Source: Microgenomates group bacterium ADurb.Bin219
Lineage (GTDB): Bacteria > Patescibacteriota > Microgenomatia > UM-FILTER-40-11
NCBI GenBank assembly: GCA_002069945.1
Contig: MWCH01000006.1
Coordinates: 1-56,512, forward strand
Reading direction: 5' to 3'
Length of the DNA stretch: 56,512 nucleotides
The position numbers and the translations under genes were made by a program. How positions within the stretch are numbered: position 1 is the first letter of the stretch; each line of letters starts with the position of its first letter. The notes below the pieces were generated by a model. That model did not search any database, was not told the origin of the DNA, and saw only the letters and a program-made list of their open reading frames with translations. Positions 1 to 56,512 of the stretch are shown here, one piece after another.

Positions 1-114
1 TCATCGTTTAAACACCCCCTTTCTTAACTATCGTATTTTACCCGGAAGTGTCCACGATGTCTTTACACTAAACGACCACTAGACACTAGACGCCGGACGC
101 TATAAAATAACTTT

Positions 115-1050
115 ATGGCTTTTAATCCCAACGCGATTTTTCTTTCGCCTTCGTCCTTGGCGGATTTTGAAAAATGCCCTCAGCTTTATTATTACCGCTA
201 CGTTTACAGATCGCCGAGGGGCTTAAAAATCCAATTGATTAACCCCGCCCTTGCTTTGGGAGAAAATATTCACGATACTCTAGAGCAATTTTTAAAATTG
301 CCCAAGGAAGACAGATCAAAAGACGAATTGGAAAGAATTTTTGCTCTGGTTTGGAGTAATACCAGCGGTGAAAAGGGAGGTTTTGCCTCCGAAGGAGAAG
401 AGGAGGCCGCCAAACAAAGAGGGAAGGAGATGCTTGAGCGGTTTTGGGCCAATGAACATTTTAAAACTGCCCAGCCGGTTAAAATTCCCAATTTTCCCAA
501 GGCGGAATTGGGAAACGATTTAATCTTAACCGGAAAATTGGATTGGGTAGAGAAAGACACGCCTTCACAAGGCTCTGGCGAGGAAAATGGGTATAAAATA
601 ATTGATTTTAAAACCGGTAAAAATGAAGAACGGGAGGATTCCCAGCAAATGCCCATTTATGCTTATTTGGTTAGCCAAGTTTTTAATACTAAAAAAATTA
701 CGGCCTGTTATTGGTATTTGGACAAAGATAATGATTTAACCGCCTGCGTTTTGCCGGATTTAGAAAAAACCCTGGCTTATTTGAAACAAAAAGGAGAGAT
801 TATCAAGATGGTCCGCCAGACAAATTCTTTTAAATGCCAGTCGGGGTTGGAATCCTGTTGGGCCTGTCGGGATATGCTGGCAATTGCCCAGGGAAAAGGG
901 AAGCTGGTGAGCGTTGACCCGGTCAACAGAAAACAGGAGATTTATACCTTAAATGTTAAAACTGAAACGTTAAATGTTAAATCCGGAAAAGACGAGGGAA
1001 GCAAAATTCAAGGCGGTTTGCTTGATGTGCCGCCGGATTTACCTTTTTAA
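115..1050 (+). CDS. PD-(D/E)XK nuclease, RecB/Cas4-like, probable Fe-S protein
   Basis: This 311-residue protein has the core of the PD-(D/E)XK nuclease superfamily as seen in RecB, AddB and Cas4. Visible motifs are a conserved N-terminal segment (residues 10-29, with Cys21), His53, an Asp in GKLDWVE (Asp143), the catalytic pair in IIDFKTGK (Asp164, Lys166) and a QMPIYAYL helix (Gln178, Tyr182). Four cysteines (21, 241, 248, 251) are spaced like the [4Fe-4S] ligands of Cas4/AddB. The expected role is DNA end processing or repair. No helicase domain and no cas genes or CRISPR array are nearby, so it is called a stand-alone nuclease. A TATAAA box at 101-106 lies 8 bases before the ATG, suggesting a leaderless message. 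The C-terminal tail contains a short repeated AT-rich tract (951-983) that reads as NVKTETLNVKS and is probably an inserted repeat. Confidence 0.8.
   Translation: MAFNPNAIFLSPSSLADFEKCPQLYYYRYVYRSPRGLKIQLINPALALGENIHDTLEQFLKLPKEDRSKDELERIFALVWSNTSGEKGGFASEGEEEAAKQRGKEMLERFWANEHFKTAQPVKIPNFPKAELGNDLILTGKLDWVEKDTPSQGSGEENGYKIIDFKTGKNEEREDSQQMPIYAYLVSQVFNTKKITACYWYLDKDNDLTACVLPDLEKTLAYLKQKGEIIKMVRQTNSFKCQSGLESCWACRDMLAIAQGKGKLVSVDPVNRKQEIYTLNVKTETLNVKSGKDEGSKIQGGLLDVPPDLPF
951..983. repeat. short AT-rich repeat inside the nuclease tail
   Basis: A TTAAATGTTAAA unit occurs twice, separated by CTGAAACG, inside the 3' end of the nuclease gene. It resembles the simple repeats found between genes elsewhere in the window and lies downstream of all recognisable nuclease motifs. 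Confidence 0.45.
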
Positions 1051-1114
1051 ACAATTTTTATAAAGAATTAAAAGATTGACAACTGACGGCTGAAGGTTAA
1101 AAACTGGTTACTTT

Positions 1115-1594
1115 CTACGGTCCAGTGGCAATTTCGGAGATTTTCCAAAGATTATTTTCTTTGATTAGGTTAATCCATCTGGTATTTTCACCGTCTTCCC
1201 AGGCCCGGAATTGGGGATTGGGTTTATTTTTGGCTATCACGATTATTTTGTAGGATTTTATATTTTCCGTCCAGTCTGTTTTTTGCCATTCCGCAATTGA
1301 TTTAACACTGATTGACTCCAGAGTGTTAAAATTCACAGCCCAGGTTTGTTTGGCGCTTTCATCAGGGGCAGCGGCAGAGGAGAACATGGAAACGGCATCG
1401 GCAATTCTTTTTTCCCTGATTAATTCAAAAAAAGTGTAAATAATGTCTTCTCCGGTAGGAAGGGGAACTGATTGTGCGGAAGTGGGAGACGACAAGGAAG
1501 AAGTAGGTGGAAGAGACGGGGCGGTTACGGTTTTATTTGCCGTGCAGCCGGAAAGAAGAAAAGCAAAAACAAAAATAAAAAGTATTTTTTTCAC
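1115..1594 (-). CDS. lipoprotein with NTF2-like domain
   Basis: This is a secreted lipoprotein of about 159 residues. A signal peptide of the KKILFIFVFAFLLSGC type ends in a lipobox (LLSGC), so the Cys should be lipidated and the protein tethered outside the membrane. A Pro/Ser/Thr-rich linker follows, then a roughly 100-residue domain whose pattern (an amphipathic helix EDIIYTFFELIREKRIADAVSMF, later strands with WKISEI near the end) resembles DUF4878/NTF2-like lipoprotein domains. The GTG at 1594 is chosen because it places two lysines right before the hydrophobic core; the frame stays open upstream to an ATG at 1645. The function is unknown and the family call is tentative. Confidence 0.65.
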   Translation of the reverse strand: MKKILFIFVFAFLLSGCTANKTVTAPSLPPTSSLSSPTSAQSVPLPTGEDIIYTFFELIREKRIADAVSMFSSAAAPDESAKQTWAVNFNTLESISVKSIAEWQKTDWTENIKSYKIIVIAKNKPNPQFRAWEDGENTRWINLIKENNLWKISEIATGP

Positions 1595-1750
1595 TTTGTT
1601 TGTCAAAAAAATGTCAATTAATTTATCAATTATATCATCGGTCAAAGATTATTTATTGACAAGAAAAATTTCGGGAGCAATAATTAATTTATGAAAAAGG
1701 GAGACGGCTTCGGGGGGGGATAGACCCCAATTACAAAAAAAGGAAAAATA

Positions 1751-2644
1751 ATGGATTGGCTTAAAAAAAACAAATTAGCGGTTGTCTTGATTTTGGTGGT
1801 CGTTTACCTTTTTTGGCGCCAAAATTCGGTAATTCCTTGCCGGAATTACGCTTCCGTTTCTTCCGGTATCGGCGGGTCGGTTCCCGAAATGGCGGTTGCG
1901 CCGAAATCGGTTAGCCGCTCTTTTTCTTCTTTTCTTCCCCAGGCCGCACCGGTAGAAACCGCGGACCGGATGGTTGTTCAGGAATCCTCCCTCTCTTTAG
2001 TGGTAAAAGACGTTCGCGATACGGCGGAAAAAGTTTCGGGTAAGGCTAAAGAAGCCGGCGGCTATCTGATTAGCTCTTCCTTGAGCCAGCCGGAAGAGGC
2101 GCCTTATGCCAATCTCTTTCTTCGGGTTCCCGCGGATAAGTTAAACGAAGTTTTGGCTTTTTATCGCAACTTGGCGATTAAAGTTTCTTCGGAAAATCTT
2201 TTCGGCCATGACGTGACGGACGAATATGTTGATTTGGAAGCAAGATTGGCAACTCACCAAAAAACCAAGGAAAAATTTGAGGCAATTTTAAAAACCGCGG
2301 TTAAGGTTCAGGATATTTTGGAAGTTAATCGCGAATTGATTAATCTTCAGGCTCAAATCGACGATCTTAAGGGCAGGCAAAAATATTTGGAGCAGACGGC
2401 TAAGCTGGCAAAAATTTCGGTTTATCTTTCCACGGACGAATTGGCTTTGCCTTACGCTCCTTCTGAGACTTTCCGTCCGCTGGTTATCATTAAACAGGCG
2501 GTTCGTTCTTTGGTTTTAACCTTAAGAAAACTGGCGACGGCCGTAATTTGGGTTTTGATTTACCTGCCGATTTGGATTTTGCTTTTTCTTGGTTACCTTT
2601 TTGTTAAAAGGATAAAAAATCTTAAAAAAATCAAAAAAAATTAA
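1751..2644 (+). CDS. DUF4349 membrane protein
   Basis: This 297-residue protein has an N-terminal signal anchor (residues 8-24), a DUF4349 domain (about 70-260) and a C-terminal transmembrane helix (about 263-286) followed by a short Lys-rich tail. Diagnostic features are DRMVVQESSLSLVVKD at the domain start, the VTDEYVDLEARLATHQKTKEKF segment split by the conserved EYVDLEARL, and a coiled-coil stretch (ILEVNRELINLQAQIDDLKG region) before the last strands. DUF4349 proteins are bacterial membrane proteins of unknown function, often lipoproteins with a coiled coil. A weak purine-rich ribosome-binding site (AAAGGAAAA) precedes the ATG. Confidence 0.8.
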   Translation: MDWLKKNKLAVVLILVVVYLFWRQNSVIPCRNYASVSSGIGGSVPEMAVAPKSVSRSFSSFLPQAAPVETADRMVVQESSLSLVVKDVRDTAEKVSGKAKEAGGYLISSSLSQPEEAPYANLFLRVPADKLNEVLAFYRNLAIKVSSENLFGHDVTDEYVDLEARLATHQKTKEKFEAILKTAVKVQDILEVNRELINLQAQIDDLKGRQKYLEQTAKLAKISVYLSTDELALPYAPSETFRPLVIIKQAVRSLVLTLRKLATAVIWVLIYLPIWILLFLGYLFVKRIKNLKKIKKN

Positions 2645-2707
2645 AACGCCGATTCTTCAATTTTGGTTATTAATTTACTTAAGGATACTTCGGAGTAGGG
2701 CAAGCCG

Positions 2708-3400
2708 ATGCTAAAGAACAATAGGTTTTTGTCGACGATAACCACTACCGATAAAAACCATTTCCGGAAATTGGCTGAGGTAAAAGAGCTTGGATTGGAA
2801 GAAATTTGCCTTTTCCCGACAACCATTGCTTACGAAGAAAGAAAAAGTCTTTATCGGGAACTGGAAAAAACCCGGGTGAAAAAAATCCCTCTTGTTCACT
2901 TAAGAGAAGATTTTAAAGTTGAGGAAATTGAGTATTTTTCAATCCGATACCAAACGGAAATTTTTAATACTCATCCGGCCGAGCAATCGCCAATACCGCC
3001 GGAATGGTTAAAATATAAAAAAAGAATTTACATTGAAAATACTCTTTATGCTTGGGACAAAAAGGAAGTGCAAAATTTTGGGGGAATTTGTCTTGATTTT
3101 GCCCATCTGGAAGATACCCGCCGGCTAAGACGAGAAATTTACCAAAAAAATTTGGAGATAATTGGCCGCTTTTTTTGCGGCTGCGGTCATTTAAGCGGGG
3201 TTAATAATGAAAAGAAATATAGCCGGAAATTTGGAGTTGAATATTACAGCGATCATCTTTTTCGGGATTATTCCGATTTTGATTTTTTAAAAAAATATCC
3301 AAAAAAATATTTTCCCGAAATCATCGCTCTGGAATTGGAAAATCCGATTAAAGAGCAATTGAAGCTAAGTGAGTACCTAGAGAAAAAATTAAATCTCTGA
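2708..3400 (+). CDS. TIM-barrel protein, sugar isomerase/AP endonuclease-like
   Basis: The 230-residue protein shows the strand-end pattern of the xylose-isomerase-like TIM-barrel superfamily: LEEICLFPT, KIPLVHLREDF, EIFNTHP, RIYIENT, GICLDFAHLED, CGHLSGV and a final IIALELENP. The conserved His, Glu, Asp and His at these strand ends would line a metal site, as in AP endonuclease 2/IolE-type enzymes. No substrate can be assigned. It lies between DUF4349 and the modular surface proteins on the same strand, with 22 bases to the next gene; a separate promoter sits in that gap, so it may be monocistronic. Confidence 0.55.
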   Translation: MLKNNRFLSTITTTDKNHFRKLAEVKELGLEEICLFPTTIAYEERKSLYRELEKTRVKKIPLVHLREDFKVEEIEYFSIRYQTEIFNTHPAEQSPIPPEWLKYKKRIYIENTLYAWDKKEVQNFGGICLDFAHLEDTRRLRREIYQKNLEIIGRFFCGCGHLSGVNNEKKYSRKFGVEYYSDHLFRDYSDFDFLKKYPKKYFPEIIALELENPIKEQLKLSEYLEKKLNL

Positions 3401-3409
3401 GATTAATGC

Positions 3410-3415
3410 TATAAT
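3410..3415 (+). promoter_or_regulatory. extended -10 promoter for leaderless GTG start
   Basis: TGC-TATAAT is a textbook extended -10 element. It ends 6 bases before the GTG start at 3422, so transcription should begin at or within a base or two of the start codon. Confidence 0.5.
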
Positions 3416-3421
3416 TATTTT

Positions 3422-4711
3422 GTGAATTCACCCGAACAAATTACCGATTCTGTTTTGACTCCGGAAAAAGAGATTGTCACTACGGTTGGCCCGGCACCTC
3501 TTTCTTCGCCTCCGGTTGAAAATTTTTCATCGGTTAAAACTAAAAAAACAAATAAAAAGGCCCTAATTATTTTCTTGATTTTCCTGGGAGTAATGATTGG
3601 TATTGGTGCCTTTTGGTTGGGAAGATTTACAAAGGAGACAGGAATTGGAACAATCCCGTCACCCACAGCGGTGCCAACAATTAGTCAACCAACACCAACT
3701 CTTGACCAAACTACTGGCTGGAAAACATATATCGATACAAAATTTGGATATTCCATTAAATATCCAAGTGAATGGCTTTTTAATACGGAAACACGCTCTT
3801 TCCGGGAAGGCGATATATTTTCGGTGAGTATTGTTGGTAAAGATCAAAAAAAGGACACTGAATTTTATGATGGAGCCAGCTTAACAATAGGGGAACCCAT
3901 TAAAACAGAAAAGGATATCAGAACTTGGGTTAAAGAATATTACCCGGTAAATAACCTTGACGATGAACCGAATATTTTTTCTGAGGAAACAATTGCTTCT
4001 TTGTCGTTTCAAAAATTTTTTACTTGTGGCCTAGGATGTTTTACGTATTACAACATTAAACATAACGGATACGTTTATCGGATTGTGATTTTTGCAGACG
4101 GGCCAGATAAAATTAAATATGAGCAAATATTGTCTCAAATCCTTTCCACTTTTAAATTTTTAGATCAGACTTCAGACCAAACTTCCAGTTGGGAGACATA
4201 TACTAATACCAAATATGGGGTAGAATTTAAGTTTCCCTTGGGTTGGATATTAAATACTAAACCTGAGAGTGAAATTTCTAAACAAGGGGACGACCTTCGT
4301 GTTATTAGAAATCAAATTAATCCGTTTTCGCCAGAAAATAAAATGGTTCTATTAATTAATATTTGGGATAATCCTCAAAAACTTTCTACGGTTGATTGGC
4401 TAAAATGGCGCGAGGAAGAATACCAAAAGAGAGGCTTCTTGCCTGATTATGAAAAAAATTCGGTCTTTGAAGTAAACGCCTATGTTAGTGGGCTTCCGGC
4501 TTTTAAAGAGATGAGAGAGGTCGAACAAGTTAGAAAGGCAGGAGGGCGAGGAGGAACAGCTCTTCCTTTAATTGACTACTATGTGGCTAAAAATGACAAA
4601 TTGTTTGTGATAGAATTGAATAACTATACACTTGAGGCCTTTAGTTATAAAGAAGAGACTATTTATGATCTCTTCGACCAAATTATTTCTACTTTTAAGT
4701 TTTTACCCTAA
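3422..4711 (+). CDS. anchored surface protein, two PsbP-like modules
   Basis: This 429-residue protein has a short cytoplasmic N-terminus, one transmembrane helix (about 40-64) and a Pro/Thr linker. Two homologous extracellular modules follow. Each begins with W(K/E)TY.(D/N)TK(F/Y)G and KYPSEWLF/KFPLGWIL and ends with ILSTFKFL or IISTFKFL, a pattern seen in PsbP-related domains (known from photosystem proteins, widespread in bacteria with unknown function). It is followed after 3 bases by a paralogue with three modules, so the pair likely forms one operon produced by module duplication. Start GTG is supported by the extended -10 element immediately upstream. Confidence 0.7.
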   Translation: MNSPEQITDSVLTPEKEIVTTVGPAPLSSPPVENFSSVKTKKTNKKALIIFLIFLGVMIGIGAFWLGRFTKETGIGTIPSPTAVPTISQPTPTLDQTTGWKTYIDTKFGYSIKYPSEWLFNTETRSFREGDIFSVSIVGKDQKKDTEFYDGASLTIGEPIKTEKDIRTWVKEYYPVNNLDDEPNIFSEETIASLSFQKFFTCGLGCFTYYNIKHNGYVYRIVIFADGPDKIKYEQILSQILSTFKFLDQTSDQTSSWETYTNTKYGVEFKFPLGWILNTKPESEISKQGDDLRVIRNQINPFSPENKMVLLINIWDNPQKLSTVDWLKWREEEYQKRGFLPDYEKNSVFEVNAYVSGLPAFKEMREVEQVRKAGGRGGTALPLIDYYVAKNDKLFVIELNNYTLEAFSYKEETIYDLFDQIISTFKFLP

Positions 4712-4714
4712 TTT

Positions 4715-6352
4715 ATGGAAGAAAATATTGAACAAATACAACAAATACCGGTACAAAATTCAGGAGGCCCTACGCCTATTGTTCCACCAACGGTTCCACC
4801 TCAAAAAAGCAGTAAGATTCTTTTGATTTTTTTAGGGGTTTTGATAATTCTAGCGGTTGGTGTGGCCGCTTTTTTCTTGGGAAAAAAGTCTAATAATCAA
4901 AGAACGGTAACTCCACCGGCTGTTTCCACCATTTCTAAACCAACCTTAACATCCGACCCAACTGCCAATTGGAAGACTTATACAAACACAAAATATGGAT
5001 TTGAAATTAAATATTATCCAGAATTAAATCCGAGTGAAGATAATGGTGAAGATAAAATAATTAACTTTTCAACCGGAATGGCCAATATTTCTCATAGCCA
5101 ATATGGATTTAGTATTAGAATTTTAGCCAAAAGCACAACCGAGTCACTTAAAGAAGAGATTGTAAATTCTTTAGCAAAAGCTCCGATGCCGAGCAAAATT
5201 GAATCAGAAGAAGAAAAATCTTTTAATAATATTACCTGGAAAAAATTTAATTATAAAAAATTTGTTACCACAGATTATTACGATATGACTACGGCTGTTA
5301 CTATTAATAATCAATATTCTTATGAAATAGTGGCTGCGGCTGGTGATATTGATCAAATTCTTTCCACTTTTAAGTTTTTATCTTCAGATGAGACTGCCAA
5401 TTGGAAAACATACACTAATTCAGTAGAGAAATTTAGTTTTAAATACCCCCAGTCCTGGTTCCTTAAAGAGTCAAGCTCGATGATACAAATCTTTAACTAT
5501 GATGTTGATAAAGCTCCGGGTAGGTCATACGATCCAGTTAGAGATGGAAATTTGTTTAAGGTCGAGGTTTTTCTGGATAACAAATTTTCCAATCTTACAG
5601 AATGGTTTGAAAATGAAAAGAATACTCCTGATCAATCGAACGATCTTCCCAAAGAGTTTTTAAACATTAAAAATATTTTTGTATCTTCGCAAGAAGGGTT
5701 ATTTTTTGAGTTAAAGAGTTCTATGACTGACTCTTTGGTCGGGGTGGCAACTTTTAAATTACCGCAAGGTAGTTTGGTTCATTTTTGGGGCGGTTTAAAC
5801 TATGAAGGCAACAAAAATTATTTTGACCAAATCCTTTCCACTTTTAAGTTTCTTGATCAGGCTTCTGATCCAACTGCCAACTGGAGTGTTTTCACAAGCA
5901 AAAAAGGTTATTCAATTCGGATACCGCCAAATATGAAGGTGGTTGAGGCAGGTTTTGGTTCTGGGAGGCCGGAAGAATCAGCCGGTATTGGAATTATTGA
6001 AACTTCCGCAAAAGAGCCTTTATTGTCACCCCATATGGTTATCAGCGTTTTTACTGATTCAAAAACAACTCTTAAACAATTGGCTCAAGAAAACTATGAT
6101 AAAAATGTTAATCATCCGAGCAATTCTATTATTTCTGTAACAGAAAGTTTTCGTGAAGGAAAATTAGGGAACAATGATTCATACCAGTATTCTTTCAAAA
6201 CCAAAGGATTGGTGACTCCGGACGAAGAATATTTTACTCAAGAGGGAGAATATAGATTCATTTGGACCCAATCTGGCAGTAAAATTTATTGTCTTATGGT
6301 TGCCGATACACCGACTTTTAACCAAATTCTTTCCACTTTCAAATTCAACTAA
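4715..6352 (+). CDS. anchored surface protein, three PsbP-like modules
   Basis: The 545-residue protein is a longer paralogue of its upstream neighbour. It has a cytoplasmic Gln/Pro-rich N-terminus, a transmembrane helix (about 33-55), a linker and three tandem modules. The modules open with NWKTYTNTKYGFEIKY, NWKTYTNSVEKFSFKYPQSW and NWSVFTSKKGYSIRIPPNM, and each ends with QILSTFKF. The DNA of the module ends (CCACTTTTAAGTTT type) is also conserved, consistent with recent internal duplication. It is presumably a cell-surface protein; ligand unknown. Confidence 0.7.
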   Translation: MEENIEQIQQIPVQNSGGPTPIVPPTVPPQKSSKILLIFLGVLIILAVGVAAFFLGKKSNNQRTVTPPAVSTISKPTLTSDPTANWKTYTNTKYGFEIKYYPELNPSEDNGEDKIINFSTGMANISHSQYGFSIRILAKSTTESLKEEIVNSLAKAPMPSKIESEEEKSFNNITWKKFNYKKFVTTDYYDMTTAVTINNQYSYEIVAAAGDIDQILSTFKFLSSDETANWKTYTNSVEKFSFKYPQSWFLKESSSMIQIFNYDVDKAPGRSYDPVRDGNLFKVEVFLDNKFSNLTEWFENEKNTPDQSNDLPKEFLNIKNIFVSSQEGLFFELKSSMTDSLVGVATFKLPQGSLVHFWGGLNYEGNKNYFDQILSTFKFLDQASDPTANWSVFTSKKGYSIRIPPNMKVVEAGFGSGRPEESAGIGIIETSAKEPLLSPHMVISVFTDSKTTLKQLAQENYDKNVNHPSNSIISVTESFREGKLGNNDSYQYSFKTKGLVTPDEEYFTQEGEYRFIWTQSGSKIYCLMVADTPTFNQILSTFKFN

Positions 6353-6424
6353 TTCGCAAGAATATATTTTGAGATTGGTAATTTGAATTAGCGATTTTAT
6401 CTAATTATTATTTTTTAATCCTAT

Positions 6425-6886
6425 ATGCCCAACAAACCCAAAAATTTTCTTAAGGTTGTTTTAATTTTGGCGGAAAGACTTAAGGGCCTTCGCTATGCAA
6501 TTCGGGGGACGGCCGGTTTGGTGCTTCAAGGTTTGGAAATGAACGTTGATGATATTGACGTTTTAGCCGACAAGGAAACGGCCCTGGCTTGTAATGATTT
6601 GTTGTCCGAATATTTGATTGAGGAAGTAGCTTTTAAAGAATCGGAAAAATTCAAATCATATTTCGGTAAGTTTGAAATTGAAGGCGTGCCGGTGGAAATA
6701 ATGGGCGAGTGGCAGATTAAGGATAATAAAGGAATTTGGAGTCAACCTTTTAATCCTTCAGAAAGAATTAGGTTGGACAAAGGGGATAAAGATGACATAT
6801 ATGTAACTGCGATTGAAGATGAGTTAAAGATGTTCGCTTTGATGGGTCGTTGGATTGCCTACCAAAAGATTAAGAAACAAATTTAA
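6425..6886 (+). CDS. nucleotidyltransferase-like protein
   Basis: The 153-residue protein contains a minimal nucleotidyltransferase core: an RYAIRGTAGLVLQG segment (the usual G-S/T turn) followed 11 residues later by DDIDVLADKE, the metal-binding D-x-D. It then has the third acidic strand GVPVEIMGEW, and a C-terminal helix EDELKMFALMGR. This matches the stand-alone MNT/AbiEii-like family that modifies proteins or RNA, but no HEPN partner or antitoxin lies next to it. It overlaps the 3' end of the convergent HAD gene by 17 bases. Confidence 0.6.
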   Translation: MPNKPKNFLKVVLILAERLKGLRYAIRGTAGLVLQGLEMNVDDIDVLADKETALACNDLLSEYLIEEVAFKESEKFKSYFGKFEIEGVPVEIMGEWQIKDNKGIWSQPFNPSERIRLDKGDKDDIYVTAIEDELKMFALMGRWIAYQKIKKQI

Positions 6887-7514
6887 AAATTTCTTCCAAA
6901 GATAAAATTGTCGGAAAATTTAATTTTTCTACTTTTGCCGCCTTGGGACCGCGCTTAATCCAAATTGGCCGGCCGTTGGGGAGGGAAGCGATATCTTGGA
7001 TATGAAGGGGGTTATCATCAACAAAAAAGAGATTGCCCATTTTTTCTGTCAGTTCTTTTGCTTGGCCGGTTTTGTTCGGATAGATAAAGATTAACTTTTT
7101 TTCCAGATAATTAACCAGGCCGGTAAGGTTAATTTTAGCGGTCTGAAATTCTTTGATTCCTTCGGAGTAGATTCCCAAAAGAAAATTCTCTTTGAGTTTT
7201 TTTAAAACGGGAATTGTCTCCGAATAAAGGGCTTCTTTGTACAAAAGGGGGTTGGCAAAGATGATTTCTATCTTTTTCTCCAATTCCGGATTATTAAAGT
7301 ATATGGCCAAAAAAAGGCTGTAATTTTTGGGCGAAAATTCTTTTGAAGTTCCGAAAGACCGGCTAAATTCCTTAACCGCGATTTCCAATTGATCCGAGGT
7401 GAGATTGGCAACCGACATTATTTCCCGGTGAGTTAATTGCCGCAATTTGGCCGTGTCAATCAAGGTATAGTCAATATCAAAAAGAATAATTTTCGTTTTT
7501 TCCTGATTAATCAC
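6870..7514 (-). CDS. HAD-superfamily hydrolase
   Basis: This 214-residue protein has all four HAD motifs: FDIDYTLID (motif I, nucleophile Asp13 and Asp15), GIYSEG (motif II), the NKTGQAK lysine (motif III) and LFFVDDNPLHI (motif IV). The helical segment between motifs I and II forms a C1-type cap. It is likely a small-molecule phosphatase; substrate unknown. It is the last gene of a three-gene operon on the minus strand, its start overlapping the stop of the small upstream gene by 4 bases. Confidence 0.75.
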   Translation of the reverse strand: MINQEKTKIILFDIDYTLIDTAKLRQLTHREIMSVANLTSDQLEIAVKEFSRSFGTSKEFSPKNYSLFLAIYFNNPELEKKIEIIFANPLLYKEALYSETIPVLKKLKENFLLGIYSEGIKEFQTAKINLTGLVNYLEKKLIFIYPNKTGQAKELTEKMGNLFFVDDNPLHIQDIASLPNGRPIWIKRGPKAAKVEKLNFPTILSLEEIFKFVS

Positions 7515-7735
7515 AGAATTGAAGATTTTAATAAACGGTATTGGTCTAAAACTTTTTCGGCCAAAACAAGACGGGGGAGGGAAGTGTTGGGAGTTTTCAG
7601 GTCATTGCCTAAAACCCTTTTGGCTTTTTTTAGGAAATCCATGCCTATTTTGGAGTTACCTTTGGCTAAATAAAAGGCCGAGCGGTAAAGATTAGCGAGG
7701 GCGTCGTCTCTGAGAGAATATTTGTTTAACTCCAT
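7511..7735 (-). CDS. small hypothetical protein in the HAD operon
   Basis: A 74-residue, mostly helical protein (segments DALANLYRSAFYLAKG and KIGMDFLKKAKRVLG). It overlaps DUF5674 by 10 bases upstream and the HAD gene by 4 bases downstream. That tight coupling is the main argument that it is real. No family is recognised; the helix pattern could be a small helical-bundle adaptor. Confidence 0.55.
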   Translation of the reverse strand: MELNKYSLRDDALANLYRSAFYLAKGNSKIGMDFLKKAKRVLGNDLKTPNTSLPRLVLAEKVLDQYRLLKSSIL

Positions 7736-8064
7736 AGTTCAGCAAAAACCTTTTTTACCATTTTGATAAATCGCTCTCGGATTTCTGGGTCAAGAATTTC
7801 CATACTGTCATTGTTTAAATTTGGTCTAAGATTGAGAACAGCCATGGTATCAATTATTTTATTTTCTAAATCAATGCCGCCGCCCCAGATATTTTTTTGT
7901 TGACCACCGTTTTTTAAGAGTATTGCTTCGCCATCAGCGTGAAGTTCACAGCCGGCAACCAGAATTTCTTGATTTACATCAACGGTTAATTTTAAATAAT
8001 TACTGTAATTACTTTTTAAAAGAAGTATTTCCTGTTTTGAAAGCGGTTCTTTAATCAATTTCAT
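7726..8064 (-). CDS. DUF5674 family protein
   Basis: The 112-residue protein matches DUF5674: a KLTVDVNQEILVAGCELHAD core (Cys and His in the AGCELHAD motif), KNGGQQKNIWGGG and INLRP-like LNLRPN followed by SMEILDPEIRERF. The function of the family is unknown. The ATG at 8064 is preferred because the sequence just upstream is a TATAAT box ending 6 bases before it, giving a leaderless message. An alternative in-frame TTG at 8079 lies directly upstream of and overlapping that -10 box. It is first in the operon with the 74-residue protein and the HAD hydrolase. Confidence 0.7.
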   Translation of the reverse strand: MKLIKEPLSKQEILLLKSNYSNYLKLTVDVNQEILVAGCELHADGEAILLKNGGQQKNIWGGGIDLENKIIDTMAVLNLRPNLNNDSMEILDPEIRERFIKMVKKVFAELWS

Positions 8065-8132
8065 AACTGGATTATACAATAACTTTTATTGTTAATTTTT
8101 GTTCGCTAATCTTCACGCTCAGGGGGGTGAGG

Positions 8133-9536
8133 TTATTTTTCCTCAAATACTTGAGCTTCAAAGACAAAGATTTCGGTAGCGGGATCTTTATAGCAATCGG
8201 AAAGCAAACCGGCTTTGTCACTGCATAAATGACTTAAAAATTCTTCCAAGTTCCAGCCTGTTTCGGTTGCCACCTGGGGAAGAAAGGTGCCGGTATTTGG
8301 ACCCCTTCGAATAACAACACCGTGTTTGCCCAATTCAATTTCCCGCCAGCTTTTAATTTTTTTCTTGGGGGTCAAGACGGAAATTTCGATGGTTATTTCC
8401 GGTAGTTCCTTGGCAGTCACCGGATAAAATCTGGGGTCGTAGGCTGCCGCTTCAATAGCCATCTCTTGAATAACACGATAAAGTGGCTTGTCCGGTTCAA
8501 ATTCGCCGATACAACCGCGAAGTTGATCTTTGTTGCGGAGAGTAACGAAACAGCCCAAAGGACAAAGAAGCGATTGGTTTTTAGGAAGGTTGGGATTTTT
8601 AGGAAGGTTGGGATTTGTCAGGTATTGTTGAAGAGTTTGACGGGCGATTTTGAGGGCTTCTTTTTGGGTGTTTTTATCAAGCGGTTGAGCAATTTCGGTG
8701 ACTTTTTGATAACCGACAATGGCGGCATAGCCGACCACCTGCTCTTTTTGTTCAGAAATATCTCCGGAGTTGGCATATCTGATTTTTTTAAATTCCAGCT
8801 TTAAGATTTCAGCGACTCTTAGCCCGATTTTTACTGCCTCGGCGCCACAGGCATAGGTTTCCGCCCCAAGGTAATTATGGGATTCCAATTTTTGAATTGT
8901 TTCGTTGAATTTTTTTACTTTGCCGGTTAAAATTGCCCTGATGGTTTCCTGGTCAACTTTATTGGCGATTTCGTAAGGTGGGTAATGGGAAAGATCGGTG
9001 CTGACAACTAGCAAAGTATTTTCGTCCAGGTTGTCGGAAATTTTTTGCGCCAGAGCATTAATTAATTGATCGTTTGTCTGGCTGATTAAAATCGGGACGA
9101 TTTTAAAATCTTTAAGAACCTTTTGTAAAAAAATTAATTCTATTTCCAAAGAATGTTCTTCTTGATGGGGACCGGAATCGGCAATAATTTTTTTTCCGTC
9201 AATCATTTTTCCGGCAAGTTTTTCGTCAATTTCAATTTTTCCCAATGGAGTTTCCCATAGACGATCGATATCAACGGCGGCGTAATCAAAAAAAGCCCGG
9301 TGACTAGCCCCTAGTAAAATTATCCGGGTATAATTTTTTTCCATTAATTGACGAAATCCCCAAGAGGCGATTTGGCCGGAATAATCAAGGCCGGCATGGG
9401 GGACGATTAAAATTTTTGGTAGGTAGGGAGATACATTCTTAGTTTTTGATAGAAATAAAGTGAGGTAAGCCTCTAATTTTTCTTTTGCGGTCGGATAAAA
9501 GCTACCCGAAACCGCGGGTTTTCTAACATTGGGCAT
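8133..9536 (-). CDS. MEMO1-AMMECR1 fusion (AmmeMemoRadiSam B and A)
   Basis: A 467-residue fusion. Residues 1 to about 275 are a MEMO1/class III dioxygenase-like domain: VSGSFYP, VPHAGLDYSG, LLGASHRAFF, EEHSLEIEL, VVSTDLSHYPPY. Residues about 285-465 are an AMMECR1 domain with the hallmark LRGCIG and EIEISVLTPKK-like EITIEISVLTP. In many bacteria the two are separate genes beside a radical SAM enzyme (the AmmeMemoRadiSam system), whose reaction is unproven. No radical SAM gene is present in this window. A tandem 18-base duplication gives NLPKNPNLPKN near the start of the second domain. A TGG-TATAAT element ends 6 bases before the ATG, so the message is probably leaderless. Confidence 0.88.
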   Translation of the reverse strand: MPNVRKPAVSGSFYPTAKEKLEAYLTLFLSKTKNVSPYLPKILIVPHAGLDYSGQIASWGFRQLMEKNYTRIILLGASHRAFFDYAAVDIDRLWETPLGKIEIDEKLAGKMIDGKKIIADSGPHQEEHSLEIELIFLQKVLKDFKIVPILISQTNDQLINALAQKISDNLDENTLLVVSTDLSHYPPYEIANKVDQETIRAILTGKVKKFNETIQKLESHNYLGAETYACGAEAVKIGLRVAEILKLEFKKIRYANSGDISEQKEQVVGYAAIVGYQKVTEIAQPLDKNTQKEALKIARQTLQQYLTNPNLPKNPNLPKNQSLLCPLGCFVTLRNKDQLRGCIGEFEPDKPLYRVIQEMAIEAAAYDPRFYPVTAKELPEITIEISVLTPKKKIKSWREIELGKHGVVIRRGPNTGTFLPQVATETGWNLEEFLSHLCSDKAGLLSDCYKDPATEIFVFEAQVFEEK

Positions 9537-9579
9537 AAATTAATTATACCAACTTAGCAAGAGCAAGAAGAGGGAGAAA

Positions 9580-11640
9580 TCAGGCGGATATTTTTAAAAT
9601 GAAATCTCTCACTTTAGCTGCGGTTTCAAAATCAAGATTGGCGGCTGCCTGTCGCATCTCTTTTCTTAATTGGGGGATTAATTTTTTTTGTTCACCAGGA
9701 GTTAGCGCCTCTAAGTCAATTTCCATAAATCTTCCCGTGTCCCTACCGGAGTCCTTTAGGGCGGAGTGGGGGGCAATTCGGTTACGAATGGGCTTTTCAA
9801 TACTTTTAGGAGTGATTCCGTGTTTCTCGTTATATTCTATTTGGATTTTTCTTCTTCTTTCCACTTCTTCTATCGCTTCCCTCATGGCCGTAGAAACTTC
9901 ATCGGCATACATAATTACTTGACCGGAAATATTTCTGGCGGCTCTTCCCATGGTTTGAATTAAAGAAGTTTTGGAGCGTAAAAAACCTTGCTTGTCCGCG
10001 TCTAAGATGGCGACCAAGGAAACCTCCGGCAGATCCAAACCCTCTCTTAAAAGATTTACGCCGATGATGACATCATATTTTCCGGCGCGCAGATCGGCCA
10101 GAATATCCGTTCTTTCCAGGGCGACAATATCCGAATGGAGATAGTGAACCAAAAGGGGAACGGGAGTATTTTGGGGATCAACCAGCCAATTGGCCAACTC
10201 TTCGGCCATTTTTTTAGTCAGAGTGGTAACCAGAACCCGCTCTTTTTTTTCTTTTCTTTTGATAATTTCGGCGACCAAATCCTGAATTTGATTTTCGGTT
10301 GGTTTGACAATAACTTCCGGGTCAACCAGGCCGGTAGGCCGGACGAGCTGCTCAACAACGCCGTTGTCGGCTTTCATCAATTTTTTTTCTGTCTGATAAC
10401 TGATCGCTGATAGCTGATAGCTTTCTCTCGCTTTTCCAACCTCCCAGTTGTCGGGGGTGGCGGAAACATAAATCGTTTGGGGAACTCTTTGTTCAAATTC
10501 CGCAAAAGTTAACGGTCGGTTATCAATTGCCGCCGGCAGGCGGAAGCCGAAGTCGATAAGCGTGCGTTTGCGGCTTAGGTCACCCTGATACATGCCGCGG
10601 ATTTGAGGGACGGTCATATGGGATTCGTCAATAACAACCAAATAATCCTGGCCAAAAAGATATTTAAAATAATCAACCAGGGTCCAGGGTGCTTCACCGG
10701 GTTTCCGGCCGTCAAAATAACGGGAATAATTTTCAATGCCGTTGACATAGCCGGTTTCCCGAATCATCTCCAGATCGTAATTGACTTTTTGTTCCAGTCG
10801 CTGGGCTTCCAGCAGTTTATTTTCTTTTCTTAATTGCTCAAGGCGCTTCTTAAGATCTAGACCGATTTGCTTTTCGGCGGTAAGAAGAATATCGGGATTG
10901 GTTAAATAATGTTTAGCCGGATAAATAAGTGTTCCTTCCAGCTCCACCGGCTGGCCGGAAATTAGTGGCCGGGTGGTGATTTCTTGAATAATTCCGTTTT
11001 CAACGCCGATTTTTAGGATTTCGTCGGAATAGGCAGGAATGATCTCAATATTTTCACCCCGGACACGGAAAAGACTCCGGTCCAGCTCCATTCTGGAGCG
11101 GGAATAATGAAGGCCGACCAGGCGATCCAAAAATTCTTCCTGATTGATTTTTTGGCCCTTTTTCAAGCCGATGACAAAGCGGTTATATTCTTCCGGCGAG
11201 CCCAAATTATAGATACAGGAGACCGAAGCGACCAAGATAACGTCTCTTCGGGAAAAAAGCAAGGAAGTGGCTTGAAGCCGCAATTTATCAATTTCTTCAT
11301 TGACTTCCGTTTCTTTTTCAATATAAGTATCGGTTTGGGGAATATAGGCTTCGGGCTGATAAAAGTCATAGTAGGAAATAAAAAAACCAACCCCATTATG
11401 GGGAAAGTATTCTTTAAATTCCTGATAAAGCTGGGAGGCCAGGGTTTTATTATGAGAAATAACCAAGGTGGGTTTTCGGGTGTTGGCAATGACGTTGGCT
11501 ACCGTGTAGGTTTTGCCACTGCCGGTGACGCCCAACAAAACTTGATGGGCTCTTCCTTCCTTGACTCCGGCAGTCAATTTTTCAATGGCTTGTTGCTGGT
11601 CGCCGGCAGGGGAATAGTCGGCAGCTAGTTTAAAATCCAT
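9580..11640 (-). CDS. uvrB: excinuclease ABC subunit UvrB
   Basis: UvrB is the DNA damage-verifying helicase-like subunit of nucleotide excision repair. The 686-residue protein has Walker A GVTGSGKT (residues 38-45), the beta-hairpin region FFISYYDFYQPEAYIP, the helicase motifs DESHMTVPQIRGMY and YVSATP, motif VI QTMGRAARN and a C-terminal UVR domain (IPQLRKEMRQAA, LDFETAAKVRD). At about residues 402-424, after YVSATPDNWEV, there is an extra segment containing SYQLSAISYQ that the family normally lacks; it is encoded by a short dispersed repeat. A TATAAT box on the minus strand (11738-11743) is divergent from the trxA promoter. Confidence 0.97.
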   Translation of the reverse strand: MDFKLAADYSPAGDQQQAIEKLTAGVKEGRAHQVLLGVTGSGKTYTVANVIANTRKPTLVISHNKTLASQLYQEFKEYFPHNGVGFFISYYDFYQPEAYIPQTDTYIEKETEVNEEIDKLRLQATSLLFSRRDVILVASVSCIYNLGSPEEYNRFVIGLKKGQKINQEEFLDRLVGLHYSRSRMELDRSLFRVRGENIEIIPAYSDEILKIGVENGIIQEITTRPLISGQPVELEGTLIYPAKHYLTNPDILLTAEKQIGLDLKKRLEQLRKENKLLEAQRLEQKVNYDLEMIRETGYVNGIENYSRYFDGRKPGEAPWTLVDYFKYLFGQDYLVVIDESHMTVPQIRGMYQGDLSRKRTLIDFGFRLPAAIDNRPLTFAEFEQRVPQTIYVSATPDNWEVGKARESYQLSAISYQTEKKLMKADNGVVEQLVRPTGLVDPEVIVKPTENQIQDLVAEIIKRKEKKERVLVTTLTKKMAEELANWLVDPQNTPVPLLVHYLHSDIVALERTDILADLRAGKYDVIIGVNLLREGLDLPEVSLVAILDADKQGFLRSKTSLIQTMGRAARNISGQVIMYADEVSTAMREAIEEVERRRKIQIEYNEKHGITPKSIEKPIRNRIAPHSALKDSGRDTGRFMEIDLEALTPGEQKKLIPQLRKEMRQAAANLDFETAAKVRDFILKISA
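10393..10422. repeat. CTGATAGCTGATAGC-type repeat inserted in uvrB
   Basis: The unit CTGATAACTGATCGCTGATAG plus a further CTGATAGCT lies in frame inside uvrB and is translated as YQLSAISYQ. Such GATAGCT multimers are widespread short repeats in bacterial intergenic DNA. Here the open reading frame is kept on both sides. Confidence 0.7.
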
Positions 11641-11737
11641 AACTTTTTTATAAAATTTCTAATGATTAATTTCTAGTTAACCGAATTTAAAATTGGAGAT
11701 TAGAATAATTAGAATAATTGGTAATTTTACCCATACT

Positions 11738-11774
11738 ATTATACCTTGTCGGTAAAGAAAGATTGTTTTAAAAT
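11738..11774. promoter_or_regulatory. divergent promoters of uvrB and trxA
   Basis: On the minus strand TATAAT (complement of 11738-11743) can drive uvrB. On the plus strand TTGTCG (11746-11751), a 17-base spacer and TAAAAT (11769-11774) can drive trxA. The two promoters nearly overlap, so the genes could influence each other's transcription. Confidence 0.5.
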
Positions 11775-11807
11775 AGTTTAATCGTTAAAATAAAAAAAGG
11801 AGGGAAG

Positions 11808-12116
11808 ATGGTCATTCTTAATGACGAAAATTTTGATAAGGAAGTTCTGGAGTCCGATTTGCCGGTTTTAGTGGATTTTTTTGCAACTTGGTGTGGTCCT
11901 TGTCAAATGTTGGGGCCGATTATTGAAGAGCTGGCAACCGAATTGGCCGACAAGATCAAGGTTGTCAAAGTTGATGTTGATCAGGCTTCGCAAACCGCAG
12001 AAAAATACCAAATTATGAGCGTTCCGACCCTGATTTTGTTTAAAAACGGCCAAATTGCGAAACAAATGGCCGGATTTAGAGGAAAAGAAGACTTAATTAA
12101 AGAAATTTCGGAGTAA
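11808..12116 (+). CDS. trxA: thioredoxin
   Basis: A standard-length thioredoxin (102 residues) with active site WCGPC (Cys29, Cys32), preceded by LVDFFAT and followed by the cis-proline loop SVPTLILF and the GFRGKEDL C-terminal region. It reduces disulfides in cytoplasmic proteins. The start has a strong ribosome-binding site (GGAGG, 5-6 bases before ATG), unlike the many leaderless genes nearby. It is followed at once by trxB, giving a complete thioredoxin system. Confidence 0.96.
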   Translation: MVILNDENFDKEVLESDLPVLVDFFATWCGPCQMLGPIIEELATELADKIKVVKVDVDQASQTAEKYQIMSVPTLILFKNGQIAKQMAGFRGKEDLIKEISE

Positions 12117-12142
12117 TTCTTTAATTGAAATATAAATAGTTT

Positions 12143-13069
12143 ATGTATGATTTAATTATCGTCGGCTCCGGACCCGCCGGCCTGACCGCTTCCGTTTATG
12201 CCAGTCGCTATAAACTTAAACATCTGGTTATCGGAAAACTGTTGGGTGGGACGATTACCTGGGCTCACAAAGTAGAAAATTTCCCCGGATTTAAGGAAAT
12301 TTCCGGTTTTGAATTGGGCCAAAAAATGGCGGAACAGGCAAAAAGTTTGGGGGCGGAGATTTGGTCGGAAAATGTGCAAAAGATTTTGGTTGGTCCGGGA
12401 AATCCTTCCACTTTCAAAATTGTTACGGAAACCAATAAAGAAATTGAGAGCCGGACGGTTCTGGTGGCGACCGGAACCGAAAGGAGAAAGTTAAACATTC
12501 CCGGCGAGAAAGAGTTTTTAGGCAAGGGCGTTTCCTATTGTACTACCTGCGACGCCGCTTTTTTCAAGGACAAAACCGTGGTTCTTGTCGGCGGCAGTAA
12601 CGCCGCCTGCAGTGGGGCAAGTCATCTGGCTCAATTTGCCCGGAAGGTCTATCTGATTTACCGCAAAGACGAGTTGCGGGCCGAGCCTATTTGGGTAGAT
12701 GAAGTAAAAAATAATCCCAAAGTGGTTATTGTTTATAACACCAACGTGACCGAGATTTTTGGAAATGGTACTAAACTTACCGGTGTAAGGTTGGATAAGC
12801 CGTTTGAGGGAAAGAACGAGATTGAAGCAGAGGGTGTTTTTATTGAAATCGGTGGGCTTCCGGTTCGTTCTTTGTTGGCGACCCTTGGGGTGGAGATGGA
12901 TGAAAACGGCTATGTTAAGGTCAATGAAAAAATGGAGACCAATATCCGGGGTTTGTTTGCCGCCGGCGATTTAACAACCCATGGTCAGGTTATGTCTCAG
13001 GCAATAGTCGCAGCCGCTGATGGGGCAGTTGCCGCCGGCAGCGTTTATAAATTTCTTAAAGAGAAATGA
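12143..13069 (+). CDS. trxB: thioredoxin reductase
   Basis: A 308-residue FAD/NADPH enzyme that would reduce the adjacent thioredoxin. The FAD-binding motif IVGSGPAGLTASVYASR is at the N-terminus, the redox pair is in YCTTCDAAFF (CxxC), the NADPH site is VLVGGSNAACSGASH, and the C-terminal FAD motif is GLFAAGDLT. The family usually has CATCDG, here CTTCDA, and a GGGDSA-type nucleotide loop, here GGSNAA; both are still compatible with function. It has no clear ribosome-binding site, is 26 bases behind trxA and overlaps the next gene by 4 bases, indicating one operon. Confidence 0.93.
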   Translation: MYDLIIVGSGPAGLTASVYASRYKLKHLVIGKLLGGTITWAHKVENFPGFKEISGFELGQKMAEQAKSLGAEIWSENVQKILVGPGNPSTFKIVTETNKEIESRTVLVATGTERRKLNIPGEKEFLGKGVSYCTTCDAAFFKDKTVVLVGGSNAACSGASHLAQFARKVYLIYRKDELRAEPIWVDEVKNNPKVVIVYNTNVTEIFGNGTKLTGVRLDKPFEGKNEIEAEGVFIEIGGLPVRSLLATLGVEMDENGYVKVNEKMETNIRGLFAAGDLTTHGQVMSQAIVAAADGAVAAGSVYKFLKEK

Positions 13070-14010
13070 AAAAAATTTTGGTAACCGGTGCTTTCGGCCA
13101 AATCGGCAGCGAGTTGGTTCCTGCCTTGCAAAAAGAATTCGGGACGGAAAATATTGTTTGTTTGGGCCACCGTAATATTCCCGCCGATTTCAAGGGTATT
13201 TTGGAAAAAACGGGGATTGATGAAATCGGCAAAATTGAAGAAATCGTCAATAAGTATCAAATTGGGACAATTTACCATCTGGTTTCAATTCTTTCCGCCA
13301 AAGGAGAAAAAGATCCCCAACTAACCTGGGAAGTCAATATGGGCGGATTAAAAAATATTTTGGACTTGGCGGTTAAGCATGGTTTAAAAATTTTTTGGCC
13401 AAGTTCCATTGCTGCTTTTGGCCCGACCACTCCCCGGAAAATGACACCCCAGAAAACCATTTTGGAACCGACAACGATGTATGGGGTAACGAAAGCCGCG
13501 GGCGAATTGCTTTGCCAGTATTATTTTTTGAAATTTGGGGTTGACGTCCGCTCGGTTCGTTATCCGGGAATTATTTCCTGGAAAACAGAGCCGGGAGGGG
13601 GAACAACCGATTACGCGGTGGCGATCTTTTACGAGGCTTTGAAAACCGGAAAATACCAATGTTTTGTCAAAGAAGAGACGAGCTTGCCGATGATGTATAT
13701 GGACGATGCGGTAAGGGCGACCTTGGCAATTATGGCCGCCGACTCCGAAAAACTGACCGTCAGAACCAGTTATAATCTTGCGGCGATCAGTTTTTCCGCC
13801 GGTGAATTGGCGCTGGAGATTAAAAAACACTTACCTCTTGAGGTAACTTACCAACCGGACGAAAGACAAAAGATTGCCGATTCTTGGCCGGAGTCAATTG
13901 ACGATTCTTTGGCCAGAAAAGATTGGGGATGGTTGCCGGAATATGATTTAGCAAGAATGACACAGGAGATGATTAAACAGTTAAGGGAAAATAAAAAACT
14001 ACTGGCTTAA
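13066..14010 (+). CDS. NAD-dependent epimerase/dehydratase, TDH-like
   Basis: A 314-residue extended short-chain dehydrogenase. It has the glycine-rich NAD motif VTGAFGQIGSELV (residues 6-18), the catalytic SSIAAFG serine and the Tyr/Lys pair in TMYGVTKAAGE. The GIISWKTEPGGGTTDYAV stretch and MMYMDDAVRATLA are typical of NAD-dependent L-threonine 3-dehydrogenases of the SDR type, which oxidise threonine to 2-amino-3-ketobutyrate. A sugar-nucleotide epimerase is the alternative. It is translationally coupled to trxB by an ATGA overlap. Confidence 0.82.
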   Translation: MKKILVTGAFGQIGSELVPALQKEFGTENIVCLGHRNIPADFKGILEKTGIDEIGKIEEIVNKYQIGTIYHLVSILSAKGEKDPQLTWEVNMGGLKNILDLAVKHGLKIFWPSSIAAFGPTTPRKMTPQKTILEPTTMYGVTKAAGELLCQYYFLKFGVDVRSVRYPGIISWKTEPGGGTTDYAVAIFYEALKTGKYQCFVKEETSLPMMYMDDAVRATLAIMAADSEKLTVRTSYNLAAISFSAGELALEIKKHLPLEVTYQPDERQKIADSWPESIDDSLARKDWGWLPEYDLARMTQEMIKQLRENKKLLA

Positions 14011-14045
14011 ACAGGAAAAAATTACATAGAATTAAATTTTAAGAA

Positions 14046-14074
14046 TTGACATTTTAATTTTCCGGCAATAAACT
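14046..14074 (+). promoter_or_regulatory. promoter of the ferredoxin gene
   Basis: TTGACA (14046-14051), a 17-base spacer and TAAACT (14069-14074). Transcription would start near 14081, giving an RNA leader of about 65 bases that carries the hairpin at 14090-14128. Confidence 0.55.
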
Positions 14075-14089
14075 AAAATTTGTTTCTTT

Positions 14090-14128
14090 ATCGCCATCAC
14101 CCCGCCGATTGGGCGGCCAGATGGCGAT
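14090..14128 (+). promoter_or_regulatory. long hairpin in the ferredoxin leader
   Basis: ATCGCCATC pairs perfectly with GATGGCGAT (9 bp), and inside it CCCGCC pairs with GGGCGG (6 bp) around a GATT loop. No U-run follows, so it is not a plain terminator. It sits 18 bases before the ferredoxin start codon and could protect the message or control its translation. Confidence 0.55.
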
Positions 14129-14146
14129 TCGGAATAAACTTTAACG

Positions 14147-14332
14147 ATGAAAATCACTGTTGACAAAGACAAATGTATTGGTTGCGGCGCTTGCACGGCT
14201 TTGGCTGCCAAGACCTTTCGCTTAGGCGATGACGGCAAGGCCGAAGTGATAGAACCAGCAAAAGACAGTCTTGAAGAGATTAATAACACAGCTGAGAGCT
14301 GTCCGGTAGAGGCGATTAAAATTAAATCTTAA
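14147..14332 (+). CDS. ferredoxin, single [4Fe-4S] cluster
   Basis: A 61-residue ferredoxin. Ligands are Cys10, Cys13 and Cys16 in CIGCGAC and the distal Cys in SCPVEAI, the pattern of monocluster ferredoxins of the Thermotoga/Bacillus type. It carries electrons in the cytoplasm; its partner enzymes are not obvious, although the neighbouring thioredoxin reductase and dehydrogenase make this a small redox island. It has its own promoter and a structured leader. Confidence 0.9.
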   Translation: MKITVDKDKCIGCGACTALAAKTFRLGDDGKAEVIEPAKDSLEEINNTAESCPVEAIKIKS

Positions 14333-14357
14333 TATTTAGTTATTGAGGTGAGCCCAC

Positions 14358-14382
14358 TTGTCCTTCGGTAAGCTCAGGACTA
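14358..14382. repeat. GTCCTT-CG...CTCAGGAC palindromic repeat
   Basis: CTTGTCCTTCGGTAAGCTCAGGAC is an imperfect palindrome of the widely dispersed kind seen in many bacterial genomes. A related copy lies at 16407-16440. Flanking CCCA and TTGGG extend the pairing. It sits just upstream of the ribosome-binding site of the next gene. Confidence 0.55.
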
Positions 14383-14402
14383 GTTGGGAGCACAGGAGGA
14401 TT

Positions 14403-15248
14403 ATGAAAAAAGCAAACGATATAAAAGATATAAAAATTACTTTAAACCTAAACCAAATAGTGATTATCCTCTTGGTCATTGCTTCATTCTTATTGGGTAG
14501 CGTTTGGAGCAAGTTAAGGTCAGGCGGGGGAGAATCGGTTAAAATTTCCCAGGAAAACCAAAAAACGCCGACAGCCGCCGTTCAACCAACCAAGCCTCCT
14601 TTTAATCCGGAGAAATCGAACAAACCCGAAGTCAAATTTTTCGTGATGTCTTATTGTCCTTACGGCAACCAGGCGGAAGCCGGTATGGAACCGGTTTATC
14701 AATTGCTTAAAAACAAAGTTGATTGGCAGCCGCGTTATGTTATTTACAAAGATTATTGCAGCCGGTCTACTGGCTCGGAGAAAACCACTTGCGAAAAGAA
14801 CAATTGTCTTAAGACTGGTGACGAAATTTATTGCTCAATGCACGGAGTGGCGGAGCTAAATCAGGATATTCGGGAAATTTGTGCCTTTAATCTTGGCGAT
14901 CTAAATAAGTGGTGGCAATTTGTTTCGGGGACCAACAAGAATTGCAATGTCGGCAATATTGAAACCTGTTGGACAGGAGAAGCGAAAAAAGCCGGTTTGG
15001 ATACCAATAAAATAACCGGTTGTCTTAACCGGGAAAAATTCGCTTTGGCCAAGAAAGAAACGGCGGAAATGGATAAATATCAGGCCTTTGGCTCGCCGGC
15101 GGTTTTTATCAACGGAGCCGCTTATAACGGCGGCCGCTCTCCGGAAGATTATAAAAAAGCGATTTGTAACGCTTTTGAAACCCAACCGGAAGAATGCAAA
15201 ACGGTTTTGGGCCAGGAAACTGCCGCCACCGCCGGAGGTTGCAATTAA
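14403..15248 (+). CDS. membrane-anchored thioredoxin-fold protein (CPYG)
   Basis: This 281-residue protein has a cytoplasmic N-terminus, one transmembrane helix (about 18-34), a Pro-rich linker and an extracellular thioredoxin-fold domain. The active-site position reads SYCPYG (Cys85), so only one Cys is present where CxxC is usual. The cis-Pro loop is FGSPAVFING. Many further cysteines (for example DYCSRSTG, TTCEKNNC, NIETCW, ITGCLN and a C-terminal pair) may form disulfides or supply the resolving thiol. The start ATG at 14403 is chosen for its AGGAGG ribosome-binding site; an open frame extends upstream into the palindromic repeat. It lies 5 bases before a second anchored thioredoxin-like gene. 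Confidence 0.75.
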   Translation: MKKANDIKDIKITLNLNQIVIILLVIASFLLGSVWSKLRSGGGESVKISQENQKTPTAAVQPTKPPFNPEKSNKPEVKFFVMSYCPYGNQAEAGMEPVYQLLKNKVDWQPRYVIYKDYCSRSTGSEKTTCEKNNCLKTGDEIYCSMHGVAELNQDIREICAFNLGDLNKWWQFVSGTNKNCNVGNIETCWTGEAKKAGLDTNKITGCLNREKFALAKKETAEMDKYQAFGSPAVFINGAAYNGGRSPEDYKKAICNAFETQPEECKTVLGQETAATAGGCN

Positions 15249-15253
15249 AAGTT

Positions 15254-15805
15254 ATGAATAAAAAAGCACTTCCTTTTATAACGATTCTTTTGCTTATCGT
15301 TGCGTTCTTGGCCGGGTTAAAATTGACGCAAAAGAATCAAGGAACGGCGACTCCGACTCCGACCCCGGAAAAACCGAGCGAGGCGACAGTGACACCGATC
15401 AACTATCCGGAAACGGTTGGCGGTTTTTTGGTTACCGATAAGGAAATTTGCCTACAGGACGGGAAGCCGGTAATCTATTATTTCGGTTCTTCCGGCTGTC
15501 CCCATTGTCAATGGGAAAGCCCGGTAGTAAAAAAGGCGGTTGATAAATTTAAAGATTTGGTTTCTTTTCATAACAACATGGATTCTTCCGCAGACCAGGA
15601 AATTTTTAGCCAATACGGAGATATCAATCCCGGCTATATTCCTTTTTTGGTTTTCGGTTGTAAATACGCTCGGTTGGGAAGCGGGGAGACGGCGGGCGAA
15701 GTCAAGGAAATTGAAAATTTAAGCGCTCTTTTATGCAAACTGACAGAAGGAAAACCGGTTTCCGTTTGCGATCCGCTTAAAGAGGTAATTTCGGGAATTA
15801 AATAA
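15254..15805 (+). CDS. membrane-anchored thioredoxin-like protein (CPHC)
   Basis: A 183-residue protein with an N-terminal transmembrane anchor (about 6-23), a Thr/Pro linker and a thioredoxin-like domain. GSSGCPHCQWESP holds the CPHC active site typical of DsbA/DsbE-type oxidoreductases, and GYIPFLVFG holds the cis-proline. It should act on thiols outside the membrane. With the preceding CPYG protein it forms a two-gene unit that could fold the Cys-rich surface proteins found in this window; no VKOR or DsbB partner is present here. The ATG at 15254 fits the signal anchor best. Confidence 0.78.
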   Translation: MNKKALPFITILLLIVAFLAGLKLTQKNQGTATPTPTPEKPSEATVTPINYPETVGGFLVTDKEICLQDGKPVIYYFGSSGCPHCQWESPVVKKAVDKFKDLVSFHNNMDSSADQEIFSQYGDINPGYIPFLVFGCKYARLGSGETAGEVKEIENLSALLCKLTEGKPVSVCDPLKEVISGIK

Positions 15806-15877
15806 ACTTCTCTTTTTTGGTCCCTTGCTTCTTATTTTCTTTAAAAGACCGTTCTTTGCGTGTGGTAAAATGGCGCC

Positions 15878-16417
15878 GTGAGAAAGTTAAATGCAAAAGA
15901 ATTAAGGGGGATTAAGGGAACCAAGCCTTCGCTAAATTTTCGGCGGGCAAGGAAAAATTCAATTTATATTGTTCTTGATAATGTGTTGGATACCTATAAT
16001 GTGGGCAGTATTTTTCGTCTGGCGGATGCGGTTGCGGCCGAAAAAGTAATTTTATGCGGAGAGACCCAGGTGCCACCCAATTCCAGAATAAAAAAAGCTT
16101 CAATTAATACCACCGAGGTGGTTGAGTGGGAGTATTCTCCAACTGCAATTGAAGCAATATCAAAAATCAAAAATCAAATATCAAATATCAAAATTATTGG
16201 AATTGAGCAAAGCCCCAAAAGTGTTCCTTATACAAAAATAAAAACAACTTTTCCGGTAGTGTTGGTGGTGGGAAACGAGACCCACGGAGTTTCAAAAGAG
16301 GTTTTGGAAACGTGCGACGAAATTGCGGAAATACCGATGTGGGGAATTAATAAAAGTTTAAATGTCATGGTCAGTTTGGGGATTGTTTTGTATAAAATTT
16401 TAGAAAACTTGTCCTGA
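15878..16417 (+). CDS. SpoU/TrmH-family RNA 2'-O-methyltransferase
   Basis: A 179-residue SPOUT methyltransferase using S-adenosylmethionine to methylate ribose in tRNA or rRNA. The family motifs are IYIVLDNVLDTYNVGSIFRLAD (N-V-G-S-I-F-R, motif 1), VLVVGNETHGVS (motif 2) and IPMWGINKSLNVMVSLGI (motif 3), the last two forming the trefoil knot. It is only the catalytic domain, with no extra RNA-binding domain. An AT-rich repeat at 16157-16193 adds ISKIKNQISNIK between motifs 1 and 2. GTG start: a TGG-TAAAAT box ends 6 bases before it, suggesting a leaderless message. Confidence 0.88.
   Translation: MRKLNAKELRGIKGTKPSLNFRRARKNSIYIVLDNVLDTYNVGSIFRLADAVAAEKVILCGETQVPPNSRIKKASINTTEVVEWEYSPTAIEAISKIKNQISNIKIIGIEQSPKSVPYTKIKTTFPVVLVVGNETHGVSKEVLETCDEIAEIPMWGINKSLNVMVSLGIVLYKILENLS
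16157..16193. repeat. ATCAAAAATC/ATCAAATATC repeat inside the SpoU gene
   Basis: Four to five near-identical ATCAAA(A/T)ATC units lie in frame in the methyltransferase gene. The reverse complement of the same unit occurs between genes at 36786-36812, showing that it is a dispersed repeat rather than a protein-specific sequence. Confidence 0.6.
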
Positions 16418-16508
16418 GTGAGCAAGGTAAGTCGAAGGAAATGAAGGGTTGCTTTTATTTTTAAATTCCTTTAGATTTGATTATAGATAGCTTTTGGAGT
16501 TTAAAAAT

Positions 16509-17780
16509 ATGGGGTTTAAAAAAAATAACAAAAACCAGTTAGGGATTACTTCACCGATCCTTTTGATTTTGATTCTTTTATCTTCTTTTATTACTTTAAT
16601 TGCTGTTGGTTTAATTTTAAGACAAAGGATTATTTTTTTTCAAAAAGCCCAGGGAGAATGTGATAGCAATGCCTGTGAAGAACAAGGAGTAACTAATAAT
16701 TTAGTTTGTAGCGAGGGTGGTTTTTCTGGGAACGGCGATGGAAAAACAGTGGCCAGAAATTGTAATGACGTCCTCCCTACCAACATGGAATGCGTTGCCC
16801 ATGTTAAAGTTTTTTCTACCAAAGAAGAGTGTAATAGTTTTAATCTTGACGCAAGTAGAATTGACAGCAGTAGCCCAGGAATAGATCCTATTTATAAAGT
16901 AGATGATAAAGCTTGCTACGGTTTGACGATGATTTGTGAACATCCGATGATAAATAGTGCCGGATGTTATGCTACTCAATCTGATATCACCGATGGGTCT
17001 GGCCACCAATGTCACGACAAGAAAAAAGATTGTTCTTTATGTCCAGAACCAGCGGCGCCGACAACTCCTCCTCCTACCGACTGTTCATTACCTCAGCCAA
17101 CGGGTCTTATTTCAAATTGCGATTGTGCAAATACTTCTAGCGGAAATTGCAAATGTAATCTTAGTTGGAATAAAGTTTCGGAAGTTGAGACAAATGGTGA
17201 TTATAGGGTGACAATATGGGACGTTACGGACGGAACTTACAATGGACGCCATTGGGGGCACCTTACTTCTGGCTTGAATAACTGGACTTTTGAAGAGGCG
17301 GAACCGGGACATAAATATGAATTCAGTGTTTTGCCGAAAAAAAATGTCGCTTGTGTCGAAAATCCATTATACGAGTCAGAGAAAAAGGATTTTAGTTGTT
17401 CTTTGTGCCCAGTTGTTCCAATCGGGACTTATTGTATTTGCGCTCAGGCAAAAGTTTATGATGAAAATTGGAATTATCTTGAAGATTTGAAAAAGATTGA
17501 GGCGGGAAAGACTTACCACTTTACCGTTTTCGGCCGGGCCAGCAGCGGTGATCTTTATCCGGGCCGGGCAAGGTTTAGAATTAACGGCGCCGCCGACAAC
17601 TCCTGGTGTCTTGGTACGCCCAGAACCGTGGTTAACAATTGGTGTGAAGTGAACGGAGAAGGCCGCCATGTCGGCCATACGGGCAATCCGGAATATTTTG
17701 TTGATTTTAAAATTCCCGAAACCGGCGGCACTTTTACGATTCAAACAGAAGTTTATTGTCCCAGCGGTGGTTGGAAATAA
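16509..17780 (+). CDS. anchored surface protein with Fn3-like domain
   Basis: A 423-residue protein with a Lys/Asn-rich N-terminus and a single hydrophobic segment (about 13-38) ending in FFQKAQGE, resembling a type II or pilin-like anchor. A Cys-rich region follows (CDSNACEEQG and others), then a PAAPTTPPPT linker, a fibronectin type III-like domain (CNLSWNKVSEVETNGDYRVTIW region) and a C-terminal beta-sandwich (TYHFTVFGRAS, GGTFTIQTEVYC). No enzymatic motif is seen. The ATG at 16509 has a GGAG site 9 bases upstream; an in-frame TTG at 16494 is less likely. Confidence 0.65.
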   Translation: MGFKKNNKNQLGITSPILLILILLSSFITLIAVGLILRQRIIFFQKAQGECDSNACEEQGVTNNLVCSEGGFSGNGDGKTVARNCNDVLPTNMECVAHVKVFSTKEECNSFNLDASRIDSSSPGIDPIYKVDDKACYGLTMICEHPMINSAGCYATQSDITDGSGHQCHDKKKDCSLCPEPAAPTTPPPTDCSLPQPTGLISNCDCANTSSGNCKCNLSWNKVSEVETNGDYRVTIWDVTDGTYNGRHWGHLTSGLNNWTFEEAEPGHKYEFSVLPKKNVACVENPLYESEKKDFSCSLCPVVPIGTYCICAQAKVYDENWNYLEDLKKIEAGKTYHFTVFGRASSGDLYPGRARFRINGAADNSWCLGTPRTVVNNWCEVNGEGRHVGHTGNPEYFVDFKIPETGGTFTIQTEVYCPSGGWK

Positions 17781-17834
17781 TTTAATTCTTGACAGACGGG
17801 TTGAACCAGTTAAGAATAATAATTGGAGGAAAAA

Positions 17835-17951
17835 ATGGCAGCCAAAAAGAAACATATTAAAAAGCCGGCCAATTTCAAGCTCGCTCCATTTCATCTTTTT
17901 ATATTGATGATGGTCCTGACGGCGATTTTTTGTGCCTTATTAATGGTTTAA
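17835..17951 (+). CDS. small single-pass membrane protein
   Basis: A 38-residue ORF, MAAKKKHIKKPANFKLAPFH followed by a hydrophobic helix FILMMVLTAIFCALLMV. It has a strong GGAGG site 5 bases before the ATG and a promoter (TTGACA with TAAGAA-type -10) around 17792-17820. A Lys-rich cytoplasmic head and one membrane helix are all that can be seen. It could be a subunit or regulator of membrane proteins. Confidence 0.6.
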   Translation: MAAKKKHIKKPANFKLAPFHLFILMMVLTAIFCALLMV

Positions 17952-18000
17952 GCCGACAGGGAGCAAAAATCCAAAGTTGGCCAGCCGGCCGAATTTCTCG

Positions 18001-18029
18001 TTGACTTTTGGAATTTTTTCTGTTATTCT
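18001..18029 (+). promoter_or_regulatory. promoter upstream of 16S
   Basis: TTGACT (18001-18006), a 17-base spacer and TATTCT (18024-18029). TATTCT with a 17-base spacer also occurs at the 42.4-kb and 46.1-kb promoters, so it is an accepted -10 variant here. The transcript would run through the terminator at 18072-18096 towards boxA and 16S. Confidence 0.55.
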
Positions 18030-18071
18030 TTCTCCAGTATGACTTAACTTTGCCAAAAGTTATTGGTTTAG

Positions 18072-18096
18072 AACCTCGCTTTTGGCGAGGTTTTTT
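18072..18096 (+). terminator. intrinsic terminator/attenuator in the 16S leader
   Basis: AACCTCG pairs with CGAGGTT and is followed by a U-run. Upstream GCCAAAAG (18052-18059) is perfectly complementary to CUUUUGGC (18079-18086), which spans the loop and 3' arm, so an alternative antiterminator fold is available. Confidence 0.65.
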
Positions 18097-18217
18097 AATT
18101 CGCTTCCCTTGAAAATTGTTTTTTTTTATTAAGGCGAATTAACCCGCCTAAAATCGCTCTTCAATCCGTGCCTCGAGTGAGGCCGGGCAGAGAAGTCAGA
18201 TAAGACGGGCGTTCATA

Positions 18218-18229
18218 GTTCTTTGACAA
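18218..18229 (+). promoter_or_regulatory. boxA-like antitermination site before 16S
   Basis: GTTCTTTGACAA matches the rRNA boxA family (for example TGTTCTTTGA). The identical 12 bases occur before 23S at 27419-27430, which supports a shared NusB/S10-type antitermination function. Confidence 0.6.
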
Positions 18230-18265
18230 AAGAATATTTTTTTAAACTCATTTTGAGGTGGATTT

Positions 18266-18290
18266 TTTAATGTTCAGAATGTGGTAGGAA
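18266..18290 (+). other. 5' arm of 16S precursor processing stem
   Basis: This 25-base segment is complementary, with one mismatch, to 20378-20402 downstream of 16S. The resulting 24-bp helix would loop out the whole 16S precursor for RNase III cleavage. Confidence 0.75.
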
Positions 18291-18334
18291 TTTTTGAAAT
18301 TGAACTTCGTTCAAGCCAAGCTTGACGAGGTCAA

Positions 18335-20214
<1,880 letters not shown>

Positions 20215-20377
20215 AAAGGAGAAGATTTCACGCTGTGTCCGCCGAAGTCCGGCTTTGCCGAGACGAAGGAGGACCGAAGCTCTTCGGCGCTCCGATTTAT
20301 TCGGGGCGGCAAAAGAGCACAACTGAGTGGTACTCATTAAAAACTATGTTTGCTCAAAAAGTCATAGGGCAAGCGCC

Positions 20378-20402
20378 TTCCTACCACATTCGGAACATTA
20401 AA
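20378..20402 (+). other. 3' arm of 16S precursor processing stem
   Basis: Complementary to 18266-18290 (TTCCTACCACATTC pairs with GAATGTGGTAGGAA, apart from one mismatch further along). Part of the RNase III processing helix. Confidence 0.75.
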
Positions 20403-20434
20403 TTGGATAAGATATTGGAGATTGGAGATAAAGA

Positions 20435-20459
20435 AACCCGCTAACAAGGCGGGTTTTTT
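20435..20459 (+). terminator. terminator of the 16S transcription unit
   Basis: AACCCGC pairs with GCGGGTT around a 7-base loop, followed by six T. It ends the 16S transcript before any tRNA or 23S gene. The 20215-20434 stretch holds only the processing arm and leftover spacer; I see no gene in it. Confidence 0.8.
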
Positions 20460-20464
20460 GGTGG

Positions 20465-20512
20465 AAAAAAAAGGAAGCCGCTTCTTGATAATTGAAGCAA
20501 ACGGCTTCCTTT
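20465..20512 (-). terminator. terminator of the minus-strand surface gene
   Basis: Read on the minus strand, AAGGAAGCCG pairs with CGGCTTCCTT, with an inner GAAG/CTTC stem, and is followed by eight T. It faces the 16S terminator, so the two convergent units are insulated from each other. Confidence 0.75.
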
Positions 20513-20527
20513 ATGGAGCGAGAAAAG

Positions 20528-22048
20528 CTACTTTGGTTTAAGCAAGGAGGAATCGGTGGCGGTTATCGGCCCGGTAATTTCCCGACAGGTTACGGTCAGG
20601 AAGTTGGTAATACTAACCGGGAATAGCACAGTGAAAGGTTGGCCGCCGATTTCCAGAAAAAGACTTCTGCCGGATGACAATTCGGGAAATTGCCAATTAA
20701 CCTGATGGAAGAAAGACCGATAGGTTCCGCTGCGGGAGGGAGTAATGTTATAGATCTCCGGCGGTAAGCTGTCGGTAATCTCCAGACCGGTCAAAGGACA
20801 ATTTCCGGTGTTGGTGATCCAGATTCCGTACCAATTCCACCAGCCGCTGGTCCACCTTCCTTCGTAGTGCATGGTATTTTTGGTTACCACCAAAGAAGGG
20901 AGACAGGGGATGGTGGGCGTCGGGGTTGGGGTTTCGGTAAAAGTCGGTGTTGCTGTTGGAGAGTTGGTAGGTGACGGACTGGCTGTTATGGTTGCGGTTG
21001 TTGTCGGTGTTCCTGTCGGCGTTTCGGTCGGTTGCGGACAAAGTCTTACCCATCCGTAATCAACCATCGCCGGGAAAACCCAGACGGTTATTCTTTTACC
21101 GTAAGGATCAACTACCCGCCAGTAGATTGTTCCCGGTCCGTTAACGTTGACGATGAATGTATGGATACCGGGAACAAATTCCGTTGGCCCCTGCCAGTCA
21201 ACTCTTTCCAATGGAGTGATATCGGAGTTTACCGCCATTGACGTTCCTCCGATCAGTTCGTAACCGAGAACAACCGAATAGCCGGCCGGACAAGGATAAA
21301 GGCAATCAACAAACAACCGCCAAAAGAACGGCGGCGGCGTTTTGGTTGCCGTTGAAGTCTTAATCTCGGTCCTGGTCGGCGTTCTAGAAGGGATTCTGGT
21401 TTTCGTTTTGGTTGGGATTGGTGTTCCGGTTGGTTTTTCCTCGGTTGTGGTTGGCGTCGGCGTTGCCGTTCCCGTTGGGGTTGGTGAAGAGCAAAGACAG
21501 TTGCTTTGCTCCGGGCATTCAGGATTGCGGCAGTAAGCGTCTAATAACCCCGGCCAACAAACAAGCGGTTCGTTGCAGACAGAGTCTGGTTGACCGCAGA
21601 ACTGGTTACAACTGAGGTAAGTAATTGTCGCAGTCGGTGTCGTTGTCGGAATTTCCGAACACTGATAGTAAAATCTGACATGGCTGATTTCCTTACAATC
21701 CGGTCCCGGGTTTCCCGTTCGGCTGACGGTCACAACTTGCGTACCGATACCCGAAACAGTGTAGCAGCCGTTGGTTCCGCTTTCGTAAAAGTAGAACTCG
21801 CCGGCGCCCGATTGCTCCGATCCCGCTTTGACAACAACCAGACTGATTATTGTTCCGTTAGGAGCGGTCCAAGTGGCATTTTCCCGGCCTTGTTCAAATT
21901 CAATCTTGTGGCAATCGGGGCAAGAACCGTCTCCACAAGAATAGGGAGAACTTTCCAGCCCGACAACAAAGCCGTCTGCCAACATCAACAAGACTAAGGA
22001 GATAGCCAGTATTGCTCCCAAAAACAACCGAACCATTTTCCTTTCCAT
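20528..22048 (-). CDS. secreted Cys-rich/DUF11-like surface protein
   Basis: A 506-residue secreted protein with a signal sequence (about 6-28). The first domain has ECxxCHK-like SCPDCHKIEFEQG cysteines and ends near ISHVRFYYQC. A Cys-rich module follows (SCNQFCGQPDSVCNEPLVCW ... YCRNPECPEQSNCLC), then long Thr/Pro linkers, a beta-domain (YSVVLGYELIGG region), a second linker and a C-terminal DUF11-like domain (ITNTGNCPLTGLEITDSLPP). The same Cys-rich module appears in the 1173-residue protein at 42.5-46.1 kb. A GGAGGAAAGG site precedes the ATG. Probably a cell-surface adhesin or sheath protein. Confidence 0.75.
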   Translation of the reverse strand: MERKMVRLFLGAILAISLVLLMLADGFVVGLESSPYSCGDGSCPDCHKIEFEQGRENATWTAPNGTIISLVVVKAGSEQSGAGEFYFYESGTNGCYTVSGIGTQVVTVSRTGNPGPDCKEISHVRFYYQCSEIPTTTPTATITYLSCNQFCGQPDSVCNEPLVCWPGLLDAYCRNPECPEQSNCLCSSPTPTGTATPTPTTTEEKPTGTPIPTKTKTRIPSRTPTRTEIKTSTATKTPPPFFWRLFVDCLYPCPAGYSVVLGYELIGGTSMAVNSDITPLERVDWQGPTEFVPGIHTFIVNVNGPGTIYWRVVDPYGKRITVWVFPAMVDYGWVRLCPQPTETPTGTPTTTATITASPSPTNSPTATPTFTETPTPTPTIPCLPSLVVTKNTMHYEGRWTSGWWNWYGIWITNTGNCPLTGLEITDSLPPEIYNITPSRSGTYRSFFHQVNWQFPELSSGRSLFLEIGGQPFTVLFPVSITNFLTVTCREITGPITATDSSLLKPK

Positions 22049-22224
22049 TTGGTCCTTTCCTCCATTCCTTTTTTCTTAGCTGAAGATTGCTTTTCTCACT
22101 TGTTAAAGAGCTGCCTATATCTTTTTCCCGCTTTTTTTGGGATAAGATTACGGCCTTGAGCCGATTTTAACATCATTGAAAAAAAATACAAATTGCCGGA
22201 GGAAGTGAAGAGAAGAAGTTATTG

Positions 22225-22298
22225 TGGGCACATCAGGATTCGAACCTGAGACCTCGTCTTTATCAGAGACGCGCTCTAACCAACTGAGCTATGTGCCC
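22225..22298 (-). tRNA. tRNA-Ile (GAU)
   Basis: A complete cloverleaf on the minus strand: acceptor GGGCACA with UGUGCCC, D-arm GCUC/GAGC, anticodon loop CUGAUAA (GAU), T-arm UCAGG-UUCGAAU-CCUGA, discriminator A. CCA is not encoded. In most bacteria this tRNA sits in the 16S-23S spacer; here it lies alone on the opposite strand between the separated rRNA genes. Confidence 0.95.
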
Positions 22299-22331
22299 AA
22301 ATTTTAAGAAATTCGGATATATCAGATCGCT

Positions 22332-22428
22332 GACCGGTTATAAATTCAAACTTCGCTGTCAGAGAAGCGCCAAGAAAAATCGGCTGCCAAATTAGACTTT
22401 GCGCTCTAACTAAATGAGCTAACCGTCC
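22332..22428 (-). pseudogene. tRNA-like remnant upstream of tRNA-Ile
   Basis: On the minus strand GGACGGU-UA-GCUC...GAGC is a good acceptor strand and D-arm, and ACCGGUC can pair with the acceptor apart from one mismatch. The anticodon arm (GCAAA-GUCUAAU-UUGGC) has one mismatch and would read CUA. Two extra hairpins (GCCGA/UUGGC and CGCU/AGCG) fill the variable region, and the T-stem (CGAAG/UUAUA) does not pair. It is best read as a decayed or insertion-damaged tRNA. A further GGTGCCCA fragment at 22431-22438 (minus strand) looks like another tRNA-Ile 3' end. Confidence 0.4.
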
Positions 22429-22496
22429 GTTGGGCACCTTACGGGATGGAACGATTCTAGCATATTTTTCTTTTATCTTTCAAGCTCTTTAAGTCC

Positions 22497-22525
22497 TTGT
22501 CATTATTTTTTCGTTAAAATATAAT
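22497..22525 (+). promoter_or_regulatory. promoter of the DedA-like gene, leaderless
   Basis: TTGTCA (22497-22502), a 17-base spacer and TATAAT (22520-22525). The ATG is at 22532, 6 bases after the -10 box, so the mRNA should start at the ATG. Confidence 0.6.
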
Positions 22526-22531
22526 TTTCCA

Positions 22532-23185
22532 ATGGGAAATATTTTGGCAACGATTACCAACTTTATTCAAAAATTTGGTTTCTGGGGTGTTTTTTTCGCC
22601 GGAATATTGGAACAAATTATTGTTCCGATTCCTTCTCCGATAGTGCCGATGGGCGGCGGGTTTTTTTTGATAGAGAAGGGAATTCCTTTGGTTGAGGCAA
22701 TCAAAACGGTTTTTATTAAAGTGGCCATTCCTTTTTCTTTGGGTTCTACTTTAGGCGCCACTTTGGTTTTTTTAATTACTTACAAGGGAGCAATTTTTAT
22801 TATTGATAAGCTGGAAAAGTATCTTGAATTTGGTTGGAAAGACATAGAAAAAGTCAAAAAGAAATTTTTCCGCGGTAGCCCCTTGGACGAGATTTTAATT
22901 TTTTTGTTCATGGCAATTCCGGTTATTCCTTCTTCGCTAATTTCCGCGGTTTGCGGCGCCATTCGGATCGAAACTTGGGATTTTTATCTGTTTACCTTTC
23001 TGGGCTTGGCGGTTAGGGGGATTGTTTTGGGAACTTTTGGCTGGTGGTTTGGGGAAGCCTATTTAAAAGTTGCCGAAGGTGTTAATCGGGTGGAAAGCTT
23101 GATTTTTATTCTGATGGGTTTATTAATTGCGGGAGTGCTTTTTTGGGGGTATAAAAACAGGGATAAGTTTTTGGGAAGAAATTAA
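22532..23185 (+). CDS. DedA/VTT-family membrane protein
   Basis: A 217-residue multi-pass membrane protein of the DedA (SNARE-associated/VTT) family. It has the N-terminal ITNFIQKFGFWGVFFAGILEQ re-entrant region with the acidic EQIIVPIPSPIVPMGGG motif, the FRGSPLDEILIFLFMAIPVIPSSLISAVCG segment containing the conserved Pro-rich turn, and a final helix before GYKNRDKF. DedA proteins are linked to lipid carrier flipping and membrane homeostasis. It ends 5 bases before the convergent Clp gene. Confidence 0.82.
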   Translation: MGNILATITNFIQKFGFWGVFFAGILEQIIVPIPSPIVPMGGGFFLIEKGIPLVEAIKTVFIKVAIPFSLGSTLGATLVFLITYKGAIFIIDKLEKYLEFGWKDIEKVKKKFFRGSPLDEILIFLFMAIPVIPSSLISAVCGAIRIETWDFYLFTFLGLAVRGIVLGTFGWWFGEAYLKVAEGVNRVESLIFILMGLLIAGVLFWGYKNRDKFLGRN

Positions 23186-23189
23186 AAGA

Positions 23190-25637
23190 TTAAATTTGGA
23201 CTTCAATTTCTTCACCTTTTATTATTTCTTCTTTTAATAATTTTTGGGCAATTTGATCTTCAATTTTATCTTGAATTAATCTTTTCATCGGCCGTGCGCC
23301 GAACTCCGGCTCGTAGCCCTGATCAGCTACTTTTTTAATCAATTCCGGGGTAATTTTTAAAGAGAATCCTTTTAAGGAAAGCCTTTGGTTAAGTGATTTG
23401 AGCATCAGCTCGGCGATTTTTTCCAAATTTTCCGGAGTTAACGGCCGGAAAACAATAACACCATCAAAACGGTTGATAAATTCCGGAGAAAAAATTCTTT
23501 CCTTTAAGATATATTCGGTTACTTGCCCGGAAAAATCGGTTTTAATTGATTTTTTCCGGTTGGCCAGAACGTTTCTGATGAATTCCGCGCCGGCATTGGA
23601 GGTGGCGATAATAATCAGATTCCGGCAATCTACTTTTTTTCCGAAAGCGTCGGTAAAATATCCTTCATCAAGGATAGTTAAAAAAAGATTTAAAACCTTG
23701 CGGTCGGCTTTTTCCATTTCGTCAACCAGAAGCAAGGAAAAAGGTTTTTCGCGGATCGCGTTTGCCAACTGACCGGGTTCTTTGTTACTGGCGGAGCCGA
23801 TGGCTCTTTCCAAGGCGTCTCCTGTTTGGAATTCGGCCATATCCAGACGGATCATTCTTTCGTCTGAACCAAAATATGCTTGGGCTAAAGTCTTGGCGGT
23901 TTCGGTTTTACCGACTCCGGTTGGTCCTAAAAAAAGGAAAGAGCCGACCGGCCGGTTTTTGGCAGAAATACCGGTTCTGGCGCGCCGCATCGCCTTGGCG
24001 ATTTGCTCAATCGCTTCGTCCTGGGCGATAATTCTTTGGTGCAGAATTTTTTCCAGGTTAGCCAGTTTAGTTGATTCTTCCTGGCTGATTTCACCAACCG
24101 GAATTTTGGTTTTTTCGCTTAAATGTTGATCAACATCTTCTTTGAGAACCAGCCGGCGTTTGGTTTGGCTGACTCCGACACAGACTTCGTCCAATAGATC
24201 AATCGCTTTTTCCGGAAAAGGCAAATCAATAAGATATTGTTCCGATTTTTTGATCGCTTCATCAATTGCCTGATAAGTAATATAGGTATTGGTTCTTTGT
24301 TCAAAAACGGGAGCGACTTTTTGAATAATTTGATAAGCTTCTTCCTGGGTTGGAGGAGCGACCTCAACCTTTTCAAAATATTTGGCGATTTCCGGGTTAG
24401 GATAAAGATATTTTTGGTAATCGGTCGGCGTGGTCGTTCCGATTATCTGGAGATTGTTTCCGGCAGCCGAATTAAGGATAACGTCGGCCAGATTGATTCT
24501 TTCTCCGGTAGTTGAACCGGCCAGATATAAATCAATCCGCTTGATGACAAGAATAATATTTCCGGCCTCGGCGGCTTCTTTAAGAATTTTTTCCAGGTTG
24601 CCTTTAATTTCTTGGTTGGTCTTTCCGGTTGCCAAAACAGAGGTCAGATTAAGTTCCAAAACTCTTTTGCGGGAAAGAGAAGGATGAATTTTTCCCAAAG
24701 AAACCAAACGGGCAAAATTTAAAATAATAGTGGTTCGACCGACGCCCGGTTCGCCGATTAAAAGAACATTATTTTGGGAGGAACGGGCCAAGACCTGTTC
24801 CATCATCTTGGCTTCTTTTTCCCGGCCGACTAAGTGGTGGGAATAAGGAAGCGGCGCTGTTAAATCCGAGGAAAATTTGTCCAAGTTAACCGTATAGCCA
24901 TAGATTAAATCCCGACCAAGTGGCTTGATTGACAAAAGATTTTCCAAAGACCAGAATCGACTTTTTTTTAACTTTTGATTTTCAAGCTCTGCAAACCAAT
25001 TCAGGACTTTTTGAACATCATCGGTATTCAGCGAGTGTTCTTTCAAATATAGGTTAAAAGCAGGCCAATTTTCCGCTAAAAAAGTTACCGGTCCGGCAAA
25101 TGATTTTTCCGTCGTGTTTAAAGAAAAAGTAAAGAGGTCAGAAGAAACTGAAGAGAGAAAAACAGAGAGGTCAAGCGAAAGTCTATTTTGAAAAAAAAGA
25201 CCGATTTTAGTGGCCGCAAATTCTTTAAGAATTTTTTGGCCGGTAACCTCTTTGCCGGCTTGCCAATCTGCCGGCGGCAACTCTTTTTTAAGAGAAAGAA
25301 AAAGAGGATAGGTTAAACCGGGAAGGAAAAACCAAAGAACCCAGGCCGGCAAAAACAAAGCGGCAATAATAACAAGAGAGACCAGGCCTAGAATAATTAA
25401 AATTAAACGGGAGAAGGTTCCCATCAGCCGGGAAACAAAGTTAAAAGAAAGAACGTTAAGATATCTTTCCAGGTCAAAACCGCGATCTTTTTCCAAGGTT
25501 AATCTTTTCCAGGGAGCAAAAATATTGGCCGCCAGTTCTTTAAGAGAGAAGAAATGACCGACAAATTGTAAAAAATTATGCCAAACAAAAAATAATTTCC
25601 GGGGAGCGTAAAGATAGTGCCAATACAGATAAGTCAT
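23190..25637 (-). CDS. membrane-anchored Clp/Hsp100 ATPase with inactive first AAA domain
   Basis: An 815-residue protein. Residues 1-50 are amphipathic, 70-118 form two transmembrane helices, 120-250 are a helical linker, and two AAA+ domains follow. D1 (about 262-480) has Walker A GEPGVGRT (Arg301 in place of Lys) and VIKRID in place of the Walker B FIDEIH, so it should not hydrolyse ATP. D2 (about 525-740) is intact: GPTGVGKT (571-578), LLLVDEMEKA (Glu640), sensor 1 IIATSN, arginine finger INRFDGV. There is no Clp N-domain, and I see no IGF/LGF-type ClpP-binding loop in D2. It is probably a membrane-located unfoldase or disaggregase rather than a ClpP partner. Confidence 0.85.
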   Translation of the reverse strand: MTYLYWHYLYAPRKLFFVWHNFLQFVGHFFSLKELAANIFAPWKRLTLEKDRGFDLERYLNVLSFNFVSRLMGTFSRLILIILGLVSLVIIAALFLPAWVLWFFLPGLTYPLFLSLKKELPPADWQAGKEVTGQKILKEFAATKIGLFFQNRLSLDLSVFLSSVSSDLFTFSLNTTEKSFAGPVTFLAENWPAFNLYLKEHSLNTDDVQKVLNWFAELENQKLKKSRFWSLENLLSIKPLGRDLIYGYTVNLDKFSSDLTAPLPYSHHLVGREKEAKMMEQVLARSSQNNVLLIGEPGVGRTTIILNFARLVSLGKIHPSLSRKRVLELNLTSVLATGKTNQEIKGNLEKILKEAAEAGNIILVIKRIDLYLAGSTTGERINLADVILNSAAGNNLQIIGTTTPTDYQKYLYPNPEIAKYFEKVEVAPPTQEEAYQIIQKVAPVFEQRTNTYITYQAIDEAIKKSEQYLIDLPFPEKAIDLLDEVCVGVSQTKRRLVLKEDVDQHLSEKTKIPVGEISQEESTKLANLEKILHQRIIAQDEAIEQIAKAMRRARTGISAKNRPVGSFLFLGPTGVGKTETAKTLAQAYFGSDERMIRLDMAEFQTGDALERAIGSASNKEPGQLANAIREKPFSLLLVDEMEKADRKVLNLFLTILDEGYFTDAFGKKVDCRNLIIIATSNAGAEFIRNVLANRKKSIKTDFSGQVTEYILKERIFSPEFINRFDGVIVFRPLTPENLEKIAELMLKSLNQRLSLKGFSLKITPELIKKVADQGYEPEFGARPMKRLIQDKIEDQIAQKLLKEEIIKGEEIEVQI

Positions 25638-25705
25638 TTCTAATATTTCCAGTCTATCAGTCTTTGAGTTTAAGAATCAAGTAAAAATGATATAATTTTT
25701 TAAAG

Positions 25706-27043
25706 ATGAGCTTTCAGACGATTTTTATCGGCAATATTGCGGAGATGACCCGGCCGTTGATGAGCTTAATGGAAAGCAAATCGGGGGAAGCGGAACTTTG
25801 GGAAGATCATTGGCTTTCGGACCGCTTTATTTTCTCCGGAGGCGATAACCGTATTTTGATTACCCCGACTCCGATTGCTCCCGATTTTCTCCAAGACGGT
25901 TGCCGTTTGCTGGGTTTTCAAAATGTCGTTAACTGGTGGCCGGAAAAAATAGGTGAATCAATCAGTGAGGCGATTGCGGAAGATAAGCTGCTTTGGCAAA
26001 AACTGGTGACCGAGATAAAAGCAAATAAGGGGATCAATTTGGTTTCCTATTGTGCTACCCAGGAATTCTTGCGGCTGACGGATATCTTGCGGGACCTGGG
26101 TTTAAAATTCAAAATGCCGGAAACGCCGGAAAAAGAAAATACCTGGCTGATCAATTATTTCGGCTCAAAAGCCGGTTTCCGCCAAGCAACAGCCAGTTTG
26201 GGAAAAGATTTTCCTTCTATGCCCCAAGGAGGTATCTGTGTCAATAAAAAGGAAATTATCGGGTGGGCAAGTTACCTTTTAAGAAATACTGCCGGTTTTG
26301 TCATCAAGGCTAACCGGGGAGCGGCGGGAGTTGGTCTGAAGATTGTCAAAAAAGAAGAGGTTACTCCGGGGAAAGAAGAAGAATTTATTAACAATTTACT
26401 TGAAGGCAAAAGATATTGGTCGGAGGAACCGGTGGTGGTGGAAGAATTTGTTCCGGCGGAGATGAGCGTTTGCGGCGGCAATCCCAATATTGAATTAATG
26501 ATTACTCCCGAAGGCGAAGTCAAGCCTTTATATACTTGCGGGATGAGAGTCACTGGCGAAGGAAATTTTAAAGGAGTGGAAATCGGAAAGGGTGCGGTTC
26601 AAAAGGAGGCGGCGGATTTGCTTTTTTCCTCAGGGAAAATTTGGGGCGAATATTTGAAAAGAATGGGCTATCGCGGTTTTTTTGAAATGGATTATATTCC
26701 CCGGTCAATTAAGGAAATTTATCCGGTGGAGGCCAATATCCGCCGGACCGGCGGAACTCACGTTCACGAACTGGCGGAAAAGCTTTTGGGCAGTGATTAC
26801 CAGGAAAACTATTATGTGGTGGCCAATAATCTTTATAACGCCCCCCGGTACCAAGGTAAAAAATATATGCAACTGAAGGCGGATTTGGAGGACTTGCTTT
26901 ACCCGATCGGGCAGAAGAAAGAAGGAGTAGTCTTGACGATTGTCAGTTTATTGCAACGTGGCCAATTGGGTTATGTTGTTATCGGTCCCAGTAAGGAAAT
27001 GACAACGGAAATTGAGGAAATATTCCAAAAGAGGATAAGCTAG
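25706..27043 (+). CDS. ATP-grasp ligase-like protein
   Basis: A 445-residue protein with an ATP-grasp fold in its second half: FVIKANRGAAGVGLKIVKK (nucleotide-binding loop), PVVVEEFV, and the metal-binding strands GYRGFFEMDYI and YPVEANIRRTGGTH. The N-terminal half (about 1-170) has a Rossmann-like pre-ATP-grasp arrangement. Relatives in the PGM1/peptide-ligase group join carboxylates to amines. Substrate unknown. A TGA-TATAAT box (25691-25696) ends 9 bases before the ATG, suggesting a leaderless or nearly leaderless message. Confidence 0.72.
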   Translation: MSFQTIFIGNIAEMTRPLMSLMESKSGEAELWEDHWLSDRFIFSGGDNRILITPTPIAPDFLQDGCRLLGFQNVVNWWPEKIGESISEAIAEDKLLWQKLVTEIKANKGINLVSYCATQEFLRLTDILRDLGLKFKMPETPEKENTWLINYFGSKAGFRQATASLGKDFPSMPQGGICVNKKEIIGWASYLLRNTAGFVIKANRGAAGVGLKIVKKEEVTPGKEEEFINNLLEGKRYWSEEPVVVEEFVPAEMSVCGGNPNIELMITPEGEVKPLYTCGMRVTGEGNFKGVEIGKGAVQKEAADLLFSSGKIWGEYLKRMGYRGFFEMDYIPRSIKEIYPVEANIRRTGGTHVHELAEKLLGSDYQENYYVVANNLYNAPRYQGKKYMQLKADLEDLLYPIGQKKEGVVLTIVSLLQRGQLGYVVIGPSKEMTTEIEEIFQKRIS

Positions 27044-27047
27044 GGTC

Positions 27048-27076
27048 TTGACAGGAATTGATTCCCCGATTATAAT
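27048..27076 (+). promoter_or_regulatory. perfect consensus promoter of the tRNA-Ala/23S unit
   Basis: TTGACA (27048-27053), exactly 17 bases, TATAAT (27071-27076). It is the only full consensus sigma-70 promoter I found in the window. It is followed by a short leader, a terminator, tRNA-Ala, boxA and 23S. Confidence 0.8.
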
Positions 27077-27112
27077 TGTTAACACTTGAGTCGGACGGAC
27101 CATCAATCTTTT

Positions 27113-27169
27113 ATGCTAACCAAAAAATTAACTTTTAAAAACACCGGGAGAGGTTGTCGTGGTTGTTAA
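27113..27169 (+). CDS. possible 18-residue leader peptide
   Basis: ATG to TAA reads MLTKKLTFKNTGRGCRGC. It lies between a perfect promoter and a terminator 26 bases after its stop, as leader peptides of attenuators do, and ends in Gly, Arg and Cys codons. There is no clear ribosome-binding site. It may equally be a chance ORF in a small noncoding RNA. Confidence 0.25.
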   Translation: MLTKKLTFKNTGRGCRGC

Positions 27170-27194
27170 TTAAGGTTATCAGGATTGGATTGAA

Positions 27195-27216
27195 GCCGCT
27201 GACCAGCGGCTTTTTT
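27195..27216 (+). terminator. terminator in the tRNA-Ala/23S leader
   Basis: GCCGCT-GACC-AGCGGC followed by six T. A transcript starting near 27083 and ending here would be about 130 nt. Read-through is needed for tRNA-Ala and 23S unless they have another promoter. Confidence 0.8.
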
Positions 27217-27267
27217 AATGGCTGATCAGACCGAGGAACTTTTAAAAAAGAAGCGTGGGCAAACTTT

Positions 27268-27340
27268 GGGCCTGAAGTTTAGCTGGTTGAACGCTTCATT
27301 TGCAATGAAGAGGTAAGGGGTTCGACTCCCCTCAGGTCCA
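27268..27340 (+). tRNA. tRNA-Ala (UGC)
   Basis: Acceptor GGGCCUG with CAGGUCC, including the G3-U70 alanine identity pair, anticodon stem CUUCA/UGAAG, loop UUUGCAA (UGC), T-arm AGGGG-UUCGACU-CCCCU, discriminator A. CCA is not encoded (CCG follows). It lies about 180 bases upstream of the 23S gene, the only leftover of a classical rRNA spacer. Confidence 0.95.
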
Positions 27341-27418
27341 CCGATTAAAGTTGGCGGTTAGCGCCTGGCGTCTTGTCAATCAGACGTTAGAGGCTAGCGG
27401 TTAACGCTAGAGTAATTT

Positions 27419-27430
27419 GTTCTTTGACAA
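27419..27430 (+). promoter_or_regulatory. boxA-like antitermination site before 23S
   Basis: GTTCTTTGACAA, identical to the site before 16S. It overlaps the 5' arm of the 23S processing stem. Confidence 0.6.
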
Positions 27431-27445
27431 GTGAAGAGAACACAG
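27429..27445 (+). other. 5' arm of 23S precursor processing stem
   Basis: AAGTGAAGAGAACACAG is complementary to 30663-30681 (CTTGTGTTTCTCTTCACTT). A second inner stem pairs TTTTAGGAGGAATTAAGATATTT (27498-27518, written here as two parts TTTTAGGAGG and AAGATATTT) with the segment at 30626-30645. Confidence 0.7.
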
Positions 27446-27661
27446 CACATTTCATTCTAAAATGCTTTACTCTCCAGGCCGGAGAGAAAGAGCAATTTTA
27501 GGAGGAATTAAGATATTTAAATTAAAGCAAGTGGCGGATGCCTTGGTATAAGGAGCCGAGGAAGGACGCATTTGGCGGCGATACTCGTCGGGTAGGGGCC
27601 AAAACCCGTTTATCCGGCGGTTTCCGAATGAGGAAACTCACTCCGATGAAAATCGGGGTAC

Positions 27662-27765
27662 CTTGTGCGTAGCACAAAGGATTGTAGGGAAAAGGATTAT
27701 AGTGATTAGCTCATTTTTGACTATTTACTATACCTTAAAATCCTAAAATTCTGTGCGCTGCGCGC
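27662..27765 (+). repeat. 23S intervening sequence 1 (helix 9 region)
   Basis: A 104-nt insert starting with the hairpin TTGTGC-GTA-GCACAA, followed by AGGATTGTAGG...CCTAAAATTCT arms that form a long stem with an AT-rich loop. It is near-identical to the insert at 28817. Helix 9 is a known site of intervening sequences that RNase III removes without re-joining in other bacteria. Confidence 0.85.
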
Positions 27766-28069
27766 GAGGAGGTAAGCAGCTGAACCGAAACATCCAAGTA
27801 AGCTGAGGAAAAGAAAATTATAATGATTCCCCCAGTAGCGGCGAGCGAAAAGGGAAAAGCCTAAACCTGCCGATTTGGCAGGGGTTGAGGGAAGCGTCAA
27901 GGGATTAAACAAGGGAAGGAGAACACCTTGGAATAGGTGACCAAAGGAAGTGAAAGTCTTGTAACCGAATCCAGAGTTTACCTAAGACCGATTTTCCCAA
28001 GTAATTCGGGACACGTGTAACCCCGAGTGAATCAGGGGCGACCAACGCTCTAAGGCTAAATACTCCTTA

Positions 28070-28110
<41 letters not shown>

Positions 28111-28816
28111 AAGGGTGAGACACCCAGTGAAAGAGAAACTGAAACCATTTGCTAACAAGCAGGCGGAGTCCGGCTTTGCCGGATGACGCCGTGCCTATTG
28201 AAGAATGATCCGGCGAGTAGTCGCACTTTTCAAGTCTAATCCGCCAGAAGCGGGGGAGGCGCAGGGAAACCGAGTCTGAATAGGGCGTTTAGAAAAGTGT
28301 GTCATACCCGAAACGGGGCGAGCTAATCATGGGCAGGGTGAATCCGGCGTACATGCCGGCGGAGGCCCGAACTCTTTGTTGTTACAATAACATGAGACGA
28401 CCTGTGATTAGGGGTAATATGCCTAACGAGCCCTGAGATAGCTGGTTCTCCCCGAAATATATATAGGTATAACCCTTCGTTATTGATTTTGCGGGGTAGA
28501 GCACTCAATGGGTTAGGTGGCGCAAGCCATCGAATTCAATGAAACTCCGAATACGCAAAATTTTACCGAGGGAGTCAGACTGATCGGTCTAAGCTGACCA
28601 GTCGAGAGGGAAACAGCCCAGACTGGCAACTAAGGTCTCTAAGTTTTGGCTAAGTTAAAGGAAGTTAGGGTTCTCTGACACCCAGGAGGTTGGCTCAGAA
28701 GCAGCCATCCTTTAAAGAAAGCGTAACAGCTCACTGGATGAAATCTCCGCCTTTGGCGGAGTGGATCCTAGCGCCGAAGATGATTGAGGATTAAGCCAAA
28801 CACCGAAGTTCCAGAT

Positions 28817-28918
28817 CTTGTGCGTAGCACAAAGGATTGTAGGGAAAAGGATTATAGTGATTACTCATTTTTGACGATTCAATATACCTTAAAATCCTAA
28901 AATCCTGCGTGTTGCGCA
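28817..28918 (+). repeat. 23S intervening sequence 2 (helix 45 region)
   Basis: A 102-nt insert nearly identical to the first: the same TTGTGCGTAGCACAA hairpin, AGGATTGTAGGGAAAAGGAT and TATACCTTAAAATCCTAAAA segments. It lies between ACCGAAGTTCCAGAT and GGGTGGTAGGGGAGCG, the helix 45 location known from Salmonella intervening sequences. Confidence 0.85.
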
Positions 28919-30662
28919 CTGGGTGGTAGGGGAGCGTTCCGTGAGCAGTGAAGGTAAGGTGTAAGCCGAGCTGGAGTTTACGGAAGTGAGAATGCCGGAA
29001 CGAGTAACTAAATGCCAGTAAGAATCTGGCACGCCGTATGTCCAAGGTTTCCCCGACAACATTCGTTGGTTGGGGGTCAGTCGGGTACTAAGGCGAGTCC
29101 CCGCTTAGCGGGGGGTAGCCGATGAACAACAGGTTGATATTCCTGTACTTGGGAAAGTGCGTTTTAGTCCAGGGAGGGACGAAATGAGAAGAACCAAGCG
29201 TTCTGTTGAAGATAGAATCGCGTAAATTATAAAGCAGTTTTAAGCGGAAAATCCCTTAAGGCGTTTAACTGAGTAATGATGCGGAGTTCCGATGCAAATC
29301 GGGGCAATTTGGTGACTTTTTGTTTCTAAAAAAATCTTCGTGGACAAGTACTTTTTTAACCCGTACCAAAACCGAAACTGGTGGACTGGATGAGTAATCT
29401 AAGGCGATCGGGAGAAGGAAGCTTAAGGAATTCGGCAAAAAATCTGGACGTAACTTAGGGAGATGTCCTACCCTCCGATTAGGAGGGTTACAACAAAAGA
29501 TTGCTTGGCGACTGTTTAACTAAAACACAGGTCTCTGCAAACCCGAAAGGGAAAGTATAGGGGCTGAAGCCTGCCCGGTGCGCGAAGGTTAAAGTCCGGG
29601 GTGAACCCGCAAGGGGAAGCTCTGGTCCTAAGCCCGCGTGAACGGCAGCGATAACTATAATCGTTCTAAGGTAGCGAAACCCCTCGTCAGGTAAGTTCTG
29701 ACCCGCATGAAAGGCTTAACGACTTAGCAACTGTCTCGAGCTTTCGCCCGGTGAAACTGAAATGGCTGTGAAGATGCGGCCTAGGTGTTCTTGGACAAAA
29801 AGACCCCGTGGAGCTTTACTGCAGCTTGGCATTGAAAGGAAGATGTTAATTGTTTAGCATAGGTGGGAGTTCACCGCAAGGTGGGCGACAGTGAAATACC
29901 ACTCGTTGATATTTTCTGATCTTACTTTATCCGACTGGAAACGTCGGAGAGGAAAGTGCCCGGTGGGCAGTTTGACTGGGGCAGTCGCTTGCTAAAGAGT
30001 AACGCGAGCGTACAAAGGTCAGCTAAACTCGGATGGAAATCGAGTGTTTTGTATAAAGGCAGAAGCTGGCTTGACTGCGAGACCGACAGGTTGAGCAGGT
30101 GCGAAAGCAGGTCTTAGTGATCCCCCGAAGCGTAGTGGTACGCTCGGGGCTTATCGGATAAAAGCTACCCCGGGGATAACAGCGTAATCGCGCCCGATAG
30201 TCCACATATACGGCGCGGTTTGCGACCTCGATGTCGGCTCACCCTATCCTGGCGCTGAAGCAGGTGCCAAGGGTTGGACTGTTCGCCCATTAAAAGGGTA
30301 CGCGAGCTGGGTTCAGAACGTCGTAAGACAGTTCGGACTCTATCCAGAACACCCGTTGAATTCTTGAGGGGAGTCTCCTACAGTACGAGAGGACCTGGGA
30401 GAGGGAACCGCTGGTGTGCCAGTTGTCGCTGTCAAGCGCAATGCTGGGTAGCTATGTTCTTTTAGGATAACCGCTGAAAGCATCTCAAGCGGGAAGCCGT
30501 CCCCAAGATTAGGAATTCTTTCCGGCGCAAGCCGGATGAAGATCCCTTGTAGATCACGAGGTATATAGGCGGCCGGTGGAAGTACCGTAAGGTATTAAGC
30601 TTAGCCGTACTAATTGATCAAACAAAATATCTTTCCTTCTAAAGTTGCATTTAGAAGATTGG

Positions 30663-30681
30663 CTTGTGTTTCTCTTCACTT
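30663..30681 (+). other. 3' arm of 23S precursor processing stem
   Basis: Complementary to 27429-27445. Between it and 5S lies a further hairpin (CTTTCGGCTTAGGCCGAAAG, 30722-30741). Confidence 0.7.
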
Positions 30682-30751
30682 TTAAGGAACAAATTTTTGA
30701 AAAAAATTTGCACCGAAGCTTCTTTCGGCTTAGGCCGAAAGGAGACCAAAA

Positions 30752-30875
30752 TGTCCCTGGTTATTTGAGCGCTGTGGAACCACCTCTTCCCATTCCGAAC
30801 AGAGTCGTTAAACGCAGCAGCGCGGACGATAGTTATCCGGCAACGGATCGCGAAAATACGTCATAGCCGGGGACA
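30752..30875 (+). rRNA. rrf: 5S ribosomal RNA
   Basis: About 124 nt with terminal helix UGUCCCUGG/CCGGGGACA and the conserved ACCUCUUCCCAUUCCGAACAGAGUCGUUAA core (split by the usual loop B/C positions). Flanking ACCAAAA and UUUUGGU extend the terminal helix and probably serve processing. No clear terminator is seen after it, and the next gene is convergent after 31 bases. Confidence 0.93.
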
Positions 30876-30906
30876 TTTTGGTATTTGCTTGTGAATCAGG
30901 GAGAAG

Positions 30907-31950
30907 TTAACTTTCGCCGTTTGGAGCAGCTTCAATTTTCTCCAGGTTTTTAAAGCCGCGCATTGTATTGAGGATGAGACGGTCCAAAATTTCTTCAAAG
31001 TCAATTCCGTAAAGAGCTAAAATTGTGGCCAAAGCGCAATCGGTTTCTTTCGGCCCAAAAGCCGGGTTGGTATTGGAGTCAATAAAATAAAAACGTCCCG
31101 AAGCATCTTCCCGGATATCAAATTTACCGTAATCGGCCATCCCCAAAACTTCAAAGGCACTTTTTATTTTATCTTTTAAATAGTCGTTGTTGGGATATTT
31201 TTTATAATTAAAGCTTGGGCCGTTGCCCCAGTTGGCATCATATGTCGCCAAAATATATTTGTTGTCGGTTTTATCAAAAATTTTTTCGGCAGTGTAGACT
31301 TTTTGGTTGACTCCCTGTAGAAGCATTCCGGTTATTTCGCGGCCGACAATAAATTCCTCAATTAAAACCGATTGTTTGTAAACCGAAGTTAAATTGCGGA
31401 TTCGGTTAACCAGGTGCTCTTCGTTTTCCGAAACGGCATCTTTGGTAATTTCCACGGCTCCGTGGACTTCATTTAATTTGGAGATTAGGGGATAGCGGAG
31501 AGTCGGATCAATTTGTTCGGACGGCGATTTAACCATTTGATAACGGGGAACCGGAACGCCGTTTTGCTCCAGAATCTTTTTGACAAGAAATTTGTTACAA
31601 ACCAGAGATAAACCCAAAATTCCGGCACCGGTGTAAGGAATATCGGCGATTTCCAACAATCCCGGGATTGCCGATTGCAAAAACTCGCTGCCCTCTACAG
31701 AATCAACCAAATTAATTGCCATTTCCGGTTTGAATTTTCTTAACTTTTCCGGTAATTCCTTGCTTCCGGGGAAAAGATAGGTTTTTATTCCCATTTTCTC
31801 AATATATTTGGCGACAACTTTGGCGCGAGGATAAACTTCGGCCTCAGTTAAGTATTGCTCTTCAGTCGGAAAGTATTCCCGGCGGGCATCGGAGTAGATG
31901 ATGGCAATTGATTTTGGATAAGCGCTGTATTTTTGATTATTTTCCATTTT
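30907..31950 (-). CDS. ATP-grasp ligase, D-Ala-D-Ala ligase-like
   Basis: About 347 residues with the Ddl-like arrangement: a Rossmann N-terminus (SIAIIYSDARREYF), AINLVDSVEG, IPYTGAGILGLSLVCNK, the ATP loop KLNEVHGAVEITKDA, VLIEEFIVGREITGM and the metal-binding GKFDIRED...FYFIDSNTNPAFGP. Canonical Ddl has EVNTxPG where this has DSNTNPAF, and the specific serine loop is not evident, so the product may be another dipeptide-like bond. The start at 31950 is preferred; the upstream six codons are made of a GGAAAATGG-type repeat. Confidence 0.75.
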   Translation of the reverse strand, partial: KMENNQKYSAYPKSIAIIYSDARREYFPTEEQYLTEAEVYPRAKVVAKYIEKMGIKTYLFPGSKELPEKLRKFKPEMAINLVDSVEGSEFLQSAIPGLLEIADIPYTGAGILGLSLVCNKFLVKKILEQNGVPVPRYQMVKSPSEQIDPTLRYPLISKLNEVHGAVEITKDAVSENEEHLVNRIRNLTSVYKQSVLIEEFIVGREITGMLLQGVNQKVYTAEKIFDKTDNKYILATYDANWGNGPSFNYKKYPNNDYLKDKIKSAFEVLGMADYGKFDIREDASGRFYFIDSNTNPAFGPKETDCALATILALYGIDFEEILDRLILNTMRGFKNLEKIEAAPNGES

Positions 31951-32096
31951 CCACTTTTCGGTTCCCAAAAAATCCTCCGCTAAAGAGGATTTTTTTTGAT
32001 AAATTTACGGCCTTCTCACTTTGGTGATTTAATTATGAATAACCGAAGGAAAATGTCAAGAGGATTTTTCGTTAAAAAATGATTAAGTCTTGAATC

Positions 32097-32125
32097 TTGC
32101 GCTTTTTCCTCAAAAGTTATACAAT
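32097..32125 (+). promoter_or_regulatory. promoter of the S1 gene
   Basis: TTGCGC (32097-32102), a 17-base spacer and TACAAT (32120-32125). It would give a leader of about 28 bases with a GAAGG site before the start. Confidence 0.5.
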
Positions 32126-32159
32126 ACCCCTATCTTTTAAGAAAGAAGGTAATTAATGA

Positions 32160-33320
32160 GTGGTAAAAACAAAAGTAAAAAAGGAATCTAAGGAACCAAA
32201 AGTATTAAAGAGAGAAAAATTACTTGGTACCCTTTCCGCTTCAAAATCCAAAGAGCCCCAGACAATGGAAGAGCTCCTTTCTGCGACCGGGTATCAATTC
32301 AAAGGATTAAAAAAAGGCGAAAAAGTTGACGGAATTATTACCGAAATTACGCCGAAAACTCTTTTTATTGATATTGCCGGAAAAACTCCGGGTGTGGTTT
32401 TGGGCAAAGAATACCAGATGATTAAAGGCTTTGTCGAGGCGTATCTTAAGCCGGGAGACAAAGTCAGAGCCTACGTCGGTAATCCGGAAACGGAAAAAGG
32501 CCAAATTCTTTTGAGCTTGCGCGATTTTATTCATGATTTTGCCTGGAATAAATATGAAGAAATGCTTGCCACCGGCGAAACAACGACTGTTAAAGGCCGG
32601 GAGCTGAATAAGGGCGGATTGATTACCGATACTTCCTTTAGCCTTCAGGGATTTATTCCCGGGAGCCAGATCGGTTCTATTTACCGGGGGAAATTGGAGC
32701 AATTGGTCGGCCGAACCTTGACAGTTAAAGTTATTGAAGTCGATAAGCCGAAAAACCGCCTTGTTTTTTCCGAAAAAGCCATCTCCGATGCCCAAAAAGT
32801 GGCGGCAGTGGCGAAAATTATTGCCAAAATTAAACTGGGCGAAATATTTGAAGGTGAAGTATCTCAAATTGTTCCCTTCGGCGTTTTCGTGAAAGTCGGA
32901 ATCGGCGGAGAAACGATTGAGGGTTTGGTTCATATATCCGAAGTTTCCTGGCTTAAAGTTGACGATTTAAGCAAAAGTTTTAAAGTCGGGGATAAAATTA
33001 AGGTGAAAGTTGTTTCTACCGACGATAACAGGATTCAATTTTCCGTTAAACAGCTTCTTGAAGATCCCTGGGATAAACTCGAGGAAAAACATCCTTTGGA
33101 GAAGGGGATGACCGGAAAAGTGGTCAAGCTCGCTTCTTACGGAGCTTTGGTGGAAATTGAGTCGGGAGTGGAAGGGCTTTTGCATATTTCCAAAATTCCG
33201 CCCGAGTTTCAGATTAACGAAGGCGACAAGGTTGACGTTTTTATTGACTCCATTGACCGGAAGAACCGCCGGATCTCCTTGGGTTTGACCTTGAAAGAAA
33301 AACCGCTGGAATACAAATAA
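32160..33320 (+). CDS. rpsA: ribosomal protein S1 (four S1 domains)
   Basis: A 386-residue protein with a Lys-rich N-terminus and four S1 (OB-fold) repeats, at roughly 55-125, 140-210, 222-298 and 308-380. The last two are most typical: GEIFEGEVSQIVPFGVFVKV with EGLVHISEVSW, and GMTGKVVKLASYGALVEI with EGLLHISKIP. S1 binds mRNA and the 30S platform. The GTG at 32160 fits the protein; an ATG at 32157 with better spacing to GAAGG is out of frame and stops after 11 codons. Confidence 0.88.
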   Translation: MVKTKVKKESKEPKVLKREKLLGTLSASKSKEPQTMEELLSATGYQFKGLKKGEKVDGIITEITPKTLFIDIAGKTPGVVLGKEYQMIKGFVEAYLKPGDKVRAYVGNPETEKGQILLSLRDFIHDFAWNKYEEMLATGETTTVKGRELNKGGLITDTSFSLQGFIPGSQIGSIYRGKLEQLVGRTLTVKVIEVDKPKNRLVFSEKAISDAQKVAAVAKIIAKIKLGEIFEGEVSQIVPFGVFVKVGIGGETIEGLVHISEVSWLKVDDLSKSFKVGDKIKVKVVSTDDNRIQFSVKQLLEDPWDKLEEKHPLEKGMTGKVVKLASYGALVEIESGVEGLLHISKIPPEFQINEGDKVDVFIDSIDRKNRRISLGLTLKEKPLEYK

Positions 33321-33351
33321 AGATTGGATATTGGATATTTGAGATTAGAGA

Positions 33352-34011
33352 TTACCGGAAGATTTTCGTTTTTTGGTCTTTAGCCAGATTAAAAAAGTAG
33401 GCAATCATCTCTTTCTTGGAAAAATCTTCAATCATTTTAGGATAATCTTTTAAATCTTCTGCTTTAAGAAAGCAACCGGCCAGATACAAAGGATCAACTT
33501 GCCATTTGGATTTTTCTTTAATTTTTTTTAAAAGAAACTCCATCTTTAAAGGACGCTCTTTTTGGATGAAGTAAAAGTCTACGAAATCCCGGGCCTGTTT
33601 TCTGGTCAAAATTGTGTCCAATTTGCTGATGGCGATGTCGGTTAGACTTTGGATCCTTAAATTTTTGTATTTTTTTCCTTTTTCAAAGCAATAAAAGGGA
33701 AAATGGTTGAAATCAGTTTTAACCACTTCCTTTTCACCTCTTTTAAGAAAAAAAATTTTTGCGGATTGAATTTCCCGAGACTCAACTGATTTTATTCCGA
33801 GTTTTTTGGCAATTTTTTCCAGGTTGATCATGATTTCTTCAAAGGAAATCTCTTTTTCGGTAAAAAAATCTAGATCTTCCGATAGCCGGTGCTGTAAATA
33901 GAATTCGGAGAGGGCAGTACCGCCACCAAAAACAAAATTGTCGGTAATAAATTTGTTTAGGCTGATTTCCTCAAAAATATCTTTTTGGAAGGCGGTCAGA
34001 ATAGTTTTCAT
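33352..34011 (-). CDS. AbiEii/AbiGii-type nucleotidyltransferase toxin
   Basis: A 219-residue protein with the AbiEii signature FVFGGGTALSEFYLQHRLSEDLDFF (split: GGGTALSEFYL and RLSEDLDFF), where GGGT and the D-x-D form the nucleotidyltransferase site. Other features are VKTDFNHFPF and the helical SLTDIAISKLDTILTRKQARDFVDFYFI. AbiE toxins act by transferring nucleotides to tRNA or other targets and are neutralised by a partner. The start overlaps the preceding small gene by 1 base (TAATG-type junction). Confidence 0.82.
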   Translation of the reverse strand: MKTILTAFQKDIFEEISLNKFITDNFVFGGGTALSEFYLQHRLSEDLDFFTEKEISFEEIMINLEKIAKKLGIKSVESREIQSAKIFFLKRGEKEVVKTDFNHFPFYCFEKGKKYKNLRIQSLTDIAISKLDTILTRKQARDFVDFYFIQKERPLKMEFLLKKIKEKSKWQVDPLYLAGCFLKAEDLKDYPKMIEDFSKKEMIAYFFNLAKDQKTKIFR

Positions 34012-34214
34012 TAAGAGAGAATATATCTTTGAATGTATTTTTTAATATTTTTATCCAGGACTTCGTTTTTTATCTTTGGCCAGTGCTTTTTGAGAAGCTT
34101 TAGATCAAGCTTTTCCCCGTCCAAGCCATAATTTATAAGCTGCAAAAGCCGCCATTTTTCGTAATCCTGGGGAAATTGTTTTAAATATTCTTCGTCGGTT
34201 GACCAGTTATACAT
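34011..34214 (-). CDS. putative antitoxin partner of the AbiEii-like toxin
   Basis: A 67-residue mainly helical protein (YNWSTDEEYLKQFPQ, KWRLLQLINYGLDGEKLDL). It directly precedes and touches the toxin gene, so it is the likely partner, but it does not look like the usual AbiEi winged-helix antitoxin. The ATG at 34214 is used because the in-frame TTG further upstream (34268) overlaps a TATAAT box (34260-34265). Confidence 0.6.
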   Translation of the reverse strand: MYNWSTDEEYLKQFPQDYEKWRLLQLINYGLDGEKLDLKLLKKHWPKIKNEVLDKNIKKYIQRYILS

Positions 34215-34445
34215 AGTTATATTTCTTAAATTTGAGAATGAAAAGTCAAAACTAAGGGAATTATACAATATTCCTTCTTTCTAGTTCTTTTTATTATTTA
34301 TCGTCTACTGATTACTGATTTATAAAGTAAGAGTAAAAGATAGAGCAAGAGAGAACAGAGGACAGAGCAGGAGGAAGAGAAAGTTCTTCCTTTAACTTTT
34401 AACTTTTGCCTTTTGACTTGATTCTACGTGCCAGAAAAAGAGGTG

Positions 34446-34451
34446 GTATAA
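34446..34451 (+). promoter_or_regulatory. extended -10 promoter of radA
   Basis: TGG-TATAAT, 8 bases before the ATG at 34460. The upstream -35 region is occupied by AAAAGTTAAAAG-type repeats. Confidence 0.5.
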
Positions 34452-34459
34452 TCTTCCTG

Positions 34460-35890
34460 ATGGCAAAAACTTCAACCCAATTCGTCTGTAATAAATGTGG
34501 TTATTCTACTCCCCAATGGTTTGGGAAGTGTCCGAGTTGTGGGGAATGGAACAGTCTTGTCGAATTCAGGGATTCAACGAGATTTAAAAGCGCAAAGTTT
34601 AAAGGCCAAAATGAAGGAAGGGAAGCGGTAAAATTGGACGATATTAAGATGACGCAAAAAAATAGAATTTCCACCGGAATTGAGGAATTTGATCGGGTGG
34701 TGGGTAATGGTTTAGTTCCGGGGTCAGTAGTTTTACTGGCGGGCGAACCGGGAATCGGGAAATCAACTCTTCTTTTGCAATTAGCCAATGCGCTAACTAC
34801 GAATCATCAATCGCCAATTACGATTTTGTATATTTCAGGCGAAGAATCGGTAGAACAGATAAAATTACGTGCCGATCGGCTGGGAATTAAGGCGGATAAA
34901 TTATTTATACAAAACGAGACAAACGTTTCTATAATTTGCGAAGAGATAGAAGTCGCGAGTGAGAAATGGGAGGTTGGAAATGAGATAGGAAGTAAGAAAT
35001 TGGAAAAGGAAAATCAAAATTCAAATAATCTCGCTTCAGATTCCAACTTCACATCTCCAACTTCTCACTTCGGTCTAATCATCATTGATTCCGTTCAGAC
35101 TTTGTGGTCGGAGAATCAGGAAGGGATGTCCGGTTCGATCGGCCAGGTCAAGGAGTCAACCGCCAAATTGATTAATTTGGTTAAAAGCAAGAATATTCCT
35201 TTAATTTTGGTTGGTCAGGTAACCAAGGAAGGAGCGATTGCCGGGCCGATGACCTTGGCTCATATGGTAGATACGGTTTTGTTTTTGGAGGGCGAAAGAT
35301 TCCAGTCCTTAAGATTATTAAGAGGAATTAAAAATCGTTTCGGTCCAACCGACGAAGTCGGTGTCTTTGAAATGACCGACAAGGGGATGATAGGGGTGGA
35401 AAATCCTTCAAAACTTTTTTTAGGGGCCTCTGGGCCGGTTCCGGGCTCAATTTCTTTTTGTGCCGTTGAGGGAACAAGGCCGATTTTGATTGAAATCCAG
35501 GCTTTGGTAACCAAATCGTTCTTGGCGATGCCCCGCCGGGTTGCCAACGGCTTTGATTATAACCGCTTGGTTCTTTTGACGGCGGTTTTGCAAAAGATTT
35601 TAAATTTAGCGCTTTGGGATCAGGATATTTATTTGAATGTTGCCGGCGGATATAAGATCGGGGAGCCGGCAGCGGATTTGGCGGTTTGTTTGGCCATAAT
35701 TTCTTCTTTCAAAAATAAAGCCTTACCCGACAAAACCTGCGCTTTCGGCGAGGTTGGTCTATTGGGGGAAATAAGAAGAGTCGGTCAGGAGGAGAAGAGG
35801 GAGAAGGAAGCCAAGAGAATGGGGTTTGCGAATTTGGTAACCTCCAAAAACGCCCGGAATTTGCTTCAGGCTAATAAAAATTTATTTTAA
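34460..35890 (+). CDS. radA: DNA repair protein RadA (Sms)
   Basis: A 476-residue RadA: N-terminal zinc ribbon (CNKCGYSTPQW, CPSCGEWN), RecA-like ATPase with Walker A GEPGIGKST, LILVGQVTKEG, the RadA-specific LRGIKNRFGPTDEVGVFEM motif, and a C-terminal Lon-like domain (VLQKILNLALWDQDIYLNVAGG region split by VLLTAV). RadA promotes branch migration in recombination. About 40 extra residues (164-205) follow the EEIEVA strand and precede GLIIIDSVQTLW; they are encoded by an inverted repeat. The ATG at 34460 is 18 codons inside a longer open frame. Confidence 0.95.
   Translation: MAKTSTQFVCNKCGYSTPQWFGKCPSCGEWNSLVEFRDSTRFKSAKFKGQNEGREAVKLDDIKMTQKNRISTGIEEFDRVVGNGLVPGSVVLLAGEPGIGKSTLLLQLANALTTNHQSPITILYISGEESVEQIKLRADRLGIKADKLFIQNETNVSIICEEIEVASEKWEVGNEIGSKKLEKENQNSNNLASDSNFTSPTSHFGLIIIDSVQTLWSENQEGMSGSIGQVKESTAKLINLVKSKNIPLILVGQVTKEGAIAGPMTLAHMVDTVLFLEGERFQSLRLLRGIKNRFGPTDEVGVFEMTDKGMIGVENPSKLFLGASGPVPGSISFCAVEGTRPILIEIQALVTKSFLAMPRRVANGFDYNRLVLLTAVLQKILNLALWDQDIYLNVAGGYKIGEPAADLAVCLAIISSFKNKALPDKTCAFGEVGLLGEIRRVGQEEKREKEAKRMGFANLVTSKNARNLLQANKNLF
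34958..35068. repeat. inverted repeat inserted in radA
   Basis: GTGAGAA...GTTGGAA at 34959-34979 is mirrored by TTCCAAC...TTCTCAC at 35041-35068, with a less conserved middle. The insertion is in frame. The arms are made of GAAGTT/GGAGGTTGG-type units like those of dispersed intergenic repeats. Confidence 0.7.
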
Positions 35891-36005
35891 AATTACCGCC
35901 AAAGACAAAGAGACAGAGCAGGGAAACTTAAACAATCCGGAAACCCTTCACTGTCTCTTGCCCATACTCCGTCTTGTTTCCTCTTGTCAAGACCCTTTCA
36001 ACAGT

Positions 36006-36014
36006 TTATCCACA
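36006..36014 (+). other. single DnaA-box-like site
   Basis: TTATCCACA is the consensus DnaA box, followed by an AT-rich stretch up to 36150. Only one copy was seen and no dnaA gene is near, so it may be chance. The rest of 35891-36151 holds no gene. Confidence 0.25.
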
Positions 36015-36151
36015 AAGGTAAAAAATATCATTATTTATTTGATTTTGGGCTTGTTTTAATAAGAGTATTAAATTATAAGATACCTGTTTTTTAATCATTT
36101 ATTTTATATAGGATAGAAATATTTGACAAAACATTGTATACTTAATTTGCG

Positions 36152-36319
36152 ATGAAAACGGCCAAATCAAATTTTATTTCTTTGATCGGGAAATTTTTTA
36201 AAAGAGAATTTGTCCGTTCAAGGGCAAAAGAGGAAGCGGATTCGGAAGCCTGGGAGAAGAATTTGTTTAGCGATTTGGGCAGACTTAAAGGCAGGTTGAT
36301 TGTGATGAAGATGGGGTAA
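36152..36319 (+). CDS. small basic hypothetical protein
   Basis: A 55-residue ORF (MKTAKSNFISLIGKFFKREF and then an acidic-basic helix ending GRLIVMKMG). It is highly charged and helical. A TATACT box (36137-36142) ends 9 bases before the ATG. It resembles no family I know; the amphipathic N-terminus could bind membranes or RNA. Confidence 0.45.
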   Translation: MKTAKSNFISLIGKFFKREFVRSRAKEEADSEAWEKNLFSDLGRLKGRLIVMKMG

Positions 36320-36352
36320 TACCCAACCGGAATTAAAAAGTAAACAAAAAAA

Positions 36353-36414
36353 GAGCATCACTATCGCTAAGACATTCGTATTGATTTGGAAGCTTACGAA
36401 TAGTGATGCCCCTT
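36353..36414 (+). ncRNA. structured RNA element (long bipartite hairpin)
   Basis: GCATCACT pairs with AGTGATGC (8 bp), an 11-base bulge follows on the 5' side only, then ATTCGTA pairs with TACGAAT (7 bp) around a 14-base loop. The 3' strand is continuous. No long U-run follows. It could end the small upstream gene or be a small regulatory RNA upstream of rho. Confidence 0.4.
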
Positions 36415-36523
36415 AAATTGGGTTAGAAAGTTTGGACAGGAAACCTTGAAACCCAATTTGAAAATAACAGTTCTTTAAATCGTTGTCAAGATAATTTCAA
36501 GAACGGATAGAAACTGCCCGAAA

Positions 36524-36556
36524 GAGATTTTGGGCCTTAAAAAAGGGCCCATTTTT
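36524..36556 (+). terminator. intrinsic terminator before rho
   Basis: TGGGCC pairs with GGCCCA around an A-rich loop and is followed by TTTTTAAT. It separates the RNA element and small ORF from the rho region. Confidence 0.55.
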
Positions 36557-36636
36557 AATAAAAAAAAGTAAAAAAACCAACGGCGGTTTTTAGGTTCAAA
36601 TAAAAATTGTTTTTTAATTTCAAGGTGGAGGGTGGT

Positions 36637-36726
36637 ATGTTGGGCAGGCATATCACTTTCCACTTTGGGATTAAGAATAAGGACGGAAGAAAAACCTACT
36701 TGACAGAAGCAATCGGCTGTGTTTAA
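36637..36726 (+). CDS. possible 29-residue ORF upstream of rho
   Basis: MLGRHITFHFGIKNKDGRKT followed by nine residues. A GGTGGAGG ribosome-binding site lies 5 bases upstream. Its position before rho recalls the rhoL leader of enterobacteria, but no sequence match is claimed. The remaining 36727-36863 holds an ATATCAAAA repeat and no gene. Confidence 0.25.
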   Translation: MLGRHITFHFGIKNKDGRKTYLTEAIGCV

Positions 36727-36863
36727 ATCAAGTAGTCATCTTCAAGGAATATATATTTTAAGTTTCCCGGATTTTCTTTTTTTGGAGATTTGATATTTTG
36801 ATATTTTGACCAACACACCTTCATGGTAGCCATTATTATCATTATTTAATTTTTATTTTTTCT

Positions 36864-38228
36864 ATGGTTAAAAGTATAAAAAGCAAAAGCGAAAAAATTA
36901 CGGCGGAGCCGTCTTCGGAACCCCCGGTTACTGTTGAGGATATTATTGGCGAACCGGAAGCTAAAGAATTAAAAGAACCGGTGCCAACCGTTGTTCCCGA
37001 AACGAAAATTGTTGAAGAGCCGAAAGTGGGGCCGGTTAAAGCGATGCCTTCTTTCGGTGGTTTTAACGGAATGGTGGATGAAAGAATAATTCCGGATGCC
37101 GGGGTGCCGACGGAATATGTTGAAGGAGTTTTGGATACTTCGGACAACGGATACGGTTATCTTCGGCCCCAGTTTATTCCCTCCAGTAAAGATATTTATA
37201 TTTCCGCTTCCCAAATTCGGAGGTTTCAATTAAGAGTGGGGGATTTGGTTGGCGGCCAGGCGCGACGGCCCAAAGAAAACGAGCGTTATTGGGGGCTTTT
37301 GAAAGTGGAAAAAATTAACGGGATTGAAGTTGACCAATTTAAGTCCCGGCCCGATTTTGAATCCCTAAGCGCGATTTTTCCGGACAAACATCTGGTTTTG
37401 GAAACGGAAAAAGACGTTTTGACTACCCGGATGATTGATTTGATTTCGCCGATCGGCCGGGGACAAAGGGCTTTAATCGTTTCGCCGCCAAAGGCGGGCA
37501 AAACTTGGCTGATTAAAGATATTGCCGCCGGAGTGGCCAAAAATTGGCCGGAAATTCATTTGATGGCGGTTTTAATCGGTGAAAGGCCTGAAGAAGTAAC
37601 GGATATCCGTAAACATATTGCCAATATGACCAACGGAAAGGGCGAAGTAATTGCCTCCAATTTTGACGAGGCGGCCATTGAGCAAACCCGTTCGGCGGAA
37701 ATCGCTTTGGAAAGAGCAAAAAGACTGGTGGAATTGGGCCAACATGTATTTATCATTTTGGATTCAATTACGCGCCTGGCGCGGGCTTACAATTTGGCGA
37801 TGCCGACTTCCGGCCGAACTTTATCCGGCGGTTTTGATCCGGCGGCGTTGTTTCCGGCCAAACACTTTTTCGGCGCAGCCAGAAATATTGACGCTGGCGG
37901 CTCTTTGACCATTGTCGGTACCTGTTTGGTTGATACCGGTTCCCGAATGGACGACTTGATTTACGAGGAATTTAAGGGGACCGGCAATTTGGAGCTTCAT
38001 CTGGTTCGCAATCTGGCGGAAAGAAGGGTTTTCCCGGCTATTGATATTCAAAGATCCGGCACCCGTCAGGAAGAATTGCTTTACGGCAAGGACGTTTACG
38101 ATAAGGTCGTTACCATGCGCCGGATGATTGACATGCTCAATTCCGACGAAAGAACGGAAGTCATTATTGAAAGACTAAAAAAGACCAAAAACAACAAGGA
38201 ATTTTTGGACAATTTGGGAAAAGGGTGA
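36864..38228 (+). CDS. rho: transcription termination factor Rho
   Basis: A 454-residue Rho hexameric RNA helicase. It has an acidic, Pro-rich N-terminal extension (1-75) and a primary RNA-binding cold-shock-like domain (EGVLDTSDNGYGYLRP, with IRRFQLRVGDLVGG). The ATPase domain follows: Walker A PPKAGKTWL, VLIGERPEEVTD, Walker B VFIILDSITRLARAYN, the Q-loop/R-loop region TGSRMDDLIYEEFKGTGN and the end DLINRRVFPAIDI-like NLAERRVFPAIDI. The start ATG lies in an AT-rich region without a strong ribosome-binding site. Confidence 0.96.
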   Translation: MVKSIKSKSEKITAEPSSEPPVTVEDIIGEPEAKELKEPVPTVVPETKIVEEPKVGPVKAMPSFGGFNGMVDERIIPDAGVPTEYVEGVLDTSDNGYGYLRPQFIPSSKDIYISASQIRRFQLRVGDLVGGQARRPKENERYWGLLKVEKINGIEVDQFKSRPDFESLSAIFPDKHLVLETEKDVLTTRMIDLISPIGRGQRALIVSPPKAGKTWLIKDIAAGVAKNWPEIHLMAVLIGERPEEVTDIRKHIANMTNGKGEVIASNFDEAAIEQTRSAEIALERAKRLVELGQHVFIILDSITRLARAYNLAMPTSGRTLSGGFDPAALFPAKHFFGAARNIDAGGSLTIVGTCLVDTGSRMDDLIYEEFKGTGNLELHLVRNLAERRVFPAIDIQRSGTRQEELLYGKDVYDKVVTMRRMIDMLNSDERTEVIIERLKKTKNNKEFLDNLGKG

Positions 38229-38317
38229 GTCGAAGTAAGAGCCTTCGACTTCCTCGGAACGAGGGGAATACATTGTTGACTATGCGCGATGTGCTATTAT
38301 CTTTATTAAGATAATTT

Positions 38318-39409
38318 ATGAAGGCGTTTTTTGGGGATCTCAAAGTTTATCTTACGGCCTGGTTTAAATTTCTTTTTTGGCGGTTTTACCGTTATTTTTC
38401 CCGATTGGAAAGCGGAAAAAGCTTGTTCGCGGAGAAATTATATCAGGGCCGGGGAAAATTGGCACGGCCTTTTATTCACTCAGGCATGGCGGGAGTGATT
38501 ATTTTGGGAGTTTTGATTACGCCGGTGGTGGCTTCTTCTTTTCCCGGTCTTTCCAAAGATCCCTGGCAGGATACGCCGGCGCCTTCGGCGGTTCTTTCTT
38601 CGGTTAAGGAGGAGGAAGAAGCGATGAGCACGGAAATTTCCGACAAGCCGCGGTCGGAAACCATTGACTATCTGGTTCAAACAGGGGATACGGTTTCCGG
38701 AATTGCCCAAAAATTTGACGTTTCAATTGATACTCTTCGCTGGGCAAACGATTTGACTTCGGTAGCGGCCATCAAACCCGGCCAGGTTTTAAAAATTCCG
38801 CCGGTTACCGGCGTTGTTCATAAAGTCAAAAAAGGCGACACGGTTTATTCGGTAGCCAAATATTACAGTATTGATCCCCAGGGAATTGTTGATTTTCCTT
38901 TTAATACTTTTGTTAATGACGAAACTTTTGAATTGGCGGTCGGTCAGATTTTGATTGTTCCCGACGGCGCCAAGCCGAAAGAAATTCCCTGGTCACCGGG
39001 TTCTTACATTGCCCAAAGAACGCCGGACGCGGGAACGGTTGTTGCTTCCGGCCGGTTTGTTTGGCCGGCGGCCGGCGCGATTTCCCAAAATTTCCGTTGG
39101 TATCATAAAGCTATTGATATTGCCAATAAAAACATGCCGCCGGTTTTGGCGGCCGATTCGGGCAAGGTTCTGGTTGCCGGTTGGCCGGATAATGTCGGAT
39201 ACGGAAACAGGGTAATGATCGATCACGGCAACGGTTTTATCACTCTTTATGGCCATCTGGCGAGAATTTTCGTTACGGCCGGCCAGACGGTTAACCGCGG
39301 TGACCAAATCGGCCAGATGGGTTCAACCGGACGTTCAACCGGTCCTCATTTGCATTTTGAAATTCGAACCGGGGGCGGCCTGCTTAATCCGATGGATCAT
39401 CTAAAATAG
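38318..39409 (+). CDS. LysM and M23 peptidase domain protein
   Basis: A 363-residue cell-wall hydrolase. It has a cytoplasmic N-terminus, a transmembrane segment (about 55-75), two LysM-type domains (VQTGDTVSGIAQKFDVSIDTL at about 126-170 and VKKGDTVYSVAKYYSID at 174-220) and a C-terminal M23 endopeptidase domain. The zinc and catalytic residues are visible in HKAIDIAN (His and Asp), GHLARIF and HLHFEIR. It likely cuts peptide cross-links in peptidoglycan. It has a promoter (TTGACT with TATCTT) just upstream and lies next to the cohesin pair. Confidence 0.92.
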   Translation: MKAFFGDLKVYLTAWFKFLFWRFYRYFSRLESGKSLFAEKLYQGRGKLARPFIHSGMAGVIILGVLITPVVASSFPGLSKDPWQDTPAPSAVLSSVKEEEEAMSTEISDKPRSETIDYLVQTGDTVSGIAQKFDVSIDTLRWANDLTSVAAIKPGQVLKIPPVTGVVHKVKKGDTVYSVAKYYSIDPQGIVDFPFNTFVNDETFELAVGQILIVPDGAKPKEIPWSPGSYIAQRTPDAGTVVASGRFVWPAAGAISQNFRWYHKAIDIANKNMPPVLAADSGKVLVAGWPDNVGYGNRVMIDHGNGFITLYGHLARIFVTAGQTVNRGDQIGQMGSTGRSTGPHLHFEIRTGGGLLNPMDHLK

Positions 39410-39463
39410 AGCAAAAAATAGAGTAAAAGAGAATAGAGGGCAGAGTAAAAGAGTTTTTTATCC

Positions 39464-39492
39464 TTGACATCTTCGGTTGATTTAAATAACCT
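39464..39492 (+). promoter_or_regulatory. promoter of the cohesin gene pair
   Basis: TTGACA (39464-39469), 17 bases, TAACCT (39487-39492); the ATG at 39499 is 6 bases further, giving a leaderless message. Confidence 0.5.
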
Positions 39493-39498
39493 TAAAAT

Positions 39499-40065
39499 AT
39501 GGCAACAATAAATGCCGGGGCTTCCTTTTTGGATAAAAACCGCAAACTGGCTTTGGCGGTTTTGTTTTTGATGGCAATCGGTTTAATTTTTAACCGGATT
39601 AATACTTTTAAGCCGGAAAAGAAAATTGAAAGCCAGTCGCAAGGAGCCAAAATTTACTTTGAGCCGAGCCTGAAAAGTTATAAAAAAGGGGAAGAATTTG
39701 AGGTGAAGATTATTTTGGACACCGGTAATTTTGAAACCGACGCGGCCGATGTTCGTTTTGGCTTCAATCCCCAGGTTCTGGCCGTGCAAAAAATTATTCC
39801 CGGAACAATTTATGACGATTATCCGGCCAAAAGGACGGATTTGGAAAAGGAAATCATTATCATTAACGGCATTACTTCCTTAAGTAAAACCTTTAAAGGA
39901 AAAGGCGTTTTTGCAACCGTTGTTTTTAAGGGTTTAAAGCCGGGAAAAGCAAATTTAATCTTTGAATTTACTCCGGATTCCACTACCGATTCCAACGTTG
40001 TGGCGACCAAGATTGCCAAGGATGTTTTGGAAGAAGTGGAGGGAGCGAGTATAGAAATTAATTAA
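39499..40065 (+). CDS. anchored cohesin-domain protein
   Basis: A 188-residue protein with a short cytoplasmic head, one transmembrane helix (about 15-31) and one cohesin-type domain (about 48-188). Family features are KIYFEPSLKSYKKGEEFEVKI for the first strands, AADVRFGFNPQVLAVQKIIPG and GVFATVVFKGLKPGKANLIFEF. Cohesins bind dockerin modules, classically holding enzymes on scaffoldins. The domain shares TTDSNV with the next gene. Stop and next start are adjacent (TAA ATG), so the pair is co-expressed. Confidence 0.8.
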   Translation: MATINAGASFLDKNRKLALAVLFLMAIGLIFNRINTFKPEKKIESQSQGAKIYFEPSLKSYKKGEEFEVKIILDTGNFETDAADVRFGFNPQVLAVQKIIPGTIYDDYPAKRTDLEKEIIIINGITSLSKTFKGKGVFATVVFKGLKPGKANLIFEFTPDSTTDSNVVATKIAKDVLEEVEGASIEIN

Positions 40066-40770
40066 ATGAAAAGTCAAAAGTCACATCCCGAAGGGATTCC
40101 CCAAGGGGAACAAGTCAAAAGTCAAAAGAACAATTTAAAAGTTAAAAGTTTTGGTTTGTTGTTTTTAGCTTTAAGTTTTATAATTTGCGCTTTAAGCTTT
40201 CCGGTAAAAGCGGAAGCGGCCGCTTATTTGTCTTTATCACCGGCTACAGAGTCGGTTGAGGTGGGGAAGAGCTTTGATGTTGATGTGATTTTAAATACCG
40301 GCGGTACCAATACGGACGCGGCGGACGTGATTATCAATTACGATTCGGCCAAATTGACTTTAACAACGGCGACTTTGGGCGATCTTTACGATAACCGGTT
40401 GGTAACCAATACTTCGGTTGCCGGTAAGGTTACTTTAAGGGCAACAGCTTCGGCCGGCAGTTCTTTTAACGGCACCGGTAATTTTGCGACCTTAACTTTT
40501 ACCGGCAAAGCGACCGGGACGGCCAGTGTTAATTTTGACTTTTCCGCGAATTCCACGACCGACAGCAATGTTGCTTTTTCCGGTTCGGATATTTTGGGAT
40601 CGGTAACCAATGGTACCTATACGGTTGTTAACGCCGGGACTTTAACTAACGTGACCGCGGCGACAACCAGAGTTACCCAGCCGGTGACCGGCGGCCTGGC
40701 GCCAACAGTTACTTTAGGAATCTTCGGCACCTTCTTTCTCGTTTTGGGAGCTTTGGCGATACTTTTTTAG
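40066..40770 (+). CDS. secreted cohesin-domain protein with C-terminal anchor
   Basis: A 234-residue protein. The first 30 codons are built largely from AAAGTCAAAAGT repeats, then comes a signal peptide (LLFLALSFIICALSFPVKAEA). One cohesin domain (about 48-195) follows: YLSLSPATESVEVGKSFDVDV, AADVIINYDSAKLTLTTATLG, GNFATLTFTGKATGTASVNFDF. A linker, QPVTGG and a C-terminal membrane helix end the protein. Its likely role is a membrane-tethered receptor for dockerin-bearing proteins; two of these occur at 49.8-53.2 kb. The true start may be an internal codon nearer the signal peptide. Confidence 0.8.
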   Translation: MKSQKSHPEGIPQGEQVKSQKNNLKVKSFGLLFLALSFIICALSFPVKAEAAAYLSLSPATESVEVGKSFDVDVILNTGGTNTDAADVIINYDSAKLTLTTATLGDLYDNRLVTNTSVAGKVTLRATASAGSSFNGTGNFATLTFTGKATGTASVNFDFSANSTTDSNVAFSGSDILGSVTNGTYTVVNAGTLTNVTAATTRVTQPVTGGLAPTVTLGIFGTFFLVLGALAILF

Positions 40771-40876
40771 CGTTTAGTTAATTAGCGTTTAGCGTCTATT
40801 TAACAGTTTACTAGACGCTAGACTCATTTTTTGTTAAAATCTTCTTAATTTTGACTTTGAACTTTTAACTTTTAGG

Positions 40877-40947
40877 GGGCCTGTAGGTAAACGGTATACC
40901 GCGTCATTCGCAATGACGTGTTCCGGGTCCAATTCCCGGCAGGTCCA
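40877..40947 (+). tRNA. tRNA-Ala (CGC)
   Basis: 71 nt: acceptor GGGCCUG/CAGGUCC with G3-U70, D-arm GGUA/UACC, anticodon arm CGUCA-UUCGCAA-UGACG (anticodon CGC), T-arm CCGGG-UCCAAUU-CCCGG, discriminator A. CCA is not encoded. The T-loop is UCCAAUU instead of UUCGAAU. Confidence 0.92.
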
Positions 40948-41008
40948 CCCGCTTAGATAATCTTCAGGTGCTTAGTAAATTACTCAATGATTTATCCTAT
41001 AATACCTA

Positions 41009-41036
41009 TTGACAAGTAAATATATTATGTTATAAT
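41009..41036 (+). promoter_or_regulatory. promoter of the LysM gene
   Basis: TTGACA (41009-41014), 16-base spacer, extended TGT-TATAAT (41031-41036). A GCAGG/CCTGC hairpin (41047-41063) lies at the start of the transcript. Confidence 0.65.
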
Positions 41037-41066
41037 GACGCCATTAGCAGGAGGACAGCCTGCAGT

Positions 41067-41198
41067 ATGAAAAATAATTATTTAAAAGAATCGGAGACTT
41101 TTTTTCTTTTCTTTAAAAGAGGAGTAGTGAAAGGTATGCCGGTTTTTTTTGTACCTAAAGTTTCTTTCGCTAATTGCGGAAAGGAGAAAAATGAATAA
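41067..41198 (+). CDS. 43-residue upstream ORF coupled to the LysM gene
   Basis: MKNNYLKESETFFLFFKRGV followed by 23 residues. An AGGAGG site lies upstream within the GCAGG/CCTGC hairpin. Its stop overlaps the start of the LysM gene (ATGAATAA), so translation of the two may be coupled. It may be a regulatory leader rather than a functional protein. Confidence 0.4.
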   Translation: MKNNYLKESETFFLFFKRGVVKGMPVFFVPKVSFANCGKEKNE

Positions 41199-42426
41199 GG
41201 AAGGTCAAAGAGAGCTGGGAATAGGTTGCCCAACAAAAGAATTTGTCTGGTCAGATCCGATCCTCGTTGCTACAAATTTCGCTGGTGATTTAGGACAACG
41301 TTTAGGAATAGTAAAAAAGAACGAAGTCGTTGATGCAAACAGATTTAATCGTCTTTTACAGGGCTCCTTGGTAATCAGTTCTACAATGTGGAACGAGCAG
41401 GGAGAACCTGTTACTCCCTGGAAAGTAGCACTAGAGAGCCTGCAAACAGAAGGAAAAATCAGTCCGAGGATGAGAAAGGTTGATCAATTTTCTCGTGATC
41501 AGTTACGTGTGGTTGAACAAACAATTGGTGATTTGGGAGATGAGGGGATAAAGGATATTTTATCTCAGGAACGAACCCTGTATCTTGCCAGCAGGCTAGA
41601 ATTAGCAGGGGAGCCTTTGGCTGTTTTTTCTAAGGCAATGACAGAAAGAGTAGGTGAACTTTTAGAAAGAGCTGAGGAAAAAATCCGACCACTAGGAGAA
41701 TACCTTAAAAACAATCCTCAAGTAAGAAAGACAATTTTAGCTACTGGTTCAGTTGCTACCGCTTTATTACTAATTTCTTCTCTTGCTCCGGAAAACGTAG
41801 TTGCTTCTTCTCCGAACGCCGGTGGTCGTATTACAACTGAAACTCATATTGTCCAACCGGGAGAGAATCTTTCGAAACTGGCAGACTTTTATGGAGTAAC
41901 AATTGATGCCATTTTACGTGCCAATCCTGGGATAACGGACCCCAACTTTATTCGTGTCAGTCAAATGTTGATAATTCCTTCGGCGAGCACTTCAGGAGAA
42001 CCAAAGCCCGAAACGCAATTTCATCCTTTTGTCGATCGGGCGAATAACTATATCTATACAGTACAGCCAGGGAATACATTGGGTGAGATCGCTAAAAGGT
42101 ATAATACTACAGTGAGAAGAATTGCTTTTGTAAACGGTCTTACTAATCCAAATTTAATTCGGCCTGGGCAGAAACTTCGAATACCTGATATTGTAGTTGG
42201 TTTTTCTTGTGTTGTAGAAGATTATGCCACTCCGGATTGTCAAGGGGAGAAAGTTTCGACTAGAGTTATGTATGAGCCCTACGATACGACTCGGTGCATT
42301 ACTGATCATGACGATGACGCAGAACTCATAAATAGTTCCCATTCGATCAGCTGTAACGAGTGCCCAACTGGAGTTAACACCAAAGGTCAGTGCCTTACTG
42401 GGCTAGAAAAGGTACCGAAAAAGTAG
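41191..42426 (+). CDS. membrane protein with two extracellular LysM domains
   Basis: A 411-residue protein. Residues 1-165 are cytoplasmic, soluble and helical, without a family match. A transmembrane helix (about 171-190) is followed by two LysM domains (199-244, VQPGENLSKLADFYGVTIDAI; 268-313, VQPGNTLGEIAKRYNTTVRRI). A C-terminal Cys-rich tail contains eight cysteines (TRCITDHDDD, SCNECPTG). LysM domains bind peptidoglycan glycans, so the protein may link the cytoplasm to the wall. The ATG at 41191 has an AAGGAG site. The stop codon lies inside a terminator palindrome. Confidence 0.75.
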   Translation: MNKEGQRELGIGCPTKEFVWSDPILVATNFAGDLGQRLGIVKKNEVVDANRFNRLLQGSLVISSTMWNEQGEPVTPWKVALESLQTEGKISPRMRKVDQFSRDQLRVVEQTIGDLGDEGIKDILSQERTLYLASRLELAGEPLAVFSKAMTERVGELLERAEEKIRPLGEYLKNNPQVRKTILATGSVATALLLISSLAPENVVASSPNAGGRITTETHIVQPGENLSKLADFYGVTIDAILRANPGITDPNFIRVSQMLIIPSASTSGEPKPETQFHPFVDRANNYIYTVQPGNTLGEIAKRYNTTVRRIAFVNGLTNPNLIRPGQKLRIPDIVVGFSCVVEDYATPDCQGEKVSTRVMYEPYDTTRCITDHDDDAELINSSHSISCNECPTGVNTKGQCLTGLEKVPKK

Positions 42427-42442
42427 GTTAACCTACTTTTTA
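42419..42442. terminator. palindromic terminator after the LysM gene
   Basis: AAAAAGTAGGTTAACCTACT plus TTTT is a perfect 24-base palindrome flanked by A and T runs. It can terminate in both directions and includes the TAG stop codon of the LysM gene. Confidence 0.75.
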
Positions 42443-42445
42443 TAA

Positions 42446-42474
42446 TTGACTTCATCCTCTCCAGGTATTATTCT
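42446..42474 (+). promoter_or_regulatory. promoter of the giant Cys-rich gene
   Basis: TTGACT (42446-42451), 17 bases, TATTCT (42469-42474). Confidence 0.6.
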
Positions 42475-42531
42475 CTTTTTAGAGGGTTAAAAAGGGTTAA
42501 AATAAGTAATTTTGTATTTTGTGGTGAAAAA

Positions 42532-45500
42532 ATGCTGCCCAAGCGACTGATCTTCTTTATTACATTTTTTTCTTTATTAGCCGTATTTTCTAGTACGTCT
42601 GTTGCCTTGGCTCAACTTTGTCAGCCCGGTATTCCATGTTGCCAGTCTTTTTTTAGTTGTCGTCGTCAATATTGGAGTTCTTCTGATTGTTCCGGTACTC
42701 CGATTTCCGATTATTACGAATGTTGGCCCCATGATGACGATACTCTTGGGTGTTCATATTGCCCGAATCAAGGATGTACCTATAATCCTCCTTGTTGCGC
42801 GCCCAATTGTGATATTATTGGTGCTTGTGTGCCAGACGGTAGCGGAAGCAAAAGATCGTCTTGCGATCAATGTTCAAAGTATTGTTATGCAACGACCGGT
42901 CAGTGTATTTCAACTTGCCCGCCGACGCCAACAGTTCCAGTTACCTATACTTGTGATTCTTCCTGCCCTGATGAGGGACCTTGTGGCGAAAGAGGAACTG
43001 ATGGGAGCTGTAGAACAAATAACAACTGTTGTCATAGAGCATGTATAAGCGGAACATGTAAAACTATTTCTGGAGGAGGCATTAATGAATGCGAAGGGGA
43101 AGGTACCTCTTGTGCTACACCAACGCCAACAGCCTCCCCAACTGCTTGTCCTTCTCCGTGTACCTACCAGGAAGCGCGGCCAACGGCAATTGCAAATTAT
43201 TGTGGTACAACTTTTTGTAATAATTGTCCTGCGGGTTGCGCCAGTTCAATAAGCTGTTCTGGTTGTAACCCGGGAACGGGGTGCACTTGGTGTGATTACG
43301 GCACTTCCTGCACTGCTCCTTCTTGCGTTTGCGCTTGCGCGCCAACCAGCACGCCCACTACACCCCCTACTCTTATTCCGACACCAACAACGACATATTT
43401 AACAACTTGTAACGGAAATTGTGCTTTGCCTTATTTTGGATGCGCCTCTCCTTTAACTGATTATTGGTCAAGCCCTACAACCTGTAATTGTTTGAATTCC
43501 AATTGTCTCGATCAAACCGTCGATTGCAAATGTGCTTGCGATTATGGTTGTAAAGATTGGGGAGACTCGGGTTGTGATTCTTCGCCAATTTCTTTAACTT
43601 GTAGCGCCATAGTAACTCCTCCCGTAGTTCCTCCGGCTTGCGCTTGCCCAGCTCCCTACGTTTGTTCCAACCATGTTTGCGTAATGCCAACGCCAATTAC
43701 TCCCGGGGTAACTATTACACCTACCAATACTCCCACGAATACGCCCACTCTTACTCTGACGCCGGCTCCGACCGTGACGACAGTCTATTGTGATAGCAAA
43801 TGTGGTGCTTACCTTTCTTGCTATGATGGATTAACTTGTACGGGGATTGATATAGAAACATTCAAATGCCGGAATAATAATTGTTCTACTGAGACCGATT
43901 GTAAATGTCCTTGTGATACCAGTTGTTTGATTGGTTATGATAATCAAGGTTGTGATGATATTTTTCAATGTAAAAGCGGGCCCGGTTATACAGACGTTTG
44001 TCGCAATCCTTCCTGTCCGAACGAACCTTTTCCTTGCGCTTGTTCGCCAACACCAACGGTTCCGGGAGCGACCGTTACGCCTATCGCCACCGTTACCCCG
44101 ATAATCTCAGCCACTTTAACACCAACACCAACAATGACCTATTTGGGTTGCAATGATCCTTGCGGTGATGCCTATACTGAATGTCTATCGCCATTGGGTT
44201 GCTGGTATGATGGTTCCTCTAATTACTGTCGCAATGTGGTTGATAATTGCCCTGAAAGTGAGACTTGCATTTGCACTCCAATACCAACTCCCATCGCGCC
44301 TCTTTGTTGCCTTAAGCCGAGCAGCTTGGGCGAGCCTTATTGTTTTTATGAAGGCAAGGTTTACGATCCGACCGATTTATATCCTTCGGGAATTTATTGG
44401 CCGACGGGCAGTCCTTGCGCGAAATATTGCACGGCCAAAGTGGAATACGATTGGTGCGGAACTTTCAGCGGGGGAGAAACCTGCCGGTCCTGTGTTTGCG
44501 GCAACGGCCAATTCTTAAATCCGGCGGATTTTGATATCGGTCCGGGTGAAACCCGCCAGGTGACGGCCTATTATGTTCCCGGCAATTGTTCCGATCCTTC
44601 AACTGCCCGTTATACCTGGTATGATTTTCCGGTAATAAACAGTTCGGCGATTACCAGCCAGTGTCTTGCTTGCAGTATTGATTATGTCAGTCCGGATATC
44701 AACGGCTGGAGCTACGATGTCTTTACCGCTAACGTATCAGGGTATATCAATAAAGTAGAACTTATTATTAAAAACCAAATGGCCGGTTATTTGAATTTCT
44801 TTATCGGCGAAAATACCGGGCAATTATCCAGGTTGTCGGATAATCGCGGCCAGGAGGACGGCCAGCTTTATGGCGGCCGGGAAGTCTATTACGAAAAATT
44901 AAACAACTGCGGCGACCGGACCGGTTGCACCGAAAGAAAAATTACCGCCGATTTTAAATATTTAACGACCTATATTGAAGCGGGTGAGCAATACAAGCTA
45001 TATTACAAGCCGCGGACCGTTGAGTCATTTACTTTGAAAGATTATTGGATTTCCGTCGCGCCTTCGAACGGAAAAGTTACCACCGGCACTTTTTCGCCCC
45101 AATGGAACGATCCGCCTTCCTGCCGCGGTAAAAGCCAATGCACGATTACTTATACGGCACCGAATGCTCCGGTAGGGACCCGGTTTAAACTTCTGGCGGA
45201 GATTTCCGATAACAAAAGCCTTTTTACCGGTCCTTTCGGGTCGGCAAACTGCATCGGCACGGTCAATATTGTTCCCGGCAACAATAATTGGTTCCAAACC
45301 CAGGACATTGACGTCTATTCGCGTTTAAATATCCAATCGCGGATTTCCTCCGATGCTTTACCGGCCAACCGCTACTTTTCTTTGAAAGGCACGGGCGGTT
45401 ATCCGGGGGTGGTTGTTTACGGCGGAACAAATGTCGATTTCGGCGCCGGCACTGTTTCCCCGGATTACGGCTGGTTGGCCAACGATTTGACCAGCCGGCT

Positions 45501-46053
45501 TAAAAGCGATTACCAATATTTGCTTAACAGACTTCGGGTTAACCAGGAGGCGCCGTTGGCGGACAACCGGACATTGGAATCAATTACCGAATCGGGAGTT
45601 TATTACGTCAATACCGGAAGAAATATCGGTGACTCCGAACTGATTCCGTCCTTGACTCAAACCTGGACGATCGGCGCCAATAAACAGATTGTCATTTTTG
45701 TTGACGGCTATTTAAATATCAACCAAAATATTGTTGTTCCTTCAACCAGCTTTTTGGCCATTATCGTTAACGGCGATATTACTTTTTCCAAGGGGGTCAG
45801 CAAAGCCCAGGGTTGGTTTGTGGCGGACAAAGAAATTGTCATCAACGGCGCGGCGGAAGCGGATCCGGCAGGGGATAAAGTCCAATTTTTAGGCGAAGGC
45901 GCTTTTATCGGTTGGGAAGGGGTAACTTTGAACCGGATTTTGGATTCAATTGCCAATCCGGCGGAAAAATTCGTCAGCCGGCCGGAGTTTTGGCTTAACG
46001 CGCCGGAAGCTTTCCGTTTCAGCCAAACTTACAGGGAGGAACTTTTGCCATAA
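42532..46053 (+). CDS. giant secreted Cys-rich surface protein
   Basis: 1173 residues with a signal peptide (about 1-27). Residues 28 to about 600 hold Cys-rich modules separated by TPT/P-rich linkers; the clearest follow the plan CxxxC...C...(L)xC...CRNxxC...CxC (for example YCDSKCGAYLSCYDGLTCTG ... CRNNNCSTETDCKC, and LGCNDPCGDAYTECLSPLGC ... YCRNV). The 600-1173 part has few cysteines and is beta-rich: a DIGPGETRQVTAYYVPGNC region, a jelly-roll-like domain, and a C-terminal repeat-rich strand region (VIFVDGYLNINQNIVVPSTS, LAIIVNGDITFSKGVSKAQG). Base composition differs: the 5' half is more AT-rich and uses different codons than the 3' half, suggesting domain shuffling. Probably a long fibre or adhesin. 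Confidence 0.8.
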   Translation: MLPKRLIFFITFFSLLAVFSSTSVALAQLCQPGIPCCQSFFSCRRQYWSSSDCSGTPISDYYECWPHDDDTLGCSYCPNQGCTYNPPCCAPNCDIIGACVPDGSGSKRSSCDQCSKYCYATTGQCISTCPPTPTVPVTYTCDSSCPDEGPCGERGTDGSCRTNNNCCHRACISGTCKTISGGGINECEGEGTSCATPTPTASPTACPSPCTYQEARPTAIANYCGTTFCNNCPAGCASSISCSGCNPGTGCTWCDYGTSCTAPSCVCACAPTSTPTTPPTLIPTPTTTYLTTCNGNCALPYFGCASPLTDYWSSPTTCNCLNSNCLDQTVDCKCACDYGCKDWGDSGCDSSPISLTCSAIVTPPVVPPACACPAPYVCSNHVCVMPTPITPGVTITPTNTPTNTPTLTLTPAPTVTTVYCDSKCGAYLSCYDGLTCTGIDIETFKCRNNNCSTETDCKCPCDTSCLIGYDNQGCDDIFQCKSGPGYTDVCRNPSCPNEPFPCACSPTPTVPGATVTPIATVTPIISATLTPTPTMTYLGCNDPCGDAYTECLSPLGCWYDGSSNYCRNVVDNCPESETCICTPIPTPIAPLCCLKPSSLGEPYCFYEGKVYDPTDLYPSGIYWPTGSPCAKYCTAKVEYDWCGTFSGGETCRSCVCGNGQFLNPADFDIGPGETRQVTAYYVPGNCSDPSTARYTWYDFPVINSSAITSQCLACSIDYVSPDINGWSYDVFTANVSGYINKVELIIKNQMAGYLNFFIGENTGQLSRLSDNRGQEDGQLYGGREVYYEKLNNCGDRTGCTERKITADFKYLTTYIEAGEQYKLYYKPRTVESFTLKDYWISVAPSNGKVTTGTFSPQWNDPPSCRGKSQCTITYTAPNAPVGTRFKLLAEISDNKSLFTGPFGSANCIGTVNIVPGNNNWFQTQDIDVYSRLNIQSRISSDALPANRYFSLKGTGGYPGVVVYGGTNVDFGAGTVSPDYGWLANDLTSRLKSDYQYLLNRLRVNQEAPLADNRTLESITESGVYYVNTGRNIGDSELIPSLTQTWTIGANKQIVIFVDGYLNINQNIVVPSTSFLAIIVNGDITFSKGVSKAQGWFVADKEIVINGAAEADPAGDKVQFLGEGAFIGWEGVTLNRILDSIANPAEKFVSRPEFWLNAPEAFRFSQTYREELLP

Positions 46054-46099
46054 AAGATGCTTAATAGGCAAGATATTTTAGTTCATTAAAAGCTAATAA

Positions 46100-46128
46100 T
46101 TGACAATTATTTTTAAAAAATTTATTCT
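46100..46128 (+). promoter_or_regulatory. promoter of the 210-residue anchored protein gene
   Basis: TTGACA (46100-46105), 17 bases, TATTCT (46123-46128), followed by an AAGGAG ribosome-binding site before the ATG. Confidence 0.7.
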
Positions 46129-46144
46129 AAATTAAGGAGAAACA

Positions 46145-46777
46145 ATGAAAAACAACAAAAATCTGGCTTTGGCGGTATTGGCTTTGGCCTTGGTTATAAT
46201 TGCTTTGTTCATGGTCAATTGGAAGTTGGACCGGACCGGTAAGAAAAGTCCCGGGGAAGAAAAAGCGGTTTTGCCTTCGCCCGTTTATCAAAAGGGAATT
46301 CCCCAAAAAGCGGCGGTTCCCAGCGCCAAGGCCGGAGAAATTATTGTCGTTAACGCGCCGGAAGTTACAAAAAAGCTGGTTTGGGACGATTCCACCGCCT
46401 ACCGCAAAATACTTAAGGAAGTGATTGAAAATGCTTTGAAAGAGATGGGTTATGCTTTGACGATTTATAATCGGGCAAGTTTGACCGACGAATTTACCAT
46501 TCCGACCAGCAATAATCCGCCGGGAGCGCAAACTTCCGGTTGTACTCGTTTTGGGTTCCGTTGGGATAGCAATAAAGGCATGATTGAGGTTTTTTATCTG
46601 ATTGATTTACCGGACCAGCCTTGTGGCCAGGATAAATTTATGGTTCCGTTAATTAACGCGGTCGGTCAGGCGAACGGTCAGGTTTTTGAATGGTGGAAAA
46701 AGGGTTTGGCCAAGGCAAATGAAGAACAGGGAAGAAAACCGGATCCAACCGACTTTCCTTTAGCGGTAATTGAATAA
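46145..46777 (+). CDS. anchored hypothetical protein
   Basis: 210 residues with an N-terminal signal anchor (about 6-24) and a soluble extracellular domain (about 65-200). Its features are APEVTKKLVWDDSTAYRKIL, a KEVIENALKEMGYALTIYNRA helix-strand, and TRFGFRWDSNKGMIEVFYLI. One Cys pair (SGCTRF and QPCGQD) may form a disulfide. No family is recognised. It has its own promoter and strong ribosome-binding site. Confidence 0.6.
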   Translation: MKNNKNLALAVLALALVIIALFMVNWKLDRTGKKSPGEEKAVLPSPVYQKGIPQKAAVPSAKAGEIIVVNAPEVTKKLVWDDSTAYRKILKEVIENALKEMGYALTIYNRASLTDEFTIPTSNNPPGAQTSGCTRFGFRWDSNKGMIEVFYLIDLPDQPCGQDKFMVPLINAVGQANGQVFEWWKKGLAKANEEQGRKPDPTDFPLAVIE

Positions 46778-46825
46778 ACGCTTCTCTTTTGGTCTTTCTT
46801 TTGCTAAAATAGCCAAAGAAATTCC

Positions 46826-47000
46826 GGGCCCGTAGTATACCGGTAGAACGCCACTATGGCCCCGTAAGTTTTGGGCCGTTGGCTCAGTTGGTAGAGCGTC
46901 TCTATGGCATAGAGAAGGTCGCCGGTCCGATTCCGGCACGGTCCACTAAAATAACGGGGTAAACTTCGTGGAAGAGGGGGTCCGATTCCCCCCGGGTCCA
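46826..47000 (+). tRNA. interrupted tRNA-Ala-like gene, nested around tRNA-Ala (GGC)
   Basis: The 5' part (46826-46860) gives acceptor GGGCCCG, a D-arm and CCACU-AUGGC ending with anticodon GGC. The 3' part (about 46965-47000) gives GUGG, T-arm GGGGG-UCCGAUU-CCCCC, acceptor CGGGUCC with G3-U70, discriminator A and an encoded CCA. Between them lie about 104 bases that contain a complete second tRNA-Ala. CCCCGU...UUUU and AAAA...ACGGGG flank the inner tRNA and can pair. The D-stem has one A-A mismatch and position 31-39 is U-C. Either a tRNA broken by insertion, or a tRNA with an unusual insert. Confidence 0.55.
46873..46945 (+). tRNA. tRNA-Ala (GGC)
   Basis: A perfect 73-nt cloverleaf: GGGCCGU/ACGGUCC with G3-U70, D-arm GCUC/GAGC, anticodon arm UCUCU-AUGGCAU-AGAGA (GGC), variable AGGUC, T-arm GCCGG-UCCGAUU-CCGGC, discriminator A. 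CCA is not encoded. It sits inside the interrupted tRNA-Ala-like gene. Confidence 0.93.
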
Positions 47001-47163
47001 CCAAAATAAGGATAAAGGAAAAAGAATATTTAATTTTTCTCGTATTTCGGTATTTCTTATTCCTAATTCTTCTGGCCATTTACTTTAACTCCTATAAACT
47101 TTTATCTTTTGTTTTTGTTGTGCTTGAATTGCAGGAGAAGATCGTAGATGCTATAAGGTAATT

Positions 47164-47862
47164 ATGGGAAGCCTCAGGGAATTGGGAATCCTGTTCTATA
47201 AAAAGGTATTTAAGCTCTTAAAAGAGCTAATCTCCCAAAAACCCAGGGTGACTACTACTCATTTTTACTCGGCTATCGTTGATATATTTGACGATTTCCG
47301 GGTCGCCTTAAGAGATAAGTCGGGTTCGGTTTTACTTGATCTTGATATAGAGGGGGAAGATCTTGAAAACCCGAAAGTAATAGTGACTAAGTATCGGGGA
47401 ACTCTTCCTCAGATCCGTGAATTGGTCTATGGTCTTGTTAACGACCCAGATCTGGTTACAGCTACAAATGCCGGCGACGTCTGCCTCCCAAGTAGGAGGT
47501 TGATTGCTGACAGTTTCCTATTAAGGGGTGGAGGAGAAGAAATTCAAATCCGCCCCTTTTTCTTTTCCCGTTTACCGTTTACAGTTTATTTTCACCTTTT
47601 AAACTTTATTCTTTTAATTGCATTTGACCCAGAAGCTTTTTTTCTTGGGCGCGAAGAAAAGGGTATTGAGGTAATTGAGAAAGATTTGCCAGCGTCCGGA
47701 ATCTTTATAGGCAACCGCCAGGCAGTTTTCGGGAATCCGATCGGAAAGCTTCAATTCCACCTTTTGCCAGCCCGGCAAGAATTTAATCGGAATTTCTTTT
47801 TCTTTAGTTTCCGGCATAGTTTCTTCTTTGGTTTCAATTTTGGTCGTAAAAGGCCGGATTAA
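47164..47862 (+). CDS. hypothetical protein; 3' half doubtful
   Basis: The frame starts after TTGCAG, 17 bases and TATAAG (47152-47157), with the ATG 6 bases later. The first 120 residues (LLKELISQKPRVTTTHFYSA, DLDIEGEDLENPKVIVTKYR) look like a real protein of unknown family. At 47524-47567 a strong terminator interrupts the frame, and beyond it the frame only mirrors the opposite-strand gene 47614-49392. A stop in another frame occurs near 47510 (TGA), so the true gene may end at about 47520 through a frameshift or a sequence error. Confidence 0.45.
   Translation: MGSLRELGILFYKKVFKLLKELISQKPRVTTTHFYSAIVDIFDDFRVALRDKSGSVLLDLDIEGEDLENPKVIVTKYRGTLPQIRELVYGLVNDPDLVTATNAGDVCLPSRRLIADSFLLRGGGEEIQIRPFFFSRLPFTVYFHLLNFILLIAFDPEAFFLGREEKGIEVIEKDLPASGIFIGNRQAVFGNPIGKLQFHLLPARQEFNRNFFFFSFRHSFFFGFNFGRKRPD
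47533..47567 (+). terminator. terminator inside the 47164 frame
   Basis: AAGGGGTGGA pairs with TCCGCCCCTT (10 bp, one G-U) around a 16-base loop, then TTTCTTTT. Confidence 0.75.
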
Positions 47863-49392
47863 AACGCGATGAACAATTTCGTCGCCGTCCGACTCGCTAT
47901 TAAGACGGAAATCCGCTCCGTTAAGCTTATTTTTCAAAAAATCGGCGTCATTTAGTGTCCAACGAAAATCAACCCAATTGTCAACCGAACCCAAAGAAGA
48001 ACCCTTTTTAATTGATTTTTTAATTAACTGGCCGTTTTTATTGATATATTCCAAAGAGAGCTTATCGGTTCCTTTATTGACAAAAGTCACGGTTACTTCC
48101 CAGTTCAGATTTTGGTTTTGGTTTAATCCTGGTTGATAATTATCATCCAAATCAAAATACAGATAATTATTACCGGAAGCTTGGTCGGTTCTTCGGCAGG
48201 TATGGAAGCCGTAAGCGTGATCTTTGGCCGGTGCCGGAATTTCGGGGCTGTCTTTGGTTACCAAGGCGACCGACCGACCGCCGCTAATTTCGTCTTTTTG
48301 GTAAAGCCAAAAGGAAAAATTGGATCTTTGTGGGCCGGTGCAAACCCGGTTACCGTCACTGTCGTTGTAACAGCAATCCGGCGACATACAGTCGCTGGCT
48401 TTTTCGCCACACCAGCAGACCTCCTTGACTTTGGAAGTTCTTAAAACTGTCCAAAAATCCGGCGTTTCGTTTATGGTTTTATTAAGGTGGGAGCGCAAAA
48501 AGGACAAGAGGGGGAAACCGTATTGATTTTCCGTCTTTTTCATTACCCTTAAGATCGGTTCCTGAATATCAAAAAAATCCGGGTGGTGGGAAAGAGCTTC
48601 CATCACGCCCCAATACCAATGCTTCGGATCCTGCTGTTCGTTGCCGGTGCCGCCGGCGCCCGGTTCAAAGCCAACTATAAGCTTAGGGTGATAAACGGTG
48701 GCAAAGCCCATTTCGCCGCCCTTAAGAACGCCGTTTACGGTCCTTAAGGCATTATCCAAATCGGGAATCCAGCCGTTGGCTTTAATAGCCGCGTTGTTGT
48801 TCGTTTGGGTTACGGCTAGTTCCGCCAGGGGAATTAAAGTATTGACGCCTCCTTGAAAAAAAATCGGCAGATTGGGAAAAGCATTGGCCAAAGGCGTCAT
48901 AATATTTAAGGCCCAGGGCAGGGTATCTTCAATACAAATATTACCCTTACAATAAGCGCCGGTAATTTCTCCATGAAGACTGGGCGATTCGGCAACCAGA
49001 AAAGCCAGATTATCAAATTCCGGCTTGTTTAATCTTTGCTGCCACTCGCCGATATTGTCCAAAGTAAAACGCACGCCGACGCCGACCGGCTTGGGAATAA
49101 CCGTTCCGTCATCCAAAGTTACCCGTATTTGTTTGGCTTTTCTAATATATTCTTCCGGTGTCGCTCCGCCGTCTTGACATTGGCCGCTGCTCCAATTCCA
49201 CCAGCCGCCGACCGGACCCCAATCTGGATAAAGTTTTCCCCAATCTTCATTGTGGCAATCGGACATGACAAAAGGAATTGGGGGAAAAGGCTTGACACCA
49301 GAGGGGATGATAGCAAGAGCCGGGGAATGAAAAATGAAAAATGAAAAATGAAAAATGAGACTCAAAAATGTTATAAATTTAAAGTGTTTCAT
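47614..49392 (-). CDS. large secreted protein, possible TIM-barrel hydrolase
   Basis: 592 residues with a signal peptide whose core (HFSFFIFHSPALA) is encoded by an AAAAATG tandem repeat. Residues 30-330 have alternating strand-helix segments (GVGVRFTLDNIGEWQQRLN, LAFLVAESPSLHGEI, LIVGFEPGAGGTGNEQQDP) that suggest a TIM barrel; GEITGAYC and the FEPGAG glutamates could be catalytic but this is not proven. A Cys-rich insertion (CWCGEKASDCMSPDCC) follows, then a beta-sandwich domain (WEVTVTFVNKGTDKLSLEYIN; WVDFRWTLNDADF) and a basic tail. It overlaps the upstream four-helix gene by 14 bases. Confidence 0.6.
   Translation of the reverse strand: MKHFKFITFLSLIFHFSFFIFHSPALAIIPSGVKPFPPIPFVMSDCHNEDWGKLYPDWGPVGGWWNWSSGQCQDGGATPEEYIRKAKQIRVTLDDGTVIPKPVGVGVRFTLDNIGEWQQRLNKPEFDNLAFLVAESPSLHGEITGAYCKGNICIEDTLPWALNIMTPLANAFPNLPIFFQGGVNTLIPLAELAVTQTNNNAAIKANGWIPDLDNALRTVNGVLKGGEMGFATVYHPKLIVGFEPGAGGTGNEQQDPKHWYWGVMEALSHHPDFFDIQEPILRVMKKTENQYGFPLLSFLRSHLNKTINETPDFWTVLRTSKVKEVCWCGEKASDCMSPDCCYNDSDGNRVCTGPQRSNFSFWLYQKDEISGGRSVALVTKDSPEIPAPAKDHAYGFHTCRRTDQASGNNYLYFDLDDNYQPGLNQNQNLNWEVTVTFVNKGTDKLSLEYINKNGQLIKKSIKKGSSLGSVDNWVDFRWTLNDADFLKNKLNGADFRLNSESDGDEIVHRVLIRPFTTKIETKEETMPETKEKEIPIKFLPGWQKVELKLSDRIPENCLAVAYKDSGRWQIFLNYLNTLFFAPKKKSFWVKCN
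49326..49358. repeat. AAAAATG tandem repeat in a signal peptide
   Basis: Four to five GAAAAAT units (plus strand) encode, on the minus strand, the hydrophobic FHFSFFIFH core of a signal peptide. The unit is a common intergenic repeat in such genomes. Confidence 0.6.
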
Positions 49393-49771
49393 TTGTCATT
49401 CTTTTGCCTTTTAAAGTTAGTAAGCTTGAGCCGAAAATATTTGTGATTTCTTGCAATTCATTTAAAAGATTGTTAGCTTCAGAAATTTGAGTTTTTTTCG
49501 AATCTCGCAAGAGAGCGATCCAAACTTTTGTTTCATTACCGCATTTAAGACAGTGATGAAAATAATTAGTGAAGTCCTTTTTTGAACTTGCCGCTTGAGC
49601 CTCAGTGTAATTGGAGATGATTCCGGTGGCGCTATCAATTACCTGTTCACTAATTACCTTACAAGCAGGATCGTTTTTTGGCAGTTTATCAATAAACTTT
49701 ATTAAGCTTAAAACAAATATGTAAATTCTACTTTTAAATTCTTTTTTAAATTTTTCTTTATCGTTTTTCAT
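49379..49771 (-). CDS. four-helix bundle protein (23S rRNA IVP/S23 family)
   Basis: A 130-residue helical protein: FKSRIYIFVLSLIKFIDKLP, KVISEQVIDSATGIISNYTEAQ, KDFTNYFHHCLKCGNETKVWI, and a last helix with EANNLLNELQEITNIFGS. This is the pattern of the four-helix bundle family first found encoded in 23S intervening sequences; relatives serve as the Avd protein of diversity-generating retroelements. No reverse transcriptase is present here. It stands outside the rRNA genes although the 23S in this window has two short intervening sequences. Confidence 0.8.
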   Translation of the reverse strand: MKNDKEKFKKEFKSRIYIFVLSLIKFIDKLPKNDPACKVISEQVIDSATGIISNYTEAQAASSKKDFTNYFHHCLKCGNETKVWIALLRDSKKTQISEANNLLNELQEITNIFGSSLLTLKGKRMTNETL

Positions 49772-49796
49772 TTTTAATTTTTATATTTTAATTTGT

Positions 49797-51446
49797 TTAC
49801 TCATCACCCTCTTTGCCAAAGTTTAATTTCATTAAAGACCAATCCAGGCCGTTGATTTGATTATCGCTGTTTAAGTCACCGGTTTTCAAGGTTCCGAAGT
49901 CAAGAGCGTTGTTTTGGGCGGGATTTTCTCCTTCCCGGACGGTCAGGGTTTTTTTAACGGAAAGAAAAGGAAAAGCGCTTAAGGTAAATTCATATTCGGT
50001 ATTAACGGATAAATTGGAAAGGGGGATTGATTGGCGGTTATTTTTCTTTTTTAAAACCTGTTGGCGGAGGTTTTTGTTTTTTACGCCAAGATTTATCAAA
50101 ATGGCGGATTCTTCTTTGGCGCCGCTGAATTCGACTTTAAAATTAAGATTATTCGCCGAGGAAGGGGAGCTTTGTCTTTCAGTCGGTTCGGGAGTCGGGT
50201 TGGACGAAGTTGTCGGCGTCGGACCGGAAGAAGCAAGGGCAGTAATGGTTTTAAATTGGGTCGGGTTGTCGGACTTTATTACCAGAAAATATCTTTCCGC
50301 GGAGTTAAAAATGATTGTCGGCCGGGAGCCCAATCCGAGAATTTCCGTGCCGGAAATTTGGTTGTTTTGGTCAAGAAATTGAAGGTTTGATTTGTATTGG
50401 CGCCAATTATACCAGCCGACGAGACAACTGCCGTTTTCCGGATCACAGGCAATTCCGGGCCGGGGATTTTGGTATTGACTGGCCGGAGAAGTATTGTTGT
50501 CAAGAATTACGGTCGGGCCGATTTTTTGACCGTTGGTTGTCAATTGCTGGGCTTTAACCTTGACAACTTCAACATTAAAGCCTTCCTGCCAGGTGACGGT
50601 TAGCCGGCGGTTAAGGCGGCTATAACCAATTTGCGGATAAACGATCCGGCCCGAATTTTGAACGAAGAAAAAGTTTTTCGGAGAAATCAGAATATTCCCG
50701 TTTTTATCCAAAACCGTGCCATTGCCGCCGCGGGATTCGTTTTCCCAAACCACCAGATATTTTTGCTCTTCGGGAACAAAAACGGCCACCGGTCTTTCTT
50801 GGTTGTCGATAGCGCGAGTGGCGTTTTCGTCGCGGCTGAGGTATTGAATGGAGCCGATTTTGCTTCCGTCTCCGTTAAGCAATTGGCTGCGTATATCTTT
50901 GCCCCATTCGGTGCCTCTGTCTATTCCCATCCAGACAACCAAATAGCGGTCATTGGCCGAATCGTAACTGACCGAAGGCTCCCATTGATCCTGGTCGTTA
51001 GCTTCCGCAGTTATAGGGATAGTCGCCAGAACTTGGCCGAGATTGTTGATTCTAAGGCCGTAAATATTAAAAGTTTCGGCATCTTTCTGATTGAAAACAA
51101 CCAGATATTCGTTCCGGCGGGAGTTATAGGCAATTTCCGGATAGCTTTGCTCTTTGCTTGAATTGGCCAAGGGAAAGTCCGTTCCTAAAGCGAGATTCTG
51201 GTCTAAAAAAGCAGCGTAAATATCAGGATTGCAACCGGCGGTATCGTAACAATCAACACCTTCGCTGGAATTCCGGCCGTCGGTCCAGATCAATAAATAT
51301 TTATTTTCGCGGGAGTTATAAGCGGCTCTTAAATAGGCTTTGTTGGTGACAGCAAAAGCAGGAGAATTTAAAAGCGGACTTAAAAAGAAAATTAAAAGCC
51401 CGGCTAAAATTAATAACTTTAAAATTGTCTTTCGTTTTGTTGTCAT
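49797..51446 (-). CDS. secreted beta-propeller protein with C-terminal dockerin
   Basis: 549 residues with a signal peptide (about 6-32). About six repeats follow, of the form AYNSRENKYLLIWTD, AYNSRRNEYLVVFNQ, SYDSANDRYLVVWMG, VPEEQKYLVVWENES, matching a beta-propeller. Then come a Ser/Thr/Pro linker, an X-like beta module (NLNFKVEFSGAKEESAILIN...FLSVKKTLTV) and a dockerin-type end: GDLNSDNQINGLDWSLMKLNFG, whose Asp/Asn positions fit a calcium-binding F-hand. Only one dockerin repeat is seen. The protein could be held on the surface by the cohesin proteins at 39.5-40.8 kb. Confidence 0.78.
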   Translation of the reverse strand: MTTKRKTILKLLILAGLLIFFLSPLLNSPAFAVTNKAYLRAAYNSRENKYLLIWTDGRNSSEGVDCYDTAGCNPDIYAAFLDQNLALGTDFPLANSSKEQSYPEIAYNSRRNEYLVVFNQKDAETFNIYGLRINNLGQVLATIPITAEANDQDQWEPSVSYDSANDRYLVVWMGIDRGTEWGKDIRSQLLNGDGSKIGSIQYLSRDENATRAIDNQERPVAVFVPEEQKYLVVWENESRGGNGTVLDKNGNILISPKNFFFVQNSGRIVYPQIGYSRLNRRLTVTWQEGFNVEVVKVKAQQLTTNGQKIGPTVILDNNTSPASQYQNPRPGIACDPENGSCLVGWYNWRQYKSNLQFLDQNNQISGTEILGLGSRPTIIFNSAERYFLVIKSDNPTQFKTITALASSGPTPTTSSNPTPEPTERQSSPSSANNLNFKVEFSGAKEESAILINLGVKNKNLRQQVLKKKNNRQSIPLSNLSVNTEYEFTLSAFPFLSVKKTLTVREGENPAQNNALDFGTLKTGDLNSDNQINGLDWSLMKLNFGKEGDE

Positions 51447-51503
51447 TTTTTGGTTCTTTTTAAGCGTAAACGATTACGGCTTGGATTTCAACTAAAAAGG
51501 CTC

Positions 51504-51532
51504 TTGAAAATTTATACAGAAGGGGATAAATT
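51504..51532 (+). promoter_or_regulatory. promoter of the Cys-rich/dockerin operon
   Basis: TTGAAA (51504-51509), 17 bases, TAAATT (51527-51532), 8 bases before the ATG at 51541. Confidence 0.45.
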
Positions 51533-51540
51533 GGAAACAG

Positions 51541-52593
51541 ATGGATCAATCCGAAACAATTATCGCTAAGGAAAAGACAGATAGCGGCAACTCAAAACAA
51601 AAGAAAGTCTTTTCTTTGCTGGCTTTAACTTTTTTATGCGTAACTTTAGTGGCTGGTCTTTATTTGGTGGGGAAGAGAGTATCGTTTAGGAAAAAAGCTA
51701 ACGAAAATTGCTCCGTTTGGTTTGATAATCAGATTAATACTAATCTTTTGGGCGAGGGCAGAATCTGCAAAGTCAATAGAGGAGAAAAAGTATTTGATAT
51801 CCAAGCCGGACAATCTTCCGATCAGAATAAATTTAGGCTTGACTGGATGTGTGATAATGATATTTCCTCCTTTGCGGTTAAAGACGCTAGTACTAGCGCT
51901 AATATTTCGGGAATGTGCTTCTTAGATGCCAGTGCTACCCGCTGTTCGTTAAATAGCTGCATTCCTTCAAATAAAAAAGCTGGTTATGTGATTTGCAAAG
52001 GTTTTAACCCCGGTCTTTATAATATCAAGTTAGATTTCTCTTCAACCTCAAGTCCTACAGCAACACCGACTCAATATTGCCTTTGTAGTCCAATTACACC
52101 GGGTGGCCCGTCGTCCGGCTGTTATAGAAGAGATGATCGTTATTATTGTGCCACAAATATTAATTCAACAGTAGATAATGACAAGTGTCCTACTCCGAGT
52201 ACATATTATCGTTGTTACGACTACCAAGATTGCGGATCGAATTCTTGTCTCACGCCGGCTGCCGGTGGTGTTTGTTCTTGCAGCCAGACTCCAGCTCCTA
52301 CGGTTGTAAGGCCAACCTCTGCCCCGACTGTTGTTCCCTGTATGGACAACAGAGATTCCGGAGGGCAATATTGCTTGTGTAGCAATGATGGAAATACAGG
52401 ATCTAACAATTCCGGATGTAATAATGACTTATCTGCTTGTTATACAAATATTAACTTGATTGAGAATCACCCTGATTGTAACAATAACCGATATTGTCGT
52501 TGTTATGATGTGGAGAATTGCGAACGGGATAGAACTCTTTGCTCAATGACTCCGGATAAATCGAGTTGTGGTTGTATTGACAATGATGAATAA
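51541..52593 (+). CDS. anchored Cys-rich surface protein
   Basis: 350 residues with a Lys-rich cytoplasmic start, a transmembrane helix (about 24-44) followed by SFRKKANENC, a beta domain (NKFRLDWMCDNDISSFAVKD) and two copies of a Cys-rich module. The modules (YCLCSP...SSGCYRRDDRYYCATNIN...YYRCYDYQDC and YCLCSN...NSGCNNDLSACYTNINLI...YCRCYDVENC) are joined by a Pro/Thr linker. Its last codons overlap the start of the dockerin gene (ATGATGAATAA), so the two are translationally coupled and probably act together. Confidence 0.72.
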   Translation: MDQSETIIAKEKTDSGNSKQKKVFSLLALTFLCVTLVAGLYLVGKRVSFRKKANENCSVWFDNQINTNLLGEGRICKVNRGEKVFDIQAGQSSDQNKFRLDWMCDNDISSFAVKDASTSANISGMCFLDASATRCSLNSCIPSNKKAGYVICKGFNPGLYNIKLDFSSTSSPTATPTQYCLCSPITPGGPSSGCYRRDDRYYCATNINSTVDNDKCPTPSTYYRCYDYQDCGSNSCLTPAAGGVCSCSQTPAPTVVRPTSAPTVVPCMDNRDSGGQYCLCSNDGNTGSNNSGCNNDLSACYTNINLIENHPDCNNNRYCRCYDVENCERDRTLCSMTPDKSSCGCIDNDE

Positions 52594-53206
52594 AGTGAAT
52601 TTAAAAATTAAATTAGCCTTTTTACTTGGTTTTTGTTTGTTTTCTTTTGCTTTCTTTTGCTTCACCAAGAAGGAAGTTTTAGCCCAAACACAAGATGCTC
52701 TTATTTTTAAAATTAGATTTACTCAGTGTTCGGGTTCGGGGGGAGTTACACCTTCTTCGGGCACTGCCACAAACGTTCCCGGAACGCCGACGGCGACGTC
52801 AAGTCCGGATAGTCCGGAGCCGACGGCGGAACCCGAGCCGGTTTATTCCGAAAACTTATTTATCAAAGCCGATTTCGAAGGTCTTCCCGAGGATTCCCGT
52901 GATGTGGCGGTAACGATCAGAACCGGTAATAATTATTCCCAAACAGTCGTTTTGTCCAAAGAAGGGAAGAGCGGTCCAATTCCCGCCATCGGGTTGACCG
53001 TCGGCCAAGACTATGACTTTATTTTGTCTTCCTGGGGCTTTTTATCCGTCCGGAAATCCCACAAGCTTTTGGCCGGCCGCAATCCGGCCAGCGGTTTTCT
53101 TGATTTCGGAACTCTTCGGACAGGGGACTTGAACGGAGATAACCAGGTTAACGGCCTGGATTGGTCTTTGATGAAATTGAACTTCGGCGCCGACGGCCAA
53201 AAATAA
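52583..53206 (+). CDS. secreted X-module/dockerin protein
   Basis: About 207 residues: signal peptide (LAFLLGFCLFSFAFFCFTKK region), a Thr/Pro/Glu linker, an X-like module (NLFIKADFEGLPEDSRDVAV...FLSVRKSHKLLAG) and a dockerin-like end GDLNGDNQVNGLDWSLMKLN. The last 100 residues are clearly homologous to the end of the 49797-51446 protein. It has no further domain, so it may be an adaptor. Start: the upstream gene's stop overlaps ATGATG at 52583-52588. Confidence 0.78.
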   Translation: MMNKVNLKIKLAFLLGFCLFSFAFFCFTKKEVLAQTQDALIFKIRFTQCSGSGGVTPSSGTATNVPGTPTATSSPDSPEPTAEPEPVYSENLFIKADFEGLPEDSRDVAVTIRTGNNYSQTVVLSKEGKSGPIPAIGLTVGQDYDFILSSWGFLSVRKSHKLLAGRNPASGFLDFGTLRTGDLNGDNQVNGLDWSLMKLNFGADGQK

Positions 53207-53294
53207 CTCTTGTCTCATGCTCCGCAGTAAATAATTAATTTGCTTTAATCATTTCTTAAAGAATAATAAGGTAAAAAAGGAAAGGGAATTAATT

Positions 53295-55973
53295 TTAGCG
53301 GTATTTGACAACCAAAACCGGTTGATTGCTTCCGTTTTCGGAACTGTTGAAGTAAAAAAGATTGGTATCGTTACCTATTTGCTGTAAAAGAATACCTTTA
53401 TTTTGGTCGGGGTTGGTTACCCAGGATTGGACCAGGGAAGTTAAATTAAAGTCATACCATTTTTTAATATTGCTGGTAGTCAAAGTAATCGACGGATTGG
53501 TTTCCCGATCGCTGCCGCCAAGATAACTGCATCCGGGCGAATTCCAACCACTATTCCAGGTTACAGAACATCCCCAGCCGGTCAGAACACGGTAAATGCC
53601 TAAGGTCAGATTGTTTCCGCCCCAACCGGAAGCATAGAGGGAAAGAACGGCACTTTCTATTGTCGCGTTGGCGGGCAGCGAAGAAAGATCAAAATAAAAT
53701 AAAGCGGAATTTCTCATTTTATAACCGATTTTTAGCAAGCTTGAGCTACAAAATTGGGAGTCAGGATTTTCCCAGGAAAGGGAAGTGTCAATCAGGCCGC
53801 GGTAGCCGTCTGAATTCTGACGGAAAGAGACGGTTTTAACTTCTTCGGGCAAAGAAGAAATTGGGGGCGTTGGAGACGGAGCGATTGTCGGTTGAGAAGT
53901 CGGAACAGAGGAAGGAGTAGGAGTAACATTTTCCTGGCCACAACAAGGAGAAACCAAAATTTTGGCGGCGCGGGGATCGGTATTTAAATTGCCCCCTTTC
54001 CAAAAAATTGAATTCCAGCTGTCCGGGCCGCGGCAATAAAGACGGTAATTTTTTCCGGATTGGAGTAATGTTCTTTGGTCAAAATTAAGATTAGCCAAAG
54101 AAATTTTTTGCCAGGAAAAACCGCTGGTAAAAGCAGCCGTGCTTTTTTCGGCCATAACCGGATTTCCGGCCTCGTCGGTAATTTTACAAGAGGCGCTTCG
54201 GGGAGCGTTTCCCCATTGGCCGACCAAGACTTCAATTTCTTTTATCCTTGTTTCGGTAGCCGGTTTGAAGAAAACATAATAATTATCCTGATTGTTTAAA
54301 TAGACCAGATTGGAGGAGGTTTGATTGTTGTAAAGATAAAGATCAGAATTGCAGGCGGAAGAGCAATCGTTAAAAATAGGCGCCTGGGTAGGGGTAGGCG
54401 AAGCGGAAGGAGAAGCAACGGTTGTTGTCGGTATTAAAGAGGGCACCGGAGTGGTTTCCGTAAAAGTATTTTCGGAATAGGTAATGCTTAATTTTGGCGG
54501 ATAATTGCTGTTTTCGCTTGAAGCAAAGTAGAGGTTGTCCGGATTGTTGGCCAAAGCCTGTTTAAGAATAAAGCCGTTGTTGGCGAGAGGATTATCAATC
54601 CAGGATTGAACGGTTTGAGTGAGATCAAAATCATACCATTTGCCTATTGCGTTTATGAGGTTAAAGCTTTTCGGATAAGCTTCCCGATCCAAGAGGGTGT
54701 CATTGCAGCCCGGAAGTCCCCAGCTTGAACCATTAAGAGGTTTGTAATAGGTTGCCTGAGTATCAATCCATTGGCGTTTAAGCGGATAAACACCAAGTAC
54801 ATTGATAATTTCCAGTGGGTTTGGATTTCCCGACCAGCCGGCAGCGTAAACGGAATACTTAGCGCTTTCTACTTTTATATTTGCCGGAAGCGCGGATAAG
54901 TCAAAATAAATTAAAGCGGCATTTTGTTGTTTGTAGCCTACTTTTAAAGTTGTTTCCGAGGAGGAAACGGTTTCTTTATAAAGGGTGATTTGGCTGTCTT
55001 TATTGCCGGAATATCCGTTGAGCCTTTGCTGGAGATTGACTGTTGTTCTTTGGGCATCGGGAATCGGAGTCAGAGTAATCGGCAGCGGGCTGTCAAACTC
55101 AACCGGATAATTGGTAATGTTATCGTTATCCAAACATATTAATTGATAGGCTTTTTTATGACCTAAGGAAGGCCCGCCAAGATTGCGAATTTCCCCGGTT
55201 TTTTCTCCAGATTGAAAAAGAGTTTTTGAAGTAAAGGGTTCGTGGAGATGACCGCTTAAATAAGCTAAAACATCATAATCGACCATTCTTTTTTTTATTT
55301 TTTCCCGGACCGTGTCTTCCATGTTGATAAGCTGGTGGGTCAATTGGGTTGGCCATTCAACCGGCAAGTGGCCAAAGAGGATAATTTTTTTTCCTGCCTG
55401 GCGACCGGCAGCCAGTTCGTTATCCAGCCAAGAAAAATCAACATTCAAACTATCTATACCAATAAAACGGTAGCCAAAATAATCAAAAACAAGCTTTTTC
55501 TTTTTGACAAGATTGTTTGAAGAGATATCAGCTATTGAATAGTCGTGATTTCCGGGAGTTGAATAAATTTTTATTGCTGAAAGTTCGGCTATTTTTAAAA
55601 ACATTGGGAAATTATTAATTTCAGTGACAGTGTCACCGGCATCAAGGATAAAAGGAGTTTTAAAAGTGGTGCTAAAGTAGGTTAGTGATTTAAGAAAGCG
55701 ATTAGCAAATTCTTTATCAGGGCCGTTAGTCAGGCCGCTGGCGGATTTATCGGCATGGACATCGGTAATATGGGCAAAACAAAAACGATTTTGGTCATCT
55801 GTTTCGTTTCCGGCGGAAAAGATGCTTTTACTTAAGAATTGGTCTTTTTTAATTTGGCCCAGAAGGATAAATGCAATTCCGAATTGCAAAAAAACGATTA
55901 AAAACAAAGCCGGAAGATATCTGTATTTTTTTGTTCTTTCAACCCAAGCTTGGAAAAAATCTTTAAACCTCAT
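53295..55973 (-). CDS. anchored metallophosphoesterase with two DNRLRE domains
   Basis: 892 residues with an N-terminal transmembrane helix (about 19-42) and a calcineurin-like phosphoesterase domain (about 65-320). The metal motifs are ITDVHAD, LDAGDTVTE, TPGNHDYS, LFGHLPVEW and YLSGHLHEPF. Next is a DNRLRE module (about 335-505; LIYFDLSALPANIKVESAKYSVYA, KWYDFDLTQTVQSWIDNP), a Thr/Pro linker, a beta-sandwich (about 545-680), a second linker and a second DNRLRE module (about 710-892; FYFDLSSLPANATIESAVLSLYA). DNRLRE modules are surface carbohydrate- or matrix-associated. It may hydrolyse phosphate esters outside the cell. Confidence 0.88.
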   Translation of the reverse strand: MRFKDFFQAWVERTKKYRYLPALFLIVFLQFGIAFILLGQIKKDQFLSKSIFSAGNETDDQNRFCFAHITDVHADKSASGLTNGPDKEFANRFLKSLTYFSTTFKTPFILDAGDTVTEINNFPMFLKIAELSAIKIYSTPGNHDYSIADISSNNLVKKKKLVFDYFGYRFIGIDSLNVDFSWLDNELAAGRQAGKKIILFGHLPVEWPTQLTHQLINMEDTVREKIKKRMVDYDVLAYLSGHLHEPFTSKTLFQSGEKTGEIRNLGGPSLGHKKAYQLICLDNDNITNYPVEFDSPLPITLTPIPDAQRTTVNLQQRLNGYSGNKDSQITLYKETVSSSETTLKVGYKQQNAALIYFDLSALPANIKVESAKYSVYAAGWSGNPNPLEIINVLGVYPLKRQWIDTQATYYKPLNGSSWGLPGCNDTLLDREAYPKSFNLINAIGKWYDFDLTQTVQSWIDNPLANNGFILKQALANNPDNLYFASSENSNYPPKLSITYSENTFTETTPVPSLIPTTTVASPSASPTPTQAPIFNDCSSACNSDLYLYNNQTSSNLVYLNNQDNYYVFFKPATETRIKEIEVLVGQWGNAPRSASCKITDEAGNPVMAEKSTAAFTSGFSWQKISLANLNFDQRTLLQSGKNYRLYCRGPDSWNSIFWKGGNLNTDPRAAKILVSPCCGQENVTPTPSSVPTSQPTIAPSPTPPISSLPEEVKTVSFRQNSDGYRGLIDTSLSWENPDSQFCSSSLLKIGYKMRNSALFYFDLSSLPANATIESAVLSLYASGWGGNNLTLGIYRVLTGWGCSVTWNSGWNSPGCSYLGGSDRETNPSITLTTSNIKKWYDFNLTSLVQSWVTNPDQNKGILLQQIGNDTNLFYFNSSENGSNQPVLVVKYR

Positions 55974-56121
55974 CAATTAAATTTTAAATTAAATTATTTC
56001 TTTCTTCAAGAAAAAATTATTAGGTATAAACCACCACTATCCTCATTAACCACAATTCTCTCCAAGCTGGCGCGAAAGCTGGCAAGGTTTTTTTACATCA
56101 GTTAAGGCAGTTTTTTCTTTT

Positions 56122-56512
56122 TTATTCTTCCGGAGGGGTCGTTTCCGGATTCGGCAATTCAATGGCCGGAACATCTTTTGTAATTGTCGGCAAAGGCTCC
56201 GGTAAATTTAAAGTCGCCTCGGTTTCCGTTGGTTTTGTTTGGGTTTTCGGTAACTTCGGCCGGATTTCCTCCAATTCCTTTTGGACTTTTTGATAATCAA
56301 CCGAATCAATCGTTACCAGTCGGCCGGCCTGGCTTAAAGCGTCGTAAGCTTTTTGAATTTGCTGGTTTTTCTTAAAGGCGGCGGCCAGATTGTAATAGCC
56401 GTTGGCAAAGTCCGGTTTAAGGTTGACACTGGTTTGGAAAAAATTAATCGCTTTTTCGTAATCTTCAAGGGCGTAATAAAGACCGCCGATATTCAAATAA
56501 TGCTGGGGGTTA
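56122..56512 (-). CDS. TPR-repeat protein, partial at window edge
   Basis: The 3' end of a longer gene. It has two tetratricopeptide repeats (HYLNIGGLYYALEDYEKAIN and PDFANGYYNLAAAFKKNQQI) and a Pro/Thr/Glu-rich tail ending ETTPPEE. The frame stays open past the window end (NPQHY precedes the visible part), so the true start is outside. Confidence 0.8.
   Translation of the reverse strand, partial: NPQHYLNIGGLYYALEDYEKAINFFQTSVNLKPDFANGYYNLAAAFKKNQQIQKAYDALSQAGRLVTIDSVDYQKVQKELEEIRPKLPKTQTKPTETEATLNLPEPLPTITKDVPAIELPNPETTPPEE

Follow-up and report, generated by a model that had tools for sequence, protein, structure and literature searches.

A tRNA-Ala(GGC) gene nested in the anticodon loop of a second tRNA-Ala(GGC) gene, and its counterparts in related genomes

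Group I introns interrupt the anticodon loop of bacterial tRNA genes. According to a 2014 review, bacterial tRNA genes are uniform apart from group I and group II introns, while archaeal tRNA genes include split and intron-containing forms, among them the products of intron transposition in the Thermoproteales (PMC4033280). Genomic islands also use the anticodon loop or the T loop of tRNA genes as targets, and function is kept after insertion; an attP fragment restores the same gene (Islander, PMC4383910). In the tRNA-dependent lysogeny of actinobacteriophages, a whole prophage enters through a tyrosine integrase at a common core of ~10 bp (Guerrero-Bustamante and Hatfull 2024, PMC10865867). 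The literature that we searched, mostly open-access, contains no description of one tRNA gene inside another. This agrees with a sequence-only reading of the locus presented here, which knew of no bacterial example; the arrangement does, however, recur in several other genomes.

The host is an ultrasmall bacterium. The nest lies on contig 6 of its 0.89-Mb, 22-contig genome (G000), rated 98.9% complete, within a window (the whole stretch of DNA analysed) of 56,512 nucleotides. ARAGORN and Rfam detect a perfect tRNA-Ala(GGC) gene, and sequence inspection shows that it sits within the anticodon loop of another tRNA-Ala(GGC) gene. The features of the nest are as follows.

46826–46860, + strand: 5′ part of the outer tRNA-Ala(GGC), positions 1–36 (acceptor strand, D-arm, 5′ strand of the anticodon stem, anticodon); 35/35 bases found at the same positions among 26 intact genes of relatives
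46860–46865, + strand: CCCCGT, 5′ strand of the insert-closing helix, with partner ACGGGG at 46954–46959; from the predicted fold, arm shuffles p ~0.02
46861–46872, + strand: 5′ arm of the insert, CCCGTAAGTTTT; base-paired with its 3′ counterpart in the predicted fold; related arm in the Levyibacteriota nest
46873–46945, + strand: inner tRNA-Ala(GGC), positions 1–73, without encoded CCA; ARAGORN, Rfam RF00005 61.6 bits, 0 broken pairs
46946–46966, + strand: 3′ arm of the insert, CTAAAATAACGGGGTAAACTT; ACGGGGTAAAC is common to the Levyibacteriota nest
46967–47003, + strand: 3′ part of the outer tRNA (3′ strand of the anticodon stem with C39 mispaired, variable loop, T-arm, acceptor strand, A73, encoded CCA); only positions 37 and 39 depart from the 26 intact genes

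The inner gene matches RF00005 with an E-value of 5.7e-11 and spans 46873–46946 in the ARAGORN and Rfam calls; the genome yielded no other intact GGC tRNA. The outer gene has a seven-pair acceptor stem, read from the sequence as GGGCCCG/CGGGTCC with G3-U70, a D-arm GTAT..GAAC, an anticodon stem CCAC/GTGG around the anticodon GGC, and a T-arm GGGGG-TCCGATT-CCCCC; its body ends with A73 at 47000, followed by the encoded CCA to 47003. The sequence-only reading had recognized both genes, and the acceptor stem, G3-U70, anticodon and CCA that it listed for the outer one are all present. It had put the insert at about 104 bases; the nest stands, with corrected bounds, since the outer 3′ part begins at 46967 and the insert is about 106 nt long. 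ARAGORN run with intron options, a check proposed in that reading, returned the inner gene or nonsense only and missed the outer gene.

In the predicted fold of the 176-nt stretch, the inner cloverleaf and the outer acceptor stem both form, as do CCAC/GUGG, UUU/AAA and a GCCCCGU/ACGGGGU helix; an outer D-arm as such does not appear. The proposed complementarity of the flanks, CCCCGU and UUUU with AAAA and ACGGGG, is present in the sequence and formed in the fold. When both flanks were shuffled at constant composition, 38 of 2000 shuffles did as well (p about 0.02), and complementary flanks of a similar kind occur in the homologous Levyibacteriota nest. An H-type pseudoknot was considered from the arm order CCTG-CCCG..CAGG-CGGG, and we treated its two pairings as alternatives. 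The insert gave no intron or ribozyme match in Rfam at permissive thresholds, and a search for further copies of the 3′ arm in this genome found none, even with up to three mismatches allowed. The neighbouring 210-aa protein showed no syntenic relatives in 29 genomes.

With the uninterrupted outer sequence as query, full-length matches were obtained in many of the 374 genomes of the class, with E-values down to 2.3e-25 and 92% identity for the best intact genes of the outer type. In BLAST of the region against relatives, several genomes matched both outer parts with a gap of about 7 nt between them. Because intact full-length genes exist in relatives, the outer gene is, on these comparisons, a true tRNA-Ala(GGC) type split by about 106 nt and not a product of chance. 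The remaining partial matches to the outer tRNA came from other kinds of tRNA, from unrelated sequence, from a run of N or from the end of a contig.

In the 26 aligned intact genes, the loop of the outer type reads ATGGCAT and positions 31 and 39 are paired; the D-stem mismatch in GTAT..GAAC is normal for the type. The copy described here has two bases that are unique against all 26, U at 37 and C at 39, and both sit at the 3′ junction of the insert. As a result A37 is lost and a U.C mismatch stands in place of the 31-39 pair, so that the outer copy shows the loss of pairing and invariant bases, relative to intact orthologues, that is expected of a pseudogene. Since it differs from the intact genes at these positions only, the uninterrupted gene is ancestral and the damage confined to the junction.

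As a rule a genome has either the inner or the outer type: where a pattern search detected the inner type, no outer-type gene was found, barring this genome and the Levyibacteriota genome. Two genomes of the same family yielded no outer-type tRNA-Ala, and the more complete of the two (G002) showed only Ala(TGC) among the tRNAs examined.

A pattern search of GTDB contigs found the Ala-in-Ala layout again in Ca. Levyibacteriota (L223, JACRFQ010000003.1), a nest that evidently is one sequence with that of genome G316 of the same class. The G316 nest consists of a related outer 5′ half, the arm CCCGGTACAATTT, a tRNA-Ala(GGC), the arm AAATTTACGGGGTAAAC and an outer 3′ half ending in CAGGTCC, which matches its own GGGCCTG. 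Both Ala nests have ACGGGGTAAAC(T/A)T and have lost A37, and they may have one shared origin. The outer gene of G316 has a ruined anticodon stem and, at the T-loop boundary, a second structured insert.

In one family of the class we also observed a dispersed, strongly structured repeat of ~70 nt, CCTGCCCCGTATAA..GAGGACGTAGACCTC..TACGGGG (L351, L352, L354–L359, and inside L228 at about 1530–1605, L350, L353 and L360), which is mostly intergenic and has no Rfam match. It also occurs exactly at the T-stem/T-loop boundary in several interrupted outer tRNAs. A search of the present genome for the dispersed structured element of family f17 found no copy.

The same layout is found for a second tRNA. 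A tRNA-Val(CAC) is nested in a tRNA-Val(CAC) in six genomes (G271, G209, G180, G212, G362 and G316), G098 has a decayed Val nest, and G377 and G155 have remnants. In G155 (L346, about 1474–1627), a tRNA-Val(CAC) adjoins a truncated tRNA 5′ piece with acceptor and D-arm only, followed by an orphan T-arm and acceptor strand; this is probably a further decayed nest. The Val inserts follow TTCACA, which corresponds to position 37 and thus to the intron position 37/38. An orthologous locus in two genomes of the same genus, filled in G271 and empty in G356, allows a direct comparison: the two loci align to the left and right of an addition of exactly 106 nt, and nothing is lost or duplicated at the insert. 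At the junctions, duplicated bases number zero in the six Val nests and one in the Ala nest described here. The loci in G209 and G180 belong to another family than the G271/G356 pair; their outer tRNAs are 93% identical and the neighbouring ORFs similar, yet inserts and arm types differ, which points to separate insertions. Arm complementarity within single Val nests is weak by shuffle tests, and we give it little weight.

Several regularities run through the nests, for which the searches covered Ala(GGC) and Val(CAC) with the inner anticodon left free in the patterns. The insert measures 99–107 nt as delimited in all of them, and the inner anticodon equals the outer anticodon in every nest, GGC for the Ala pairs and CAC for the Val pairs. 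The inner tRNA is never a copy of its own outer tRNA, with an identity of only 58–78%. Between G271 and G362, the inner tRNAs are 97% identical and the outer ones 85%.

Decay was scored by counting the non-standard pairs across the four stems of each tRNA. The score is zero for all ten inner tRNAs and likewise for four uninterrupted Val controls. The Val outers have 0 (G209), 1 (G271), 1 (G180), 2 (G212) and 6 (G362) broken pairs, and in G316, G098, G377 and G155 the outer 5′ half is lost, truncated or unrecognisable. Beyond the mismatch that is normal for their D-arm, the Ala outers have 1 broken pair here and 3 in G316. Perfect inner tRNAs next to variably broken outer ones are the pattern expected if the inner gene works and selection on the outer gene was lifted at different times. 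The sequence-only reading had named degenerate outer halves in relatives as part of what would mark a broken tRNA with an insertion, and such degeneration is largely what the other nests display.

Among the described systems, phage tRNA-dependent lysogeny is the closest in logic. It differs in involving a whole prophage, whereas the block in the nests is ~105 nt long and carries a single tRNA; neither an integrase nor a duplicated core was found for it. Genomic islands share the target loops and the retention of function, but islands restore the same gene, whereas the nests hold a complete, divergent tRNA and leave the outer halves split. Like archaeal split and intron-containing tRNAs, the nests show interruption at 37/38, precise entry and complementary flanks; unlike them, they come with no splicing endonuclease that we could find, a full tRNA in the interruption, and outer halves that usually decay. 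Precise, duplication-free entry at 37/38 is intron-like, the rescue logic resembles tRNA-dependent lysogeny, and the site resembles known integrase subsites (PMC4383910).

Group I introns likewise interrupt the anticodon loop, and this genome provides an example in a tRNA-Asn gene. In contrast to them, the nested insert has only about 33 nt of non-tRNA sequence, and the 5′ exons of the Val nests end in A, not U. The Intron_gpI covariance model gave no match in 46700–47150 at E-values up to 10, whereas it scored the tRNA-Asn intron of the same genome at 64.8 bits. That intron lies in what we read as tRNA-Asn(GUU) (L147, contig 2, about 138858–139152), called tRNA-Val(aac) by ARAGORN.

The genome holds further unusual RNA genes. 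Another group I intron is located at the 3′ end of the 16S rRNA gene (19851–20159 of the window); the 16S and 23S genes are about 7.6 kb apart, with a tRNA-Ile between them on the opposite strand. A second tRNA-Gly(UCC)-like gene carries a 29-nt hairpin insert at 31/32 (L145, contig 11, 27979–28079, minus strand), and an uninterrupted Gly(UCC) gene is present on contig 8. ARAGORN found no tRNA-Asp in this 98.9% complete genome; the gene may be interrupted or lie in an assembly gap.

The explanation that we favour, with a probability of roughly 0.7, is that a tRNA-bearing block of ~105 bp inserts site-specifically and supplies a replacement tRNA, after which the outer gene decays. The block would comprise a complete tRNA gene flanked by two short arms, C-rich and G-rich. 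Its target would be the anticodon loop of a tRNA gene whose anticodon matches, and its entry would break the host gene while providing a substitute at once. Only blocks that bring a tRNA of the same anticodon would survive, since the insertion destroys the host tRNA. The inner tRNA would be co-transcribed with the host gene and presumably released by ordinary tRNA 5′- and 3′-end processing, the arms may serve insertion or processing, and the outer gene, no longer needed, would decay. We infer mobility of the block, and also that the inner tRNA is the functional one. Neither a mobilising enzyme nor a target duplication nor a parent element turned up for the block. The perfect cloverleaf of the Val outer in G209 counts against this explanation, and at the present locus the nearly unchanged outer halves outside the junction count against a long-dead outer gene, unless the insertion is recent.

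An origin of the nests by recombination between neighbouring or duplicated tRNA genes, through tandem duplication, deletion or gene conversion, would need no special element, and it would fit the tRNA-Ala genes that often stand side by side in relatives and the shared anticodon of inner and outer genes. We consider it unlikely, as the inner genes are too divergent from their own outers, recurrence is seen in site, length and arm motifs, filled and empty sites differ by precisely the insert, and the inner tRNAs of G271 and G362 are closer to each other than their outers are. Less likely still is the proposal of the sequence-only reading that the inner tRNA is processed out and the outer halves, held by CCCCGU/ACGGGG and the cloverleaf, are rejoined as in split tRNAs, giving two tRNAs per transcript. 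The canonical intron position of the Val inserts, their entry without duplication or loss, the complementary arms and the outer exons, nearly unchanged here and perfect in G209, speak for it. The joined loop would, however, be defective here, with U.C at 31-39 and a pyrimidine at 37 unlike 26/26 intact relatives, and only the G209 Val outer would join to a complete cloverleaf; most outers have broken pairs or lack a half. The archaeal-type tRNA endonuclease PF01974 reached at best 12.9 bits here against a cut-off of 27 and gave no match above it in four other genomes, a simple motif scan of this genome found no RtcB motif, and a spliced outer tRNA would need no inner tRNA of the same anticodon. 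A related version, in which the block is a tRNA-carrying mobile intron that enters precisely at 37/38 of a matching tRNA and of which fresh copies can be removed from the transcript, so that one precursor yields two tRNAs, the inner through end processing and the outer through joining, strikes us as just as doubtful. If true, this would amount to a type of tRNA splicing for which bacteria offer no known case.

We regard it as very improbable that a phage or island carrying a rescue tRNA once entered the anticodon loop and that the nests are what deletion has left of it. The same logic has been demonstrated in mycobacteriophages (PMC10865867), and the anticodon loop and T loop, both of which carry inserts in G316, are known integrase subsites (PMC4383910). 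But independent deletions would not be expected to leave a constant 99–107 nt, and there is no duplicated core. The insert is too short to encode an integrase, and none of the five neighbouring proteins matches an integrase family. Inspected pattern matches in viral contigs and BLAST against phage records yielded no nest, only unrelated sequences and ordinary tRNAs. A one-off broken tRNA or a misassembly, with no wider meaning, could be suspected from the 22-contig assembly and the damage to the outer gene at the junction; it is hardly credible now that layout, site, length and arms recur in independent genomes, which largely refutes it.

These observations make a question testable, namely how a short block locates a matching tRNA gene and enters at 37/38 without target duplication. 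With the nests, the rescue logic of tRNA-dependent prophages would reach down to a block as short as about 105 nt. Repeated insertion of tRNA genes into tRNA genes, under a same-anticodon rule and with an empty site for comparison, would be a new route of tRNA gene replacement in reduced genomes.
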